64,000 nucleotides of DNA from Bacillus sp. F19 (GTDB lineage Bacteria; Bacillota; Bacilli; Bacillales; Bacillaceae): positions 2,878,001 to 2,942,000 of the forward strand of contig CP085710.1 of assembly GCA_023823795.1 (NCBI GenBank), read 5' to 3'. The translations under genes were made by a program, and so were the position numbers. The notes under the pieces were generated by a model, which searched no databases, was not told the DNA's origin, and worked only from the letters and a program-made list of their open reading frames with translations. Below, one piece after another: positions 1 to 64,000 of the stretch. How positions within the stretch are numbered: the stretch's first letter is position 1; the number at the start of each line of letters is the position of its first letter.

Positions 1-369
1 GGTATGACCCTTGCAAGCCTCCCTTTTTGGTTTATTCTTGCAGTTTATGGGTTAATTAAAGTTGGTCCCCCATCTGCTGAACAAACCACCCAGTCGTTTA
101 TCGTTGCCGTTTCCTCGGGTGTCATTGCTACAACATTATTTTTTATTGCGACAGATCGCGTAAGAAATGATGAGGAAAAATTAGCTTCAGTTGAAGCCAC
201 ACAATCCACTCAAGTCCTGTTTGTTCTTTTTGGTGAAGTGCTTCTGCTCCAAGCACCGCTGCCGGACGGATTGACGCTGATTGGTATTTTCCTTATCATG
301 CTTGGAATGCTTCTGCACAGCTTTTTTTCCGCTCCCCAACGGATAAAAATAAAAGGGCAGCACGCATAA
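1..369 (+). CDS. Drug/metabolite (EmrE-like) exporter, C-terminal part
   Basis: The reading frame is open from the first base of the window, so the gene starts outside it. The visible 122 residues contain about four hydrophobic segments separated by short loops and end in a basic tail (RIKIKGQ). The pattern of a final helix with LIGIFLIMLGMLLHS fits the C-terminal half of the EamA/DMT superfamily, specifically the ten-helix multidrug-resistance efflux family. Substrate cannot be inferred. A strong hairpin with a T-run follows about 90 bases downstream. Confidence 0.6.
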   Translation, partial: GMTLASLPFWFILAVYGLIKVGPPSAEQTTQSFIVAVSSGVIATTLFFIATDRVRNDEEKLASVEATQSTQVLFVLFGEVLLLQAPLPDGLTLIGIFLIMLGMLLHSFFSAPQRIKIKGQHA

Positions 370-455
370 AACAAAAATGTTCCGTTTTGAGGTACTTTTC
401 TCAATTTGAAATCCTAATTGACGCTCAGACTGACTTAAGCTATAGCAATAAACAC

Positions 456-487
456 AAAAAACTCGCCGTAAAATTGGCGAGTTTTTT
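456..487. terminator. Bidirectional hairpin terminator
   Basis: Stem AACTCGCC (460-467) pairs with GGCGAGTT (476-483), flanked by an A-run on the left and a T-run on the right. It lies downstream of the exporter gene and could act on either strand. Confidence 0.75.
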
Positions 488-549
488 CTTAATCCAAGTT
501 TCACAGGTCAGTAGACTTGGGACCTTACTCAACTAAAGCGCACCTTTAA

Positions 550-654
550 ATGAAGGAAATTCTTCGTGAAATTGGAATGATAGCAAGGGCATTAGACTCT
601 ATAAGTAATATAGAATTTAAAGAATATGATGTTAATAATTCGAGAATTAACTAA
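550..654 (+). pseudogene. MarR-family regulator, N-terminal remnant
   Basis: A 34-residue frame opens with MKEILREIGMIARALDSISN and continues NIEFKEYD, which matches the first helix of MarR-type transcriptional regulators. It then stops, so the DNA-binding wing and the dimerisation C-terminus are missing. No ribosome binding site precedes the ATG; instead a short motif (CTAAAGCGCACC) like the dispersed repeats in this window abuts it. From 655 to 825 nothing else is recognisable. Assignment rests on residue pattern only. Confidence 0.5.
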
Positions 655-825
655 ATTGAATATACTATTACATTTCTTCCGCTGGCAGTGATATATTCTG
701 GAACATTATTGCTGTTACAGTAATTCCAAACAGAATTAGCATCATCTTCAAAGTCTAACTTAAACAATTTGCCACAATTGGAATACGATAAGACTCTGAA
801 GATGGAGCCTATATAATTAAGGCGT

Positions 826-1185
826 TTAATTATTTATGTGAGAGCAACGCATCAAGATATTTTTTTCTAGTTGTTCAGGATCCTCGTTTTCAATCACTAT
901 TTTGTCAAATTCAAATCTTTTCAAACCAAGAATAGCTACTTTATTTGCGTCATGATAGGATAAGAAATATTTCTTTTTATCAATAATGAAAATCCCAGCT
1001 TTATAGCCGATTGTAGTAATGCCTGTTCTTTTTATAGCTGTCAAAGGAAACTTGAAATTTCCAACCTGTACTTCTTCGACCGAATTGTAAGGAATTTCTA
1101 TCTTTTTTCTTAAAGTAGTAACCATTGTCTGACCTGAAATATTCAATATTAAAGCAGTATCACCAAATTCAATTTGAACACTCAC
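826..1185 (-). CDS. Small PH-like domain protein
   Basis: A 119-residue protein rich in alternating short beta strands (for example KKIEIPYNSVEEVQVG, then GYKAGIFIIDKKKYFLSYHD) and a C-terminal helix. This is the look of the bacterial PH-like domain family often found as lone cytosolic proteins in Bacillus. The start is GTG at 1185, fixed by a very strong AGGAGGTGAT 5 to 14 bases upstream. No signal peptide or membrane segment is present. It is transcribed in the same direction as the upstream ABC operon, 88 bases beyond it. Function unknown. Confidence 0.6.
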   Translation of the reverse strand: MSVQIEFGDTALILNISGQTMVTTLRKKIEIPYNSVEEVQVGNFKFPLTAIKRTGITTIGYKAGIFIIDKKKYFLSYHDANKVAILGLKRFEFDKIVIENEDPEQLEKNILMRCSHINN

Positions 1186-1273
1186 CTTTTATCACCTCCT
1201 TTATAATGTCAGAAATCGTTTCTTTTAATCTCTCTTATACGTATGCTCCATCATATTATTGATATAAAATTAG

Positions 1274-2059
1274 TCACATAGAAGGCAACTCTTTTCGGTA
1301 TAAATAATATTTTGATAAAAACAGGATAAATAATATGAGCAGTAACTTTACAGCCACTGTTGTGAAAAAATGAGGTAAAGCATTGCCGGTTATTATGATG
1401 TTGACAGCATGATTCGTCAAATATGAGGGATTTAAAATTTGAAATACCGAACCAAATACGGTTACGACTTTCAAAAGGATCAGAACAAAAATCGATATCA
1501 CAGCAACTGCCGAAGATCTAGAAAGTAAAGCACCCATCATTAGTGCTACCGTCAATATAAACAGGCACCAAATGTAATAAACACCAAGCCCTGCTACAAC
1601 TCTAGCTAATGGAACAAAGTGATACAAATAGGAGGTATAAAATACGGCCATCAGAAATCCTGTCGTCACTGACCCTGCAACAATAGCAGCCTGCCCAATC
1701 CACTTGCTCAGCAAATACTCGCCTAGTGTTGTGTTGCGTGTCAAAATAAACGTCAGCATTCCGTTTTTTTTATCTGCTACAACAATATCCATCATACCAA
1801 TTACGATGACTATTAAGCCTAATTGGTCAAATTGATTGGTTAAGGTCGAAGTCAAAACATCTTCTGCGGTAAACTGGGGTAATGTAATATCCATACCTTC
1901 AGGCAATCCACCAGCCATATGCAAAATTTGAGGTAAATAATAGCACGAAAGAGGTTGAATGATTCCCAAAAACATAAATACCACAGGAAACCAAAGTAGT
2001 TTGTAACTTCTTCTAGCTTCAAGCCACTCTTTCTTTAATAGAACAAAAAGATGGTTCAT
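1274..2059 (-). CDS. ABC-2 type transporter permease (YxlG-like)
   Basis: A 261-residue membrane protein with six predicted hydrophobic segments and a large extracytoplasmic loop between the first two (residues about 40-75), the usual form of ABC-2 permeases. It starts two bases after the stop of the ATPase gene, so the two are translationally linked. Length and gene order (small PLDc_N protein, ATPase of about 299 residues, permease of about 260) match B. subtilis YxlE, YxlF and YxlG. Substrate unknown. Confidence 0.8.
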   Translation of the reverse strand: MNHLFVLLKKEWLEARRSYKLLWFPVVFMFLGIIQPLSCYYLPQILHMAGGLPEGMDITLPQFTAEDVLTSTLTNQFDQLGLIVIVIGMMDIVVADKKNGMLTFILTRNTTLGEYLLSKWIGQAAIVAGSVTTGFLMAVFYTSYLYHFVPLARVVAGLGVYYIWCLFILTVALMMGALLSRSSAVAVISIFVLILLKVVTVFGSVFQILNPSYLTNHAVNIIITGNALPHFFTTVAVKLLLILFILFLSKYYLYRKELPSM

Positions 2060-2061
2060 GG

Positions 2062-2961
2062 TTACTTCACCATCCTTAAAAAGATTTCTTCAAGACTTTC
2101 TTGCACTAGTTCGAATTTTTGAATCGGCAGTTGCAAACGATTAATATTGTCTAATAGCCAGATTCTCCCTTGTTCAATGTTTTTAACGCGAAATTTTGCG
2201 AAACTACCTGTTTGTTCAATGGATTCAACGATATCTTCATTTGCCAGTTGAGAAGCCCACTCGTTAACTCGAGGGGCTTGAATAATAAAAACAGGTTGTT
2301 GATTCTGGTTTATCACTTGATTAATGGAGCCGTTAACAAGCAATTTACCTTGGTTTAAAATAAGTATCTTATCGCAAAGCTCTTCTGCATCATGCAGGAT
2401 ATGAGTGGAAAAAAGAATAGTCGATTTTTGTTTGATCACTTTAAGTAATTCCAACATGTCTCTTCGTCCTAGCGGATCAAGTGCTGAAACCGGTTCATCC
2501 ATAATTAGTAACTTGGGTTGATGGATAAGCGCCTGGGCAATGCCCAACCTCTGCTTCATCCCTCCTGAATAGGTTTCTATCCGTCTATCCTTCTCCTCAC
2601 TCAGCCCCACTAAGTCCATTAATTCGTGTATTCTTTGTTTTAAACTTTCCTTATCCATACCTGAAAGCCCACCCATGAATTCGAGCAAATCCTTTCCTGT
2701 CATCCACGAATAGAAAGTGGGGTGTTGGGGCAGGTATCCAATAAACTCAAGCATTTTGGCATGGCGTTCTCCTTGAAATAGAATTTGACCACCGGTAGGT
2801 TTTGTTATATCTAAAAGCATTTTGATAATAGTGGTTTTACCAGCTCCGTTTGGACCAAGAAGAGCGACACATTCGCCATATTCGATTTGAAAGTCAATGT
2901 CTTTTATAACCTCAATATCCCCGTAATTTTTTTGAAGATGGCTCACTTGAATTATGCTCAT
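2062..2961 (-). CDS. ABC transporter ATP-binding protein (YxlF-like)
   Basis: A 299-residue ATPase with Walker A GPNGAGKTT near residue 36, Q-loop YLPQHP, signature YSGGMKQRLGIAQAL and Walker B LLIMDEP, followed by the H-loop STHILHD. The last 80 residues form the C-terminal domain typical of ABC-2 exporters. It would energise the permease encoded directly downstream. Ribosome binding site GGAGGAGAGG precedes the ATG. One base separates it from the upstream PLDc_N gene. Confidence 0.9.
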   Translation of the reverse strand: MSIIQVSHLQKNYGDIEVIKDIDFQIEYGECVALLGPNGAGKTTIIKMLLDITKPTGGQILFQGERHAKMLEFIGYLPQHPTFYSWMTGKDLLEFMGGLSGMDKESLKQRIHELMDLVGLSEEKDRRIETYSGGMKQRLGIAQALIHQPKLLIMDEPVSALDPLGRRDMLELLKVIKQKSTILFSTHILHDAEELCDKILILNQGKLLVNGSINQVINQNQQPVFIIQAPRVNEWASQLANEDIVESIEQTGSFAKFRVKNIEQGRIWLLDNINRLQLPIQKFELVQESLEEIFLRMVK

Positions 2962-2962
2962 A

Positions 2963-3184
2963 TTACCGTCCTCTCCTCCCTATGGTAAAGTACAAAATCG
3001 GACCGAAAATATTGACTAAAAGAATGATTGCAATCCAAATCCATTTGTTTTCATTGCTAAAGTCCCTTTTTAATAAGTCCCATAATGCCACAGAAAATAA
3101 TATTAATTGTAAGATTAGGAAGGGAAGAAGAAGCGGCAGCCAATTCCAAAGTTCTTCTATCCCAATTTCATAACCAAAATGCAT
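2963..3184 (-). CDS. PLDc_N-domain small membrane protein (YxlE-like)
   Basis: A 73-residue protein with two membrane helices (about residues 15-35 and 48-66) and the terminal pattern NIFGPILYFTIGRR, which defines the phospholipase D nuclease N-terminal (PLDc_N) family; no catalytic domain is present. The start at 3184 is chosen because AGGAGG lies eight bases upstream; a longer open frame upstream has no such site and overlaps the regulator gene. In B. subtilis the homologous YxlE sits with YxlF/YxlG downstream of sigY, where small proteins restrain sigma-Y; a similar modulating role here is only inference. Confidence 0.75.
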   Translation of the reverse strand: MHFGYEIGIEELWNWLPLLLPFLILQLILFSVALWDLLKRDFSNENKWIWIAIILLVNIFGPILYFTIGRRGR

Positions 3185-3200
3185 ATGCGATTCCTCCTGA

Positions 3201-3740
3201 CTATTCTTTTGATTTTTGAGGAATAAACATGCCTGCAAAAATCCGAGTGGTTCTTTCAGATGTCGGTTTGTTATTGATCGCTTTTTCAATAGACTCATTA
3301 ATAGACTGGATGAGTTCCTGAAATTCTTCATCCGTTAGATGAATAGGTGTATACCAATAAGCGAAACCATCTTCTTGATATTGTTTTGGGGAAGTCTCCG
3401 TCAGATAAGTTGTTGCTAACTGAAGCAAATTACCATGAAATACTGAAAAATGCCGGATATGGTCTTCCTGTGAAGTCGATTCGATTTCATTTTCAGGAAC
3501 CTGTAAATTCTCTTTCTTGACCGAAAACACTCGTTCTTCCGTTCCTTTAACTTTTTTCGTATCTATGACCTCAATAAAATTTCCCTCCATTAAAAGATTG
3601 ATATGGCGATATAAAGTTGCCTGAGGAACATCCCCAAGCGCATCTAATAGCTCTGCAATTGTTAGTGGTTTGCCTAGCAACAATTGTTGGATAATTCGTA
3701 TTCGAATAGGATGAAGAAGTAAATCAGCTTTTTTTGTCAT
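3201..3740 (-). CDS. ArsR-like winged-helix transcriptional regulator
   Basis: A 179-residue protein whose first 80 residues form a winged helix (LLHPIRIRIIQQLL, then ATLYRHINLLMEGNFIEV), of the HTH_20/ArsR type; the remaining part is a helical ligand or dimerisation domain. It heads the operon with the PLDc_N, ATPase and permease genes. The start at 3740 is preferred because GGAG stands nine bases upstream; the longer frame would begin inside a perfect palindrome. That palindrome (3760-3783) makes autoregulation likely. It takes the place that sigY and yxlCD hold in B. subtilis. Confidence 0.75.
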   Translation of the reverse strand: MTKKADLLLHPIRIRIIQQLLLGKPLTIAELLDALGDVPQATLYRHINLLMEGNFIEVIDTKKVKGTEERVFSVKKENLQVPENEIESTSQEDHIRHFSVFHGNLLQLATTYLTETSPKQYQEDGFAYWYTPIHLTDEEFQELIQSINESIEKAINNKPTSERTTRIFAGMFIPQKSKE

Positions 3741-3759
3741 TGTATTACACTCCATAACG

Positions 3760-3783
3760 ATTATCATTTTATAAAATGATAAT
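3760..3783 (-). promoter_or_regulatory. 24-bp perfect palindrome, candidate operator
   Basis: Half-site ATTATCATTTTA is followed directly by its exact reverse complement. It lies 20 bases upstream of the chosen start of the winged-helix regulator. Size and position suggest the regulator's own operator. The ATTATCATTTT half resembles a Fur half-site, but the full palindrome is not the Fur 7-1-7 arrangement. Confidence 0.6.
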
Positions 3784-3960
3784 ACTATTTATTTTTGAAT
3801 TCGTAAATAATTCAAATTAATCAGATATAATAAAATGCATGTAAAATCCACCACTTTCATCCTATTCAGAGCAATTATAATAATTGTTAAATATATCCCA
3901 ATTAAAAACAATCTTCGAATTTATTCAATAAGCCTTGCTCTTTTAAATGGCCCAATTCAT

Positions 3961-4068
3961 TAAGAAACGCGCATTTCTTGCTCAAGAATGCGCCCGGTTG
4001 TAGAAGATCATTGCTTTAACCTTATGATAAGCACCCTTTAGTTTAAGTGTAATATTTCACAATCTTTT
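3961..4068. repeat. Dispersed hairpin element with GCGCCCG tail and GCACCC motif
   Basis: In the 364-base gap between genes, a stem AAGAAACGCGCATTTCTT-like segment is followed by TGCGCCCGGTTGTAGAAGAT (3989-4008), and then by a 38-base block (4031-4068) that recurs with four or five differences at 5647-5683. The same GCGCCCG-type tail recurs elsewhere in the window (51873, 57036, 63444). No gene is visible here. Confidence 0.5.
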
Positions 4069-4131
4069 GTTAAAATAGAAAAAGGCAACCTTCAGCTTGA
4101 AGAATTACCTCCGTATTAAAAATACCTTTTT

Positions 4132-5094
4132 CTACCCATTACACTGAATATTTTTAATTTGTAATAGTGTATTAAAAAACAAGTCATGTTGATCAACCAT
4201 TGTCATATGTCCAGCATTAGGTATTAAATATAACTTTTTATGCGGAGCATTGATTCTGTTAAAGTGTTCTTCTGCAATAACATAGGGAATCTGCCAGTCA
4301 TTACTGCCTAAAATATAATATATAGGTATTTTATATTCTGATGGCTCCGAATTTATATCAAAACTTCCTAAAAAATCAACTAATTCTCTGTTAGCTTTAG
4401 CCCCTTTTATCATCGCAGAAATATCTGATAATTTAAAAACAGGACTCGAAAATATCATTTTAAATGTAGAAAAATTCATCTTCAAAGTAAAATTATATTT
4501 ACCTTGAAGTTTACGTAATTTTAAACATTTTTTTTGCCATTCATTATCAAGTTTTTCTCCTGGATATTCACCTATTGCCTCTAACTGTTTTAGAGATTTC
4601 TTATCGTTTGATTATAAAATTAATTCCTTAACTTTTTCATAGCCAACACGCTCATTTTCGAGCATATTTATAATTTGTCCTACCCCAATATAATAATCTG
4701 CATCTTCTGGATATCGCTTGATAAAGATACTACCTAAAACACTTCCCCAAGAATGACCAAGTAAAATTATTTTATTTCTATTATATTTTTTCTTTAGATA
4801 TTGAATAATTTCAAACAAATCCTTTAAAAGCAAATCAATTGTCGGATATTTATCTGGATTCATAGTAAGAGTTTTTCCAGTTCCACGTTGGTCCCAATGA
4901 ATCACTGTAAAAATATCTTCCCATTTTTTTTGAAAGGCGTGTGCAAAAATGGATCCAGCACTGCCGGGTCCTCCGTGCAAAAATAACATTACTGGGTTTT
5001 CAAGATTTGTACCAGAATGAAACAGATATTGATTTATCCCATTGATTGGTACGTATTCCTCAACATAAATTAATTTTTTTGACATATTTTTCAT
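4132..5094 (-). pseudogene. Alpha/beta hydrolase (proline iminopeptidase-like), split by one stop
   Basis: The frame runs through 320 residues with the HGGPG oxyanion-hole motif, DQRGTGKT and the nucleophile elbow GHSWGS in the N-terminal half, and the C-terminal NAGHMTM histidine motif, all typical of the prolyl aminopeptidase branch of alpha/beta hydrolases. A single TAA at 4612-4614 interrupts it. The stretch from 4486 to 4611 stays open in the same frame and reads as family sequence (KKSLKQLEAIGEYPG), so nothing else is damaged. GGAGG precedes the ATG at 5094. Either a nonsense pseudogene or a base-call error. Confidence 0.75.
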
Positions 5095-5161
5095 AACTTC
5101 AATCCTCCCACTGTAACTTCATATTCCCCTTTAAATGACTGTTACGTTGGTCAAGTCTACT

Positions 5162-5493
5162 TTAAACCCCTTTAAAACGGAATAAGTCTATTTCCATTTT
5201 GGCACCATCAAGAATAGCTTTTGAAAAATCGGTATACTTAATGGAAATTTTTCTAAAAGTGGAATTTTTAAAAGAGGTTCCTGCTAACCCAGTACAATTA
5301 AAGATAGTGCCAATAAACATTTGGTTATCAAAGCATATGCCGGACAAACTTGAATAACTAAAATCCGTATGTGAATTCCAAGCAATTTCTCGCACATCTT
5401 TTGTTATTTGTGTTGTTTCTGTTTTTGTTTGCTTATCTGAGGTTTGGCATCCACCTGAGGAGAAGACTATGGCTGATACTGTATAATTTTCAT
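5162..5493 (-). pseudogene. Pentapeptide-repeat lipoprotein remnant
   Basis: The frame 5162-5480 carries pentapeptide-like repeats (FSYSSLSGICF, GLAGTSFKNSTF, TDFSKAILDGA) after a lipobox-like stretch VFSSGGC followed by a Lys/Thr-rich linker. The only suitable ATG (5493) lies in another frame, so the signal peptide is frameshifted, and the repeat domain is short. I infer a decayed lipoprotein. The internal ATG-like start at 5395 has no ribosome binding site, so a short cytosolic product is less likely. Confidence 0.45.
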
Positions 5494-5610
5494 TAGTTTC
5501 AAGGTAATTCTATTCTCTTTGTATACATTTATTACTATCTATGCATCTTAATGTTTTTTCCTTCTATCAATTTTTATTGACCTATTCTGCTTCGTTAGTT
5601 CAATAAAAAA

Positions 5611-5683
5611 GAGGTTGCCGCAGCAACCCCTGTTACTTAAACTCTTGCACCCGTTAGTTTAAGTACAGTATTTCACAATCTTT
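5611..5683. repeat. Hairpin plus second copy of the GCACCC block
   Basis: Stem GGTTGC (5613-5618) with GCAACC (5623-5628), preceded by an A-run, and then the block at 5647-5683 which repeats 4031-4068 (GCACCC-TTAGTTTAAGT, then TATTTCACAATCTTT). No gene is visible between 5494 and 5883. Confidence 0.5.
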
Positions 5684-5720
5684 CTTGGGTAAATACTATT
5701 ACTAAATGTTTGATATATAA

Positions 5721-5758
5721 AAAAAGGGAACACCTGCTAACCAGGAAGTTCCCTTTTT
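5721..5758. terminator. Hairpin terminator
   Basis: AAAAAGGGAAC pairs with GTTCCCTTTTT around a loop containing CACCTGCTAACCAGGAA. It separates the protease gene from the decayed region to its left. Confidence 0.65.
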
Positions 5759-5883
5759 ATTTCGTGAGATAAAAATACACCTGTAATTTCCTACAATTCC
5801 CCCAATACCCTTCATGAAAATTTTAAGCTATTATATTAATTGAGTTAATTTTATGAATATTCCACAAAAGGGGGTTGTAAAAG

Positions 5884-8800
5884 ATGAAGAGAATAAAGAG
5901 AAAGATTTTTCAAGCTGCAACTGTGCTTATATTAGCCAGCAGTAGTATATTGGGTTCTTCGATGATTACCCAAAAGCCGACGTATGCTATAACGAGTGAA
6001 AATATAGCAGAGAAAATTATGCAATCTTTAACCGATGAACAAAGGGCTGCATTGCAAAACTTAAATTCCACAGAAATAAAGACTGGACTGCAATTATCAG
6101 ATGATGTGGACTTAACGAGTGAGGAAGATGTAACGGTTATTGTTGAATTCAAAGAACTTCCAGCAAAGGTAGTTCAACTAGTAGAAGCTTCTAAAGGGGA
6201 AACCATTTCGTTAGAGAAGGCCAAAGAAAAGGTTGAAAAGTCACATTCACTTTTTAAAAAGGATTTACAAGAAAAAGTAGGAAAAAAAGTGAAATCTAAT
6301 AAAGATAATTTTGAAATTAAATTTACTTATCAGAATGCATTTAACGGTGTAACGTTAACACTTCCGGCTAATCAAATTAAGAAATTGCTGGAAATGGATG
6401 AGGTCAAAGCTGTTTTTAGTGAGAGAAAAATACAAATAAAACCACCAGCACCAATTGTGGAAGAGAAAGAGCAGACCAAAGTTGATAGTATTCCATTTTT
6501 AAAGATTGATCAATTACACAAGGAAGGCTATACCGGAAAAAATATTAAGATTGGTGTAATCGACACAGGTATTGATTACAATCATCCTGATTTAAAGGAT
6601 GCTTACAAAGGTGGATATGATTTTGTTGATAATGATAAAGACCCAATGGAAACTACATATGCCCAGTGGAAAGCAACTAGAAATTCTGAATTTTTTAACG
6701 GAAATCCGTATTACACTTCTCACGGCACTCATGTGTCAGGTACAATTGCCGGCCGAGCTAAAAACGATTCAAATTATAAAGTAATTGGAGTTGCACCTGA
6801 ATCTGATTTATACGTTTATCGTGTGTTGGGCCCATATGGTTCAGGTTCAAATACTGCCGTTATTGCCGGAATAGATAAATCGGTGGCAGATGGAATGAAT
6901 GTGATCAATCTTTCGTTGGGTTCTTCTTTAAACAATCCATTAGAAGCCACTAGCTTAGCAATCGATAATGCTGTATTAAGCGGTGTGACAGCTGTAGTAG
7001 CAGCAGGTAACTCTGGAGATAATGGTATGTACACCCTAGGTTCTCCTGGTGCAGCAGCACTTGCATTAACCATAGGGGCAAGTTCTGTTTCTACCAAAGT
7101 CACGACATTTGCGAGTGAATTTGTAGCAAATGGCAAAGAAACAGAGAGTACCTTACAATTGATGACCAGAACCTGGACGGATGATTTCTCGAACCTTTCT
7201 GGTAAAACATTCGATGTTGTCAATGTAGGCGAAGGTGGAGCAACCGATTATACAGGAAAAAATGTTCAAAATAAAATTGCTTTAGTCGCACGTGGAACTA
7301 ATGCTCTGATTGATAAAATGAAATATGCAAAGCAAAACGGGGCAGCAGGTGTCATCATATACAACAACATTGCAACAGAAGGACAAATTCCTTTTTATCT
7401 GGGAGAAAGCAACGATAATATTCCAGTATTCTCTATGACAAATAAAGACGGTTTGGCCGTCAATGATTTATTCACTAATGGTACGCCTAGTGTTACATTT
7501 GGGACCCTTGGACAGAGTGAAATTCCTGGTGATGAATTAGCTAGCTTTAGCTCTAGAGGGCCATCTGGTACATTATATGATATTAAACCGGAAGTGACGG
7601 CACCAGGTGTATCGGTCTTATCAACCGTACCTTCTTATATTAACGACAAAATTAATTTTACTTATTCCTCTGCATACACGAGGATGTCAGGTACATCCAT
7701 GGCCACTCCTCATGTTGCTGGAATTGCGGCGTTGCTGTTACAAGCACATCCTAAATATTCACCTGCAGATGTGAAAACAGTCTTAATGAATACAGCTGAT
7801 CCTTTAAGAGGTCAATATAGTGTGTTTGAAGTAGGGGCAGGAAGAGTAGACCCTTATGAAGCGATATATTCTACTACAGAACTAGCCGTTCAAGACGAAA
7901 CGCCATATATTAAAAATAATGTAAAAGAAATGATGAATGAACAAACAGGTGGCCTTAGCTACGGTTTTATCCCAATTGATGCGAATGATATCACAAAAAC
8001 AACGAATCTATTAATCATGAACCATAGTGATAAAATGGAGAAGTATAACATTTCGGTTGAGTATAATGTTGGAGTTCGTGGATCCTTAGATCCCAAGGAA
8101 AACGGTGTGACCTTAGTATTGCCTAAGAATGTTAAAATTAAAAAGAATAGTCAGGAAAGCATACCTGCCTCATTGTTTATTCCAACAACAGCTAAAAAAG
8201 GCACGTATGAAGGATATATTCAAGTGGTGGATGAAAAGGATCCAGAACATCAATATCAAATTCCATTTGGTTTCCGTCTAGTGGAAGAAGGTTTGGAATA
8301 TTTCAGAGTCTTTTCACCAAGTATCGCACCTAATCGTCAGCAAAGTCCTTATAGTGTTAAAAGTACGGATTTAGATTTCAGACTAAATTCACCGATGAAA
8401 ACATTGGATTTTATTTTAGTAGATTCTAAAACAAATAAAGATTTAGGTTTAATCAGAACCTTTGATGTATCTGGCGCGGGAATTGATATTGATTATTACA
8501 TTCAAAGTGGTTTTGCCGGAAGATATTTTCCTTTCACAGGAAATGCGAAAAAACCAATTGGATATACTTCTGTATTAGCAGCGGATGGATTATATAAAAT
8601 GAAAGTAATTGGTACAAATCTGGATGGAAAGCAGTATACAAAGACAGATCAAGTGTATATTGATGATAGTATTCCAACCTTCAAATTAGATGATACAAAT
8701 GCAGTGCCTAAAGGTGAACTTCCATTTGTGGAATTGGCGGCTGGACAAAAAACAGTTACATTATCAGGAAGCGTAATCGATAAGGAAGCTTATGAAATGG

Positions 8801-9993
8801 AAGAAAACGGAATTAATGTTAATCAAACAAAAAATAACGTTTGGTACGGACCAAACTCTCCGGCATGGAATATTCCTGTCGATGTTAATGGCAAGTTTAC
8901 TAAAGAAATTTCAGTCGATCCTGGTTTTAATGCCGTAAATAAGCTACAATTTGTCGGTGCAGATAAAGCTGGTAACACAACAAGTGCTAAAGTCATTTAT
9001 TATGTGAAACCAGGGACACAATATATTTACGCTAAACCAAATAAAGAGTCCTTTAAAATGGGTGATCAATTAACCTATACCTTCTATGCTCATGGTTTGC
9101 AAAATGCAAAAGATTTAACCATAAAGTTTGATTATACATCAAGATATTTTAATAACGTAGTATTAAATAAAAATCAGGCGTTATCTAGCGAAACACAATT
9201 TACAGCTACGGCAACGGGGACCACGAGCAAAACGAATACGATTAATATCAAAGCACCTGGTGATGGTTTATCGGGTGAAATGCCATTATTTGATATGGTA
9301 GTAGATACAAACGCCAATGAATATGTAAATGTTAGTAGTATTTTCTTTTTTGTCAATTCATCTTCGTATAAAGATCTAAGTGGAAAAACGGTAAACCTGA
9401 ATACCGAAATCGGTTTATTACCAAGCTATTCAGCCTATTCAACAGCTACAGGGAAAGTCAATGCTCAAGGATTATTAAATGCAAACGGCAGCTTTAATTT
9501 TGCCATCGACTACACAACCATTGGTGCACAAGCTAAAGTGCAAGATTCCAAAGGTCAATTATACAATGGGGTAATTGAACAATTTGGAAACATTGTGTTT
9601 AATAAACTGCCAATTACTGAACAGGTATATACGGTCATCATTGATATTCCTGGTCATTTTACTACTTACACACCTATGGAAATTGGTCGAAAAGCAGGGG
9701 ATATTTATATTGGCGAGAGTATTTCCTACCCAACAGTATTAGAAAAAGCAGGGGATATTAATAAAGATAATGTGGTCGACATTCATGACGTGATTCTGCT
9801 CGAACAATATTGGGGAACGAATAACCGTAATGCTGATATGAACTTTGATAAAACGGTTGATGCAAAGGACTTCAAGTTACTTGAGGCTAATTATTTAAAA
9901 GAAAACGATTATATATTAGATACTCCTACCGCTGTAAAGGAATACAACGGAAAAACAATTGAGTCTATTAAGCAAGTATTAGGGGTAAATTAA
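5884..9993 (+). CDS. Secreted subtilisin-like S8 protease (Vpr-like) with dockerin-like C-terminus
   Basis: A 1369-residue exoenzyme. Residues 1-35 are a signal peptide ending near PTYA. Residues about 80-185 form an I9-type inhibitor propeptide. The S8 domain has the triad D227 (GVIDTGID), H280 (SHGTHVSG) and S605 (SGTSMATPHVAG), with a PA insert at about 415-545 as in B. subtilis Vpr. Beta-sandwich (Fn3-like) repeats follow. Residues about 1290-1345 hold two EF-hand-like loops (GDINKDNVVD and ADMNFDKTVD), a type I dockerin signature. Ribosome binding site AAAGGGGG precedes the ATG. It is monocistronic and much longer than Vpr (about 800 residues). A dockerin could tether it to a cohesin partner or simply bind Ca2+. 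Confidence 0.9.
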   Translation: MKRIKRKIFQAATVLILASSSILGSSMITQKPTYAITSENIAEKIMQSLTDEQRAALQNLNSTEIKTGLQLSDDVDLTSEEDVTVIVEFKELPAKVVQLVEASKGETISLEKAKEKVEKSHSLFKKDLQEKVGKKVKSNKDNFEIKFTYQNAFNGVTLTLPANQIKKLLEMDEVKAVFSERKIQIKPPAPIVEEKEQTKVDSIPFLKIDQLHKEGYTGKNIKIGVIDTGIDYNHPDLKDAYKGGYDFVDNDKDPMETTYAQWKATRNSEFFNGNPYYTSHGTHVSGTIAGRAKNDSNYKVIGVAPESDLYVYRVLGPYGSGSNTAVIAGIDKSVADGMNVINLSLGSSLNNPLEATSLAIDNAVLSGVTAVVAAGNSGDNGMYTLGSPGAAALALTIGASSVSTKVTTFASEFVANGKETESTLQLMTRTWTDDFSNLSGKTFDVVNVGEGGATDYTGKNVQNKIALVARGTNALIDKMKYAKQNGAAGVIIYNNIATEGQIPFYLGESNDNIPVFSMTNKDGLAVNDLFTNGTPSVTFGTLGQSEIPGDELASFSSRGPSGTLYDIKPEVTAPGVSVLSTVPSYINDKINFTYSSAYTRMSGTSMATPHVAGIAALLLQAHPKYSPADVKTVLMNTADPLRGQYSVFEVGAGRVDPYEAIYSTTELAVQDETPYIKNNVKEMMNEQTGGLSYGFIPIDANDITKTTNLLIMNHSDKMEKYNISVEYNVGVRGSLDPKENGVTLVLPKNVKIKKNSQESIPASLFIPTTAKKGTYEGYIQVVDEKDPEHQYQIPFGFRLVEEGLEYFRVFSPSIAPNRQQSPYSVKSTDLDFRLNSPMKTLDFILVDSKTNKDLGLIRTFDVSGAGIDIDYYIQSGFAGRYFPFTGNAKKPIGYTSVLAADGLYKMKVIGTNLDGKQYTKTDQVYIDDSIPTFKLDDTNAVPKGELPFVELAAGQKTVTLSGSVIDKEAYEMEENGINVNQTKNNVWYGPNSPAWNIPVDVNGKFTKEISVDPGFNAVNKLQFVGADKAGNTTSAKVIYYVKPGTQYIYAKPNKESFKMGDQLTYTFYAHGLQNAKDLTIKFDYTSRYFNNVVLNKNQALSSETQFTATATGTTSKTNTINIKAPGDGLSGEMPLFDMVVDTNANEYVNVSSIFFFVNSSSYKDLSGKTVNLNTEIGLLPSYSAYSTATGKVNAQGLLNANGSFNFAIDYTTIGAQAKVQDSKGQLYNGVIEQFGNIVFNKLPITEQVYTVIIDIPGHFTTYTPMEIGRKAGDIYIGESISYPTVLEKAGDINKDNVVDIHDVILLEQYWGTNNRNADMNFDKTVDAKDFKLLEANYLKENDYILDTPTAVKEYNGKTIESIKQVLGVN

Positions 9994-10181
9994 TTATTAC
10001 ACACGCAAAGTTTTCATAAGTGATAAACTTCCTATTATTACTGAGTGAATTTACTTTTAACTATTTATCAGGATATCTAAGCAGTTATTGTAGTAATTGG
10101 CTATCTCTTCAAGTTATTTGGTAATATATATATTATATTAAATCAGCTTTGTTAATCCGTTACAAGAAACATAAAAAGGCA

Positions 10182-10349
10182 ACGCCCAATGTAAATTGTA
10201 CCCTATAGAGTAGACACTAATAAAAGGTCTGCCCTATAGGGTTCTTTTATGTTTAATGAACAAAAATGGGAGAATCGGAGAAAAATTAAATGTCAAAAAA
10301 ACCCTTTACTGAGAAAGAAATAAAAAATGGTTTGTCAACACTAAACTAG
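10182..10349 (+). mobile_element. End of an IS3/IS150-like element with truncated orfA
   Basis: The stretch with TGTACCCTATAGAGTAGACA followed by TAAAAGGTCTGCCCTATAGGG resembles the terminal region of IS150-group elements. A 19-codon frame (10290-10349) begins MSKKPFTEKEIK, like the helix-turn-helix orfA protein of that group, then stops. Only this end remains; no orfB or second terminal repeat is seen. Confidence 0.45.
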
Positions 10350-10442
10350 TTTACACGTTGGTTATTTGGTCAATAATATATTTTTATTACTCAAAATAAG
10401 CGGGACTTTTCAAACAACTGGTTACTGGACTTACCCTTCTTG

Positions 10443-10737
10443 TCACTTCCACATTTCCTTGAATTCATTACTAAAGTTGCTGAACTCAACAATTTGTTCA
10501 GACCACCAGGAATCCTCGAAGTGGCGACCGTACCCTGAACGAAATTGTGCCAAACAATTCAATGCTGCTCTTTCCCAATGCTCACCTTTAATTTGGTGAA
10601 AATAAGGAGAAGTAAAGGTAATCCATACTAAGTTTCTTTCACGCTCATTCAATACTGATAATTACCATATACGGCACAAAAAGCCTCATTCCAAGCTACA
10701 ACATTCATTCTTTCATCAATTACATAATCTAGGAACT
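10443..10737 (-). pseudogene. MmyB-like regulator, C-terminal ligand-domain remnant
   Basis: Two frames together give the MmyB/MLTR ligand-binding pattern: FLDYVIDERMNVVAWNEAF, then after a frame change ERNLVWITFTSP and SNEFKEMW. The N-terminal HTH domain is absent and the C-terminus ends early. The 5' side is joined directly to an IS110-type transposase fragment at about 10737, so the two remnants were fused by a deletion or insertion event. Confidence 0.6.
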
Positions 10738-11168
10738 CCTTGTGGAATATTAGGTTCGGCATATCTTCCATCTTTAACTAGCTGTGCAATGACTTTTGCG
10801 TCCTTCACATCATTTTTGGTTGGAGAATTATCATCTAATTCTTTAGTCTTCTTCACATGCATAGGATTTACCACGACAAACTTAATCTCCTCTTCTTTTA
10901 GAAAATGAGCGAGGTTGAGCCAATAATGACCTGTCGGCTCCATTCCAATAATCATCTTATCCATGCCTTGTTGTTCCATCAAATGTTTTATCCAGCCTAA
11001 AAAAAGATCAAAATGTGATTTGGTATTTTCAAAGTGACAAGGTGCACCAAACTCTAGGCCTCTAAAGTCCTGAGCACGAGCTACATGCTTGTACTTCGCA
11101 ATATCTACACCTATAATCAGTGTTCAAGAAGTAATTTGAGCAATCTTTTCATTTTGGTTATAATTCAT
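10738..11168 (-). pseudogene. IS110-family transposase, N-terminal fragment
   Basis: From ATG 11168 the frame reads MNYNQNEKIAQITS, a TGA at 11124-11126, then LIIGVDIAKYKHVARAQD, GMEPTGHYWLNLAHFL, VNPMHVKKTKELDDNSP and DVKDAKVIAQLVKDGRY, the DEDD-type catalytic domain of IS110/IS1111 transposases. It carries an internal stop and is cut after PNIPQG, so the C-terminal half is missing. No terminal repeats are visible. Confidence 0.8.
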
Positions 11169-11279
11169 ATTGAAGGCCTCCTGGTATATATGATTTGTCC
11201 TTTTCGCTGGCCAGCTTCAGGACACTCATATCATACCAAGAGGTTATTTTTTTGTTCAAACCTCATTTTTCTCCATTAC

Positions 11280-11349
11280 AGGAATGCTGCCCTTTACCTT
11301 AATAAGAAGAGGCGACACTTTGTTAAGCAATCGCCCCCGTTAGCTTAAT
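11280..11349. repeat. Possible dispersed repeat (CGCCCCCGTTAGCTTAA)
   Basis: The segment GCAATCGCCCCCGTTAGCTTAATCA echoes the GCACCCGTTAGTTTAAGTA block at 5647. It sits between the IS110 fragment and the hydrolase pseudogene; the remaining bases to 11463 show no gene. Confidence 0.35.
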
Positions 11350-11463
11350 CACGAGTATAATCACTGCCTAGTTGTTCCAACTACTTCCGTTCTATATTGA
11401 AGTACTTAAAGGGGCACCCTGCAAAGGATGGCCTTTTTTAAACACCTCTTGTTTCCTTTTCGA

Positions 11464-12323
11464 TCAATTCGCGAATCTTGGCGGATTACGGATCGATCTT
11501 GCTCTGGCCACACAATAAAATGCTCTTACAGCACGTCTGTCCCGGCCAGCCTCGTAAAACTTCTGTGCCACCATGTCCGGCCTTGTGCGAGTATCCGTAA
11601 AGTGGTCCCCGTCACCGACGATAAGGCGGAACTGGCCGAGCCGTGTGGACATATGCGGATTCCAGCCGAAGCCCTCTCCTTGTGGCAATGCATTATCTTG
11701 AACAAAATATACATAACTTTTCAGTATTGCCAACTCATAGAACGCTTTAAGATCCAGCTTCTCGAAAAGCGGTCTAGCCGGTTCCGGAGTGACGCCTGCA
11801 TACATCTGTCTGGCTTCCTCCAATGTGGCCGTATTGACGAACAAATCCCGAAACAGTGGAAACGGAAGCATGATCGTATCATCCTTCGAGCCGGCTCTGA
11901 GTTGCTCGAAACCTTGTCTCGTTTGGGGCGATAACTCGTCGGCAACAGATTCGCCATCTTTCAGTACGAACGCGTCCCAGAAGACGAGGCGCTTGATGCG
12001 ATCCGGTACCTGTTCTGCAACCTTTTGGATGACAGTTCCGCCGAAGCTGTGCCCGACGAGAACGAAGTTGCGTAGGTTCAGTTTCGTTATAAAATCAACG
12101 ACGGACTTCGTGATCATCGCATGCGTGACATCTTTGTTCGGATCTTTGCCGTGACCTGCGTATTCCGGCTATAGACGACATGCCCTTGACTGCGCAGCAC
12201 CGCCGCTACGCCGTCCCAGAAGTGAGCGTCAGCCCAAGAGCCATGCACAAGCACGAAGGTAAGCTGTTGCTGTGCGGGTAAACGGTATCTTTCATCCGAT
12301 TCGAGGGCACCATTGCTCCAGAG
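11464..12323 (-). pseudogene. Alpha/beta hydrolase, frameshifted, G+C-rich
   Basis: The downstream frame (11464-12117) carries VLVGHSFGGTVIQ (nucleophile elbow) and VGDGDHFTDTRT (histidine region). The upstream frame reads LPAQQQLTFVLVHGSWADAHFWDGV, the oxyanion-hole region. They join at about 12168-12172, where one missing C would restore VVYSPEYAGHGKDPNKDV. No start codon with a ribosome binding site precedes the N-terminal part, and a TGA lies at 12324-12326. Base composition is visibly richer in G+C than the flanks, pointing to horizontal origin. Substrate unknown. Confidence 0.7.
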
Positions 12324-12370
12324 TCACCATCGTTCAGAATAAGGGGAGTTATAATAACCGCGGGGCATAA

Positions 12371-12520
12371 ACCTATAATCGGGATAGGGGAATTGATGAA
12401 TTTCTTGGAGATAAGGAAACATGGTACAAGACATCCTCTCAAATCGACATTTATTATCAGCTTATGCCCACTGCGTTTGAGAGGTTCCCACACTCGATCC
12501 CGCACAAAAAAGGACGTTAA
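12371..12520 (+). pseudogene. Coding-like C-terminal remnant, unidentified
   Basis: A 49-codon open frame reads RDRGIDEFLGDKETWY, then QIDIYYQLMPTAFERFP and ends at TAA 12518. Its amino-acid composition looks like real protein, but it has no start or ribosome binding site and follows a stop. I do not recognise the family. Likely the tail of a lost gene. Confidence 0.3.
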
Positions 12521-12540
12521 TCCTTCTTAATTAACGCCCC
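12506..12540. terminator. Hairpin terminator
   Basis: GGACGTTAAT (12512-12521) pairs with ATTAACGCCC (12530-12539), preceded by an A-run; on the minus strand this is a stem followed by a T-run and could serve nupC-like transcripts. The bases 12541-12832 show no gene. Confidence 0.5.
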
Positions 12541-12832
12541 CTCCTTTAGTTAAAGATGAAAGTAACCTTACTTACCTTTTTGAATTTGAATTAGTAGTAA
12601 TAATAAAAACATTAGAGTTTTTAACTGAATGGGATATTTAGCATTTACGGGAAGCCTGTACTACTCCTTTGGAGAAGGCGTCCTTTGAATTCATTTTCTC
12701 GCCTTTTAGAAATTGTTTCCCCAGAGAAAAATAACATCAATTGGTCAAATCGTTCTCCAATTTTAAAAGAATTGGTGTTTCCCCTCTTGGATCTTAATTT
12801 CCTCCTTTCATTCCTGTAAATCAGTAACCTAT

Positions 12833-14026
12833 TTACCAAACGAATAATCCAACAACCATAGCACTTAACAAGGATACAGCCATTCCGCTAAGCAGCATCT
12901 TCCAGACATTCCTTCCGATAATATGCGATTTTTCTTCATCAAGGATGGAATTAAACGTTCCATAAATCATCCCTACTGTACTGAAGTTGGCAAATGAGGT
13001 GAGGAACGTCACTGCAACGGCAACAGTATGCGGAGCCAGGCCGCCAACCTTATCTTTTAAATCGAGCAAGGCAACAAACTCATTTGTAGCAAGTTTGATT
13101 CCCATTAATTGAGCAACATACATCGCATCACTCACAGTTAATCCAAGCAAGAAAGCAAATGGACTAAAAAGAACTGAGAAGATTTTTTGAATCGTCAAAC
13201 CGTTGATAAAGAAACTTAATATACCATTTAAGCTGGCCGTCAATGCTACATAACCGATTACCATAGCCGTAATGACAATGACCATCCTGATCCCCACAAG
13301 CATACTGTTTGAAATAGTGGAAAAGAAATCTTTACGTTCCTCTTTAGTAGGAACATATACTACATCCTCCTCTCTGCTGACAGCGACAGGATTTAGCATG
13401 TTAGCAATCAGCAGAGCGTTTAAACAGTTTAATGGAATAGCAACAAACACATATGTTGCAGGAACCATGGATAAATAAGCGCCTATAATGGATCCGCTTA
13501 TACTGCTCATGCCCATTATTCCAAATGTCAGCAATCTCTGAGTTTTTATAGCACCAAGTTGAAGACGCAGAACAGCAAGAGCTTCGGTATTTCCAAGAAA
13601 CATCATCTGAATGGAAAAAAAACTCTCAAGTTTTGGCAAACCGGACACTTTTGAGATGAGCCAGCCTACTTTATCGATAATCCAGGTCAGAATACCGAAA
13701 TACGATAAAATGTCAAAAAACGTAATAATGAAAATAATCGGCATTAATGCACTGAAAAAGAAATCAACCTGCTCATTTGCCATTGCAGATGGGAAAACAA
13801 AAGATATCCCTTCATTTGCACATGAAATCAGCCAGGTAAAGAAAGCTGCAATTTGATTAATGACCCATGTCCCGATTTTAGTCGATAACATGAACCAAGT
13901 AATTATGAATTCAACAACGATCAAGGTAAGAATAGCTTTCCATTTAACATTCCTTTTATTAGGTGAACAAATATAAACAATTCCAATTACAACTAGTACA
14001 CCCAGTATATTTAACAAGAAATACAT
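12833..14026 (-). CDS. Concentrative nucleoside transporter (NupC/NupG family)
   Basis: A 397-residue membrane protein with about nine or ten hydrophobic segments. The nucleoside-recognition motifs of the CNT family are present: GNTEALAVLRLQL, then GSIIGAYLSMVPATYV and LTSFANFSTVGMIYG. It would import nucleosides by proton or sodium symport. Length equals that of B. subtilis YxjA/NupG. The start is ATG 14026 with AAGGAGGGTG upstream. A 9-bp hairpin at 14101-14129 lies in the probable leader. No purine riboswitch core is seen. Confidence 0.9.
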   Translation of the reverse strand: MYFLLNILGVLVVIGIVYICSPNKRNVKWKAILTLIVVEFIITWFMLSTKIGTWVINQIAAFFTWLISCANEGISFVFPSAMANEQVDFFFSALMPIIFIITFFDILSYFGILTWIIDKVGWLISKVSGLPKLESFFSIQMMFLGNTEALAVLRLQLGAIKTQRLLTFGIMGMSSISGSIIGAYLSMVPATYVFVAIPLNCLNALLIANMLNPVAVSREEDVVYVPTKEERKDFFSTISNSMLVGIRMVIVITAMVIGYVALTASLNGILSFFINGLTIQKIFSVLFSPFAFLLGLTVSDAMYVAQLMGIKLATNEFVALLDLKDKVGGLAPHTVAVAVTFLTSFANFSTVGMIYGTFNSILDEEKSHIIGRNVWKMLLSGMAVSLLSAMVVGLFVW

Positions 14027-14100
14027 ACTATCACCCTCCTTGATTTATCATTGCCAATATCTTTTTTTATATTATGTGAAAGAATACCGCTCTTCCATTC

Positions 14101-14129
14101 CATCCTGTTAGCATTGGAACAACAGGATG
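14101..14129 (-). other. Leader hairpin upstream of the nucleoside transporter
   Basis: CATCCTGTT (14101-14109) pairs with AACAGGATG (14121-14129) around an 11-base loop. There is no T-run, so it is not a simple terminator. It could stabilise the transcript or be a protein-binding site. Confidence 0.35.
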
Positions 14130-14182
14130 AAGGAACATAGACAGCATTCCATTTATAAATGAATGATTTATTTACAATAAGA

Positions 14183-14208
14183 AAAAACCTTGATGCATCA
14201 AGGTTTTT
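14183..14208. terminator. Perfect palindromic terminator
   Basis: AAAAACCTTGA and TCAAGGTTTTT form a perfect stem with a TGCA centre, functional on either strand. It isolates the transporter gene from the remnant upstream. Confidence 0.7.
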
Positions 14209-14410
14209 GTCCGTACAGTTATATTATGTAATGTAAGAATCCCGTGCAGTAAAATTCGCCTATTTTAAAGAAACTAAGAACTATAAGATAATCTTATATA
14301 CCCAAGTTATTTTCAGTATTATTTATCTGATTATTCCATTCTTATCTAGTCTATTTGGCCGTAATATAAAAAAGCAATTTTATTGCTAAGATAATCAATC
14401 ACACCTTCTT

Positions 14411-14640
14411 TTATTCAAATCGAATGTACCCCACTTCCTCCACAATCTCCTGCTCCCTCTTTTCCAGAACTGTATTTAAGAATCGGCTTACTTTTTTAGA
14501 TTTCATGGTAATCTTATAACCGCAGCACTGATCCTGTTCATTTGCAATCTGATTGAAAATTTCAATAAACGGTTCAGCAAGATACGTATGCTCATAAAAG
14601 CTTCATATCTATTCCTGCTTTCCTAATAGCAGTTATTTTT
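14411..14640 (-). pseudogene. Unidentified gene remnant, C-terminal part
   Basis: From about 14605 to the TAA at 14411 an open frame reads FYEHTYLAEPFIEIFNQIAN, then CCGYKITMKSKKVSRFLNTV and EREQEIVEEVGYIRFE, which looks like real coding sequence. Upstream, ITAIRKAGIDMK continues in another frame, so a one-base slip separates the halves near 14605. The 5' end is missing. I do not recognise the family. Confidence 0.4.
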
Positions 14641-14675
14641 TCAGAATGGCAACTGGTCTGATGTTCTGAATATGT

Positions 14676-14715
14676 GAAAAAAGGCATTCCCTTTTTTATA
14701 GGAAACGCCTTTTAG
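14676..14715 (-). terminator. Hairpin terminator
   Basis: AAAAGGC with GCCTTTT, extended by CC/GG, directly after the XRE regulator gene. Confidence 0.6.
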
Positions 14716-14725
14716 AACATTACGA

Positions 14726-14953
14726 TTAATTTATTTTGTTTTTCTTTTGAAAATGCCCTTTATCAACTAGTTCTGATGCAGGAACATCAAGGACCGTAGA
14801 GAATTTTAAGATGGTTTGGTTATCAGGCACTTTTTCACCGGATTCATACTTTTCGATGGTTTGTCGTCCAAGTCGCGCTTTAAAAGCAAGTTCTTCCTGA
14901 CTCATGTTTTTCAGCTCTCGGTAATGTTTTAAATGTTCACCAATATGAGACAT
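14726..14953 (-). CDS. XRE-family HTH regulator
   Basis: A 75-residue protein that is almost entirely one Cro/CI helix-turn-helix: HLKHYRELKNMSQEELAF, then GRQTIEKYESGEKVPDNQTI and DVPASELVD. The C-terminus is a short lysine-rich tail with no sensor domain. GGAGG precedes the ATG. It is monocistronic, with its own terminator. Target unknown; proteins of this size often regulate their own promoter or act as antidote-type regulators, but no toxin gene adjoins. Confidence 0.85.
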   Translation of the reverse strand: MSHIGEHLKHYRELKNMSQEELAFKARLGRQTIEKYESGEKVPDNQTILKFSTVLDVPASELVDKGHFQKKNKIN

Positions 14954-15191
14954 GCTGATTCCTCCCTAAAATCATCCAATTTTCTACTTTTAGTTTATCA
15001 CCATTCAGATCTCCTGGATACTTGTAAACGTGAACATTATGTTAACAACTTTTAAACACAGTATTAAATCTTTTTAATAACGTTTCAAACAATTTTTATA
15101 AATTATTGTAAATAAAATTCATGTTATTTTTCATTACGGGAAAGATAAAACAGAATTAACTAACATTCTAATTAATGGAAGGAGTAACACA

Positions 15192-15461
15192 ATGAATAAA
15201 AGATGGTTATCTGTACTATTTAGTGTATGTTTCTCTGCTTTAATTTTAGCTGGATGCGCTACTAATGATGATCAAGATCCAGCTCCGCCAGAAGATGAGC
15301 AAAATGATGAAGTTCCTGAACAAGAACAAAATGAAGATGCTCCAGGTATAGATGAAGATGACACAATGAACAAAGATGACGAAGAGGATGCAGAGAAAGA
15401 TCCAGAAGATCCAATTGAAGACCCTGAAGATATGAATGATCAAGATAGACAAGATGACTAA
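15192..15461 (+). CDS. Small acidic lipoprotein
   Basis: An 89-residue protein with a classic lipoprotein signal (basic N-terminus, hydrophobic core, lipobox LAGC at residues 19-22). Everything after the cysteine is low-complexity Asp/Glu/Pro/Asn (EDEQNDEVPEQEQ and similar), with no folded domain apparent. It would be an outward-facing anionic tether on the membrane, perhaps binding cations or wall polymers; that is inference. AAGGAG precedes the ATG, and a strong terminator follows at once. Confidence 0.8.
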   Translation: MNKRWLSVLFSVCFSALILAGCATNDDQDPAPPEDEQNDEVPEQEQNEDAPGIDEDDTMNKDDEEDAEKDPEDPIEDPEDMNDQDRQDD

Positions 15462-15463
15462 TG

Positions 15464-15493
15464 AAAAAAAGTCCTCCACCGAGGACTTTTTTT
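15464..15493. terminator. Bidirectional hairpin terminator
   Basis: AAAAAAAGTCCTC and GAGGACTTTTTTT around CACC, between the convergent lipoprotein and AlkC-like genes. Confidence 0.85.
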
Positions 15494-15511
15494 CATAGTA
15501 CCAGCAGTCTG

Positions 15512-16591
15512 TTATTGGATAATAAAATCTGTCTCTGCTTTTACTGCACCGTTAATAACGATGGATAAAGTGTGTATTCCTTTATAATGTTTTCTTGTTG
15601 TTAAATCTTTAAAAGCGTGAGTTTTTGTGATGATGTTTTCTTCTCCCTGCTTCATATTGCGTGTTTTCAGCATAAATATCTTTCGGTTTCGCTGTCCCCG
15701 TGATTTCACATAATCTATTGCATATTCCACCCTGACTGAAATTGTGCTTTCTGCTGAAATATGAAATGTAAACTGAATACTGTCTCCAATCTGGATAGTA
15801 TCGGGATGAAGGGTCAGGTGCTCAATTTTTATTGGGCTGTCATTTCCATATCCAAATAACGCAAGTGCTTCTCTGTTTCCTTTTTTAAGTAATGAACGGC
15901 AGGCATGTTTGATTATCCAATCCGTATATTTGTTCTTTCCGATCCATTCATTCGCAATGCTTAAAACAAATTCAGAGTGTGTGTAGGAAATATCATTTAG
16001 ATGATTGGCAACACTCTTGCGAACATATAAAGAATGATCATTTTTCAGGTTTTCTAAAATCGGCAATGTTTGCCGGGGGTCTTCTTTTAATGAAGAAACC
16101 GCTGCTCCCCAAGGCAGTCTTGGTCTGCTCCCCTCGCTCGCCAGCCTTCTTACATGCTCATTTGAATGGGTGGACCACTTCAGCATTTGTTCAAGCATAC
16201 GCTTTCCATCTTTAATTAAAAAAGGACGGACTGCAAATTCTGAAGTTGAGAATTCTGTAAAGTAAGCTAACGCATGCATTGATTCGTCCCATTCATGCAA
16301 ACCATATTGCTCAACGTAATCGGGGAAAATGATGCCGCCAAGACCATTAAATTGCGGTGCAATTTTATATAAAATCTGAAGAGCATCCTGATAATCCTCA
16401 GGAAGTGATTTTTTTAAACACACTGTAATCTTTCTCATCCGCTGCTTTAACGCTAAATTCTCCCAGCCTTCTTCAAAAAAACGAGTGCGGAATTGTTCGG
16501 AATCAAATAAAGTGTATTCCTGATCTATTGCATAAATCAACGTCTCAATAAAAGCTTCATTATAAATATTTTTTAGTGCTTCAGCCATCAT
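15512..16591 (-). CDS. AlkC-type DNA alkylation repair glycosylase
   Basis: A 359-residue protein made of HEAT-like helical repeats in the first 250 residues (with SEGSRPRLPWG, a hallmark of the AlkC branch, and LYVRKSVANHLNDIS) followed by an Ig-like beta domain (from about LTLHPDTIQIGDSIQF to the C-terminus). AlkC enzymes excise N3-alkyladenines without flipping the base; the Ig-like domain contacts DNA. The gene is monocistronic and starts at ATG 16591 after GAAGG. No Ada-type regulator adjoins. Confidence 0.85.
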   Translation of the reverse strand: MMAEALKNIYNEAFIETLIYAIDQEYTLFDSEQFRTRFFEEGWENLALKQRMRKITVCLKKSLPEDYQDALQILYKIAPQFNGLGGIIFPDYVEQYGLHEWDESMHALAYFTEFSTSEFAVRPFLIKDGKRMLEQMLKWSTHSNEHVRRLASEGSRPRLPWGAAVSSLKEDPRQTLPILENLKNDHSLYVRKSVANHLNDISYTHSEFVLSIANEWIGKNKYTDWIIKHACRSLLKKGNREALALFGYGNDSPIKIEHLTLHPDTIQIGDSIQFTFHISAESTISVRVEYAIDYVKSRGQRNRKIFMLKTRNMKQGEENIITKTHAFKDLTTRKHYKGIHTLSIVINGAVKAETDFIIQ

Positions 16592-16689
16592 TTCTACCTT
16601 CTTTTATAGGAAGTATTATATAAATCAACTATACACGAACATATATTCGTTTACAATCCTTCTCTATTATTACCTGTTTGCTTCCAAAA

Positions 16690-16717
16690 TAAAAAGACAG
16701 GAAGGACCTGTCTTTCA
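16690..16717 (-). terminator. Terminator of the cysJI operon
   Basis: AAAGACAGG (16693-16701) pairs with CCTGTCTTT (16707-16715), followed on the minus strand by a T-run; it directly follows the cysI stop codon. Confidence 0.75.
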
Positions 16718-18436
16718 TCAATCATGAAAATTTGTACCGTCTGTTACTTCTTTTATGACTCCTGCCCGAACGGCAAAGTCTCCAAAGTGTTCTTTCTCTG
16801 TCCGCTCTTTTGCGTAGCGTGAAAGAAGGACGCGAAGTTCGCTTATAATCTCTTCTTCCCCGATGTTTTCACGGTACATCTTGCTCAGGCGGCTCCCGTC
16901 AAAAGCTGCACCCAAATACATATTGTACTTGCCGGGCGCTTTGCCTATAAAGGCAATCTCACCCAAAGCATGGCGTGCACAGCCGTTCGGACAGCCGGTC
17001 ATTCGAATGGTAATCTCTTCGTTTCGCAGCCCGTTTTCATCAACGATGGCTTCAATTTTATCGATCAGCTCCGGTAAGTAGCGCTCTGCTTCAGCCATTG
17101 CAAGGCCGCATGTCGGCAGGGCAACACATGCGAGTGAACTGCGGCGCAGTGCAGAGTAATGCTTTCCGTCAGTCAGCCCATATTCGTCAATCAGATCATT
17201 GATTTTTTTCTTTTGATGGTTTGGGACATTGGATATGATTAAGTTTTGATTGGCAGTCAGGCGGATTTCACCTTTATGGACTTTTGCAATCTCACGCAGA
17301 CCGGTCATCAGCTGGTAGCCAGCATAATCTGCTACGCGTCCGCCTTCTACAAAAAGTGTAAAGTGCCATTTGCCCTGAATTCCTTTTACCCAGCCATATC
17401 GGTCCCCGTTATTGTCAAAGTGATAGCTCTTTGCTTCATCAAGATTCCATCCAAGCCGGTTTTCCAGTTCAGTTTTTACGGTATTCAGCCCTAATCGGTC
17501 AACTGTGTACTTGAAACGGGCATTTTTGCGGACAGAACGATTTCCATAATCCCGCTGAATGGTAATGATCTTTTCCGCCACGTCGACGATTTGATGAGGC
17601 GCGCAGAAGCCAATCACTTTTGCCAGCTGCGGATACGTTGCCTTATCACCGTGGGACATTCCCATGCCCCCTCCGATGGCAATGTTGAACCCTGTGAGAT
17701 TACCTCCTTCAACGATCGCAATGAAGCCAAGATCCTGTGAAAAGACATCAATGTCATTTGAAGGCGGCACCGCAATGCCGATCTTAAACTTCCGCGGCAA
17801 GTACAGCGGCCCATACATCGGCTCAACTTCTTCTGTGTCAGGTGTTCCCGCTACTTTTTCTTCATCAAGCCAAATTTCATGGTACGCTCTCGTGCGAGGC
17901 AGCAAATCATCACTTAATTTCTTTGACCATTCATACACTTCAGAATGAATGTCAGATTGATAAGGATTCGAATTGCACATCACGTTCCGGTTTACATCTC
18001 CGCAGGCAGCAATGGTATCCAGCATCGAAGCATGAATTTCCTGAATGGTCTGCTTCATATTCCATTTTAAAATGCCGTGCATTTGAAAGGTCTGGCGCGT
18101 AGTCAGCTTTAACGTGCCATTTCCGTACTTTTGGGCAAGATCGTCCATGACAAGCCATTGTTCTGGCTTTGCCACTCCTCCCGCCATACGGACGCGGAGC
18201 ATAAACTGATAAGCAGGTTCTAGCTTTTGCTTTTGACGCTCATTTCGAAGATCACGGTCATCCTGCAAATAACTGCCGTGATGCTTCATGAGCCGGTTGT
18301 CATCATCAGGAATCCCGGCACTGATCCGTTCCTGCATAACTTCTGCCAGCGTACCGCGCAAATAATTGCTTCTTTCCTTAATATCCTCAACATCACTTGG
18401 CGGGCCATCCGGCGCTGTTAATAGTTTGTTTACCAT
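16718..18436 (-). CDS. cysI: Sulfite reductase hemoprotein beta subunit
   Basis: A 572-residue protein that carries the sirohaem and the [4Fe-4S] cluster of assimilatory NADPH-sulfite reductase. The cluster ligands are C437, C443 (CVALPTC), C482 and C486 (CPNGC). Two ferredoxin-like repeats with [11 protein letters not shown] and [11 protein letters not shown] bind substrate and sirohaem. It reduces sulfite to sulfide with electrons from CysJ in the cytoplasm. It lies 27 bases downstream of cysJ in one operon; length equals the B. subtilis enzyme (573). Confidence 0.97.
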
Positions 18437-18463
18437 GCTGAAAAACCCCTTTCAATCTAGATC

Positions 18464-20284
18464 TCAGTAGACATCACGCTGGTAGCGTTTTTGCTGCTGC
18501 ATCTCTGCAAGATACTCTTCCGCTTTATCACGGCTCATGCCGCCTTCATTTTCAAAAATCTCAATTAGAGTATGATGGACATCAAGGGCCATGTTTTTCT
18601 CATCACCGCAAATGTAAACAACTGCTCCCTCTTGAATCCATTCAAATAATTCTTTGCTCTTTTCAAGTATACGGTGCTGCACATAAACTTTTTCATTCGT
18701 GTCACGCGAAAACGCAACATCCATTCTTGTCAGCACTCCGTTTTCAAGCCATTTTTGCCATTCTGTCTGGTATAGGAAGTCTGTCACGAAATGCTGATCA
18801 CCGAAGAATAGCCATGACTTTCCTTCTGCACCTGTTTCTTCTCTTTCCTGAATGAAAGAACGGAAGGGTGCAATCCCAGTTCCGGGTCCCACCATGATGA
18901 TAGGTGTATCTGGATTTTGAGGGAGCTTAAAATTTTGGTTCCGCTGTAAGTAAACCGGAAGTGTATCTCCTGGCTGAAGCCGGTCTGCACAAAAGATCGA
19001 ACAGACGCCGTTTCGCTCTCGCCCATGTGTTTCGTAACGAACAGCGCCGATTGTCAAGTGGACCTCATCGGGATTGGCTGATAAGCTGCTTGCAATCGAA
19101 TAGAGACGGGCCGGCATTTTTCTTAGAATAGAAACGAATTCTTCTGCGGATGCATTCCAAGGCCCGAAATCGCGGAACAAATCAAGCAAATCGCGGCCTT
19201 CAAGGTATGCTTTACATTTTTCTTTCTGTTCAGGTTTTGTCAGTTCCTGCAGTTCCATGCTGGACGAAAACCTTGATGCATGCTCTAGAAGAGGTTTTGT
19301 TAAAACCGTGATTTCAAAATGGGATGTAAGTGCTGCTTTAAGCGGAAGGTCCCCTTGTTTATTGACTGATATTTTTTCATCAGGATTCCAATTCATCTCC
19401 TGAATAAGCAAGTCTACTAGTGCAGGATCATTTTCCGGATATACTCCCAGACTGTCACCTGGCTCAAACGAAAGACCAGATCCTTCAAGAGATAGCTCAA
19501 GGTGGCGAGTTTCTTTATTTGAGCCGCGGCCGTTTAACTTAAGATTCTCAAGCACTTCTGCACGAAACGGATTTGTTCTGGAATAGACGGATTCTGTTGC
19601 CTGTGCGGATGCTGTCTGTACAGATGCATCCTGACTTTCCCACTGCACCTGTTTAAAGCTGCCAAGGACTCCCTGAAGCCATTCTGCAGCTTGATCATCA
19701 TAATCAAGGTCACAGTCAGTCCGCGGGTATATCCGTGTGCCTCCAAGTTCTTCAAGCTTTTGATCAAAATCCTTTCCTGTCTGGCAGAAAAACTCATACG
19801 AGCTGTCACCAAGAGACAAAACTGAAAAGCTAAGATCATCGAGCTTTGGCGCGCGTCTTCCATGAAGGAATTCATGAAACGAGAGCGCATTATCCGGAGG
19901 TGTGCCTTCTCCATGTGTACTTACAACGATAAGAAGGTTTTTGACCTTCTTTAATTGATTCGGCTTGAAATCATTCATCGAAGATATTGTCATCTGCAAA
20001 CCCTGCTCAGTAAGTATTTTACCTGCATTCTCCGCAAGACCCTGGGCATTTCCTGTTTGTGACCCGTATAAAATGGTCACTTCTTTAGAGACAGCAGCCA
20101 CACTGCTTTGTACTGACAGCTCTGATGCATGAGTCTCCTCTTCTGTCTGAAGAATCTGAGACTGGGATGCTGTCAAATACCCTGTCAGCCAGATTTTCTG
20201 TGTTTCTGACAGCGTTGGCAGAAGCCGATTAAGGAGTTCTGCCTGCTCTTGATTGAACGGACTGTTAGTTACCTGAAGTTGCAA
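18464..20284 (-). CDS. cysJ: Sulfite reductase flavoprotein alpha subunit
   Basis: A 606-residue diflavin reductase: FMN-binding flavodoxin domain (ILYGSQTGNAQGLAE, STHGEGTPPDNA), then the FAD domain (RLYSIASS) and NADPH site (GPGTGIAPFRSFIQE, ending KRYQRDVY). It passes electrons from NADPH to CysI. I set the start at TTG 20284 because GAGGTGGG stands a few bases upstream and the protein then begins LQLQVTNSPFNQEQ, matching the B. subtilis protein of about 605 residues; the longer open frame to 20371 lacks a site. Transcription is divergent from cysL. Confidence 0.96.
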   Translation of the reverse strand: MQLQVTNSPFNQEQAELLNRLLPTLSETQKIWLTGYLTASQSQILQTEEETHASELSVQSSVAAVSKEVTILYGSQTGNAQGLAENAGKILTEQGLQMTISSMNDFKPNQLKKVKNLLIVVSTHGEGTPPDNALSFHEFLHGRRAPKLDDLSFSVLSLGDSSYEFFCQTGKDFDQKLEELGGTRIYPRTDCDLDYDDQAAEWLQGVLGSFKQVQWESQDASVQTASAQATESVYSRTNPFRAEVLENLKLNGRGSNKETRHLELSLEGSGLSFEPGDSLGVYPENDPALVDLLIQEMNWNPDEKISVNKQGDLPLKAALTSHFEITVLTKPLLEHASRFSSSMELQELTKPEQKEKCKAYLEGRDLLDLFRDFGPWNASAEEFVSILRKMPARLYSIASSLSANPDEVHLTIGAVRYETHGRERNGVCSIFCADRLQPGDTLPVYLQRNQNFKLPQNPDTPIIMVGPGTGIAPFRSFIQEREETGAEGKSWLFFGDQHFVTDFLYQTEWQKWLENGVLTRMDVAFSRDTNEKVYVQHRILEKSKELFEWIQEGAVVYICGDEKNMALDVHHTLIEIFENEGGMSRDKAEEYLAEMQQQKRYQRDVY

Positions 20285-20528
20285 CTTTTCCCACCTCACA
20301 AAGAAATTGAAAACGTTTAATACATCATTTTTCAGTGAAAATCCTGTTTTTTTATAGAAAGAAAGAATCATTTTTGATTATCCCTATAAACTAAGTTGGT
20401 TTTTAGGGTAAAATCATACCTATCGATTTAATAAATACTATTTCTACTTTACCCGAAAACAGAAAATTAGTAAAATACATTTAATTTATTGTTATAATTA
20501 AGATTACTAATCATAAGGTGGGCTTCTT
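20285..20528. promoter_or_regulatory. cysJI-cysL divergent regulatory region
   Basis: A 244-base A+T-rich region between divergent cysJ and cysL. In B. subtilis CysL activates cysJI from the corresponding region. I could not define a binding site with certainty by eye. Confidence 0.5.
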
Positions 20529-21440
20529 TTGTATTATGACGCATTAAAAACATTTGTGACCCTTGCAGAAATTAAGAACTTTACGAAAACAGCCGAAAAT
20601 CTCCGCATGTCGCAGCCGAGTGTAAGCTTGCATATAAAAAATCTCGAAAAAGAATTTCAGACGACATTATTTTTGCGTTCGCCGAAATTCCTGCAGATTA
20701 CTCCGACAGGCGAGATTTTATATGATCGCGCAAAGCGGATGATTACCCTCTATGAACAAACAAGACAGGATATCCTGGAGCATCAAAACTCAGTAAAAGG
20801 AGAACTGAAGATTGGCGCCAGTTTTACAATCGGCGAGTATATATTGCCTTCTTTACTCCTTGACCTTCAAAATGAATACCCGGAACTTGAGCTGCAGGTT
20901 CTCATTGGAAATACAGAAGAAATCGTTCAATCGGTCCGGATGCATCAAGTAGATATAGGATTAATAGAAGGACAGACAAATGACAAGGAACTTTCTGTAC
21001 ACCCATTTATGCAGGACGAACTATTTATTGTATCTTCAAAAAATCATGATCTCGCTTCAAAAGATGAGGTTACATTTGCCGATCTTCACAATCAGCCTTG
21101 GGTCACAAGAGAAGTTGGTTCTGGTACACGCGAATTTCTAAATCATGTGATTCGGACTAACGGATTAAAAGTGAAATCTCTTCTAACCATAAGCAGCAAT
21201 CAGGGGATTAAAGAAACACTCATAAACGGCATGGGTCTCTCCTTTTTATCAAAAAGTGTTATAGAACGAGACGTGCAAAATAAAAATCTCTCAATCATCA
21301 AAATGAAAAACCAGACTTTTAATCGAACACTTTCTTATATCTTTTCACCGGTAATAGAAGATAAAAAGATTGTTAAAACGTTTATTAATGCCCTGAACAA
21401 AAAGTGGCCAAGTGTTCAAGAGAATGGAAATAAAAAGTAG
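20529..21440 (+). CDS. cysL: LysR-family activator of sulfite reductase genes
   Basis: A 303-residue LysR-type regulator. The N-terminal HTH reads FTKTAENLRMSQPSVSLHIK; the rest is the type 2 periplasmic-binding effector domain. Divergent placement next to cysJI and near-identity of the N-terminal pattern to B. subtilis CysL (YwfK) support the name. It would activate cysJI for sulfate assimilation. The start is TTG at 20529 with AAGGTGGG about six bases upstream; no in-frame ATG is nearby. A strong terminator follows. Confidence 0.93.
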   Translation: MYYDALKTFVTLAEIKNFTKTAENLRMSQPSVSLHIKNLEKEFQTTLFLRSPKFLQITPTGEILYDRAKRMITLYEQTRQDILEHQNSVKGELKIGASFTIGEYILPSLLLDLQNEYPELELQVLIGNTEEIVQSVRMHQVDIGLIEGQTNDKELSVHPFMQDELFIVSSKNHDLASKDEVTFADLHNQPWVTREVGSGTREFLNHVIRTNGLKVKSLLTISSNQGIKETLINGMGLSFLSKSVIERDVQNKNLSIIKMKNQTFNRTLSYIFSPVIEDKKIVKTFINALNKKWPSVQENGNKK

Positions 21441-21493
21441 CAAATTTGTTAAGGAATTGAGAAAAGCGGGTCGAAGACCTCTTAGGTAATCGG

Positions 21494-21541
21494 CAAAATG
21501 CTTCTTTTTTCGTTCAGAAAACGAAAGAGAAGCATTTTTTC
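21494..21541. terminator. Long hairpin terminator after cysL
   Basis: AAAATGCTTCTTTTTTCGTT pairs with AACGAAAGAGAAGCATTTT over some 19 positions, ending in a T-run. Confidence 0.85.
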
Positions 21542-21554
21542 GATTATTTATTTA

Positions 21555-21902
21555 TTAATTAAGCAAGACAATCTCCCTGGCCTCTACTTTTCTGCTTTTC
21601 TTGCTCTTGCTGATTTTTTTCCGATCGGCTAAAACAACTCGAATATCTAATCCAGTCGTAAAATGTCCAGCCTTCAGCTTTTCACCGTGATTGTCCCGGA
21701 AAACCGTTTTATTTGACAGCTTAACTGTACATGGGTAGCCGGAGGATTCCCCGTTTTTCTCATCCTTCAGCACCTCTTTAGAACAATCCACTTCAAAATG
21801 ACCTTTTTTAATATCACTGATCCTTCCCTCAAAAGATTTTGAATGGCTGCAGCTTAGTAAAAGAATGCTCATGAAAGTTACGGCAAGTATCATTTTTTTC
21901 AT
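21555..21902 (-). CDS. Hypothetical lipoprotein
   Basis: A 115-residue protein with a lipoprotein signal (MKKMILAVTFMSILLLSC). The mature part is a small, strand-rich domain with a cysteine pair (EVDCSKE and GYPCTVKL) and a very basic segment KKISKSKKSRK near the end. Such a fold suggests a DUF3221-like lipoprotein, but I am not certain of that family. GGGGGGAG precedes the ATG. It lies alone between cysL and an intergenic stretch. Function unknown. Confidence 0.65.
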   Translation of the reverse strand: MKKMILAVTFMSILLLSCSHSKSFEGRISDIKKGHFEVDCSKEVLKDEKNGESSGYPCTVKLSNKTVFRDNHGEKLKAGHFTTGLDIRVVLADRKKISKSKKSRKVEAREIVLLN

Positions 21903-22274
21903 TTGAACTCCCCCCTTTTTGATTTCTTACTTTGCGCTATCTGTATCCTATAAATTGTTAGATAAATTCTATGTATAAAGTTCTTTATATAGCAACTGAT
22001 ATCCTTTATATTTAAGGCTTCTGTTATTGGGAAAATCACTTCTTGATAAATGAATCTATCATCATGATAATGCAGATTCAAGCTGATCCTCTTAATTGAA
22101 GGATAATGGCTCATTAGAACTCATTTAAACAGTCATTTGAGCAGAAAAAAATGAGTGCCAAGTATAAGCACTCAATAAATTAATTGATATATTAAGATCT
22201 TCCGTTTAGAAACTTGCTATATGATAGTATGTTATTTACTCACATCACAAATCATTACACATAGGTCAGCTAAT

Positions 22275-22613
22275 TCACTGCTTCTCTTTTTTGAAAAGCT
22301 CACCTGTTTCCCATTGTTCTCGTAATCCGGCAGCTTCTTCAGAGGATGGCCAATCTGTCTCTGTTTCTTTTTTTCTATTCGTTTCGTGCAAGATGTCTTC
22401 CTTATTAACTAATTTGATTCTGCCTTTTTCATCAAAGCCAATTACTGTTCCATTTTTTTGAACCCTTAATAAGATAAAGCTGAATAAAAATATCGGCAGC
22501 CAGAAAATGCGAAATAATAGATGCACAGGCAATGAAAATTCTCCTGCAAGTTTAAAGAAACTGCCCAATTTAAGATACATAATTATACAAACAATCCATA
22601 TAATGATTTCCAC
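22275..22613 (-). CDS. Small membrane protein
   Basis: A 112-residue protein with two membrane helices (about residues 1-22 and 28-50) and a hydrophilic cytosolic tail rich in charged residues (ETNRKKETETDWPSSEE). The GTG start at 22613 is chosen because GGAGG lies eight bases upstream, whereas the longer frame to 22646 has none. Family not recognised. It is transcribed in the same direction as the next two genes, but a terminator separates them. Confidence 0.55.
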   Translation of the reverse strand: MEIIIWIVCIIMYLKLGSFFKLAGEFSLPVHLLFRIFWLPIFLFSFILLRVQKNGTVIGFDEKGRIKLVNKEDILHETNRKKETETDWPSSEEAAGLREQWETGELFKKEKQ

Positions 22614-22725
22614 TTCATTGACCTCCACCTTAAATACACATTTCATTTTATAACCACAATTTCCCTATAAAAAGTATAGCAAAGATTCCATTATTAATTG
22701 ATTTTTTTTGAAATTCAATCTAATT

Positions 22726-22762
22726 AAAAAAGACACTTCTCTTTTGAAAGAAATGTCTTTTC
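22726..22762 (-). terminator. Hairpin terminator
   Basis: AAAAGACA with TGTCTTTT, with a longer imperfect stem inside, after the small membrane protein gene at 22774. Confidence 0.7.
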
Positions 22763-22773
22763 TATTTCCATAT

Positions 22774-23070
22774 TTATTTATTCTCTTTTTTCTTTATAAA
22801 CAAAGCAGTGATTAAGCTCAGTACAGAACTCAGCATCAGAGTAAGCGTGAAATATAACGTTAATAATACAGAGTCTAAATCACGTACGCTGATGTCAGCA
22901 CCTTCAAGAATGTATGGTGCAGCAAACACAGCAGCAGCAAGCAGTGCGAGCGTAACTGGAGGAACAAACCTTTTTGTAAAAGGCATTTTCATTGTCCAGA
23001 AAAGGGATGCTGCGATGATGATCAGCGGAAGTCCAATGCGCATCAAATTAGTAATCAGTACAGGATCCAA
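22774..23070 (-). CDS. Small three-helix membrane protein in CDF operon
   Basis: A 98-residue protein with three hydrophobic segments and a basic C-terminus (IKKKENK). The TTG at 23070 is preferred as start because GAGGAGGGAG stands directly upstream; the longer frame to 23106 overlaps the transporter gene without a better site. It lies 33 bases downstream of the CDF transporter gene, so it probably shares its transcript. Function unknown; an accessory role in cation export is only inference. Confidence 0.55.
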   Translation of the reverse strand: MDPVLITNLMRIGLPLIIIAASLFWTMKMPFTKRFVPPVTLALLAAAVFAAPYILEGADISVRDLDSVLLTLYFTLTLMLSSVLSLITALFIKKKENK

Positions 23071-23102
23071 AGGTTCTCCCTCCTCTAATGCAAAACCAGG
23101 GT

Positions 23103-23972
23103 TCAATTCGGTTCAACATGAACATGTACATTGTACACGTTATGCTCATTCATTAAAATGTTTTCAACTTTTGTTGAAATATCATGTGCATCCCGAATAT
23201 CCAAATTAGAATTGACGAGAATGACAATGTCGACGACAGTATTGTTTCCATAATTTCTTGCTTTAATTTCCTTAACGCCTTTTACCCCGTACAGAGAAAG
23301 AGTCGTTTCTTTAAACGCCTGTATTTCATGTTCATCAAAACCATCCGTTAAATGATGTGAGGCATCTCTGAAAATATCCCACGCCGTTTTACAAATCAGA
23401 AATCCTACAACAGCAGCAGCGAGAGGATCCAGCCAAGGAAGAGAGAATTGGGATCCGATAATTCCTACTACTATCCCAATGCTGACCCATGCGTCAGACA
23501 GGTTATCTTTTGCGGCTGCAATGACTGCCTGGCTATTAATTTTTTCACCAAGTTTTTTATTATAGCGGTATACGAAATACATAATTACTGCACAGAAAAT
23601 CCCTGTCCAAGCTGAAACAAGATCAGGTGATTCCTGTTTTCCTTCAAAAACTGACATGACTGCACCGTACAGAACTTGAAGCCCCACTGCCATCATAATG
23701 AATGATGCAACTAAAGAAGCCACCGTTTCCGCTTTCCAGTGCCCATACGGATGATCCTGGTCCGCTGGCTTTTGAGATAGTCTTAACCCTAATAACACTG
23801 CAATCGACGCAACGATATCGGTCGCATTATTTAATCCATCAGCCTTTAAGGCTTCTGAATTTGCTGTATATCCGATCATGAGTTTTAAAGCAGATAAACA
23901 CAGGTATGCAATGATGCTTATGATGGCGCCGCGCTCTCCCAGTTTTAAATCCGCATATTTTTGTTGTTCCAT
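23103..23972 (-). CDS. mneP: Cation diffusion facilitator, MneP-like
   Basis: A 289-residue CDF exporter with six membrane helices. Helix 2 carries the metal-site motif ALKADGLNNATDIVAS and helix 5 KDNLSDAWVS; DHPYGHWKAE lies between helices. The C-terminal cytoplasmic domain begins about residue 205. The asparagine-aspartate pattern of the site and length match B. subtilis MneP (YeaB, 290 residues), an Mn2+ exporter; the metal is therefore probably manganese. The start at 23972 follows GGAGG with an eight-base spacer, trimming 14 residues from the longest frame. Confidence 0.8.
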   Translation of the reverse strand: MEQQKYADLKLGERGAIISIIAYLCLSALKLMIGYTANSEALKADGLNNATDIVASIAVLLGLRLSQKPADQDHPYGHWKAETVASLVASFIMMAVGLQVLYGAVMSVFEGKQESPDLVSAWTGIFCAVIMYFVYRYNKKLGEKINSQAVIAAAKDNLSDAWVSIGIVVGIIGSQFSLPWLDPLAAAVVGFLICKTAWDIFRDASHHLTDGFDEHEIQAFKETTLSLYGVKGVKEIKARNYGNNTVVDIVILVNSNLDIRDAHDISTKVENILMNEHNVYNVHVHVEPN

Positions 23973-24293
23973 CCAAAAGTCCTCCACTTTTTCATTCCTT
24001 GACCATCTTACCAAGTAAGGACTGAGTGGGTCTACAGCAACCTTTTTTCATAATTCAACAATAGTAAAGGCAGTCAAAAAAAGTTTGCTTCAGCTAAAAC
24101 TTATTCCTTTAGAAAACCTTTTATTTCGTGAGGCGAAAGAACTTCCGTCTGCTAGGAAAATAGATTGGAAGAAATAACAAACTGAAAGTTCTTGTAGAAC
24201 CATTGCGTCATTTTTGTCAATTTACAAAGGATTTACGAATTTTTTGCAGAAAATTCTGATTGCAGTTTAACTATTAAAAATGAGGTGACTGGA

Positions 24294-25478
24294 TTGAAAA
24301 AGAATTCATTGACAAAGATTTTAGGTACAGTTGTTTTAGCTTCTGTTCTTGTCTTTCCGCAGGCAGGAAACATGGAAGCCGCTAGACCATCTGCAGGCGA
24401 ATCACTATCAACACAAGGTTTTATTGATTATGCGGAGCTTAAGCAAAAGCTTACTCAAATTAAGCAGAGCAGCATCGGAAGAGTTTCAGTGGATGTGGCA
24501 GGCTATACAAATCAAGGGCGTGAAATTTACACGGCCAGAGTCGGTGAAGGCGACAAAGTTCTGCTCGTTCAAAGTGAAATTCATGGAAATGAAAAAACAG
24601 GAACAGCTGCATTATTGAACATTCTCCAAAACATAGGCTCAAGCAATTCAGCTGAAGCCCGGAAAATCCGCGAAGAAATGACGATTGTGGCCATTCCAAT
24701 GATGAATGTGGATGCTTCTGAATTAGATCGCAGAGGAAATGATTTAAGCTGGTCGGAGGTCGTGGAAAGATACCCTCAATTAAGCTCCGCTGCTCCTTCA
24801 TGGAACTATTATACGAGGCTTCTTCAAGGTGATGATTATACATCAAACCCAGGATTTGATGTAAACCGTGATTTTCATCCTGACTTAAACTACGTCCCAA
24901 ATGCAGCTGATTTTCCTGGGGCCTCCAATAAGCCTGGCTGGTATATCACTCCTGAAGCGCAAACAGTAAGAGATGTGTATAAAGATCTGCAGGCCGAGTT
25001 CGGTAAAGTTGATGTATTCGTGGATCTGCATCATCAAGGGTTTCCGTATGTAGGTGATACTGAAGAAATTGCGACCATGTCAATATCCGCACAGTTTGTT
25101 CCAGATCCAAGCACGGCTGATGGAGCAAAATATGCACAGTATGCAAGTAATTATGAATATGATTTTTCAAGACAGCTGAATGTTGCTGCATATAAAGCCC
25201 TTCAGGCAAAAGGAGACTCTGTCTTCACGAATATCTCCCTGTACCAGCAAGGTCTTGATCTGCCGGGAACTGCTCTAGGTTCATTTGCTTTAAATGGAAG
25301 CGGAACCGTTCTTTTTGAAATAAAAGGACAAACTCAGAATTTTGGGCAAAAACAAAAAGGAATGCTCGTAAACACAGTGGAAACTGGTTTAATGGGCATT
25401 ATCACAGGAGTAGCAGATGAATCTGTTCATTCGCTAGATCCTGAAAAGTATGAAGAGATTCCTGAATCAACTTATTAA
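24294..25478 (+). CDS. Secreted M14 zinc carboxypeptidase
   Basis: A 394-residue secreted protein. A signal peptide ends near GNMEA. The M14 fold shows zinc ligands H97 and E100 (EIHGNEKTG) and H246 (VDLHHQG), and the catalytic glutamate E342 (GTVLFEIKGQ). It would trim C-terminal residues from peptides or wall muropeptides outside the cell. The start is TTG 24294, since GAGGTG lies just upstream; the in-frame GTG at 24285 overlaps that site. Monocistronic, with its own terminator. Confidence 0.88.
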   Translation: MKKNSLTKILGTVVLASVLVFPQAGNMEAARPSAGESLSTQGFIDYAELKQKLTQIKQSSIGRVSVDVAGYTNQGREIYTARVGEGDKVLLVQSEIHGNEKTGTAALLNILQNIGSSNSAEARKIREEMTIVAIPMMNVDASELDRRGNDLSWSEVVERYPQLSSAAPSWNYYTRLLQGDDYTSNPGFDVNRDFHPDLNYVPNAADFPGASNKPGWYITPEAQTVRDVYKDLQAEFGKVDVFVDLHHQGFPYVGDTEEIATMSISAQFVPDPSTADGAKYAQYASNYEYDFSRQLNVAAYKALQAKGDSVFTNISLYQQGLDLPGTALGSFALNGSGTVLFEIKGQTQNFGQKQKGMLVNTVETGLMGIITGVADESVHSLDPEKYEEIPESTY

Positions 25479-25548
25479 TCTATAAGATGGATCAGAAGAC
25501 TTTCACAATTAATTCACGGACATTAAAAAAATTCACCATAATTGTGAA

Positions 25549-25591
25549 CAAAAAATGGTCCCTTCTCTAATAAGAAGGGACCACTTTTTTA
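25549..25591. terminator. Bidirectional terminator between carboxypeptidase gene and bioB
   Basis: TGGTCCCTTCT pairs with AGAAGGGACCA, with A- and T-runs at the sides; it overlaps the last bases of bioB. Confidence 0.85.
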
Positions 25592-26587
25592 TACAGTCAA
25601 CGCCTCATTTTCTTCAAAATCAAACTCTACTTCGAATCCTAAATCCTTCAGCATTTCATGGTCACTTGTACTTTCCTGGCCTTTAGTCGTTAAATAATCG
25701 CCCACGAAAATAGAGTTCGCCGCATAAAGTCCAAGCGGCTGAAGGGATCGAAGGTTCACTTCACGACCTCCTGAGATGCGGATTTCTTTTGTCGGATTGA
25801 TAAAACGGAATAGCGCAAGGACCTTCAGGCAATAGCGCGGATCAAGGTCGTCCGTCCCCTCAAGCAGTGTGCCGTCAATCGCATGAAGAAAGTTAACAGG
25901 TATCGAGTCTGCATCAAGTGCTTTTAAGCTGTATGCCATATTGACGACATCTTTTTTCGTTTCTCTCATGCCGATGATGACACCTGAACATGGTGAGATC
26001 CCTGATGCCTTGACAGCTTCTATCGTATCAACACGGTTATCATATGTATGGGATGTTGTGATCGATTCGTGATGTTCCTTTGATGTATTGATATTGTGAT
26101 TGTAGCGGTCGACTCCTGCTTCTTTTAAGCGTGAGGCCTGATTTGGCTTTAAAAGACCAAGACACGCACATACTTTAAGTCCATATTGCTCTTTTATGTC
26201 TTTCACTGCAGATACAACCGTGTCCAATTCTTTTTCAGATGGTCCCCGTCCGCTTGCCACGATGCAGTACGTGCCAACCTTCAGATTATAAGCCCTTTCT
26301 GCGCCTGCAAGAATGCTTTCCCGGTCCATCATGCGGTACTTTTCAATCGGCGCCGTTGAAATACTGGATTGTGAACAGTACCCGCAATTCTCAGGGCAAA
26401 GACCTGACTTCGTGTTGATGATCATGTTCAGCTTTACTTTTTTTCCATAGTAGTGCTTGCGAATCGTAAATGCACCCTGCAGCAAACTTAATAGTTCATC
26501 ATCATCAGAGTTTAAGATACTCAGTGCTTCTTCATCATTTAATTCTTTTCCATTTACTACTTCGTTTGCAAGTGTTAACCAGTCCAT
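25589..26587 (-). CDS. bioB: Biotin synthase
   Basis: A 332-residue radical SAM enzyme that inserts sulfur into dethiobiotin. The SAM [4Fe-4S] cysteines are C64, C68 and C71 (CPENCGYCSQ); the YNHNINTS motif and the arginine of ISGGREVNLR, which binds the [2Fe-2S] cluster, are present. GGAGGG precedes the ATG by six bases. It stands alone rather than in a bioWAFDB operon, but has an upstream BirA-like operator. Confidence 0.97.
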   Translation of the reverse strand: MDWLTLANEVVNGKELNDEEALSILNSDDDELLSLLQGAFTIRKHYYGKKVKLNMIINTKSGLCPENCGYCSQSSISTAPIEKYRMMDRESILAGAERAYNLKVGTYCIVASGRGPSEKELDTVVSAVKDIKEQYGLKVCACLGLLKPNQASRLKEAGVDRYNHNINTSKEHHESITTSHTYDNRVDTIEAVKASGISPCSGVIIGMRETKKDVVNMAYSLKALDADSIPVNFLHAIDGTLLEGTDDLDPRYCLKVLALFRFINPTKEIRISGGREVNLRSLQPLGLYAANSIFVGDYLTTKGQESTSDHEMLKDLGFEVEFDFEENEALTV

Positions 26588-26641
26588 GGTAATCCCTCCA
26601 TCATTTCCTTCTCTTTCATGGTAAAGAATGGAGGTGACTTA

Positions 26642-26669
26642 TGTCAACTTATTTTTATTAAAGTTAACA
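26642..26669 (-). promoter_or_regulatory. Candidate BirA operator of bioB
   Basis: TGTCAAC and GTTAACA face each other across 14 bases, one mismatch from a perfect inverted repeat and close to the Bacillus BirA box. It is 55 bases upstream of the bioB start, so biotin would repress the gene. Confidence 0.7.
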
Positions 26670-26701
26670 GTAAAGATCTTTTTGCTCAAAATTAACTCAT
26701 A

Positions 26702-26727
26702 AAAAAAGAGGAGAATTCTCCTCTCTT
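26702..26727 (-). terminator. prsA terminator
   Basis: AAGAGGAGAATTCTCCTCTC palindrome followed on the minus strand by a T-run, directly after prsA. Confidence 0.8.
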
Positions 26728-26728
26728 C

Positions 26729-27613
26729 TTAGCTTTCCAGCGTATTTTCGATTTCGTATTCTTCTTTTTTCTCATCCAGCCAGGTTGTATAGGCAGTTTG
26801 CTTCTTTTGATCAAACAATGTTTCTTTGATCTCTTTTTTCTTATCTTCATACACTGCTTCTGAAGCGGCTTTTTTGTCTTCAAATTTGATTATGTGATAT
26901 CCAAATTCTGTTTTAACGGGATCGCTGATTTCTCCTTCTTTCATTGCGAATGCAACCTCTTCAAATTCGGCAACCATTTCACCTTTTGCAAAGTATCCCA
27001 AGTCACCGCCGTTTTCACTATTAGACGTGTCTGTTGAATATTCTTTTGCAAGCTCTGAAAAGTCTGCTCCGCCGTCCAGCTTCTCTTTCACTTCTTTTGC
27101 CGCTGCCTCATCTTTTACTAAAATATGACTTGCTTTTACTTGTTCCGGTTCTGCAAAACTCTCTTTATTTTCATCAAAATAGGTCTTCATTTCATCCGCA
27201 GAAATCTTAATTTCCGGCTCCAGAAGCTTTTCGATTTTCAAGTTTGTTTCCAGATCTTTTTTCACATCTTCAACAGTGGCGCCACTCGTCTCAAGCTGCT
27301 GAATAAAGGCCTCTTCGCCCCCATAAGACGCTATAACCGTCTGGTATTCTTCTTCAACGGCATCATTTGAGATCGTTATGTCTTTTTTATCTGACTCCTG
27401 CTCAATAATTTTTTCCGTTATTAAATAATCGACAAGCTGCGTCCCGCCCTGATCCATCAAGAGACTGTACAGGTCGTCCTTGCTTATTTTTTCACCATTC
27501 ACACTTGCCACTTCTTCTTCAGTAGCGTAGGAAATGCCCCATCCGATTCCCACTCCTAAGAAACCAGTCATCAGAAAAGCATATGTTAGCCTATTCTTTA
27601 AAACATTCTTCAT
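26729..27613 (-). CDS. prsA: PrsA-type foldase (parvulin PPIase), without lipobox
   Basis: A 294-residue extracytoplasmic foldase. The N-terminal helix (residues about 9-30) is followed by a SurA-like chaperone segment and a parvulin domain (ASHILVKDEA, then GGDLGYFAKGEMV and FGYHIIKFED, about residues 137-230). It would assist folding of exported proteins, including the secreted protease in this window. PrsA is normally a lipoprotein, but the signal region here has no cysteine, so the protein would stay anchored by an uncleaved helix or be released. Prefer a PrsA paralogue over the main one. Confidence 0.85.
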   Translation of the reverse strand: MKNVLKNRLTYAFLMTGFLGVGIGWGISYATEEEVASVNGEKISKDDLYSLLMDQGGTQLVDYLITEKIIEQESDKKDITISNDAVEEEYQTVIASYGGEEAFIQQLETSGATVEDVKKDLETNLKIEKLLEPEIKISADEMKTYFDENKESFAEPEQVKASHILVKDEAAAKEVKEKLDGGADFSELAKEYSTDTSNSENGGDLGYFAKGEMVAEFEEVAFAMKEGEISDPVKTEFGYHIIKFEDKKAASEAVYEDKKKEIKETLFDQKKQTAYTTWLDEKKEEYEIENTLES

Positions 27614-27851
27614 ATATAAATCTCCTTCTTTATCCTATTTATCTTTTGCTGAACATACATCCAATGATATCGTCCAAATATGAATAAACTATGAACAAAC
27701 CGAGAAGAAGCTGTTAAATAAGGCAAATGTGCGTTTTTAAGTAAGATTTACAATGTTAGTGCCGAAGAGCTTGTATACTCTTAATCAGCAGCTATAGTTT
27801 CTCCAGCTATTGTAGTGTTCGTCAGTACATCCGGGGAACAGTCTGAGCAGC

Positions 27852-27884
27852 AAAAAAACTTACCCTTTAGAAAAGAATAAGTTT
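27852..27884 (-). terminator. Terminator
   Basis: AACTTACCCTTT pairs with AAAGAATAAGTT (G-T pairs allowed), with a T-run on the minus strand, downstream of the Gly-rich membrane protein gene. Confidence 0.7.
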
Positions 27885-27891
27885 GTAAAAA

Positions 27892-28275
27892 TTAATTTAC
27901 ACGATGTGTAAAAAATCGAACTAACTTTCTTATAATAAAAATGAAAAGCAATATGGCAAATAGGTTGATAAACAGCCCAAGGATCCCTCCAAAAAACCCT
28001 AAATTGCCAAGCAAACCTCCAAGAAGCAGTCCGGCGATTCCGCCGTACAGCAATCCTCTCATGATTCCTCCTCTGGCCGGATTTTTCTTTCGGGTGCTAA
28101 AATTCGAACGAGGTGCATCCCGCTGATTATAATTGCTGTTTGGATTATAGCGGCGTTTTCCCCCTTTGAATGACTTTGCACTCACATAAGATGTATTTTT
28201 TTCTAAAACGCTGTCACCAACTGGCGTAAACACAAGTGAAATCATTAAAACGAAAGCAGTCAAACATTTTACCAT
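27892..28275 (-). CDS. Gly-rich membrane protein with N-terminal signal
   Basis: A 127-residue protein. A signal peptide (MVKCLTAFVLMISLVFTPVG) is followed by a basic, Asn/Arg-rich linker (KGGKRRYNPNSNYNQ), then a glycine-rich double helix (GGIAGLLLGGLLGNLGFFGG) and a last helix. This architecture matches the short Tim44-like or glycine-rich membrane proteins that Bacillus genomes annotate as hypothetical. The start at 28275 follows AAGGAG by about eight bases. Function unknown. Confidence 0.65.
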   Translation of the reverse strand: MVKCLTAFVLMISLVFTPVGDSVLEKNTSYVSAKSFKGGKRRYNPNSNYNQRDAPRSNFSTRKKNPARGGIMRGLLYGGIAGLLLGGLLGNLGFFGGILGLFINLFAILLFIFIIRKLVRFFTHRVN

Positions 28276-28503
28276 ATCCAAGTCTCCTTCATTTAAGATC
28301 AGATATATTGTTTCCTTTAGCTGTTAATAAATTCTGAATCTGTCTTTAATTAAGATAGCCATAGAGTTTTATCCATTTCCATTTCTGTTACTATTTCTTC
28401 TTAAAATGGGTTAACTAAAGAATATTTTCCTTGATAATTCTTTGCCTGAATATAGAGTTATCCTCTAAAGGATATTCAGATATAGGATTGACTAAAAAAA
28501 GGT

Positions 28504-28532
28504 TTGACACTTATTGTAATGTTTCATATAGT
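28504..28532 (+). promoter_or_regulatory. Sigma-A promoter of the Mg2+-controlled corA transcript
   Basis: TTGACA (28504-28509), a 17-base spacer and TATAGT (28527-28532), just ahead of the riboswitch. Confidence 0.75.
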
Positions 28533-28548
28533 GACTATAGCTAAATAA

Positions 28549-28711
28549 GTCTTCTGTTAGGTGAGGCTCCTGTATAGAGATACGCTGCTGCCCAAAAATG
28601 TCGAGAGACGCCAATGGGTCAACAGGAAAAATCGGATTAAGGTTTTTCTTAATGCAGCTGGTATGATCCTATGCTATACAGTGCTAAAACTCAAAACAAG
28701 GGGAGACATTT
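28549..28711 (+). ncRNA. M-box (ykoK-type) Mg2+ riboswitch
   Basis: The conserved M-box blocks occur in order: GTTAGGTGAGGCTCCTGTAT, GAGATACGCTGCTGCCCAA, GACGCCAATGGGTCAACAG, then AATGCAGCTGG and ATGCTATACAGTGCTAAA. This RNA binds Mg2+ and, when it is bound, favours the terminator just downstream. It controls the corA-type gene at 29030 and so closes a feedback loop on magnesium uptake. Confidence 0.95.
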
Positions 28712-28735
28712 AAAGCTTGCTATTATGCTTTTTAT

Positions 28736-28765
28736 GACCCCTTTCATATGAAAGGGGTCTTTTTA
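28736..28765 (+). terminator. Riboswitch expression-platform terminator
   Basis: GACCCCTTTCAT and ATGAAAGGGGTC form a perfect stem, followed by TTTTT. It lies 25 bases beyond the M-box, at the place expected for Mg2+-dependent termination. Confidence 0.9.
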
Positions 28766-28787
28766 ACTGATAAGAAAGTTTAAAATT

Positions 28788-28880
28788 TTGAGCATTGATG
28801 GCAAGCAGATCACCCAGCTCCTCGGGCAGAACGAACTATGGGCGCTTGCGCTTTTCTTAATAATGGGGGTGAGGAAATAA
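28788..28880 (+). CDS. Possible 30-residue leader peptide upstream of corA
   Basis: From TTG 28788 the frame reads a short amphipathic start and then a hydrophobic helix (NELWALALFLIMGVRK). Its TAA overlaps the ATG of the next small frame by one base (TAATG). The ribosome binding site is weak. It is too short to judge by composition. It could be a regulatory leader peptide, or a chance frame. Confidence 0.35.
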   Translation: MSIDGKQITQLLGQNELWALALFLIMGVRK

Positions 28881-29008
28881 TGGGCACAGATGACCCTAAT
28901 CCGGCAGATGAAAACAGAGACAGCATAAGCATGAGGCAACCAGTGTGCACCAGTTCCTCTTTTCCTGCCAAAGAAGATCTAAGCGAGCACGTTTGCCTCG
29001 TAGAATAA
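28880..29008 (+). CDS. Possible 42-residue small protein between riboswitch and corA
   Basis: ATG 28880 has an excellent ribosome binding site (GGGGGTGAGG, about five bases upstream). The 42-residue product begins MGTDDPNPADENRDS and contains two cysteines (QPVCTSSS, EHVCLVE). It ends 21 bases before corA. The strong site and translational coupling favour a translated small gene. It may couple ribosome passage to corA translation; function otherwise unknown. Confidence 0.45.
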   Translation: MGTDDPNPADENRDSISMRQPVCTSSSFPAKEDLSEHVCLVE

Positions 29009-29029
29009 ACTTTTACGGGGTGTATACAG

Positions 29030-30001
29030 ATGATTAAAACGTATCTCTATAAAAACGATACACAGGAAATGATCGCAGATATCAAAATGAATGAAATCAA
29101 CAATTATTTAAGCCATTCAGACAGCTTACTATGGATTGATATGTATGATGTACAAAACCGCGAATTATATGAAGTCGCAAAAATATTTGATTTTCACCAT
29201 CTGGCCATTGAAGATTGTCTCCATGACAGCCCCCGGGCTAAGATGGATAACTACGAGGATTATAAATTCTTTGTCTTTCACGCTCTCCGGTACAATGAGG
29301 AAAGCGATAATGAAATCACGACCCTTGAATTAAACGTTTTTGTCGGCCCTAATTATGTGGTGACGATTCATAAACACAAATTAAAATGGCTTGGACAAAT
29401 GGACGCGATTTGCTCTAAACACATTAAATATATGAATAAAGGCGCTGACTTTCTTTTATACACCCTCATTGACGGTATAACAGATGAATATTTCCCAATC
29501 CTTGACCGCATAGGAATCCGGATTGATGAATTAGAAGATGAGATTTATGATGAAGAAATTCGCGGTGTAACCGAGGAATTTCTCGCCTTAAAACGAACCA
29601 TCATCTTAATCCGAAGAGTCATACTCCCGCAGCGGAGAATCTTTATCAATGTTGATGGTAAATGGAAATTTGATATAAGAGAAGAAAATGTCCCTTTCTA
29701 TACAGACTTGATAGATCATTTAGAACGGATTGTCGACTCTACTGAAACGTTCAGAGACTTAGTAAATAGTGCTCTTGATACCTACTACTCTATTATTAAT
29801 GCAAAGTCCTCAGAAAAACTGAATGTCCTGACGCTGATTTCAACCATTATGCTTCCATTAACGTTTGTAACAGGCTTTTTCGGAATGAATGTTCCGCTTC
29901 CCTATCAGGACTCGCCTTTTGCGACAATCATTATCTTTTCTTTTCTTATTCTATTAACATTTGGAATGTGGAAATATTTTAAAAATAAACAGCTTTTATA
30001 A
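29030..30001 (+). CDS. corA: CorA-family Mg2+ transporter
   Basis: A 323-residue protein with a large N-terminal cytoplasmic funnel domain and two C-terminal membrane helices; the family signature GMN (TGFFGMNVPLP, near residue 288) sits at the end of the first helix. It conducts Mg2+ (possibly Co2+) as a pentamer. The M-box riboswitch upstream supports magnesium as the substrate. The ATG is preceded by GGGGTG. A hairpin terminator follows at once. Confidence 0.93.
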   Translation: MIKTYLYKNDTQEMIADIKMNEINNYLSHSDSLLWIDMYDVQNRELYEVAKIFDFHHLAIEDCLHDSPRAKMDNYEDYKFFVFHALRYNEESDNEITTLELNVFVGPNYVVTIHKHKLKWLGQMDAICSKHIKYMNKGADFLLYTLIDGITDEYFPILDRIGIRIDELEDEIYDEEIRGVTEEFLALKRTIILIRRVILPQRRIFINVDGKWKFDIREENVPFYTDLIDHLERIVDSTETFRDLVNSALDTYYSIINAKSSEKLNVLTLISTIMLPLTFVTGFFGMNVPLPYQDSPFATIIIFSFLILLTFGMWKYFKNKQLL

Positions 30002-30005
30002 CATT

Positions 30006-30037
30006 GGCGACAGCTCATTTGCTGTCGTCTTTTTTTA
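30006..30037 (+). terminator. corA terminator
   Basis: GCGACAGC pairs with GCTGTCGT around TCATTT, followed by a T-run. Confidence 0.8.
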
Positions 30038-30072
30038 TTCAAGTATATGATTTCATTTAGAACCCTGATATA

Positions 30073-30110
30073 ATTATTCGAAAATGAATAATTATTCAAA
30101 TATGAATAAT
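30073..30110 (+). promoter_or_regulatory. Two tandem palindromic operators upstream of the sigma-54 activator gene
   Basis: ATTATTC-N6-GAATAAT occurs twice, at 30073-30092 and 30091-30110, overlapping by two bases and centred 18 bases apart. A TATAAT (30069-30074) overlaps the first site, so binding would cover the promoter. The regulator is unknown. Confidence 0.6.
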
Positions 30111-30147
30111 ATTTCTTATATTCATTCAATGGAAGGATGAATTTCAG

Positions 30148-31524
30148 ATGACAATATCAACGAACTGGAATGAAAATGAACAAATTCTCCACTCCCTGAA
30201 GGATGATATTCTTGTTACTAATTTAGATGGAATTATTTTAAAAGTCAGTGAGTTTACAGGGAAAATCTACGGGGTAGAATCTGATAGTTTAATTGGAAAA
30301 TCAGTCTATGATCTTGAGGCGCAGGGGCTTTTCACCCCCATTTTGACTCCAATTGTTGTGAAAGAGAAGAAAAAAATTACGTTTGTTCAAACGACGAATA
30401 AAGGAAAAAAGTTATTGGTCACAGGCATACCTGTCTACAATGAAGAAGGCGAACTCTACAGGGTTGTCAGCTATTCACACGATATTACGGAACTCGCAGA
30501 CTATAAAAATTTCCTCATCACAATGGAAGAAGAAATGGAACGGGTAAAAAGCGAGCTTGATCTTTTACGGAGCAAACAGCTTTATGATGCCGGAATTATT
30601 GCAAAAAGTGACGAAATGCAGAAAGTAATCAGCACGTCCCTCCAAGTATCAGAAGTAGACGTAAACGTATTAATACTGGGTGAGTCAGGCGTTGGCAAAT
30701 CCCTGCTTGCAAAATTTATACATAACAAAAGCGATCGAAAAAGCGGACCATTCATTGAAGTGAACTGCGGTGCGATACCGGATTCCCTAGTAGAAGCAGA
30801 GCTGTTTGGATATGAAGCCGGAGCCTTTACCGGAGCCAATCGGAAAGGCAAAATCGGCCTGATTGAACTTTCTGATGGAGGAACCCTTTTTTTAGATGAA
30901 ATTGGCGAACTGCCTCTTGCCCATCAGGTAAAAGTATTGAAGGTCATTCAGGAAAAACAGTTTTACAGGGTTGGCGGGACAAAGCCGATACATGTTGATT
31001 TCAGGCTCATTTCCGCTACAAATAAAGATTTACACCAGGCTATCAAAGAAAAATTATTCAGAGAAGATTTGTACTTCAGATTAAACGTTGTGCCAATAAC
31101 GATTCCCCCACTCAGACAGCGGACAGAAGACATTGTGCCGCTCATTCATCTTCTTTTAAAACAATTCGAAGAAAAATACAACAAGGAAAAGACGCTGGAT
31201 GAAGCTGTTACACATCACCTTTTGCATTACGATTGGAAGGGCAATGTCCGTGAATTGATTAATATTCTGGAACGGCTGGTTGTTATTTCTCCTTCCGCTC
31301 TAATTACGGTAGATCAGCTGCCTGAATATATAAAAGATGCTGATGCACCTGCTCTCTTTCCGATTGATGAAAATCAGACCTTATCAGAAATGATGGATGC
31401 AATGGAAAAGCAAATTCTTTTAAAAGCAAGGAAAAAGTATAAAACGACTGTACGTATGGCAGAGGCACTCGGCATCAGTCAGCCTTCAATTGTTAGAAAA
31501 ATGAAAAAACATCAGATTCTATAA
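30148..31524 (+). CDS. PAS-domain sigma-54-dependent activator
   Basis: A 458-residue enhancer-binding protein. An N-terminal PAS domain (residues about 10-125) should sense a small ligand. The AAA+ domain has Walker A GESGVGKS, the sigma-54 contact loop GAFTGA, and Walker B GGTLFLDEIGELP. The C-terminus is a Fis-type HTH (AEALGISQPSIVRKMKKH). GGAAGG precedes the ATG. It would activate the -24/-12 promoter at 31530, which drives the next two genes. Resembles RocR-like regulators of amino-acid catabolism. Confidence 0.92.
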   Translation: MTISTNWNENEQILHSLKDDILVTNLDGIILKVSEFTGKIYGVESDSLIGKSVYDLEAQGLFTPILTPIVVKEKKKITFVQTTNKGKKLLVTGIPVYNEEGELYRVVSYSHDITELADYKNFLITMEEEMERVKSELDLLRSKQLYDAGIIAKSDEMQKVISTSLQVSEVDVNVLILGESGVGKSLLAKFIHNKSDRKSGPFIEVNCGAIPDSLVEAELFGYEAGAFTGANRKGKIGLIELSDGGTLFLDEIGELPLAHQVKVLKVIQEKQFYRVGGTKPIHVDFRLISATNKDLHQAIKEKLFREDLYFRLNVVPITIPPLRQRTEDIVPLIHLLLKQFEEKYNKEKTLDEAVTHHLLHYDWKGNVRELINILERLVVISPSALITVDQLPEYIKDADAPALFPIDENQTLSEMMDAMEKQILLKARKKYKTTVRMAEALGISQPSIVRKMKKHQIL

Positions 31525-31529
31525 CTTAC

Positions 31530-31546
31530 TTGGCATGGTTCTTGCA
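31530..31546 (+). promoter_or_regulatory. Sigma-54 (-24/-12) promoter
   Basis: TTGGCATGGTTCTTGCA matches the consensus TTGGCAC-N5-TTGCA with one difference and correct spacing, in the gap between the activator gene and the aminotransferase gene. Confidence 0.88.
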
Positions 31547-31609
31547 AGTGTTTAAGTATAAGCAAATTACTTTTTAAAAACGATGCAGAATTGATCAAGG
31601 AGGATGAAG

Positions 31610-32947
31610 ATGAAGATGAAGAATAATTGGAGTCATTTAGTTGCAGAAATGCCGGATTTATTAGCGCCGAGTATGGCGAAGGATCACCCGAATCTGCCCG
31701 TCGTAAAAGCTGAAGGCTGTTATTACTACGGGCTTGACGGCCGAAAATATTTGGATTTCACATCTGGCATTGCGACAGCCAACACAGGGCACAGACATCC
31801 TAAAGTTGTACAGGCCATCAAGGATGCAGCTGACCAGCTGATGCATGGTCCATCAGGCGTCATTATGTATGAATCGATTTTGAAGCTTGCTAAAGAATTA
31901 AAGCTGGTTCTTCCTGAAAATCTCGATTGCTTTTTCTTCGCCAACAGCGGAACGGAAGCGATAGAAGGCGCGATAAAACTAGCAAAACATGTAACGAGAA
32001 GACCATATGCTGTCTCGTTTATCGGCTGCTTTCATGGCCGTTCGCTTGGAGCATTAAGTGTGACGACCTCGAAAAGCAAATACCGTAAATTTCTTCAGCC
32101 GAATGGACTCGCCTACCAGGTACCCTATGCTGATGTTTCAGGATGCCCAAAAGGGGCTGATCCAGAGGTTTATTGCACGGAGAAATTAGAAAAAGATTTT
32201 GAAACACTGTTTAATCATCAAGTAACACCAGAAGAAGTCGCCTGTATAATCGTTGAGCCTGTCCTTGGAGAAGGCGGATATATCGTTCCTCCGAAAAGCT
32301 GGCTGAAAAAAATAAGGGAGATCTGCAGCAGGCATGGGATTCTCCTTATCTTCGATGAGGTTCAAACGGGCTTTGGACGGACGGGAGAGTGGTTTGCTGC
32401 TCAAGCATTTGATGTTGTGCCCGATATTATGGCCATCGCCAAAGGCATAGCTTCAGGTCTTCCATTGAGTGCTACCGTTGCTTCGAAAGAATTAATGCAG
32501 CAATGGCCTCTTGGCAGTCACGGCACAACGTTCGGAGGCAACCCGATCGCATGTGCGGCAGCACTTGCAACCATTGAAGTGCTGAAAGAAGAGAAGCTCA
32601 TTGAGAACTCTAAAAAAATGGGCAAATATGCAGTGGAGAAGCTTAGATTTTTGCAAAGAACATCCCCTGTGATCGGAAGTGTACGCGCAATCGGTCTGAT
32701 GATCGGGATTGAAATTGTTGACCCTGTAACAGGAAAACCAGACGGAGAAGCGCTCATGTCCATATTGGACCGCTGTCTGGAAAAAGGTGTGCTCTTCTAT
32801 TTATGCGGTAATCATGGCGAAGTCATTCGGATGATCCCTCCGCTTACTATCAGCAAGGATGAAATTGATCATGGCCTCAAAGTATTAGAAGAAGCCGTTT
32901 ATGAGTACCAAAGCTCTCATTTATCTAAGGCATTACTAAATTCGTAA
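31610..32947 (+). CDS. Class III PLP-dependent aminotransferase
   Basis: A protein of about 445 residues of the acetylornithine/4-aminobutyrate aminotransferase class. Signs are [15 protein letters not shown] (phosphate site), [11 protein letters not shown], the cofactor aspartate of [13 protein letters not shown] and the lysine of [14 protein letters not shown] that forms the Schiff base. It probably converts an omega-amino acid with 2-oxoglutarate. The start at 31610 lies six bases after AAGGAGG; the ATG at 31604 abuts that site. It is the first gene of the sigma-54 operon, followed by its likely importer. Confidence 0.88.
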
Positions 32948-32976
32948 CCATTTAAACTAAAAAGGAGGCTTTTCAC

Positions 32977-34392
32977 ATGCAGCTGCTCGATACGCTCGTG
33001 GTTTTAGTGTATTTTGGGGTTTTAATAGGCGTTGGGGTTATCGGTTCCAAAAAAGCAAAGACATCGGAAGATTTTAACCTGGCCGGACGGAATCTTGGAA
33101 TGTTCATGTATCTCGGCTGTCTCTCTGCTGTCATTCTCGGAGGCGCCGCAACAATCGGAACGGCAAAACTTGGTTATATATATGGAATTTCAGGGATCTG
33201 GTTTGTCACCATGATTGGTCTTGGCATTATTATTCTTGGCACTATTTTTATTAAGAAAATTGATTCATTGAAAATCACAACCATCAGTGAGCTGCTCGGC
33301 AAAAGATATACTTCTGAAACCCGCCTGCTAAGTGCAATTGTAGCTGCCATCTATACTTTAATGGTCGCTGTAACACAAGTTATAGGAATGGGAGCAATTA
33401 TCAACGTCCTTTTAGGCTGGAATATTACGACTTCGATGCTTGTCGGGGGCGGAATCGTTCTTTTTTACACCATCCTAGGCGGCATGTGGAGTGTAACCGT
33501 TACAGACATTATTCAATTTGTTGTCATGACCATCGGAATCTTTTTCATTATGCTGCCAATGAGCATTTCAAAAGCGGATGGCTGGGGAAATCTATTGGCT
33601 CAGCTCCCTCAGTCTCACTTCAGCTTTACATCTATCGGTTATCAGCAAATCTTTCAATACTTCCTGCTTTATGCCTTGGGCATGGTCGTATCACAGGATA
33701 TTTGGCAGCGGGTATTTACTGCAAAATCGAATAAAATAGCTAGAAACGGCTCTATTTTTGCAGGTTTCTACAGCATTGCCTATGCCCTTGCAGGAAGCAT
33801 CATCGGGATGTGTGCATTTATCGTCATCCCATCCATCAGCAATCCTCAAAACACCTTTGCAGAAATGGCCCTTGCCATTCTTCCATCGGGAATTTTAGGG
33901 CTTGTTCTTGCAAGTGTCTGCTCTGCTCTCATGTCAACAGCATCAGGAACTCTGCTGGCGTCAGCCACCCTTATTACAAATGATATTTTAAAGCAATATT
34001 TCATGAAAAACATGACGGATAGACAGCTTTTAAGAGCTTCAAGAATCACAACGCTTATTGTTGGATTAATCGCGATTACATTCTCGATTTGGATCCAGGA
34101 TGTTTTAGTTGCTTTAGATGTGGCATACGCCATTTTATCCGGTGCGATCTTTATCCCGCTTGTCATGACATTCTTCTGGAAAAAAGCGACGCCGAATGCT
34201 GGCTTTTATTCCATTTTGGTCAGCACGGTCGTTGTGCTTGCCGGGTTGTTTTTTGAAGGACTTACATCAACAAATCCGATCATTTATGGAATGTCATCTG
34301 GATTTATCGTTTTAGTGGGGATTTCATACCTTACTAACTACAGAAAGAAAACAAGCAATGTAGAGTATTTAAAAGAGACAAAACCGTTATAG
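32977..34392 (+). CDS. Sodium:solute symporter (SSS family)
   Basis: A 471-residue permease with about 13 membrane segments. SSS hallmarks are SKKAKTSEDFNLAGRNLG at the first loop and GGAATIGTAKLGYIYG in helix 2, with the SALMSTASGTLLASA segment that forms part of the sodium site. It would import the amino acid used by the aminotransferase, under the same sigma-54 promoter; the spacing is 29 bases with AAAGGAGG. Substrate is unproved. Confidence 0.9.
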   Translation: MQLLDTLVVLVYFGVLIGVGVIGSKKAKTSEDFNLAGRNLGMFMYLGCLSAVILGGAATIGTAKLGYIYGISGIWFVTMIGLGIIILGTIFIKKIDSLKITTISELLGKRYTSETRLLSAIVAAIYTLMVAVTQVIGMGAIINVLLGWNITTSMLVGGGIVLFYTILGGMWSVTVTDIIQFVVMTIGIFFIMLPMSISKADGWGNLLAQLPQSHFSFTSIGYQQIFQYFLLYALGMVVSQDIWQRVFTAKSNKIARNGSIFAGFYSIAYALAGSIIGMCAFIVIPSISNPQNTFAEMALAILPSGILGLVLASVCSALMSTASGTLLASATLITNDILKQYFMKNMTDRQLLRASRITTLIVGLIAITFSIWIQDVLVALDVAYAILSGAIFIPLVMTFFWKKATPNAGFYSILVSTVVVLAGLFFEGLTSTNPIIYGMSSGFIVLVGISYLTNYRKKTSNVEYLKETKPL

Positions 34393-34539
34393 AGAAATGT
34401 GCAATCGCCCGCACCGACAGACAGATAAAGAGTCGACAGCAAAGTCCGGCTTTAACTTTTTTGGCGAATCTTCTGGCCGAGGGATTGGGTGATGGAGCTG
34501 GACAATAAAAATCCAACATCGCTTTAAACACTTATTTAA

Positions 34540-34573
34540 AAGAAGATCAGCCCTAAAAGGAGCTGATCTTCTT
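34540..34573 (-). terminator. Terminator of the decayed opu-type gene
   Basis: AAGAAGATCAGC (34540-34551) pairs with GCTGATCTTCTT (34562-34573). It lies just past the stop codon of the permease fragment. Confidence 0.75.
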
Positions 34574-34579
34574 ATCTTC

Positions 34580-34690
34580 TTATTTCGCTGTTCTCACACT
34601 CATCCTCTTTTCCATCCGCCCTAAAACAATCTCTGCAAGGATGGCCAGTATGAAAGCCGGAATGGCGCCGACATAGATCCGAATGTCATT
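34580..34690 (-). pseudogene. Glycine betaine/proline ABC permease, C-terminal remnant
   Basis: The minus strand reads NDIRIYVGAIPAFILAILAE, then IVLGRMEKRMSV and a stop. This is the end pattern of OpuAB/OpuBB-type osmoprotectant permeases. The rest of the gene is gone; sequence to the right belongs to another remnant. Confidence 0.55.
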
Positions 34691-34838
34691 GTTGTGAGCC
34701 TAACCCTATTTAATATCGATATACCGGTAGTTTTACTGAAGAAAATGATTTTCATTTTATGCAAAGCCATCCTGCTTGCGATGAGTTTCTTTCTGTTTTG
34801 CAACGCGACAATAAAATGGAATTGAAGACAATACAAAG

Positions 34839-35560
34839 GTGCAAAAAATACTTTTATATTCACTGAAAGATCCTGTCATAACGAGGTTTTTAGAGCTGAT
34901 GAAAACGGTGCAGCGGTCCTGCTTCGTCGGAAAGGATATTTACGAGTACCATACTATCAATCATAGAAATCATCGAAAGTTTTTCATCATTGATGGAAAG
35001 GTTTCATACTTGAGCGGTTTTAATATATGCGAGGAATACCTTGCTCAAGTCGACCGATTTTGAAACTGTTGGGACTATCATTTGCGGATATTACAGGTGA
35101 AGGTATACAATAAATCAAGAAACAATTTATAAAAAGGACTGGGTAGCTGACACTGGTTAAAAGCTGTCAGTAAAAAGGCAAAGCTTTAAGAAACGAACGG
35201 CACAGACTATCAGCTTGTTTTTTCAACTGGAGAACCTTTAACAAAAGAGGGTATCCTTAATAAAACAGACTTAAATACATTCGACATAAAAACCCCCTGC
35301 TTTATTCCTGGCAATCAGCTAATAAAGGCACTGATTGAGGTTAAAAAGCAGGGGGTTGCCATTGACATTATTATCCCTGATAACACGGATGCATGATTTT
35401 CGAAGCCGCCGAGCTATCCGAAACAGATGAACATCTGAATAACAGCATGAATATTTACTTATTTACGAAAAACTATTATTTCGGAAAGGTATGATCATTG
35501 CTAACGGATAGCCAATATCAGCCCGGCAAACTGGGACGAAATCCCGCGAAGTAAACGGTC
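34839..35560 (+). pseudogene. Phospholipase D / cardiolipin synthase-like pseudogene
   Basis: Homologous pieces occur in successive frames: HTINHRNHRKFFIIDGKVSY (the first HKD-like motif, here with N-H-R-K) and LSGFNICEEYL, then QETIYKKDWVADTG, then IKTPCFIPGNQLIKALIEVK and QGVAIDIIIPDNTDA, and QYQPGKLGRNPAK. At least three frameshifts and several stops separate them. The order fits a PLD-family membrane phospholipid synthase, now dead. No other gene is seen from 34393 to 35591. Confidence 0.6.
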
Positions 35561-35591
35561 CTTAATGAAAATACCTGAATGGATCTATTAT

Positions 35592-36917
35592 TTATTTATA
35601 GGCAGGAACACTTGATGTTTTTCTTTTACCAAGAAGATATCCGAGTGCAATCCCGATGACTGCCGGAATGAGCCAGCCGATTCCCTCTTGGTACAGCGGC
35701 ATTGCATTCAGAACCGGACTCAATGCTTCTGTCAAAAATGTTTTATTTACTGTATCTAGGATGCTGAACAGTCCGACAACCGCGACGGTTGTAACATATA
35801 TATAAGAACTGTTTTCAATATACTGATGGATTAGTGCAAGGAAGATCAGCACAATCGCAATTGGGTAAATCATGCCTAGAATCGGCACGGACACTGTAAG
35901 AATCTGAGTTAAACCTAAGTTCGCAACAGCTGTGCTAGTTAGACAAAGAATCAGAACCCAGGCTTTATATGGAACTTTTGGCACTGCACTAGTGAAAAAC
36001 TGGCTGCATGAAATCACAAGACCAATGGAGACGCAGAAGCATGCAAGTGTAAAAACAATTCCTAAGATAAGAGTACCGCTTTGACCGAAGAGATACCCCA
36101 TAATATTTGTCAGAATCTGCGCACCGTTTTCTGATTTGCCAAGAGATGCGCTAGTAGCACCTAGATATCCAAGGATAATGTAGATGACAGTCAGCAGGAT
36201 TCCAGCTCCGATTCCTGCGGAAATCATATAGTGCGACAGCTTCTTATCATTCCCTACACCCTGTGCCCGAATCGTATTGGCAATCACAATGCCAAATGCA
36301 AGGGCAGCAAGGGCGTCCATCGTTAAATAGCCATCCAAAAACCCCTGAAAAACAGGACTATTTCCATAATTGCCTGTTGGAGGTTCAAAGGAACCAATTG
36401 GAGTGATCAGGCTTTTTACCAAAATAATCACAATAAGCGCCAGCACAATCGGTGTCAGCAGTTTCCCAAATAAATCTACAAGCTTTGATGGGGACATGCT
36501 CAGCCAATAAACAAGACCAAAAAAGATAAGTGTGTAAATAAATAGTGCTGCAGGATTAACTGCTAAACTTTCAGGAAGAAATGGTGCTGCTCCCATTTCA
36601 TAGGCAAGACTGCCTGCTCGAGGGATGGCAAGCCCAGGTCCGATTGAAATATAAATGATAAATGGAAAGATAAGAGCAAATAGCGGGTGTACACGTGAAT
36701 TAAGCGTATGAAAGCTCCCTGCTTTCGCAATAGCCACAACGCCGAGGATCGGCAGTCCTACTGCAGAAACAATAAATCCTGCAAGTGATGGCCACATGTT
36801 ATCCCCGGCAGCCTGTCCAAGAAAGACTGGGAAAATTAAATTTCCTGCCCCAAAAAACATTGAAAATAACATTAAACTAATAAATACAAGTTGTTTCCCA
36901 GTAAATTCCTTCGTCAT
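35592..36917 (-). CDS. brnQ: Branched-chain amino acid:cation symporter
   Basis: A 441-residue membrane protein with about 12 helices. The start (KQLVFISLMLFSMFFGAGNL, then IFPVFLGQAAG) and GFLDGYLTMDALAALAFGIV are signatures of the LIVCS family of Na+-coupled leucine, isoleucine and valine carriers. Length equals B. subtilis BrnQ. It is monocistronic. No T-box or clear CodY site was found by eye in the 180 bases upstream. Confidence 0.93.
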   Translation of the reverse strand: MTKEFTGKQLVFISLMLFSMFFGAGNLIFPVFLGQAAGDNMWPSLAGFIVSAVGLPILGVVAIAKAGSFHTLNSRVHPLFALIFPFIIYISIGPGLAIPRAGSLAYEMGAAPFLPESLAVNPAALFIYTLIFFGLVYWLSMSPSKLVDLFGKLLTPIVLALIVIILVKSLITPIGSFEPPTGNYGNSPVFQGFLDGYLTMDALAALAFGIVIANTIRAQGVGNDKKLSHYMISAGIGAGILLTVIYIILGYLGATSASLGKSENGAQILTNIMGYLFGQSGTLILGIVFTLACFCVSIGLVISCSQFFTSAVPKVPYKAWVLILCLTSTAVANLGLTQILTVSVPILGMIYPIAIVLIFLALIHQYIENSSYIYVTTVAVVGLFSILDTVNKTFLTEALSPVLNAMPLYQEGIGWLIPAVIGIALGYLLGKRKTSSVPAYK

Positions 36918-37103
36918 GTAAAAAGCTCCTTAGATGTAGTAGTTCCTATAAGAAAATAGTCATAAAAATAATAGTTCAAAGTATATCAGCTATTAAATTG
37001 ATTGACTAGTTCATTTCTTCAGTACTTTTTCGCTAAAAAGGAACAAACCTTTATTTATCAGCATTGAATGCGTTTACTTCACTGCAATAAAATTTCTTCC
37101 AAT

Positions 37104-37138
37104 AAAAAAGACAATACATGATTCGTATTGTCCTTTTG
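37104..37138 (-). terminator. Terminator of the DUF4352-like lipoprotein gene
   Basis: AAAAGACAATAC with GTATTGTCCTTTT, around ATGATTC, directly after the stop codon. Confidence 0.75.
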
Positions 37139-37141
37139 GGT

Positions 37142-37807
37142 CTATTTAAACTCAATGTTTATTTCCTGAGCTTTTTCCTCTGCCTTTTGATCTTTATTTA
37201 ATAGATCACTAGTCAAAATTTTAATACTGTTAACCTCTTTGTCGGAATGATCTAAGATAAATCCGATATTCCCCTTTTTAGAACCTTTTGATGCAAGCTC
37301 GCCATTTAACTCCTCTAGATAAATATCAGACTCCCAGTCCTTTTGCTCGCCTGTATTTGTTTCAAGGACAGCTATTGGTGAGAAGAAAACGGGCTTATCT
37401 GATGTATTTTTAACTTCAATATTTGCTTTTACAATGTCGAACGTTTCTTCATGTGTGAAACTGTGAAAGAAATCGATCATGCTGTAGGCCGGTGTATGCT
37501 CGATAATTTTGACATCATGGATAATTAGTTCGACATCGCCGACTTTGTACGTTTCATTGACTTTCTTAATTGCTTTTAACTCTGCTGCTCCTTTGTCGTC
37601 CTTAAAAGTCTGGCCGACTTCAAGCAGCTCGCGGTCATCCGTAATTTGAGGATTTGGAACGTAGACATCGTTTGTAGATTGTTTATTTGGTGAGGATTCA
37701 GATACCTTTTCTTTCTCTTCTTCAGCAGCATCTTTTGGTGCTGAAGCTTGAGCTGAACATGCTGTAAGAATTAACGTTAATGATAGGAGGGTCCATAATT
37801 TTTTCAT
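37142..37807 (-). CDS. Lipoprotein with DUF4352-like domain
   Basis: A 221-residue lipoprotein (signal MKKLWTLLSLTLILTAC). An acidic/serine-rich linker leads to a strand-rich domain (residues about 65-215) with IVKANIEVKNTSDKPVFFSP, the hallmark of DUF4352/telobox-like Ig domains. It is exposed outside the membrane; function is unknown. I chose the ATG at 37807, which has GGGGA six bases upstream; the frame to 37903 runs through a hairpin and has no site. It lies downstream of the alkaline phosphatase gene. Confidence 0.8.
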   Translation of the reverse strand: MKKLWTLLSLTLILTACSAQASAPKDAAEEEKEKVSESSPNKQSTNDVYVPNPQITDDRELLEVGQTFKDDKGAAELKAIKKVNETYKVGDVELIIHDVKIIEHTPAYSMIDFFHSFTHEETFDIVKANIEVKNTSDKPVFFSPIAVLETNTGEQKDWESDIYLEELNGELASKGSKKGNIGFILDHSDKEVNSIKILTSDLLNKDQKAEEKAQEINIEFK

Positions 37808-37871
37808 TTTTAATCCCCTTTTCTCTAGGAGTGGAAATTGAGTATAAGTTGTTCCGCTTTTGGCAGAAATG

Positions 37872-37939
37872 GGACCGGCGATGAAGATCTTTTTAGGCTT
37901 CATCGCCGGGGCTGTTCGTAAGAGTCACCTACGAACAGC
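37872..37939 (-). other. Two adjacent strong hairpins without T-run
   Basis: CCGGCGATGAAG with CTTCATCGCCGG (37872-37907), and GCTGTTCGTA with TACGAACAGC (37911-37939). They fill the gap between the phosphatase and lipoprotein genes. With no T-runs they look like mRNA-stabilising or processing elements rather than terminators. Confidence 0.6.
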
Positions 37940-37948
37940 AATTCCTGC

Positions 37949-39346
37949 TTATTTTTTGTTTTCCTCTAAAATCTTAAAGATTATTTCTGCATGATCCGTG
38001 TTGTCTTTTTGGCCTGCAAACATTTCTGATCCAGGTCCATAAGCAAATACAGGAACATCTTCTCCTGTGTGTCCGCCAGTTGTCCAGCCTGTGTTTGTAC
38101 GCTTGTTAAAAATAGCTTCAATTGCATTATCTACTCGTAAAATGCCTTTATCTTTATCTGCTTTTCCTTCTTCAGCAGCCTTTTTAACAGAATTAATTTC
38201 TTCTGCCGTCAAATCTAAATCGATGTTTTGCTTTAATGTTTTTTCAGCATCTGCACCATTTGTGACAATTTCATTAGCCATGAAATCAGGAGTGCGCTTA
38301 GCAGCTTTAATCGGTTCACCAAACCAGTTGTAGACACCGTTAGCTCCGATTGAATATCCGCCAGTTGAATGATCAGCTGTAGCAACCACTAGTGTATGCT
38401 TATCCTTTTTAGCAAACTCGATCGCTGCCTTGTATGCTTTTTCAAAATCCTTCATTTCACTCATAGCTGCGACGATATCATTGTCATGTCCTGCCCAGTC
38501 AACCTGGCTGCCTTCAACCATAAGGAAAAATCCGTCTTTGTCTTTGTTTAATCTTGTCAATGCAGAGTTGGTCATGTCTTGAAGTGAAGGTGTTTCACTG
38601 TTGCGGTCGATCATTTTAGGCATACCGCCTTCAGCAAACAATCCAAGTACTTGCTCATTGTTATCCTTCAATAAATCTTCCTTATTTGTCACATAGCTGA
38701 ATCCGTCTTTTTTGAATTCTTCTGTAAGGTTGCGGTCACCGCGGATGAAATTGCTTTTACCGCCTCCAAGCATCACGTCAACTTTGTGCTTGCCGTTGAT
38801 CATTTCATCATAGTAATCATCTGCTAATGAGTTCATGTTTTTTCGGTTCATATCATGTGCTCCGAACGATGCCGGAGTGGCATGCGTAATTTCAGAAGTT
38901 GCAACAAGTCCAGTTGCCTTTCCTTTTTCTTTTGCAGATTCTAAAACCGTTTTAAGTTCCGTTCCATCGTTGTCTACAGCAATCGCTGCATTGAACGTTT
39001 TGTAGCCAGTTGACATTGCCGTTGCAGCAGACGCTGAATCCGTTACATTTTGTGCTGGATCTTCCGGATATGTCATCTGATTTCCGACAAGATGCTTATC
39101 AAATTCCGTGCGTTCAGCCACTGGAGTATTTGGATTATCCTGCAGATAGCGGTAAGCCGATGTATAAGATACACCCATCCCGTCACCAATCAGAAAAATA
39201 ACGTTTTTGATTTCGCCCGGATTATCAGAGGCTGCTTCTACATGATTCGCTTTCGATTCAGGAAAGCTTCCAATTAAACTGCCAGCAACCACTGCTGAAA
39301 GTACAGCAACCGGAATGACTTTTTTTCCTAACTTTTTATTAAACAA
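37949..39346 (-). CDS. Secreted alkaline phosphatase (PhoA family)
   Basis: A protein of about 465 residues with a signal peptide (GKKVIPVAVLSAVVAGSLIG). Metal and catalytic motifs are IGDGMG (Asp 55), the nucleophile S104 in TDSASAATAM, HATPASFGAHD, EGSQVDWAGHDND and VATADHSTGGY, and the last histidine in TGGHTGEDVP. It frees phosphate from esters outside the cell, like B. subtilis PhoA/PhoB. The start is TTG 39346, eight bases after GGAGG; ATG 39361 overlaps that site. TTTACG-N5-TTTACA at 39447-39463 could be a PhoP box, weakly supported. Confidence 0.93.
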   Translation of the reverse strand: MFNKKLGKKVIPVAVLSAVVAGSLIGSFPESKANHVEAASDNPGEIKNVIFLIGDGMGVSYTSAYRYLQDNPNTPVAERTEFDKHLVGNQMTYPEDPAQNVTDSASAATAMSTGYKTFNAAIAVDNDGTELKTVLESAKEKGKATGLVATSEITHATPASFGAHDMNRKNMNSLADDYYDEMINGKHKVDVMLGGGKSNFIRGDRNLTEEFKKDGFSYVTNKEDLLKDNNEQVLGLFAEGGMPKMIDRNSETPSLQDMTNSALTRLNKDKDGFFLMVEGSQVDWAGHDNDIVAAMSEMKDFEKAYKAAIEFAKKDKHTLVVATADHSTGGYSIGANGVYNWFGEPIKAAKRTPDFMANEIVTNGADAEKTLKQNIDLDLTAEEINSVKKAAEEGKADKDKGILRVDNAIEAIFNKRTNTGWTTGGHTGEDVPVFAYGPGSEMFAGQKDNTDHAEIIFKILEENKK

Positions 39347-39545
39347 TGAAACGACCTCCAATAGAATAGATTATTAATCTCATATAAATTCTATTTGTTT
39401 TTCTTTAAGGAAGTTTGTTTACTTTGTAAATTCTGCTTGTCCGTCCTTTACGTAACATTTACAAAAAAGACAAAGAAAACACTTGTATTTTTATCATCAA
39501 ATTGAGGAATTGCTGTCTCTTGATTTATCCCTGCTTAACCTCTGT

Positions 39546-40739
39546 TTAATCAGACAGCATAACTGAAAGTCTTCTTCTGAGAACCTTCAGGAATACAGCG
39601 CCTGCGCCTGACACTATACATATCAGGAGCCCAACGGATAAAAACAAAGCAGAAATCCCAATTTGCGAAGCGCAAAAAGTTCCATACAAGATCCCCAAAG
39701 GAGCGGCCGCTTTTGTTAACAAGAACCTAACCGACAGAATTTGTCCAAGAATCGAATCAGGTACCAGCCGCTGATAGAGCGTCGTGCTGTAGATGTTCCA
39801 AAAAGGCATGACGGCGCCAGCAATGACTTCTATTAAAATAGCAGCCCATAAAACTTTAGTGACTCCTAACGCTAAATACGTGCAGCCTCCAATAAATAGT
39901 GCAGATGTCATGACAATATAAAGTGATTGTTTTGGTTCTCTTATTTTTGCGGCGGCATAGCTCCCAAGAATATAGCCTAATGGAAAAGAAGCCGCGAACA
40001 AACCATATTCAAATGCAGAGCCGCCGATTATCTCAGCTATATAAGGAATGTACATCGTTTGCGAGGCGTACACTCCAAAACTAGTAACGAAAATAAATCC
40101 TCCTAAAACAAGCAAAATCCGATGTTTTCGATAAAGTGTGAAACCCTCTATAAATTGAGCTTTCCAAGTATTTTTTTTCGTTTTTCTGATAAATGGCTCA
40201 TTGATCTTCAGTATCATTGTAAAAGAAATGAAAAACATAATAGAAATGGATAAAAGAGCCTCCTTATAATCAACAGCGGTTACTATCAAACCTGCAGCTG
40301 GAAGAGAAATAAACCTCATTAGCTGGACCCCGCCTGAGATTTTCGCATTCACTTTTACTAATTCCTCATCTTTAACGAGTTTTGGTATAAGCGCTGCAGC
40401 AGCAGAGTCATAAACGACAATTGAAGTTATAAAAGCAGCAAAGTAAAGAAATTCAACCTCTGCATTTCCTGAAAAAATGATCATCCACAATAGAAAATAA
40501 GCTGAACATCTTATCCATTCTGAAGCTTTCATCATAGTCGTTCTTTTAAAACGATCGATATAGGGACCCGCTAAAAATTGGATCAGCAGCTGGCCGGCAA
40601 TGCTCACCAGCCAAAGTCCTCCCATCGCAAACTTAGAGCCTGTTTCCCCGTAGACAATCCAGGAAATGCAAAAAGTGCCAAACGTACTTGCGAATGTTGA
40701 AAGCAGCTGATTGTAAAAAAGCATGGAAACCCTTTTCAT
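39546..40739 (-). CDS. MFS exporter
   Basis: A 397-residue transporter with 12 predicted helices of the type close to macrolide efflux (MefA-like, MFS_3). Landmarks are the N-terminal FGTFCISWIVYGETG and the loop GPYIDRFKRTTMMKASEWIR. The regulator gene directly upstream ends four bases before it, so the two form one operon. Substrate unknown; drug or metabolite export under an ArsR-type repressor is the usual role. Confidence 0.82.
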   Translation of the reverse strand: MKRVSMLFYNQLLSTFASTFGTFCISWIVYGETGSKFAMGGLWLVSIAGQLLIQFLAGPYIDRFKRTTMMKASEWIRCSAYFLLWMIIFSGNAEVEFLYFAAFITSIVVYDSAAAALIPKLVKDEELVKVNAKISGGVQLMRFISLPAAGLIVTAVDYKEALLSISIMFFISFTMILKINEPFIRKTKKNTWKAQFIEGFTLYRKHRILLVLGGFIFVTSFGVYASQTMYIPYIAEIIGGSAFEYGLFAASFPLGYILGSYAAAKIREPKQSLYIVMTSALFIGGCTYLALGVTKVLWAAILIEVIAGAVMPFWNIYSTTLYQRLVPDSILGQILSVRFLLTKAAAPLGILYGTFCASQIGISALFLSVGLLICIVSGAGAVFLKVLRRRLSVMLSD

Positions 40740-40743
40740 CCAT

Positions 40744-41787
40744 TCAGCTCCGTTCTAAATAAGTCTCAATCTGGGATTCAATACCTTGGAAAGCCTGTTC
40801 TGTTACTGAATAATAAGCACCAGTCACTTTTACAATTCCTGCAGAACGCAATAATGATAAATGGTGATGGACCGTTGTTTTGCCCATTCCAAGTAAAGCT
40901 GTAAGCTCCTTCAGTGTTTTTTCTTTTTCAGTAAGAAGCTTAACGATCCGCAGACGTTTTTCATCGCCAATTGCTTTAAGGCGCCCGACTAGCTGTGCAG
41001 ACGGCTCGTAAGGATCTTCTGATTCATTCAGACTGTTATCACTGACAGGATAATAGAAGACCTTTGTTTCTTCTAAATTAGCCTGAATCGTCCATGGCCG
41101 GTAAATGTGATGCGGGATCAGCAGTACCTTTGTAATACCTGGTTCCGGTTTGTAATCTACTCCTGTTGCATGAAGAACAATCTCTTTAGGACTCTGATTT
41201 TTGAGCCATTGTTCCTTTTCCTTTTGATCACGTTCCAGAATGCTGTTCATTTCCAATTCCTGTATTTGAATAAATTCTTTGTACCAGCCGTTTGTTACTT
41301 TTTTCAAATGGTTTCTAAGTTCTTTTAAGTCGCATCTGCAGATAAAATGGATCATTTGCGGAAAAAAAGCGTGCCCTTTACAAGCTAGGATCATCTCATT
41401 TTCAGATTCAGCATCTCCATTGGAAGCCTTCAGACGGTTCTCTTCCTGAGTCTGATCCAAGTAAGGAAGTATCAAGTATTTCAGGTGCTGATCAGGAAGA
41501 TCATCAATAAAACCATGCAGATCTTTGAAAGAAGAAAAATTCTCCTCGTGCAAAAGCTGCAGCAGCATTTTCCACGTATTGTGTTCCTGACAATATTGCA
41601 GCTCGGCAGTCAGACTTTCAGAAAGATTATTTCGGATGTGATCCAAGTCCTGCTTTGGCTTCTCCAGCTGGTTATGCAGCTTCGGATATGTAATCATGGC
41701 AATTCCAAGCACACATTCAAATAATATCGAATGCTTTTGTTCTACTTCGTATGATTTTCTTTCAAAGGATGTATTTAATAAATTCAT
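40744..41787 (-). CDS. ArsR-type regulator with N-terminal extension
   Basis: A 347-residue protein. The HTH lies unusually at the C-terminus (LKAIGDEKRLRIVKLL, TLKELTALLGMGKTTVHHHL, LLRSAGIVKVTG, residues about 262-330); the N-terminal 250 residues form a separate, mostly helical domain that may bind a ligand. It belongs to the DUF5937-like, long ArsR regulators. An AAAGGAGATG site precedes the ATG. A 13-bp inverted repeat 21 bases upstream (41808-41848) is a probable operator. It would control itself and the MFS exporter. Confidence 0.8.
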   Translation of the reverse strand: MNLLNTSFERKSYEVEQKHSILFECVLGIAMITYPKLHNQLEKPKQDLDHIRNNLSESLTAELQYCQEHNTWKMLLQLLHEENFSSFKDLHGFIDDLPDQHLKYLILPYLDQTQEENRLKASNGDAESENEMILACKGHAFFPQMIHFICRCDLKELRNHLKKVTNGWYKEFIQIQELEMNSILERDQKEKEQWLKNQSPKEIVLHATGVDYKPEPGITKVLLIPHHIYRPWTIQANLEETKVFYYPVSDNSLNESEDPYEPSAQLVGRLKAIGDEKRLRIVKLLTEKEKTLKELTALLGMGKTTVHHHLSLLRSAGIVKVTGAYYSVTEQAFQGIESQIETYLERS

Positions 41788-41807
41788 TTTTTCATCTCCT
41801 TTCTTTT

Positions 41808-41848
41808 ATTCTAAATATATAGAACGATTTATTCAATATATTTAGAAT
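41808..41848 (-). promoter_or_regulatory. 13-bp inverted repeat, operator of the ArsR/MFS operon
   Basis: ATTCTAAATATAT (41808-41820) and its exact complement ATATATTTAGAAT (41836-41848), spaced 15 bases. The arms fall between the likely promoter and the ribosome binding site. A CTAAATATAT-type arm is common for ArsR proteins. Confidence 0.7.
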
Positions 41849-42078
41849 TTTTATAAAGATTTTTATCGAATCATATAAAAGGGCTATTTGATAAATAAAA
41901 TAGGGAACGCAAAAATGCTCAGAATTTTCCACTCTGAACATTATCTATTTCAGATTCAATTGATGTTCTTATTACTGGTCTCTTTATTAAAGAGATATAA
42001 ATTTCACTCTGCCCTTTCTTACCTAAAGTTGACGTGCACTAAGTGCTTGCAAGGACCACTATTCTGGAAAAAGCATAT

Positions 42079-42696
42079 TTACAGTTTAGTAACTATTATC
42101 TTTCGATACATTCCGTCGAACATGATCCCTGCATCCTCTTTAATACGCAGTTTTACCTTTTGTTTTTCAAATAATTCCTCAAAATTCAACCCAATATCAG
42201 TTCCTAAAACCCTGATAAATGGCCTAATGATTTTATTTATTAAGGAGAGCCTCTTTGCTTTGGAGGAAAACTTATCAAACAGTATGATTTCACCCTCTTT
42301 TTTCAAAACTCGCGACATTTCTCCAAAACATTTATCTGCGTCTGGTACTACAGAGAGAATTAAACTCCCTACTACTATATCAAATTGTTCATCAGTAAAA
42401 TTCATTTCTTGAGCATCCATTTCTATGAAATGGATAGAAGAGTTGGCAAATTTCTCTTTTGCTTTATTAAGCATTTCAGGTGAAAAATCTATAGCGGTAA
42501 TATCTAGTCCATTATGATGAATCTGTTCTAAATCTGCCCCTGTTCCTACACCGACAAAAAGGATTTTTTGTGTACGATTAAATGTTCTTTCTTGAAATAT
42601 TTTCTTTCGGGCATTGAGAAAGCGGCCTGAATTGAAAAACTTATCGTAAACTGGAGACCAAACCTTATAGATCACTTTGTTCTAAGCATGATTCAT
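42079..42696 (-). CDS. Class I SAM methyltransferase, with stop at codon 5
   Basis: The main part (from GTG 42675, 198 residues) is a class I methyltransferase of the UbiE/COQ5 type, with motif I LFVGVGTGADL, the acidic post-I residue DITAIDFSPEML, and DIVVGSLILSVVPD. The natural start is probably ATG 42696, which has GGGTGGAG just upstream and stays in the same frame, giving MNHA, then TAG (42682-42684), then NKVIYKVWSPVYD. So either translation begins at GTG 42675 without a good site, or the gene is silenced by one base change. Substrate unknown. Confidence 0.75.
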
Positions 42697-42721
42697 TTCT
42701 CCACCCTCTTTAAAAATCTTA

Positions 42722-42794
42722 AAAATTGTATTTCACTATAAAGACCGTAATCCCAAGAAAAATAACAAGATGTCCTGCAAATCCATTCATTAAT
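42722..42794 (-). pseudogene. Possible membrane-protein C-terminal remnant
   Basis: Minus strand reads MNGFAGHLVIFLGITVFIVK, then YNF and stop, upstream of the methyltransferase. It resembles the last helix of a membrane protein. Short, so uncertain. Confidence 0.25.
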
Positions 42795-42904
42795 GGAGGA
42801 ATTTACACCATTTCCTGCTCCTGAATGAAAACAGCTCCCCATATGCATATGCTGAAAGTATGTTACTCTAAAGATAGGTCAAAAAATGATCGGAGGAAAT
42901 CATC

Positions 42905-43249
42905 ATGCAAATCAGTGTCTTCTTAGATGATTACCGAACGTGCCCAAGCGGTTATGTCTTGGCAGAAAATATAGATCAGTGCATCAGTCTTTTACGCAAT
43001 AACTGTGTTGACCATCTTTCACTGGATCATGATCTCGTAAGCAAAACGAGAAACGGACTTATGCTTGTTGAATACATGGTTAAAAACCACCTTTATGCCA
43101 ATCGCATCACGATTCATTCAGCCAATGCTGTCGGAAGCAAGGCTATGTACAAGTATTTTAAAAAAGCACAGGATGAATTTAAAATGCCGAAATCTATTAA
43201 AGTGATCCAAAAACCCATGCCTCTTCATTCTATTGCTGCCAGCCGCTAA
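42905..43249 (+). CDS. Cyclic-phosphate processing receiver-domain protein
   Basis: A 114-residue single-domain protein that fits the cyclic-phosphate processing receiver (cREC) family: MQISVFLDDYRTCPSGY at the start, HLSLDHDLVSK in the middle and ITIHSANAVGSKAMYKYFKK near the end. The family relates to receiver domains and occurs with RNA-repair or nucleotide-signalling enzymes. Here it is alone, without a kinase, ligase or phosphatase beside it. GGAGG precedes the ATG by about eight bases. Substrate unknown. Confidence 0.75.
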   Translation: MQISVFLDDYRTCPSGYVLAENIDQCISLLRNNCVDHLSLDHDLVSKTRNGLMLVEYMVKNHLYANRITIHSANAVGSKAMYKYFKKAQDEFKMPKSIKVIQKPMPLHSIAASR

Positions 43250-43315
43250 TTCCCGCCTGCAAAAATTCCATATAGCGTTTTTTATGAGGTATTACTTAAA
43301 AACTGATGCCTCTTT

Positions 43316-44724
43316 TTAATGGATATAAAATCTTTTTTCAACTATCAGTTCTCCTTCTTTTGCATGAATAAAAGAAACTTTCCCTTTAAGCTCAGAATAG
43401 ATAGGTTTATAAACGAGCTGATAATACCTTTCAGAGTTGTCTTTATACGCTTTAGCCCATTGCTTTTCAATCTGGAAGACTGATCCAAATATTTCTATAG
43501 CTTTATCTTTAGAAATTTCTGGATGAGGATCAATGGACAAAAGCAGCTGAGGCAGAACTTCGGGTCCGAGATAGTGAGTGATCTTACCACTTGTTCGGTT
43601 AACATTGATTCTGGCTGCTCCATACCTTACAGATATACCATGGTGTATGAGATCAAATTGAAAAAGGACTCTTCCCTCATCACTTTCTATCTGCATCAGA
43701 TCCATCTGGAAATAAAGATGAGCATCAGGATATATGGCATTTAAAAATTGAACAGCAGCCATTTCACATTCTTTTATGCTCAGCCATTGATTCCCCACAG
43801 TTTCAATAAAAGAAATGAATCCTATTAATTTGCCGGTTTCTTTATCACGCTTTACTTTTATTGTATTTTCATTTCTTTTGTTGAAAAAAGTCATGATGCT
43901 ATGATCTGCTGCAGCTGGCTCGTCTCCATGTTTTCTATATACCTCTCCAATCGAATCCCCGAAATCCTGCTCTCGAATTTTCGCAAAGCCTGCACTCAGT
44001 TCTGTTAACGCTTCTGGGGAGACTCCAGATTCTAACTTTGGTAATCTTTTATAAATTTGTTCTTTATCTTCTTCATTTTCCATAAATACTTTTTGTTTCC
44101 CGTCTACCGGGATCTCATAAAAAAGCAATTCTGGTTCATACACTAAGTGAGGAAGATTGTCCCCATTTTCATAGAGTTCTCTATTAAGATGGACAATTAT
44201 CAGTTTCATTTTCATGTCTTTCAGAAATTCACATCTAACTTTTTCTTCAGGCAGCAGGAACTCTGGAAAAAAATCTGTTCAGCTGGACCATCATAATGAA
44301 ACTGCATAATTTCCCCGTGTTCATTAATATCTATGTAAAAACCGGTAAATAGCAAAGGCAAATCCAATTCCATTTGGATATAAGATACGCGGAGATTCTC
44401 ATCTATTTTGTGTACATGCTCTTCCATAAACATATTAACAGCACCAGGATAATGAATCTCTACAAATTGCAATGCTTTCTTTTTTAATTCATCTTGATCA
44501 AAGATATCGTGATGAACCTCTTCAGTTGATTTGTCTTTTGTTAAATCAATCAGATGACCGTTTCCATCCAGCTCAATCAAGATCCCCATCTCTTCCTCAT
44601 CTGGATGTTTCCATGCGAAAATCGCCCGGCTTCCATCCTCAGAATAATCTTCAATTTCAAGCTGATATTCACTAGGAATCACACAAATCTGCCTTGCTTT
44701 ATATAAACAATCCTTATTATGCAT
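43316..44724 (-). pseudogene. YcdB/YcdC-like repeat-domain protein, split by one-base slip
   Basis: Two consecutive frames (44221-44724 and 43316-44215) read as one protein of about 469 residues with alternating strand-helix repeats (for example KALQFVEIHYPGAVNMF and AAVQFLNAIYPDAHLYF), the pattern of the YcdB/YcdC (DUF4901) repeat. At 44267-44273 the plus strand has seven As; one more base would join PAEQIFF to PEFLLPEEKVRCEF, which then runs into the second frame. The break is therefore a single homopolymer slip. No catalytic motif is visible; function unknown. Confidence 0.7.
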
Positions 44725-45164
44725 AACCTTCTCCTTTACAAGAGCTGCAGTCTATTACTTTATATACGAATTTAAAGGCCTTATGGTTTCATAGAGTGAT
44801 AGTCTGCTGATCTGCCAGGCGGTATCACGTTTTTGATTTACACTTGTCCTTTAGCAATATTTTGGAATGTTCAAACGCACAAAAAACGTTAACCCTGTTC
44901 TCCTCAGGCGCCAATTCACAAAAAAAGTCTTTCAATCTCTATTTGCTGAACCATATAAGCCGCCAAGCTGCGGTATATCCTGCTTCAAGAAATTTCTGTT
45001 TTGTAAGCTGTTCAAATAGACACCATCCCAAGGTTATTCTGTATTTTTCTTATTTTTACTTCAATCCTTTTTGTGGTACCGACCATATTATTTAAAGCCC
45101 CCTTTAACAAGTAAATAAATATATTCCAAGTTATGAGTACTTTGTTTCCTGTAAAACCAATAAA

Positions 45165-45190
45165 AGAGACTGCCTTAGCAGCCTCTAGAT
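45165..45190 (-). terminator. Terminator of the small hydrophilic protein gene
   Basis: AGAGACTGC pairs with GCAGCCTCT, with a T-run on the minus strand. The 44725-45164 stretch shows no gene. Confidence 0.7.
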
Positions 45191-45202
45191 TACTTTACTT
45201 CT

Positions 45203-45334
45203 TTAGTCCGTCTTCTTCTGCCCGCTTTTAGCACGGTTACGGTCTAACTCAGCAGCATATTCTTCTTGTGTTTTGCCCTGCTTTTGACTCTCGGATTGAA
45301 TTTTTCTGAATTTGTTATCATTTAAGTTTGGCAT
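45203..45334 (-). CDS. Small hydrophilic protein, 43 residues
   Basis: A 43-codon gene with an ideal AGGAGG seven bases upstream of the ATG and its own terminator. The product is highly charged and Gln/Lys-rich (RKIQSESQKQGKTQEEYAA, ending in KSGQKKTD), has no hydrophobic stretch, and looks like the small, sometimes spore-associated proteins of Bacillus. Function unknown. Too short for most gene finders. Confidence 0.7.
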   Translation of the reverse strand: MPNLNDNKFRKIQSESQKQGKTQEEYAAELDRNRAKSGQKKTD

Positions 45335-45440
45335 GTTTGCACCTCCTCATAACAGAAATATTTTGTGCAATAAACCATGCATTCATTCCTGTCATGAGAA
45401 AAACAAACATGATCTCTACAATCAGTAAAAAAATTTGAAT

Positions 45441-45917
45441 CTACTGGTTAATCCGCAAAATAAATAATTCTGCAATTTTAACGATGTAATAAAGACCCGT
45501 AAATAGAATAACCGCTTCAAATGCACCTTTAATAAATGGATGAAGTTTTTTAAAAGGAAGTTTTTCACTTAATGTTTCCACAATGAAAAATTGGAATAAT
45601 ACAACAATGGAAAAGAAACTTATTCCATCCATGGGACTCATGAACACGAAGCTGAATAAGATGCCAAACGATAAATACATAAACAATTTATATATAATTT
45701 TGGTGTTCTGAGGCACTTTTTTAGCAATCCATTCTATAATGAAAGATACTGGCAAAGCGTAGAGCAACACTCCCCCAAGTAAAAAAAAGTGGATAAAGCT
45801 GAAATCCAGATAACGGTGAAATTCAATATTAAAGTCCACTGCATTTAATGCTGCCAGCAGCAAAAACAAAGATAGTATAAACGTAATAATAGATATATTG
45901 ATTTTTTTGATAATCAC
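45441..45917 (-). CDS. Hypothetical membrane protein
   Basis: A 158-residue protein with four hydrophobic segments (about residues 7-25, 42-65, 77-110, 128-150). No family recognised. GTG start overlaps the stop of the upstream small gene (GTGTGA), so the two are translationally coupled. AAGGGAAG lies upstream. Confidence 0.6.
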   Translation of the reverse strand: MIIKKINISIITFILSLFLLLAALNAVDFNIEFHRYLDFSFIHFFLLGGVLLYALPVSFIIEWIAKKVPQNTKIIYKLFMYLSFGILFSFVFMSPMDGISFFSIVVLFQFFIVETLSEKLPFKKLHPFIKGAFEAVILFTGLYYIVKIAELFILRINQ

Positions 45918-46102
45918 ACGAATCTTCCCTTATTATTGAACTTATCATGTATTATGAATTCCATTTGTTTACCCGAGCTTTGATTCGTTACTTCTCCGTA
46001 TGATTCCTCTTTTTTCACATCATCAGGCGGCTGCAAGTACACAGCTGCACCGACAAAGAGGAAAGATGGAATTAAAAAAGAAAGCCAAATCATTAGCATC
46101 AC
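45914..46102 (-). CDS. Small membrane protein coupled to downstream gene
   Basis: A 62-residue protein with one N-terminal helix (LMIWLSFLIPSFLFVGAAVYL) and a hydrophilic tail. The ribosome binding site is weak. Its stop codon overlaps the start of the next membrane protein, which supports it as a real gene. Function unknown. Confidence 0.45.
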   Translation of the reverse strand: MMLMIWLSFLIPSFLFVGAAVYLQPPDDVKKEESYGEVTNQSSGKQMEFIIHDKFNNKGRFV

Positions 46103-46166
46103 TTCTATGGGAAAGATTAATATTTGTTGAATTCAATCAAAACAAGATAGATCCTATTTTCATTCC

Positions 46167-46673
46167 TCAGCAAGTTTTATAATAAACAATCGTTGTATCC
46201 AGTTTTCCCTCCGCTGATTCAGCAAAAAACGGGATGCGGCCGCATTCAGTAAAACCAATTGAATTGTAAAGTTGATTCGAGACATCGCCTTCTCTGGTAT
46301 CGAGAACTAAAAGGGATCTCTTTTCCTGTATTGCCCGCTCTTCGGCTTTTTGCATTAATAACCGGGCGATGCCTTTTCTGCGATAGTCCGGATGTGTGAT
46401 CAGTTTTGCAATTTCTGCTCTATGGCCTCCGTTTTGTTTCGTGCATAAATGAAGCTGAACACTCCCTGTAATTTTATGATTCACCTTCGCTATTAGGAGA
46501 ATCACATTGGGTTCTAAAATGGTTTCCCAATATTCTTTTGCCTGAGAAAGGCTCATTGGGGGCAGAAACCCTATTGAAGCACCTCCCTCTACTGTCTTGA
46601 TCAAAAGATCAGAAAGCTGCTCAATATACCCTTCTACTGTTTTCAATTCTGAGATTTCAACTTCGTAAGACAG
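46167..46673 (-). CDS. GNAT acetyltransferase, probable CTG start
   Basis: A GNAT-family N-acetyltransferase of about 168 residues. The acetyl-CoA loop is seen in HPDYRRKGIARLLMQKAEE; LITHP and LDTREGDVSN with SIGFTECGRIP complete the fold. The frame runs on upstream of TTG 46646 through KLSYEVEISELK to a CTG at 46673 that lies eight bases after a strong GGGGAGG; TTG 46646 has no such site. CTG is a rare start, so ATG may have mutated. Substrate unknown. Confidence 0.75.
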   Translation of the reverse strand: MSYEVEISELKTVEGYIEQLSDLLIKTVEGGASIGFLPPMSLSQAKEYWETILEPNVILLIAKVNHKITGSVQLHLCTKQNGGHRAEIAKLITHPDYRRKGIARLLMQKAEERAIQEKRSLLVLDTREGDVSNQLYNSIGFTECGRIPFFAESAEGKLDTTIVYYKTC

Positions 46674-46733
46674 CTTTATTACCTCCCCTCTCCATTATTT
46701 TATATGAAAAATTTTCTAAAAATCCATCCGTTT

Positions 46734-47050
46734 TTAAATAAAAGAATTGGTTCTAATAGAATATGATTTTATGACTTCCCTGCCGTTTTGTTCTCTTTTA
46801 GATACCCGGTAAAAGAACAGCTCATAAACAACAGGAACCACGATCAACGTCAGCAAGGCAGATGAAGTAAGACCGCCAATGACGGTAACGGCCAATCCCT
46901 TTGAAATTAGTGTCCCTGATGAAGTGGTTAATGCAAGCGGGATGAGAGCTGCGATAGTTGCAAATGCTGTCATGAGGATCTGGCGCAGTCTCGTTTTCCC
47001 TGCTTTAACATCTGCAGACACGGTTTGCACATTATCATATATTCCAAAAC
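46734..47050 (-). pseudogene. RND efflux pump, C-terminal remnant (SwrC/AcrB-like)
   Basis: The minus strand reads KAGKTRLRQILMTAFATIAA, LIPLALTTSSGTLISKGLAV and GLTSSALLTLIVVPVVYELF, the highly conserved end of RND permeases such as SwrC. The preceding 900 or more residues are absent. The beginning of the open frame (MLRFLILCFGIYD) is not homologous and marks the deletion edge, about 100 bases before tatA. Confidence 0.7.
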
Positions 47051-47172
47051 ACAAAATTAGAAATCTTAACAATTTATTAACGGTGGCTTAACACATTTTC
47101 TCTATCATTAGACAAGTGCCGCGACCAGCTGTTGTTGCTAATACAGGATTTTAATAAAGGAGAGAAAATGAA

Positions 47173-47352
47173 ATGATACAAAACATCGGAATTCCAGGGC
47201 TAATTCTTATTTTAGTCATTGCACTTATTATTTTTGGTCCATCTAAACTCCCTGAAATCGGACGTGCTTTCGGTAACACGTTAAAAGAATTTAAAAATTC
47301 GACGAAGGATTTAGTATCTTCGGACTCTAAAAAGGAAGATGAAAAAATTTAA
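47173..47352 (+). CDS. tatA: Twin-arginine translocase TatA
   Basis: A 59-residue TatA protein: N-terminal helix [20 protein letters not shown], then [19 protein letters not shown] (amphipathic helix with the FGPSKLPE motif) and an acidic-basic tail. It would form the Tat channel for folded exported proteins. AAGGAG stands about ten bases upstream. It lies directly before the ruined tatC and the Tat-signal phosphoesterase, an order like tatAd-tatCd with phoD in B. subtilis. Too short for most gene finders. Confidence 0.9.
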
Positions 47353-47360
47353 ATTTCGGA

Positions 47361-47856
47361 TTGGGAAAAGGGATATATGCTCTTACTATACCGTTAGCTG
47401 CATACCATGTTTGGCGATTTGTTTTGCCTGCCCTTCGTGAGCATGAAAGAAAAGCAACCTTTATGCTAATTCCCGCACTATTTTTGCTATTTTATATCGG
47501 AATTTCCTTTGGCTATTTTCTTGTTTTGCAGGAGAAGGATTTCAGCAATTTTATACTTCGGAAAGTACTTTAGTTTTCTAATTAGCTTGACCGTTCCTTT
47601 TGGAATCTTGTTTGAACTGCCTATTGTCATTCTATTTTTAACAGCTATAGGAATAATATATCCTCAGATGTTAAAGAAATCCAGAAAAATTGCTTATTTT
47701 GTGATTCTCATAACGTCTGTGCTAATTACTCCCCCAGATTTAATATCAGACATACTCGTATTAGTTCTGCTGATATTAAGCTATGAAATTAGCATTACTT
47801 TATCCGCCTTTATCTATCGTAAGAAATTACAGAAGACGGAAATTTTTTCTTCATGA
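47361..47856 (+). pseudogene. tatC: tatC pseudogene, N-terminally truncated and frameshifted
   Basis: The first frame carries YHVWRFVLPALREHERKATF and FLLFYIGISFGYF; the second continues KYFSFLISLTVPFGILFELP, then LITPPDLISDILVLVLLILS and YRKK, all TatC landmarks. The first two helices, with the signal-peptide binding site, are missing immediately after tatA, and an internal deletion with frame change separates the two parts near 47560. Export by TatA in this locus would need another TatC. Confidence 0.85.
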
Positions 47857-47907
47857 ACAGAGAAAGTCTATTTATAAACCATATGAGATAAGAAGGATGA
47901 GATAAAA

Positions 47908-50115
47908 ATGAACGTATCACCAATGAATCGAAAAAATTTTTTAAAAATGTCAGGTGGCGTAGCTGGCTTATTCTTCCTAAGTCAATTTCCGATAAAAGTC
48001 GACGCGTCTTCATGGAAAAATGAAGATTTCTCATTTGCAGTGATTGCGGATACTCATATTGATCCATACTCACCACACAGAAGTGAGTATATTAAAAAGA
48101 TTTTTTCCAGCTTTCAATCCAAAGATATTCCTTCCTTCGTTCTTCATTTAGGCGATTTAATAGAGGCTGGTCTCCCAGAAGAATATCAAGAATTTCATCG
48201 TTTAATTCCTGAGAATTATCGAAATCGATTATATGCCATTAGGGGAAATCATGAAGTAAGATGGGACGAATGGGCTGGAGAACTTTTTCATGACGTGGTC
48301 GGTAAATCACAATATTCCTTTGATTTCGGTGGAATTCATTTTATTGCTTTAGATCCTACCCAGCTTCTTCAGGAACCAGGATTTTTTACGAAAGACCAGC
48401 TAAATTGGCTTGAGAAAGACCTTAAGTCTATCGGACGAGAAACCCCAGTTGTACTGTACTTGCATTATCCAATTGGAGATAACAATTATTATATATCCAA
48501 TGAAGAAGCTCTTTTTGAAATGATTGAGTCCTATAACGTTCGGTTGATTTTAAGCGGCCATGTTCACAAAGAACAAATGTGGTTGCAAAATGGCTGTCAT
48601 ATTTTCAGTCTTCCTGCTGCAAAGGATGCACCTGTGTTTTTCTGGGTAGAAAAAAAGACCATTGATAAACAGCCTTTATTATCAGTTTACCATGCAGGCA
48701 TTAATGAAGAGGGTATTCAAAGTCGAACGGTTCTGACCGAGATTCCCCTTACAGGAGCAAGACCTGCAGAACATGAAAAGCCAAAGGCTATATTATTTCA
48801 ACAAAAGCATAAATCTTCAGAAGGTGAATTAAAGGTTATTTTGGATCCTCGAACAAAAGCAAAAGAGGTTTTATATCAATTCTGGCCTGACCATAAATAT
48901 GCCGGAAAGGATGATGGTAACTGGGAAAGCCTAAATCAAGTAGGCAATTCTTCACTTCGCTTTGAAAAAATCATAGATTTGCATTCAATGCCGATAGGAA
49001 AATACAGATTACAGATCAGAGTTAAAAATGAACGGGCCGAATGGTGGGATACTTCAAAGACTATTCAAATAGAAGATCCTCACGGTACATCGAGATTAGA
49101 ATGGCAAGAAGATCTACTAGCACCAATTCAAGCTAATTTAACAAGTATATCTTCTTCAAATCTAGTTATTGCAGCAACAACAGCCGGAAGCGTTACAGCT
49201 ATCTATCAGAATAACGGGAAAGAAAAATGGTCGAGAAAACTAAATGAACCGATTTATTCACAGCCAGCCTTAAATAATGAGGAAACCGATATCTACGTTG
49301 GTACATCAGATCACATGGTTTATTGTATTCGTACAAGTAATGGTGAAACAGCATGGAAAAGTAAAACGCCAAGTCCCGTTCTGGGCAACATTTATTATGA
49401 TAATGGGGAACTAATCATTCCATCGGGACATCATATCGTTTTAATGGATGCACAAACTGGAAAAATAAAATGGTCAACAGAAGTTAGCGGTTTTACTGCT
49501 GGGATGCCAACCGCCGATGATAAAGCCATTTATTTTGGAGCAGGAGACGGCAAGGCCTATGCATTGGATAGAATCAATGGACAAGTAATATGGGAATCTA
49601 CCATTCTGATAAGAGAAACACCATATAAAACGTTAATATATAGTCCATGGGCAACAAAAGCAACAATCGTTCCATCAAAGGAAGGGAAAAAAGATCTTGT
49701 TTATGTTTCGAATGTTTCGAATACATACGCTCTTAATCGCCATACTGGAAATATCGAGTGGAAATTTAAGGGTGGTTTTCTCTATTCCGCGCCACTCATC
49801 TTAATGGAAAACACTATGGCAGTTTTAGCAGATGAATGGGGAAAAGTTAACGCTATTGATCCTTATTCTGGTAAACTGCTTTGGCAAACAACAACAAAAC
49901 AACGCGTATTTAATGCTTCACCAGTTAAAGCTCAAGGAGAAAAAGTCTATATTTCTGGTGTAAATGGCTTACTTACGGGGCTGGATTTGAAGAATGGAAG
50001 TATCATTGATGAGTATCATTTTTCTACGGACTATGTTTACTCTACACCAATTGTTCAAAACGGACGAATCATCCAAGCTGGACAAGATGGGATTGTGCAA
50101 GCAATAAGGATATAA
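47908..50115 (+). CDS. Tat-exported metallophosphoesterase fused to PQQ-like beta-propeller
   Basis: A 735-residue protein. The N-terminus MNRKNFLKMSGG is a twin-arginine-like signal (R-K instead of R-R). The metallophosphatase domain follows with VIADTHID, HLGDLIEAG, IRGNHE, YLHYPIG and LSGHVHKEQ (residues about 40-220). After a Fn3-like linker, the C-terminus (about residues 400-735) has repeated PQQ/YvrJ-type blades (AVTAIYQNNGKEKWSRKL, VYCIRTSNGETAWKSK, YALDRINGQVIW, YALNRHTGNIEWKF). It probably hydrolyses a phosphoester outside the cell. The tatA neighbour supports Tat export. Confidence 0.88.
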   Translation: MNVSPMNRKNFLKMSGGVAGLFFLSQFPIKVDASSWKNEDFSFAVIADTHIDPYSPHRSEYIKKIFSSFQSKDIPSFVLHLGDLIEAGLPEEYQEFHRLIPENYRNRLYAIRGNHEVRWDEWAGELFHDVVGKSQYSFDFGGIHFIALDPTQLLQEPGFFTKDQLNWLEKDLKSIGRETPVVLYLHYPIGDNNYYISNEEALFEMIESYNVRLILSGHVHKEQMWLQNGCHIFSLPAAKDAPVFFWVEKKTIDKQPLLSVYHAGINEEGIQSRTVLTEIPLTGARPAEHEKPKAILFQQKHKSSEGELKVILDPRTKAKEVLYQFWPDHKYAGKDDGNWESLNQVGNSSLRFEKIIDLHSMPIGKYRLQIRVKNERAEWWDTSKTIQIEDPHGTSRLEWQEDLLAPIQANLTSISSSNLVIAATTAGSVTAIYQNNGKEKWSRKLNEPIYSQPALNNEETDIYVGTSDHMVYCIRTSNGETAWKSKTPSPVLGNIYYDNGELIIPSGHHIVLMDAQTGKIKWSTEVSGFTAGMPTADDKAIYFGAGDGKAYALDRINGQVIWESTILIRETPYKTLIYSPWATKATIVPSKEGKKDLVYVSNVSNTYALNRHTGNIEWKFKGGFLYSAPLILMENTMAVLADEWGKVNAIDPYSGKLLWQTTTKQRVFNASPVKAQGEKVYISGVNGLLTGLDLKNGSIIDEYHFSTDYVYSTPIVQNGRIIQAGQDGIVQAIRI

Positions 50116-50232
50116 GTTACGTAATTTCCTTAATTGGTAAAGATGGATAAAAGAAGCAATAGGGCTGCTCTGTTGTTTATGTAAATTGATAAAAAATCTC
50201 ACAATCTTTTGAAATTATTTGAAACAATATGT

Positions 50233-50262
50233 GGATATCTTATTTCAAGATATCCTTTTTTT
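50233..50262 (+). terminator. Terminator of the metallophosphoesterase gene
   Basis: GGATATCTT pairs with AAGATATCC around ATTTC, followed by TTTTTTT. Confidence 0.85.
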
Positions 50263-50390
50263 ATATAACTATAAAAAGAAATAAGGATGTTTTTGAAACA
50301 GAACCTTTACTCTTAATTATTGGAGGGTTATATAGTCACAAAACCGTGGGTCAATCCAACAGAAAACAAGTTTTTAGTATGAAATAATGT

Positions 50391-50573
50391 TTATACAAGT
50401 TCACTGTTTTTTCGGTACTTTTCTACAATAGACAATGCATAGTTATTTGCTAGTTCCACTTCTCCTTTTTCCATATAATATTCCAATAATTTAATCTCAT
50501 AATGCTCAGTTGCAAAAAAGATTATAGATTTGGACTGGGATATAAACCAAAACAATATAAATAAATACATCAA
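50391..50573 (-). CDS. Small protein with N-terminal helix
   Basis: A 60-residue frame with one hydrophobic helix and a charged helical tail (EYYMEKGEVELANNYALSIV). The ribosome binding site (AAAGGATTG) is close and weak. No family recognised. Could be a real membrane peptide or a chance frame. Confidence 0.4.
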   Translation of the reverse strand: MMYLFILFWFISQSKSIIFFATEHYEIKLLEYYMEKGEVELANNYALSIVEKYRKNSELV

Positions 50574-50840
50574 TCCTTTCTTAAATGATCTGCTATTTAC
50601 TTTTTCATATATGGGATATTACAAAAATATTCTTTTATTGAAAATTTGAAACAAGGATTATTTCGTATCTAGTAATTTACGTTATTAGCTTGATGGGCAT
50701 GTGGTCCAACCCCATTATAGTCAAGGTACTTAGGATTCTATATACATGAAACAAAGTTCAACTGTTTATATGTGGATTGTAAGGTTAAGATGTAATCAAA
50801 AAGAAAACTCGATTGCGATTTTTGTTGCTGCCATATAGTT

Positions 50841-51007
50841 GAGTTCGCATTAAATCTTGTCATAGATAATCTATCTCGGGCAATTGGGACTTAGCAGACC
50901 CCTTAGGTGATTATTCACTCGATTATATAGAAGAAAAAGTGAAAACTGCCCATTACCTGTTATTTAAAAACGAAAAAAGATACAGTTTCATCCCTAATTC
51001 CTCTTGA
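50841..51007 (+). pseudogene. Coding-like remnant, unidentified
   Basis: EFALNLVIDNLSRAIG in one frame continues after a one-base change as DLADPLGDYSLDYIEEKVKT and KNEKRYSFIPNSS. It resembles coding sequence with a slip near 50888, but no start or recognised family. The region 50574-51118 holds only this and a Fur-like box. Confidence 0.25.
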
Positions 51008-51086
51008 AGACCTTAGCATATAAATTTTGAGCTCATTCTTTTTAAAGGAGATAAAAATAAATTTTTTCGATAAATTTGAATGAAAA

Positions 51087-51101
51087 TGATAGTTATTATC
51101 A
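51087..51101. promoter_or_regulatory. Fur box
   Basis: TGATAGTTATTATCA matches the Bacillus 7-1-7 Fur consensus TGATAATNATTATCA with one difference. No intact gene stands directly downstream on either strand, so it may be left over from a lost iron gene. Confidence 0.65.
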
Positions 51102-51118
51102 ATACTATAAAAAGTAAA

Positions 51119-51143
51119 GGATAACCAAAATGTTGGTTACCCT
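51119..51143 (-). terminator. Terminator after DUF1540 gene
   Basis: GGATAACCAA with TTGGTTACCC around AATG, with a T-rich tail on the minus strand. Confidence 0.7.
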
Positions 51144-51150
51144 AAGAAAA

Positions 51151-51306
51151 TTAAACTTCTGTTTTAAATGTTTTGCAATCTGTTTCTTCACTATTTGATG
51201 CTTGTTTACCCTTATGACTTACTACATAAATAGCATCCGCATTACATTTGTTTCCTGAACCCCAATACGAACAGTTATTGACTTCACAAAGAACATCTTT
51301 AGCCAT
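51151..51306 (-). CDS. DUF1540 cysteine-motif protein
   Basis: A 51-residue protein not visible to length-limited gene callers. It begins MAKDVLCEVNNCSYWGSGNK and continues CNADAIYVVS, the Cys4 pattern (C-x4-C-xYW-x3-NxC, with a last cysteine in ETDCKTF) of DUF1540, a small metal-binding family common in spore formers. GAGGAGG stands about nine bases upstream of the ATG. Function unknown; Zn2+ binding is expected from the cysteines. Confidence 0.88.
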   Translation of the reverse strand: MAKDVLCEVNNCSYWGSGNKCNADAIYVVSHKGKQASNSEETDCKTFKTEV

Positions 51307-51483
51307 AGTATCACACCTCCTCTTTTGTTATCATTTACAAATTTGAAGTGATTGATACTTTTTTATTTAGTTTGGCTTATTCTTAAGAACATGTATAAAA
51401 TATACATTCCTTATTCAAGCAACGCGCCACAAAAAAGCATCTGCTCACTGGCAGATGCTCCTTTCTTGACGTGTTTCTTCCTA

Positions 51484-51824
51484 TTATATTCTTCTATCTT
51501 GCAACGATTTTTCATGCTCCCTAACCAGCTTATAAAATGTCGTCTTTTTTACCCCTACTTCCTGCATAGCCTTCACAGCTGTCATCTCCCCTGATTTCCA
51601 CCGATCATAGGCCTTTTTAAACTCTTCCGTAACAGTAGCTTTCGGTCGGCCAAAAGCTGCTCCACTTTGCAAAGCCACAGAATATCTCCTTTACGGATAA
51701 CTCGTTTCAATAATTGGTACTGAACTCGATTGAAATCTTTTCCACTCTGTTTATCTAAAAAGATGTCTCGTTCATCGACTCCTATTTTTTTGATGGCTTC
51801 TAATTGTCGACCTTCATTAAACAT
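51484..51824 (-). pseudogene. Serine recombinase (resolvase), internally deleted
   Basis: The N-terminal frame reads EGRQLEAIKKIGVDERDIFL, then DKQSGKDFNRVQYQLLKRVI and RKGDILWLCKVEQL, the resolvase catalytic half. The C-terminal frame reads SGAAFGRPKATVTEEFKKAY and AMQEVGVKKTTFYKLVREHE, the Hin-type DNA-binding end. The central residues between them, about 60, are missing and the frames differ. The catalytic serine region upstream is also absent. A Tn3/Tn552-type remnant. Confidence 0.75.
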
Positions 51825-51835
51825 ACCCTAAAAAA

Positions 51836-51900
51836 AATAGGCCAACCAGATAACTGATTGACCTTATAATACGAAGCGCCCGATTGCGGAAGATCAGCAT
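51836..51900. repeat. Hairpin plus GCGCCCGATTG element
   Basis: A stem TAGGCCAACCAG / CTGATTGACCTTA (G-T pairs allowed) is followed by AAGCGCCCGATTGCGGAAGA (51874-51893) and ATCAGCAT. Same layout as the elements at 56981-57052 and 63380-63465. Confidence 0.55.
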
Positions 51901-51919
51901 ATTATAAATAAAAGATCCT

Positions 51920-53407
51920 TCATTTTTCTTTTTTATGCCCTGCCATCATTGCGGCATTCGCTTCTTTTGTTTCTTCATCTGGTGCATGTTCCGGCTGTTG
52001 TTTTTGTCTACTAAGGATTGTTCCTAGAAGTGCCCCAGCTAATGCAATCCCTGCAGCTAGAAGGAACGTATCGCCATAGGCAGCAATGGCTGCTTCAATT
52101 GGGTTAGCTGTTTCTGTCATATGATCAGTAATTCTTGACGTTAGGAACCCAGTCATACCTGCTACCGCAAATGACACCATTACTTGTTGAGCCGCTGTTG
52201 TTAATGGTGTGACACGACTAACAAGATGTCTTGGAGCCGATTGCAGAACATGTGTATTAATTGCCATCATGGAAAGACCAATTCCTGCTCCCATCATCAC
52301 TAAACATGTAATGATAAATCCAGTAGTGGTATCCATAGAAATTCGTGAAAGCATAAATAGCGCTCCGGTAATAGTGGACAAGCCTGTTATGGCTAACGGA
52401 CGAGCACCTATCCTATCATATAAACGCCCGCCGATTGGCATCATTACACCTGATGCTAGAGCTTGTGGAAGTAGAATTAGACCAGTATCTAAAGCACCAT
52501 AACCTCTTACAGTTTGTAAAAATAACGGGACAATAATCATCACCCCAAATAAAGCGATTTGTGAAATCCATGCAATCACAATCCCTTTTCTAAAGTCAGA
52601 TGATCCAAAAACTCTCAGCTCTAATAAAGGCTGCTTTTGACGAAGTTCAACGAAAATGAAAATAATGAGAGCAACTCCACCTACAATTAATCCGGTAAGA
52701 GTTTCCGTTGAAGACCAGCTTTTGCCCCCTTCGTTCACTCCATAGGCAAGCAATGCGAATGCGATAGGTGCTAATATGATTCCTAAAAGATCAAGCGATG
52801 GAACTGTCTTACGTTCAATTTTCGGCAAAAATTTCACTCCAACTATAAGTGCAATAATACCGATTGGCAAATTAATTAGGAAAATCCAATGCCAAGTTAC
52901 ATATTCTACAAGATATCCTGCTAAAACAGGCCCTAGTGCAGGTGCTAATAGCATCGGAACTCCAAGCGTTCCCAATACGGCCCCCATTTTATCCGGAGGA
53001 GCAAGTCGGAAAATCATGGCCATTCCTATTGGAGCAACCATTCCTCCTCCTAGCCCTTGAATAACCCGATAGAGGATTAGCTGTTCAGGGTTTTGTGCTA
53101 CAGAACATAGAACGGAACCAAGCGTAAACAAGGCGATCGTAATTAAAAATATCTTTTTTGCCCCAAACCGGTCCGACATCCAACCAGCTAAAGGAATGAC
53201 AGCTGATAATGCAAGCGTATAACCTGTTATGGACCATTGCATGGTCGAAACATCCGATTTAAAATCTTCCACTATTCCAGGAAGCGCAACATTCATAGCC
53301 GTACTATCAAGAATTACCATTATCATACCAACAATAACAGCTAGAAGTGGTCCTATGATGGGTTTAATGGAAAAGGATTTATTGCTATTTTCTGTTTTTG
53401 CTGACAT
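51920..53407 (-). CDS. DHA2-family multidrug MFS exporter
   Basis: A 495-residue protein of 14 helices. DHA2 signatures are LDSTAMNVALPGIVEDF in helix 1 and WSITGYTLALSAVIPLAG in helix 2, then loop motif A GWMSDRFGAKKIF and GLGGGMVAPIGMAMI. It exports drugs by proton antiport, like LmrB/EmrB. The start at 53407 is chosen over 53446 because GGAGACGG lies upstream. A TetR repressor gene normally precedes such genes; here only its C-terminal piece remains (53730-54058). Confidence 0.9.
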   Translation of the reverse strand: MSAKTENSNKSFSIKPIIGPLLAVIVGMIMVILDSTAMNVALPGIVEDFKSDVSTMQWSITGYTLALSAVIPLAGWMSDRFGAKKIFLITIALFTLGSVLCSVAQNPEQLILYRVIQGLGGGMVAPIGMAMIFRLAPPDKMGAVLGTLGVPMLLAPALGPVLAGYLVEYVTWHWIFLINLPIGIIALIVGVKFLPKIERKTVPSLDLLGIILAPIAFALLAYGVNEGGKSWSSTETLTGLIVGGVALIIFIFVELRQKQPLLELRVFGSSDFRKGIVIAWISQIALFGVMIIVPLFLQTVRGYGALDTGLILLPQALASGVMMPIGGRLYDRIGARPLAITGLSTITGALFMLSRISMDTTTGFIITCLVMMGAGIGLSMMAINTHVLQSAPRHLVSRVTPLTTAAQQVMVSFAVAGMTGFLTSRITDHMTETANPIEAAIAAYGDTFLLAAGIALAGALLGTILSRQKQQPEHAPDEETKEANAAMMAGHKKEK

Positions 53408-53729
53408 ACGAAATCCGTCTCCTTTTCTAAAATATTTGTTTTTCAAAACAGGATTCGTTGCGAAAGTTTTTCACTACAACCCAAAAGTTTCTTTCATGCC
53501 ATTTTCGTGTACAAAAAACCACATGATTCTCATATATAACTTCACTTCAACACGTTACACGTCAAATATGAATGAATGATGAACTCAACTTTCGCATCTA
53601 AATTGAAACCTTGTAGGGCTTGAAACAGTAGTACTCTTCAAGTAAAGCGACAACTAAGCAAAAAGCTGGCTTTACCAGAACCCTATATATTAAGGAGTCG
53701 GTTTATCACTAATATTAGCACGGGCTATT

Positions 53730-54058
53730 TTATGTTAAATTGTCTATGCCGTTAAACAAAATATCCAACATGAATTGCATTTCTTTCTCATTATTCCATT
53801 CGTGATCAGGCATAAGAATCGTTCTTGTTATGACATATCCTAAAAGCAGACTGAGGGTAATCCGGATCAAAGAGGAAACAGGCATATCTGTCTTCTTTGT
53901 TTCGATCGCAGATTGAAACATTGGTGAAATCTGCGAAAACGCATTTTGTTCCACAAACGTTGGCATCACTTCGCGAAATTCCGAGCTTAAGAGTAGTTCC
54001 TGTAGGATTAACTTTATGGCATCTTTGTTTTCTTTGGCAAATTCTACCCTGTCCTTAA
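53730..54058 (-). pseudogene. TetR-family regulator, C-terminal fragment
   Basis: The frame reads FKDRVEFAKENKDAIKLILQ, then ELLLSSEFREVMPTFVEQ and SPMFQSAIETKKTD, the effector domain of TetR regulators. The HTH half is gone and a stop (TGA) precedes the frame. It is joined at about 54058 to a phosphotransferase fragment. It probably was the repressor of the MFS exporter next to it. 53408-53729 shows no other gene. Confidence 0.65.
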
Positions 54059-54267
54059 ACCTTCATGCAAGCGAACTGTCGCGTAGGATCGCTCATAGCA
54101 TCAGTACGAGTGATGATACGAAGTAAGTATGGGTTTCCCTGTACAATAATGCGAAAAACAAGGGCAGTTGTGAGGCCAGTGGTCAATCTCCGGATATCTT
54201 CGTATTCACTCACTCCAAAAGTGGCCTGTAAGGCGTGTTTAACGGCATTTAGTTTTGTTTCTGGTAT
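54059..54267 (-). pseudogene. Phosphotransferase (APH-like) N-terminal fragment, start lost
   Basis: The frame reads ALQATFGVSEYEDIRRLTTG, then LVFRIIVQGNPYLLRIITRT, then SDPTRQFACM, the N-lobe of an aminoglycoside/choline-kinase-like phosphotransferase. A good GGAGGAG stands before ATA (54265-54267), where an ATG is expected, so the start codon is mutated. The gene is cut in the middle and fused to the TetR tail, giving a hybrid that stops at once. Confidence 0.6.
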
Positions 54268-54323
54268 GTTATCTCCTCCATCTTCTATTTTTATTAACAT
54301 TAAAATAAGTATTCCTAACCAGT

Positions 54324-56666
54324 TTACGTCATGGTCAGAAGTAAACTCTTTTGCGCAACGTTGCGCAAAAAGGAGCTCGGTTCGCCTATGCTGTAAAGCT
54401 GCAAGTAATGCATAGCTCTTGTGCAGGCGGTGTAGAACAATCTGCGCAGGCTCTCATCTCCGTATACTTCCGCCGATGCGTCATAAATAATGACAGCATC
54501 GAATTCGATGCCTTTGGCCAAATATGCCGGTATGACGACAACGCCTTGCTCGTATTCAATCGAGCCGCTCTTCACGAGCTTAATTTCTTCGACGCTGCTC
54601 AGGCCCTCGTATGCGGCGGTGCTCTCCGCAGCGGATTTGCATATAATCGCGATCGTATTATACCGCCGCTTCCGCAAGTCTGCGACTTTGGAAGCAATGC
54701 AGCGGTGCAGTTCGGCGCGATTGGACAATTGTGTCAGCACAGGCCTCTCGCCATCGCGTTCAAAAGCGGTAATCCGTTCGCCGTCGGGTACGAGTCCGCG
54801 TGTAAATTCGACAATCGGTTTTGTGGATCTGTAGCTGCGGATCAAGTTGATCGCAACTGTTTCATCCGGTCCGTATAAGCCGGTAAGCGTGTGGAAATCG
54901 ACCATTTCGCTGGCATGGGCGAATATTGCCTGGTTAAAGTCACCGAGCACGGTCATTCTTGCCGAAGGAAACAAACGTTTCAAAAACTCGAATTGAAACA
55001 GAGAATAATCTTGCGCCTCGTCTACAAGTACATGTTTGATCGAGCTGTTCGTCTGAAAGCCTTGAATCAGCTCTTTCATAAGTAAAAACGGAGTAGCATC
55101 TTCGTAAAATAGTTTTCCTTCGTCCAGCATTTTCACAGTCGATAGGCAAATATCCGGCCACTCCTCGGGTGCTTCCCGGTCCATCCACTGTTTGATCTGG
55201 ATGGGATCGGTAAAAAGCTGCTTGTATATTCCCTTAATGTTGACGAAACGAAACGCCTTGATCCGTTTTCGCAACGGCTTTAACTTCTGGCGAACAATCA
55301 AGCGGGCTAACGCTTCAGGCTCGATTTCATAATCATGAATCGACTCACCTTTAAAGCCGCGTTTTTCCGCTAAGTAGGTATATGCCTTATGGTAATCCTC
55401 ATTGCTAAGCAGTTCGATTTCCTCTTGTACCCATGGCTTAGTCCGTTCGAGCTTCTCGGCTTCATCTATTTGCTTAATAAGCCAATCCTTCAATTTTTCA
55501 AGTCTGCTATGAAAGCGAAGTGAGGTGTCGCTGCTATAAAACTTTTCCGTGATTTGTTTAGCAGTAACGATTGGCTTTCCTCGGAAGATAATCCCTTTGA
55601 ATACCATTCCGGATAATTCCAGCGACTCCCTGTATGATTTGATCGCCTTAAAAAAACGGGTGGTAGCCTTGAATCGGATGCTCGCAATCCTTGTTCCGTA
55701 TAATCGGTTATCCACTGCAGTCAAAACATATTCCAATTGATCGTAAGGATTCTCAACTTGAAACTCACTTTTCAGCCGATGGTCTAAGTATTCCTGGAAT
55801 GTGACCTGCTGCATATTCTCTTCGCCGAGTTCTGGCAACACATTGGAAACGTAACTATTAAACAACGAATTAGGCGAAAAAAGAATGATTTGATCGGCAT
55901 TCAGCATATCTCGATATTTATAGAGCAAATAAGCAATCCGCTGCAGGGCAGCCGATGTCTTGCCGCTGCCAGCAGCGCCGTGTACAATGAGCATCCGCTC
56001 GCGATCGTGCCGGATGATCCGGTTTTGCTCCTGTTGAATGGTGGCCACTATATTGTGCATATGTTTGTCTGTACTTTTGCCAAGCACCTGCTGTAAAATC
56101 TCGTCACCAATGGTGAGACTGGTATCGAACATAGATTGAATAATGCCGCCGCGGATGAGATATTGCCACTTTTTCTCCAGTATGCCATGGATGACGCCTC
56201 CAGGTGCAGCATACTTGGCGGGACCAGGCTGGTAGTCGTAGTAGACACTCGAGACCGGCGCCCTCCAGTCGTAAATAAGGAAATTTTCTCCGCTTGTATC
56301 CGTGAGCGTAGAGATGCCGATATAGATTCGTTCCACATTTGAAGTTCCTTCTTCAATGAAATCGATTCGACCAAAATAGGGCGCCTTTTGCATACGCCGC
56401 AGGGCAGATAATCTCTTGGATGCATGTCTATGGGTGCTTTGGCTTACGGACAGAGCTTGAGCTTCTTGTCTCAAGCCGATGATGGTCTCAAGATAATCGT
56501 CGAAGGTATCAATATTAACCTTTACTTCATCCCAAAAGTGTTTGCGAATATTCACAACTTCCATCCGACGCCTGGAAGTTTCGTCCTCCAATCTATTGAT
56601 TTGCTCTGTAATTGTCTCCATTACGCTGTCCACTCGTTCTTGCTCCTGGCGAAGTTCCAAGTTCAT
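54324..56666 (-). CDS. helD: HelD-type RNA polymerase-associated helicase
   Basis: A protein of about 780 residues of superfamily 1. After an N-terminal coiled coil (residues about 1-60, EQERVDSVMETITEQINRLE) comes the ATPase with Walker A HGAAGSGKTSAALQR, Walker B VDEAQDYS and TVLGDFNQAIF, and the helicase C-terminal motif ACTRAMHYLQLY. It removes or recycles RNA polymerase, as B. subtilis HelD (774 residues) does. The ATG at 56666 follows AAGGAG by eight bases; the longer frame to 56675 overlaps it. Composition is G+C-richer than the neighbours, so transfer or a second HelD copy is possible. Confidence 0.88.
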   Translation of the reverse strand: MNLELRQEQERVDSVMETITEQINRLEDETSRRRMEVVNIRKHFWDEVKVNIDTFDDYLETIIGLRQEAQALSVSQSTHRHASKRLSALRRMQKAPYFGRIDFIEEGTSNVERIYIGISTLTDTSGENFLIYDWRAPVSSVYYDYQPGPAKYAAPGGVIHGILEKKWQYLIRGGIIQSMFDTSLTIGDEILQQVLGKSTDKHMHNIVATIQQEQNRIIRHDRERMLIVHGAAGSGKTSAALQRIAYLLYKYRDMLNADQIILFSPNSLFNSYVSNVLPELGEENMQQVTFQEYLDHRLKSEFQVENPYDQLEYVLTAVDNRLYGTRIASIRFKATTRFFKAIKSYRESLELSGMVFKGIIFRGKPIVTAKQITEKFYSSDTSLRFHSRLEKLKDWLIKQIDEAEKLERTKPWVQEEIELLSNEDYHKAYTYLAEKRGFKGESIHDYEIEPEALARLIVRQKLKPLRKRIKAFRFVNIKGIYKQLFTDPIQIKQWMDREAPEEWPDICLSTVKMLDEGKLFYEDATPFLLMKELIQGFQTNSSIKHVLVDEAQDYSLFQFEFLKRLFPSARMTVLGDFNQAIFAHASEMVDFHTLTGLYGPDETVAINLIRSYRSTKPIVEFTRGLVPDGERITAFERDGERPVLTQLSNRAELHRCIASKVADLRKRRYNTIAIICKSAAESTAAYEGLSSVEEIKLVKSGSIEYEQGVVVIPAYLAKGIEFDAVIIYDASAEVYGDESLRRLFYTACTRAMHYLQLYSIGEPSSFLRNVAQKSLLLTMT

Positions 56667-56980
56667 ATCAAACACTCCTTTAAAAAAATAAAAATAGGGG
56701 TTGACTGAAAAGGATTTTATGATGTATAATTAAAATAGGGATAATTTACACAAAAAATCCATTAATGGTGTATCTATATAAATTTACCACAGTTTCTCAA
56801 TTTTATCAATGTATTTACACGACCAACGCTATGATCGATCATAATGTTGCAAATTTAAAGGAAGAAAAACCCTAATTTTACAAGACAAATGACTCACAAA
56901 AAATGATATCCACATATACGATCATTTAGTAGTAGCGTCAGGAAACCGCGTTTACAACGTTAAGGAAATCCAAATATAAA

Positions 56981-57052
56981 AAAGCCTAATTTCTCGCTTT
57001 TAACACCGAGAAATTAGGCTTTAGTTACTTAATTAAAGCGCCCGATAGCTGA
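56981..57052. repeat. Perfect 16-bp hairpin plus GCGCCCGATAG element
   Basis: AAAGCCTAATTTCTCG (56981-56996) and CGAGAAATTAGGCTTT (57007-57022) form a perfect stem; AAAGCGCCCGATAGCTG follows at 57035-57051. It also serves as a terminator between HelD and the next gene. 56676-56980 shows no gene. Confidence 0.6.
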
Positions 57053-57064
57053 ATAAGTGGTGAT

Positions 57065-57330
57065 CTATTTTTCATTCCATTCTTCTGCCAACATTCCATA
57101 AACAACATGGTCAACATACTGATCATACAGCCATTCTGCTTGTCTAATACACCCTTCGTTTACAAACCCCAATCTTTCGGGAATACCCCTACTATTCTTA
57201 TTTTCAACAGCAGCTCTAATTTCAACTTTGTTTATGTTTAACTCATTAATAGCATAATCAGTCAAAGCTTTGGCAACTCTCGTCATAATCCCATTTCCTT
57301 GATATTGTTGCCCAAGCCAATAACCAATAT
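57065..57330 (-). pseudogene. GNAT (RimL/YdaF-like) acetyltransferase, C-terminal half
   Basis: The frame reads VAYIGYWLGQQYQGNGIMTR, then VAKALTDYAINELNINKVEI and ENKNSRGIPERLGFVNEGCI, the acetyl-CoA loop and C-terminal pattern of ribosomal-protein-type GNAT enzymes. The N-terminal half is missing: the frame starts where the germination gene ends (TAG 57334). The truncation is a deletion edge. Confidence 0.7.
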
Positions 57331-57333
57331 ATG

Positions 57334-58431
57334 CTACTTTATTAGTCCTTTACGAAAAATTGCTACCACCAACATTAAAAGAGCTAAAAATAGTTCAGCT
57401 GTTATCGATTGTGGTACAGAAGTGTTTACGTCCCATTCTTGTTGATAAGCAATATTCGGATAAATGATTAGAGAAAGATTAACGATCAGCATCCCCAAAG
57501 GCAATGTTAAGGGGCGATAATTTTTTAACCCTAAAACTTGTGAAATCCCCAAGCAGGAGCCATAAAAAAAAAGAACCATTTTAAAATACATAGAAATGAA
57601 CCACATAATAGCAAGGATGGCTTCAATCCGCTGGACAAAATTCCCTACATTAATTTTTTTAGCTAAAGTATAGCCTGGAAATGCTTGTCTTGCTGTTTGA
57701 TCAGCACCAAGAACTAAAATAGTTAATAATGTGATTATAATGATGACAATTCCACCAATTACAAATCCACTGAAATATGCTTTTCGAGCTTTTTTTAACT
57801 CATTGACACTGGCGGAGAAAATCATTAACAACACTAAAGAATCGACAGGAGCATAAACAACAAAAATTATTACTGTTCGTAATAAAGGCTTTAACTCTAC
57901 CTCGAAAACAGGTTGTATATTTTTAATATCAATTTGTAGGGAAACAAAGATTACTAAAATAATGAAAAGCAAAATGAAAAATACAAGAAAGATTTCTGCT
58001 GCCCGTGCAGTAACTTCAAGTCCAAGGCGTACAGCCATGACTAAAATGATCGCCAACATAATATGAATCATTTCAATAGGTGTATCTGGTAATATTTGTA
58101 TGGTCATAAATTGTCCTACATAATACATTACGGAACAAGTATAAAGAAAAGTTACTGTTAGAAAAAAAAGAGAAGTGCATTTGCCTATCCAATTTCCAAA
58201 TAGTTTTTCATTCATTTGAACGAAAGTCATATTAGGAAATAATAAACCTAATTTGGTGTATAAAGCAATCACCAATAATCCTATTCCTACACTTATTATA
58301 CATGCAATCCAAGCATCCTGTTTTGAATAGAAAGCTAATAATGATGGAAGAACAAGTATAGAATCTCCAATCGTAAATAAAATGACTAAATTTCTAAATT
58401 GACGTGTTGATATCTTTTCGTTCTTAACCAT
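57334..58431 (-). CDS. GerB-type spore germination permease
   Basis: A 365-residue protein with ten hydrophobic segments of the amino-acid/polyamine permease-like germination family (GerAB, GerBB, YndE). It begins STRQFRNLVILFTIGDSIL, typical of these proteins. It would form the membrane part of a germinant receptor in the spore inner membrane. Partner GerA- and GerC-type genes are absent from this locus, so it is an orphan or a remnant of an operon. AAGGTGAAAG precedes the ATG. Confidence 0.85.
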   Translation of the reverse strand: MVKNEKISTRQFRNLVILFTIGDSILVLPSLLAFYSKQDAWIACIISVGIGLLVIALYTKLGLLFPNMTFVQMNEKLFGNWIGKCTSLFFLTVTFLYTCSVMYYVGQFMTIQILPDTPIEMIHIMLAIILVMAVRLGLEVTARAAEIFLVFFILLFIILVIFVSLQIDIKNIQPVFEVELKPLLRTVIIFVVYAPVDSLVLLMIFSASVNELKKARKAYFSGFVIGGIVIIIITLLTILVLGADQTARQAFPGYTLAKKINVGNFVQRIEAILAIMWFISMYFKMVLFFYGSCLGISQVLGLKNYRPLTLPLGMLIVNLSLIIYPNIAYQQEWDVNTSVPQSITAELFLALLMLVVAIFRKGLIK

Positions 58432-58549
58432 TAACTTTCACCTTGAAACCTTCCTTTTTAAAAATTTTGCACTGTATCATTCTATCCGAATTCAAAAGGA
58501 TTTATAGCTTTCACAGGGATTACTAGGACCCCAAACAGTAAAAATCAAG

Positions 58550-58590
58550 AAACCCAGCTAATCTTCTCTTATGAAAGTAGCTGGGTTTTA
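58550..58590. terminator. Hairpin terminator
   Basis: AAACCCAGCTA pairs with TAGCTGGGTTT, with a T-run to the right. It lies 120 bases upstream of the germination gene, so it terminates something from the left or right that is no longer visible. Confidence 0.65.
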
Positions 58591-58745
58591 AAATTTGCAT
58601 GTGCAAAATAGCACTTAAAATAAGTGCAAATTATCACCTAAAGTAACACCCATTTTAGGCCTCATTTCACTCTTACCAAAAACCATCGTTTTTGATAATG
58701 ACAGCAAAAAAGGGGTACCTTTTGGAAAATCCGGTTTTCAAAAAA

Positions 58746-58830
58746 AAAAGCCTAATTTCTCTGAATTAAAATAGAGAAATTGTGCTTTATTCGTTATTTC
58801 ATAAACAGCGCCCTTTTCTGGAATAACGGA
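58746..58830. repeat. Hairpin plus degenerate GCGCCC element
   Basis: AAAAAGCCTAATTTCTCTG opens a stem nearly identical to the one at 56981, closing at AGAGAAATTGTGCTT, followed by AACAGCGCCCTTTTCTGG (58803-58820). A second, worn copy of the same element. 58591-58745 shows no gene. Confidence 0.5.
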
Positions 58831-58859
58831 CTCAATCTACTACTTGTGAATTGTGCCCT

Positions 58860-59111
58860 TTAACGGTTTTGAGCTTCTATTAGCTGGTTTAGTTGAAGAA
58901 AGTACGATCTATCAGAGTAAACTTCATGACCAGCCTGTGACTCTACATCCAGTAAATCACCAGTAACCACCTCAACATATAATCCATCGAGCATCTTTTC
59001 GGCTTTTTTAGCCGAACGCGCCAATGCCTTGACTTCCCATCCCTTCTCTACTAAAAGACGAACTAGATTGTTACCCAGCAATCCTGTACTACCTGTAACA
59101 AAAGCACGCAT
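58860..59111 (-). pseudogene. NAD-dependent epimerase/dehydratase, N-terminal fragment
   Basis: From ATG 59111 (GGAG upstream) the frame reads MRAFVTGSTGLLGNNLVRLL, then EKGWEVKALARS and VEVVTGDLLDVES, the Rossmann NAD site (TGSTGLLG) of SDR-type epimerases. Homology stops after residue about 60 and an unrelated tail of some 25 residues follows. More than 200 residues, with the catalytic YxxxK, are gone. Confidence 0.65.
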
Positions 59112-59241
59112 AAATAATCCATCTCCATATTTATTGATAAATAAAAAGTGCAGCGATAGCACCTCAATTATTTTACTTCCAGACCTGCACAACTATAGAT
59201 CATTTGGAGTAAAACAGGTACTCACTAAACTGTTTCAACAA

Positions 59242-59287
59242 AAATCAGATTTAATTTTGGGTACACATGTGCACCCAAAATTAAATC
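59242..59287 (-). terminator. Terminator of the ABC operon
   Basis: AGATTTAATTTTGGGT pairs perfectly with ACCCAAAATTAAATCT around ACACATGTGC, with a T-run on the minus strand. It overlaps the permease stop codon. Confidence 0.85.
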
Positions 59288-59958
59288 TCCCCGATATTCT
59301 CCGCAGTCTTAATGGAAAGGTATATGCTAAGAGCTCCTAATATGCACATTACTGCTATGACAAACTCCGGTTCAAGATTTAAGAATGATGAGAAATTTGG
59401 TAATTGCATAGTTACTACAGAGCATATAACGGTTGGTACTGTTCCTCTTTTCAAAATGCCAAAGAAAAAGAGCGGAATGAAACTAATCAGGGTAACAATA
59501 AGCGAACGGGTGATCATACTACTAAAATAGGTGATAATATCCGAATGAGTTGGCTGTCCGTTAATAATAGGGAAAAACTGATCAAGTAAAAAGGTTGTCA
59601 AACCTGCCAATAAAAAGGAAACAATCGTAACAAGAAAAACAAAAAGTGAGATAAACAGCACTTTTGCTGTAAACAACTTTTTTCGGCTAATTGGGTATCC
59701 AAAAGAAAGTGAGATCGTTTTATTTTTATATTCTTCAATGAAAACCTGATTGATAAGGGATCCTCCAAACAAGGTGAATCCCAATTGTATATACAAATTT
59801 AGTTCAATGGCTGTAGCATAGCTCTGGCCAAAAACAGGCATTACCATTTTTATAAAAAATGCAGGCATAAACATAAGAATAAGCCAGTAAATGATTACTT
59901 CACCAATAACAGATTGATGCTTTAATTTTTTCCATTCCAATAGCATTAATTTAAACAA
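59281..59958 (-). CDS. ABC-2 permease, BcrB/lantibiotic-immunity type
   Basis: A 225-residue permease with six hydrophobic segments. It begins LFKLMLLEWKKLKHQSV, a basic amphipathic N-terminus typical of BcrB, SpaE and related immunity permeases. The TTG at 59958 is chosen because GGAGGTG is just upstream; it overlaps the end of the ATPase gene by eight bases, so translation is coupled. It would move a peptide antibiotic out of the membrane, or another amphiphile. Substrate unknown. Confidence 0.75.
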   Translation of the reverse strand: MFKLMLLEWKKLKHQSVIGEVIIYWLILMFMPAFFIKMVMPVFGQSYATAIELNLYIQLGFTLFGGSLINQVFIEEYKNKTISLSFGYPISRKKLFTAKVLFISLFVFLVTIVSFLLAGLTTFLLDQFFPIINGQPTHSDIITYFSSMITRSLIVTLISFIPLFFFGILKRGTVPTVICSVVTMQLPNFSSFLNLEPEFVIAVMCILGALSIYLSIKTAENIGEI

Positions 59959-60874
59959 TTTTTTCACCTCCATTAATTTGCTTATAAAAATAGTCTTCCA
60001 AAGAGCTAGTATGCTTTTGGATTTCTTCAATGCCTACTCCATGGAGAATCAACAATTTGGAGATATCGATTTGAGAATGAGTCAGATCATATATTCGAAT
60101 TCTGTTTCCTTGAATAATTTTCATATTCGAAATATGAAGTTCATTTTCAAGTAAATAAATCGTTTTTTGTACATCTGTTGTCGATAGCTCAATGTAATCT
60201 GTTCGCTGCTTTCGAATATCCTCTAATGTAACTTCATTTAACAACCTTCCATTATCAATTACACCAACCCTGTCTACAACCTGTTCCATTTCTCCTAAAA
60301 TATGACTAGAAAGGATAAAGGTTATTCCATATTCCTTGTTAAGCATTAAGATTAAATCCCTCGTATCTTTTATCCCAATAGGATCTAGACCATTTGTTGG
60401 CTCATCTAAAATAATCAGTTCAGGCTTTGTAATAATAGCTCTAGCTATCCCAAGCCGCTGCTTCATCCCAAGGGAAAATTCCTTCACACTTTTGTCCTCA
60501 ACCCCATTCAAATAAACCATATCCAACGCTTGTTTTATTCCTTTATCGTCATAATATCCTAAATATTCACAATGAAGCTTCAAATTTTCCATCGCAGTTA
60601 AATGCTCAAAAAAGATTGGATATTCAATAATGCTACCGACTCTCTTTAAAACAAACTTTGAACGTTCCGTAAGCTTCTTGCCAAATAATTCGATCTCCCC
60701 ACTTGTTGGCTTCGTTATGCCAGTGAGCATTTTCATAATAGTTGTTTTACCTGCACCATTTTGACCGAGAAAACCGTAAATTTCTCCTTTACGAATATTA
60801 AGATTTATATTTGTTACCAACTCTCTGTCTTTTCCTTTTTTTGTAAGCCCTGTTGTTTTTACTACATGATTCAT
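59951..60874 (-). CDS. ABC transporter ATP-binding protein, BcrA type
   Basis: A 307-residue ATPase with Walker A GQNGAGKTT, signature FSLGMKQRLGIARAI, Walker B LIILDEP and H-loop SSHILGE. The variant signature (FSLGMKQ) and the C-terminal extension (residues about 210-307) are shared by the bacitracin exporter BcrA and lantibiotic self-immunity ATPases (LanF type). The start at 60874 follows GGAGGAAG; the longer frame to 60940 is not preceded by a site. It is separated from the two-component genes by a terminator. Confidence 0.88.
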   Translation of the reverse strand: MNHVVKTTGLTKKGKDRELVTNINLNIRKGEIYGFLGQNGAGKTTIMKMLTGITKPTSGEIELFGKKLTERSKFVLKRVGSIIEYPIFFEHLTAMENLKLHCEYLGYYDDKGIKQALDMVYLNGVEDKSVKEFSLGMKQRLGIARAIITKPELIILDEPTNGLDPIGIKDTRDLILMLNKEYGITFILSSHILGEMEQVVDRVGVIDNGRLLNEVTLEDIRKQRTDYIELSTTDVQKTIYLLENELHISNMKIIQGNRIRIYDLTHSQIDISKLLILHGVGIEEIQKHTSSLEDYFYKQINGGEKIV

Positions 60875-60972
60875 CCTGACTTCCTCCTTCCTGCATCTAC
60901 TTTCATTATAGGAATCAAAAATATCTTTTTTCTTTCTCAATCCTTACAAATTTCTTAAGTTATTTGTTTGCA

Positions 60973-61004
60973 CAAAAAGAGGCTGTTCTAACTGAACACC
61001 TCTT
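60973..61004 (-). terminator. Terminator of the two-component operon
   Basis: AAGAGGCTGTTC pairs with GAACACCTCTT (one bulge) around TAACT, with TTTTT on the minus strand, directly after the kinase gene. Confidence 0.75.
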
Positions 61005-61015
61005 GTGAAAAGTAC

Positions 61016-61951
61016 TTAATACGTAATTTGATGGAAAACACAAGTAAAGACCGTTTTTTCATATGGTTTGCTACTTAAGTGGATGGAACCTTTCATTGAT
61101 TCTATTAAATGTTTCGTTATGCTTAACCCGAGCCCACTTCCATGAAATTCTGGGTTTCTGGCATCATCCAATGTATATAACCGTTCAAATACCTTTTCTT
61201 GATGCACCTCAGCGATTCCTTTACCTTTATCCCAAATATCAATTGCGATATAATCCCCGTCTTCTCGAACTGTTAACCCAAACACCCCTCCATCACTACC
61301 ATAACGGATGGCATTTGAAATAAGATTGTTTAAGACCCGATTTAATGCCTCTTCATTTCCAAGAATGTAATAATATTGTTCTGGAATGTTCACTTCCACC
61401 TGAAAATTTTTAGATTGCAGTAAATCATAAAACTCTAGCACATTTTTCCTGCATATTTCATTAATAGAAATCCTGCTTAAAGGTATCGAATAATCCCCAG
61501 AATCAAGTTTAACAAGGTCAAAAAATTGATTTAGCAGCGATATTACATGCAGCGTTTTTTGATGAAGACGGGAAGTAACCTCGCTCCGTTCTTCCACACT
61601 CATACTGTTGTCTAAATTTAATTTTTCAACATAGCCCCAAATTACGGTGAATGGGGTTTTCAAATCGTGAGACATGTTAGACAGCATTTTTCTTAAGCTT
61701 TCTTTAGTTTTCATATAGTCCGCAATTACTTGTTGATTGTAATCTAAAAGACGGTTGATTTGAATGAGGAATAGTTTAATGGTTTTCTGATCTGTTTGTA
61801 TTAACACTTTTTCAGCAGTCTCCTGCTCAATAATATCGGAAAGTTTGTTCCGTATTTCGTTCAAGTCTCTATTCATTTTTCTTCTAAAATAGGACTGCAC
61901 TCCGATGATCACAAGCAAAACAACAATGATTATACTCAATAAAAGAGCCAT
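61016..61951 (-). CDS. Sensor histidine kinase
   Basis: A 311-residue kinase with one N-terminal helix (residues 2-24) and hardly any extracellular loop. The H-box is LSNMSHDLKTPFTVIWGY, followed by N-box NRVLNNLISNAIRYG, and ATP-binding WDKGKGIAE and GSGLGLSI. The lack of a sensor loop suits intramembrane sensing, as in kinases that detect peptide antibiotics, though the classic form has two helices. It lies three bases after the response regulator gene. Confidence 0.88.
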   Translation of the reverse strand: MALLLSIIIVVLLVIIGVQSYFRRKMNRDLNEIRNKLSDIIEQETAEKVLIQTDQKTIKLFLIQINRLLDYNQQVIADYMKTKESLRKMLSNMSHDLKTPFTVIWGYVEKLNLDNSMSVEERSEVTSRLHQKTLHVISLLNQFFDLVKLDSGDYSIPLSRISINEICRKNVLEFYDLLQSKNFQVEVNIPEQYYYILGNEEALNRVLNNLISNAIRYGSDGGVFGLTVREDGDYIAIDIWDKGKGIAEVHQEKVFERLYTLDDARNPEFHGSGLGLSITKHLIESMKGSIHLSSKPYEKTVFTCVFHQITY

Positions 61952-61954
61952 AAG

Positions 61955-62650
61955 CTACTCACCTAATTTATATCCGATTCCCCATATCGTCCGAATGTAT
62001 TGCGGGTTTGACGGATCCACTTCTATTTTTTCCCGAAGTCTTCTAATATGAACATTAATCACATTTTCATTCCCATAATAGTCATCTTCCCAAATAAAAT
62101 GGTAAATTTGCTCCTTTGTAAACACTCTGCTCTGATTTATCATAAATAGCTTTAAAATATGAAATTCCTTGGATGTAAGCTGCACGGTCTTCCCCTTAAT
62201 TAGTGCCGAAAAGGTTTTTAAGTCAAGAGAAAGCTCTTTAAAATGTACGATAGCTGAAGTAGATCCATTCTCTGTAGGAAGATATTGTGTTGCCCTGCGA
62301 ATTGCAGCATGTACCCTGGCGGTTAGTTCAAGCATGGAAAAAGGCTTGCTGATATAATCGTCTGCACCAAAACCAAGACCTAACGCTTTATCTATATCAC
62401 TCCCTTTTGCTGAAATGATCAATACAGGAATTAAACTCGTTGCTCTTATCTGCTTTAGGAAATCCATCCCACTTAGCTTAGGAAGCATTAAATCAAGTAA
62501 GATTAAATCAACCTCATTTTTCTTAAGAAGAGCCAATGCCTCCTCTCCATCAAATGCAGTAAGTACCGTAAAATTCTCCTGTTCTAAGTGACAACTAACC
62601 AGTTTACTTATTTCTCTGTCATCCTCGACAAGTAGGATATTCTTTTGCAC
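61955..62650 (-). CDS. OmpR-family response regulator
   Basis: A 231-residue regulator. The receiver domain has the acidic pair in LLVEDDREI, the phosphorylation site in DLILLDLMLPKLSGMDF and the conserved lysine of ISKPFSM. The C-terminal winged helix reads LTSKEFHILKLFMINQ and VINVHIRRLREKIE. GTG 62650 is preferred because the receiver starts there; the frame to 62728 adds a non-homologous tail. It heads the operon with the kinase and could regulate the neighbouring ABC genes and the divergent secreted protein gene. Confidence 0.88.
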   Translation of the reverse strand: MQKNILLVEDDREISKLVSCHLEQENFTVLTAFDGEEALALLKKNEVDLILLDLMLPKLSGMDFLKQIRATSLIPVLIISAKGSDIDKALGLGFGADDYISKPFSMLELTARVHAAIRRATQYLPTENGSTSAIVHFKELSLDLKTFSALIKGKTVQLTSKEFHILKLFMINQSRVFTKEQIYHFIWEDDYYGNENVINVHIRRLREKIEVDPSNPQYIRTIWGIGYKLGE

Positions 62651-62877
62651 GTTTCCACATCCATTCTTTTGTAAGAATACCACCAAACTGAACAAAAAAT
62701 GGTAAATCAAATTTTTTTGTCTCTTCATAACAATTTCTGTACCTTATCAAAAACTCCTTCTTATTCCCATGGTGGTACCCCATTGCAATCCAAAAAGACT
62801 AAAAAAACTGTTATCAAAATGAATTTACATAATATACTTTATTTGTAAATAGGTTTTAAAAATAAGGAGGGAATTTG

Positions 62878-63312
62878 TTGAAAAATATATTATCTGTTCT
62901 TGGTGTTATGGTTATTAGTTTAATTGGAGTTTTTTCTTTTGGAACTGATAAAGCAAGTGCTGATTATAGTTCTGGTTGGGGAAGTTTTCACACTGAGGAT
63001 GGAAAACATGAAGGAATAGTAAGTACAAATAATACGGATCGAGAAATAGTTATTTTTACAAGGGGGATGTGGAGGCAGAGTTATACACCAGGAACTGGTT
63101 ATGCTCCAGCTCACGCACACAATATAAAAGCACGTGTATGCAATGTTAGTACAAATGCTTGTACAGGATACAAAGCGTTTACTCAAAATTATAATAGTCA
63201 AGGGGCAGTCGTAACCTTTTCTGGAATGAAAGTAGGAACATTTAAAATTGATATTTCTGATAATCTATATGGTGCATATGTATATGGTCAAAGAGTAAAT
63301 ATAGTCCGATAA
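62878..63312 (+). CDS. Small secreted protein, unidentified
   Basis: A 144-residue secreted protein: signal peptide (about 28 residues, ending KASA), then a strand-rich mature part with many Ser, Thr, Gly and aromatic residues (SSGWGSFHTEDGKHEG, TRGMWRQSYTPGTGYAP) and one cysteine pair (RVCNVSTNACTGYK). The TTG at 62878 is chosen because AAGGAGGG lies five bases upstream. No family recognised. It stands divergent from the two-component operon and may be its output, or be a bacteriocin-like or wall-binding protein; this is inference. Confidence 0.7.
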   Translation: MKNILSVLGVMVISLIGVFSFGTDKASADYSSGWGSFHTEDGKHEGIVSTNNTDREIVIFTRGMWRQSYTPGTGYAPAHAHNIKARVCNVSTNACTGYKAFTQNYNSQGAVVTFSGMKVGTFKIDISDNLYGAYVYGQRVNIVR

Positions 63313-63319
63313 ATTTAAT

Positions 63320-63354
63320 AAGACTATACACTTATTTATTAAGTGTCTTTTTTA
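63320..63354 (+). terminator. Terminator of the secreted protein gene
   Basis: ACACTT and AAGTGT around ATTTATT, followed by CTTTTTT. Confidence 0.7.
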
Positions 63355-63379
63355 TTTGTTCCATTAGAGTGTACCTTAT

Positions 63380-63465
63380 TGATAAAAAATGGACTGATCG
63401 GTTTTTACCTGTTAGTCCATAAATATTATGTTACTCCATTAAAACGCCCGATTGTTGAATATATC
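63380..63465. repeat. Hairpin plus ACGCCCGATTG element
   Basis: ATGGACTGATCGG and CCTGTTAGTCCAT make an imperfect stem, followed by AAAACGCCCGATTGTTGAAT (63441-63460). The layout equals the elements at 51836 and 56981. Confidence 0.5.
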
Positions 63466-63527
63466 AAAATAAAACTTGCTGTATAGATATTGCATAAGCA
63501 ACAATCATCTTTTTATATGAATATCTA

Positions 63528-64000
63528 TTAATCCTTAACAAAAGTATCCGTGAATTCATTAACGTAATCGGATATTTCCTTATACCGCGTCCAATGAAGA
63601 TAATGGTGCCCTTCTAAAATAACGAGTTTATTAATAGCTACATTACTTAATTGCGTTTGATAAAAAGTTCTATTGGATCGGCCTTCTTTATTTATTTCAT
63701 TTTTATCTGTAGTAAAGATCATGACAGGCAAATTCGTAGGAAATGACATATCTTTCGTTTTTTCTATGTTATTATTTATTTCATTTCCTTCATCAACTAC
63801 ATTTTGATTATAGCCTTTCCAAGCAGAAATGATTTTGGTCATCTTTAAATTCTCATTAGAATAAGTTCCTTCATTTGCTAATGGTAGGAATTCATTAGGG
63901 ATGATAGATAATGCAACTCTTACAATTCCAGTTGGTGCAACAAAGCTAATATACTTGGGCAAAGTTGGTGCAGACTCTTCAAAATACTCCAATGCCTTTG
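63528..64000 (-). CDS. Alpha/beta hydrolase, C-terminal part
   Basis: The frame is open to the window edge (KALEYFEESAPTLPKYIS), so the start lies beyond it. Near the C-terminus VILEGHHYLHW is the histidine of an alpha/beta-hydrolase triad, with LPVMIFTTDKNE as the strand carrying the acid. The nucleophile elbow lies outside the window. It belongs to a branch of lipase-like hydrolases; substrate unknown. It is convergent with the secreted protein gene. Confidence 0.65.
   Translation of the reverse strand, partial: KALEYFEESAPTLPKYISFVAPTGIVRVALSIIPNEFLPLANEGTYSNENLKMTKIISAWKGYNQNVVDEGNEINNNIEKTKDMSFPTNLPVMIFTTDKNEINKEGRSNRTFYQTQLSNVAINKLVILEGHHYLHWTRYKEISDYVNEFTDTFVKD

Follow-up and report, generated by a model that had tools for sequence, protein, structure and literature searches.

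A tatA gene kept beside a broken tatC and a metallophosphoesterase-propeller gene behind a phoX-type promoter in Bacillus sp. F19

Introduction

What becomes of a Tat locus and its cargo when tatC is broken and its neighbors are not? A 64-kb stretch of the Bacillus sp. F19 genome (the window) contained an intact tatA, a damaged tatC, and an open gene encoding a metallophosphoesterase with a C-terminal propeller and a Tat-like N terminus, here called PE. The phoD-tatAd-tatCd locus of Bacillus subtilis is expressed under phosphate limitation and links a Tat pair to a phosphatase cargo (PMC3988878, PMC3827258), and in some TatCd branches DUF839 takes the place of phoD (PMC3827258). B. subtilis also possesses TatAc, a TatA that has no dedicated TatC and that restored transport, below wild-type level, in Escherichia coli lacking TatA/E (PMC3988878); the title of a work cited there reports TatAc activity with TatCd and TatCy. 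In Campylobacter jejuni, an additional TatA (TatA2) encoded in the nap operon lacks two key residues; nap linkage reportedly did not make TatA2 specific to NapA, and PhoX required only TatA1 (PMC4148689). Loss of tatC with retention of tatA was not named in the portions of the open-licence literature searched.

We compared the window with its own genome (G000; two contigs, 5.59 Mb, completeness rating 100%), which carried an intact phoX-tatA-tatC cassette at C1:4285 kb (L020), with similar cassettes, L136 in genome G045 and L143 in genome G050, and with PE loci in C. citreus (L017), S. globispora (L018, genome G463), G579 (L159), and G615 (L160). G000, G045, and G050 probably all belong to the genus Metabacillus.

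Results and discussion

Three lesions in the window tatC

The original prediction described tatA and PE as intact and tatC as broken, and profile matches and open frames bore this out for all three genes (Table 1). Similarity to TatC was divided between two reading frames, frame 1 (47361-47573) matching positions 69-119 of the TatC model (E=5.9e-15) and frame 2 (47509-47856) matching positions 129-206 (E=2.6e-20). DNA alignment against L020, L136, and L143 confirmed the predicted loss of the first helices and the internal change of frame and resolved the damage into three separate lesions: the start and first ~230 bp were gone together with part of the intergenic stretch, ~31 bp had been deleted internally, and a single-base frameshift had occurred. 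The three surviving pieces were 76-90% identical to TatC of L020, the closest relative of the relic, and window TatA was 95% identical to TatA of the same cassette. Measured against a two-component TatAC cassette, the PE locus therefore had its tatA but no adjacent intact tatC.

Table 1. Features of the PE locus, in window coordinates
Feature	Position	Strand	Evidence
phoX-type promoter region	47037..47112	+	blastn 76.9% to L020, 83.5% to L017
Pho-box-like element	47066..47093	+	three TTAACA-type hexamers, 11-bp period, 17/18
phoX 3' end remnant	47114..47157	+	92.7-93.2% over 41-44 bp to phoX ends of L020, L136, L143
tatA, intact, 59 aa	47173..47352	+	PF02416 E=6.4e-23
tatC relic	47378..47856	+	start and first helices gone, internal deletion, extra frameshift
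PE: metallophosphoesterase with BamB/PQQ-type propeller, Tat-like N terminus MNRKNFLK	47908..50115	+	open, 735 aa

A phoX promoter without phoX

Homologues of the promoter region stood in front of phoX in the intact G000 cassette and in front of PE in C. citreus, and the region was alignable with L017, L018, L020, and L143. Promoter, phoX tail, tatA, and tatC relic were collinear with L020; as a phoX promoter match was followed, directly before tatA, by a match to the 3' end of phoX, phoX has been deleted between promoter and tatA. L020 itself was of the DUF839-tatC kind known from Bacilli: its PhoX matched PF05787 (E=2.2e-114), and we take DUF839 to be PhoX. The copy in the window differs from it in carrying PE and in lacking phoX and a working tatC.

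The Pho-box-like element was the sole site scoring at least 17/18 on both strands of the window. Sites scoring at least 16/18 at a period of 11 numbered six, at four places; seven other periods gave 0-1 apiece. These scores rest on a TTAACA-type hexamer taken as the Bacillus PhoP consensus, and it is as a match to this assumed consensus that the PhoP-binding-type repeats expected of a Pho regulon member were present. Scores upstream of PE were 17/18 in the window and S. globispora and 16/18 in C. citreus, with a spacer common to them; L159 and L160 shared two perfect TTAACA repeats and scored only 14 and 13. The phoX promoters of intact cassettes scored 14-15 of 18 (14 in G000), and random 350-base stretches reached 12 in 73%, 13 in 32%, and 14 in 7% of cases, against a background that includes the window site itself. 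The low scores of the intact phoX promoter, L159, and L160 count against Pho control of PE. Among other tat cassettes of G000, L022 and L144 scored 17, phoD538 16, L129 15, and L128 and phoX 14; the sites were not general, with L021, L023, L024, L130, L127, and L019 reaching only 12-13/18. An 11-nt direct-repeat design, for which B. subtilis is named as similar, appears in a review (PMC4415409).

PE is a conserved metallophosphoesterase outside the PhoD family

PE contained Metallophos (E=5.9e-20) and PQQ_2 (E=4.5e-35) domains. Its catalytic half matched PDB entries 2zo9/3d03 (E=1e-8), titled phosphohydrolase and presumably GpdQ, a glycerophosphodiesterase. The C-terminal half matched BamB (PDB 3q54) both in sequence (E about 4e-24, ranked below designed propellers at 1.6e-31) and in fold (Foldseek E=7e-28), the AlphaFold model being used for the propeller match only, as its confidence was low in the catalytic half (mean pLDDT 71). 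Catalytic half and propeller are shared with GpdQ and BamB; PE differs from these in joining the two, in its Tat-like signal, and in a beta-rich stretch in the middle. We rejected PE as a relative of PhoD, since it gave no PF09423 match at E<=0.001, and a second Metallophos+PQQ_2 protein in G000 (L026) means that the fusion is not unique to PE; the suggestion that a propeller fusion is unusual for PhoD-like proteins finds no support on either count. Nor did the supposed identity of arrangement with B. subtilis hold: there tatAd-tatCd lie downstream of phoD and include a working tatC (PMC3988878), whereas in the window the Metallophos-propeller cargo lies downstream, a phoX remnant upstream, and tatC is dead.

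A scan of genome contigs placed relatives of PE at 88% in C. citreus and S. globispora. At E<=1e-60, searches of 81 genomes of the family and 397 of the order (even draw) each found PE in a single genome, its own; in the family of G463 it occurred in 4 of 193 genomes, namely those of L017 and L018 together with G579 and G615 at 49-50%. The gene was open in all five genomes, with the metal-site motifs DTH, GD, GNHE, H186, and GH.H invariant, and its dN/dS against L018 and L017 was 0.14-0.16. This patchy spread, together with a dS of 0.38-0.44 between members of different families, suggests horizontal transfer. PE as a plasmid gene was rejected, as 0 of 99 matching plasmid records covered 80% of it.

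What lay between promoter and PE varied: the window had tatA and the tatC relic, L017 had just the tail of tatC and L018 a more eroded version of it, with tatA alone in L160, and neither gene in L159, which aligned with L160 on both flanks of the tatA stretch. None of the five genomes had an intact tatC at this place. As three of the five (L017, L018, and L159) have kept PE with no tatA beside it, a local TatA is not required for its retention.

An R-K signal shared with PhoX

The signal of PE read NRK(N/E)FLK in the window, L017, and L018, and IDRRDFLK, a canonical RR, in the outgroup homologues L159 and L160 (49-50% identity), the F-L-K part being invariant in all five. The cargo of a TatAC cassette was therefore present as a phosphatase, with an R-K signal here and RR in the outgroup; either state may be ancestral. 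The RR homologues also dispose of an objection that the original prediction raised against itself, that the family might never have carried Tat signals. The maximal hydrophobicity of the core (KD13) was 1.44-1.52 in the three R-K proteins, other Tat-type signals scored in these genomes spanning 1.08-2.19.

That R-K is an unusual variant was right in one respect: lysine in place of an arginine of the pair is poorly tolerated by Tat (PMC7317946), which counts against easy Tat export of PE. It is not peculiar to PE, however, as PhoX beside intact tatAC had it too (NRKKFL in L171/L020, L172, and L173; DRKKFL in L177). R-K occurred in 4 of 7 PhoX with tatAC within ~1.5-kb flanks and in 0 of 3 other PhoX with a motif, two motif-less matches being left out, numbers too small to carry weight for a putative link between R-K and TatC.

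TatA without TatC across the genome

A search for a second tatC, proposed in the original prediction, found three intact copies elsewhere in G000, so that the window tatA has no working tatC beside it while other TatC exist in the cell. At E<=0.1, G000 gave 13 TatA and nine TatC matches, only three of the latter being intact genes. Besides the relic in the window, tatC relics occurred at C1:4576 kb (one internal stop), at C2:131.9 kb and C2:185.4 kb, and at C1:701.8-704.6 kb, five loci in all. Ten of the 13 tatA lacked an intact tatC; five of the ten were beside a relic and eight adjoined a Tat-signal phosphatase. The pair in the window has indeed lost its TatC, but it is one of several tatA-without-tatC cassettes. 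A parallel is TatAc of B. subtilis, likewise lacking a TatC of its own and functional with Tat components from elsewhere; in G000, ten tatA are without an intact tatC, five of them next to relics and eight next to phosphatases.

Across G000, G045, and G050 there were 29 tatA and 11 intact tatC, and all 11 adjoined a tatA, leaving 18 tatA without one. Of these, 13 adjoined a Tat-signal phosphatase (PhoX, PhoD, or Metallophos; G000 8/10, G045 3/5, G050 2/3). Among the remainder, L130 had a Tat-signal multicopper oxidase two genes away, no Tat cargo was found beside L127, a motif scan gave none among the genes listed for L134, and two loci with short flanks (L089 and L091) fell outside the cargo tally. 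S. globispora had two more tatA beside broken tatC (L161 and L162). In a tally of 81 genomes, in which TatC counts include fragments, TatA outnumbered TatC in 38, equaled it in 42, and was fewer in 1; G000 had the most TatA (13, followed by 9 and 9).

Is tatA held by selection?

Window tatA differed from that of L020 by 10 synonymous and 3 nonsynonymous changes (NG86; dN/dS 0.074). The tatC relic had a comparable dN/dS (0.10-0.16), as did PE, indicating that all three genes diverged mostly while working. By these rates, the loss of tatC in the window is recent, and too little time for decay may be the sole reason that its tatA is still intact; with the relic at an equally low dN/dS, the comparison does not bear out selection on tatA after tatC was lost. 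Moreover, tatA is about one quarter the length of tatC and hence a smaller target, so an intact tatA at all five relic loci is unsurprising in itself.

A usable test of selection came from a single cassette, PhoD776/781. G000 (L129) and G045 (L132) had the same tatC deletion junction there, so tatC was lost before the two genomes split. Since then the relic has gained indels while tatA has remained an open frame, 5 of its changes being synonymous and 2 nonsynonymous (one-sided binomial P=0.008), which is suggestive of retention by selection, based on seven changes uncorrected for transition bias. Other tatA pairs either had a working tatC on both sides, and were uninformative, or were saturated or almost without synonymous change. 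Two pairs count against selection on tatA: L130/L134, with 4.5 synonymous and 7.5 nonsynonymous changes (ratio 0.46) and no tatC relic by which to date a loss, and L131/L139, with 4 nonsynonymous and 0 synonymous changes. That tatA can be lost too is indicated by G050, where a scrap of tatC but no tatA turned up at L142, the counterpart site of the PhoD776 cassette, and where L140 had a whole tatA plus a second, partial TatA-like stretch (54%).

A probable cassette remnant and its alternatives

The reading we favor, and think probable, is that the locus derives by deletion from a Pho-box phoX-tatA-tatC-PE cassette whose PE would be under Pho control and served by TatC in trans. The ancestral form would have run Pho box, phoX, tatA, tatC, PE, an order intact in no genome examined; deletions then cost it phoX and a working tatC, so that the phoX promoter now precedes tatA and PE. 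The original prediction caught the tatC loss in this cassette and missed the phoX remnant, the Pho-box-like promoter, and the genome-wide recurrence. PE would be transcribed on phosphate depletion and exported by Tat, and is predicted to cleave phosphodiesters outside the cell. The most likely TatC donor would be the C1:4285 kb cassette, which has the nearest TatC paralogue, an R-K PhoX of its own, and a related promoter. Against an L020-type partner, PE was also R-K in C. citreus and S. globispora, and no TatC locus compared from either exceeded 59% identity to L020 TatC. The local TatA might provide extra TatA dosage or act as a cargo-linked partner. A targeting role ascribed to the PhoD-specific TatA of B. 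subtilis in one study (PMC13186574) would explain the retention of TatA over TatC; the behavior of C. jejuni TatA2 counts against a cargo-linked TatA. The window TatA and TatA2 are both extra TatA encoded with a cargo, and the FG hinge was kept in 13/13 TatA of G000, in contrast to the residues missing from TatA2.

An unlikely competitor holds that PE has left the Tat route, its R-K sequence being a Sec signal (or poor for both) and the surrounding tat genes, tatA included, being in decay. This would fit R-K in three genomes as against RR in the two outgroup homologues, the poor tolerance of lysine noted above (PMC7317946), the three loci without tatA beside PE, and the recent death of the window tatC. 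Yet F-L-K was invariant in every PE, the hydrophobic core fell inside the range of other Tat-type signals, and more than half of the PhoX with adjacent intact tatAC were R-K (4/7). Decay could also extend to the whole locus, PE included, as a dead end present by recent horizontal transfer, with neither tatA nor PE in use. The absence of PE at E<=1e-60 from all other family and order genomes sampled, and truncated genes nearby (an RND transporter tail and, by eye, broken recombinase-like frames), agree with this; it is nonetheless improbable given a PE open in five genomes, under constraint in the three close ones (dN/dS 0.14-0.16), with invariant metallophosphatase motifs and a Pho-box-like site kept. 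Least credible is a sequencing or assembly error as the cause of the tatC break, of which a change of frame is a usual mark. One read error cannot account for several separate lesions, and with two of the three being deletions, phoX deleted as well, and the homologous place lacking an intact tatC in four other genomes, we rejected it.

If the cassette-remnant reading is right, the window holds a phosphate-scavenging PE with a kept TatA and a wrecked TatC, in a genome with several such cassettes that probably depend on a TatC from elsewhere. The locus is a natural experiment on which part of Tat is cargo-specific: with 13 tatA and 3 intact tatC, G000 makes it directly testable whether TatA, beside TatC, carries specificity for cargo or condition, and the naturally occurring R-K signals of PE and PhoX can serve to probe how strictly the arginine pair is required. 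Only tentatively do we extend this to a modular Tat system in Metabacillus, with a few shared TatC cores and many cargo- or condition-specific TatA, each wired with a phosphatase. Under such an arrangement tatC would be shed repeatedly as interchangeable and TatA kept as the cargo partner, and the idea of a single TatC lineage accepting R-K signals would go with it. Three TatC-less cassettes in G000 (the window, L022, and L144) stood behind Pho-box-like sites of 17/18. A Priestia plasmid was similar, with an annotated tatA and a tatC match in three pieces for which the gene table, one that leaves out pseudogenes, gave no gene. A plasmid search with L144 (near mode) gave no match, and one with L024 in the same mode returned 49 records, with an IS6 transposase under the match in 17 of the 20 listed.

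Truncated genes and possible mobile-element traces around the phosphoesterase locus

The Pho-box-like promoter of the window locus was abutted by the tail of a resistance-nodulation-division (RND) transporter gene, adding one more truncated gene at this junction. Downstream of the Metallophos-propeller gene, besides frames reminiscent of a serine recombinase, a 60-bp segment (50645-50704) was 98% identical to positions 6823-6882 of L128, another locus of the F19 genome. In L128, the matching stretch lies in the terminal part of a 457-aa frame; judged by eye, this frame resembles a transposase, and it adjoins another tatA lacking an intact tatC beside it.

Tat remnants and related phosphoesterases elsewhere

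Each of the two plasmid-borne copies of tatA with a tatC stub was followed by a different Metallophos protein, the two proteins sharing a common N-terminus. A second phosphoesterase-propeller fusion was encoded at L026, and a Tat motif scan of this protein found none. In G050, a genome of the same genus, no tatA was found beside the tatC scrap at L142; the corresponding place in F19 held a similar scrap behind PhoD776, the PhoD-type phosphatase of a tat cassette, and G050 seems to have lost this cassette. The partial TatA-like stretch in L140, a locus that also carried a whole tatA (3797-4018), is possibly a tatA relic. With fragments included, the highest TatC count among the 81 genomes tallied was that of G065, a member of the same family (nine TatC and nine TatA matches).

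Coordinates of features (L023, L024 and L026, F19; L140 and L142, G050; bare positions, window)
Feature	Position	Strand	Remarks
AcrB-type RND transporter, C-terminal tail	46734-47072	-	ACR_tran positions 950-1020 of 1021
Two short overlapping frames, like broken serine recombinase	51484-51824	-	By eye
tatA and tatC stub, two near-identical copies	L023 4117-6900; L024 4153-4522		C2 (plasmid)
853-aa protein	L026 3435-5996		MetallophosN, Metallophos, Big_7, PQQ propeller
tatC scrap	L142 4550-4669		G050 C1:4945 kb
Partial TatA-like stretch	L140 7662-7811		G050 C2; 54%, E=4.5e-9
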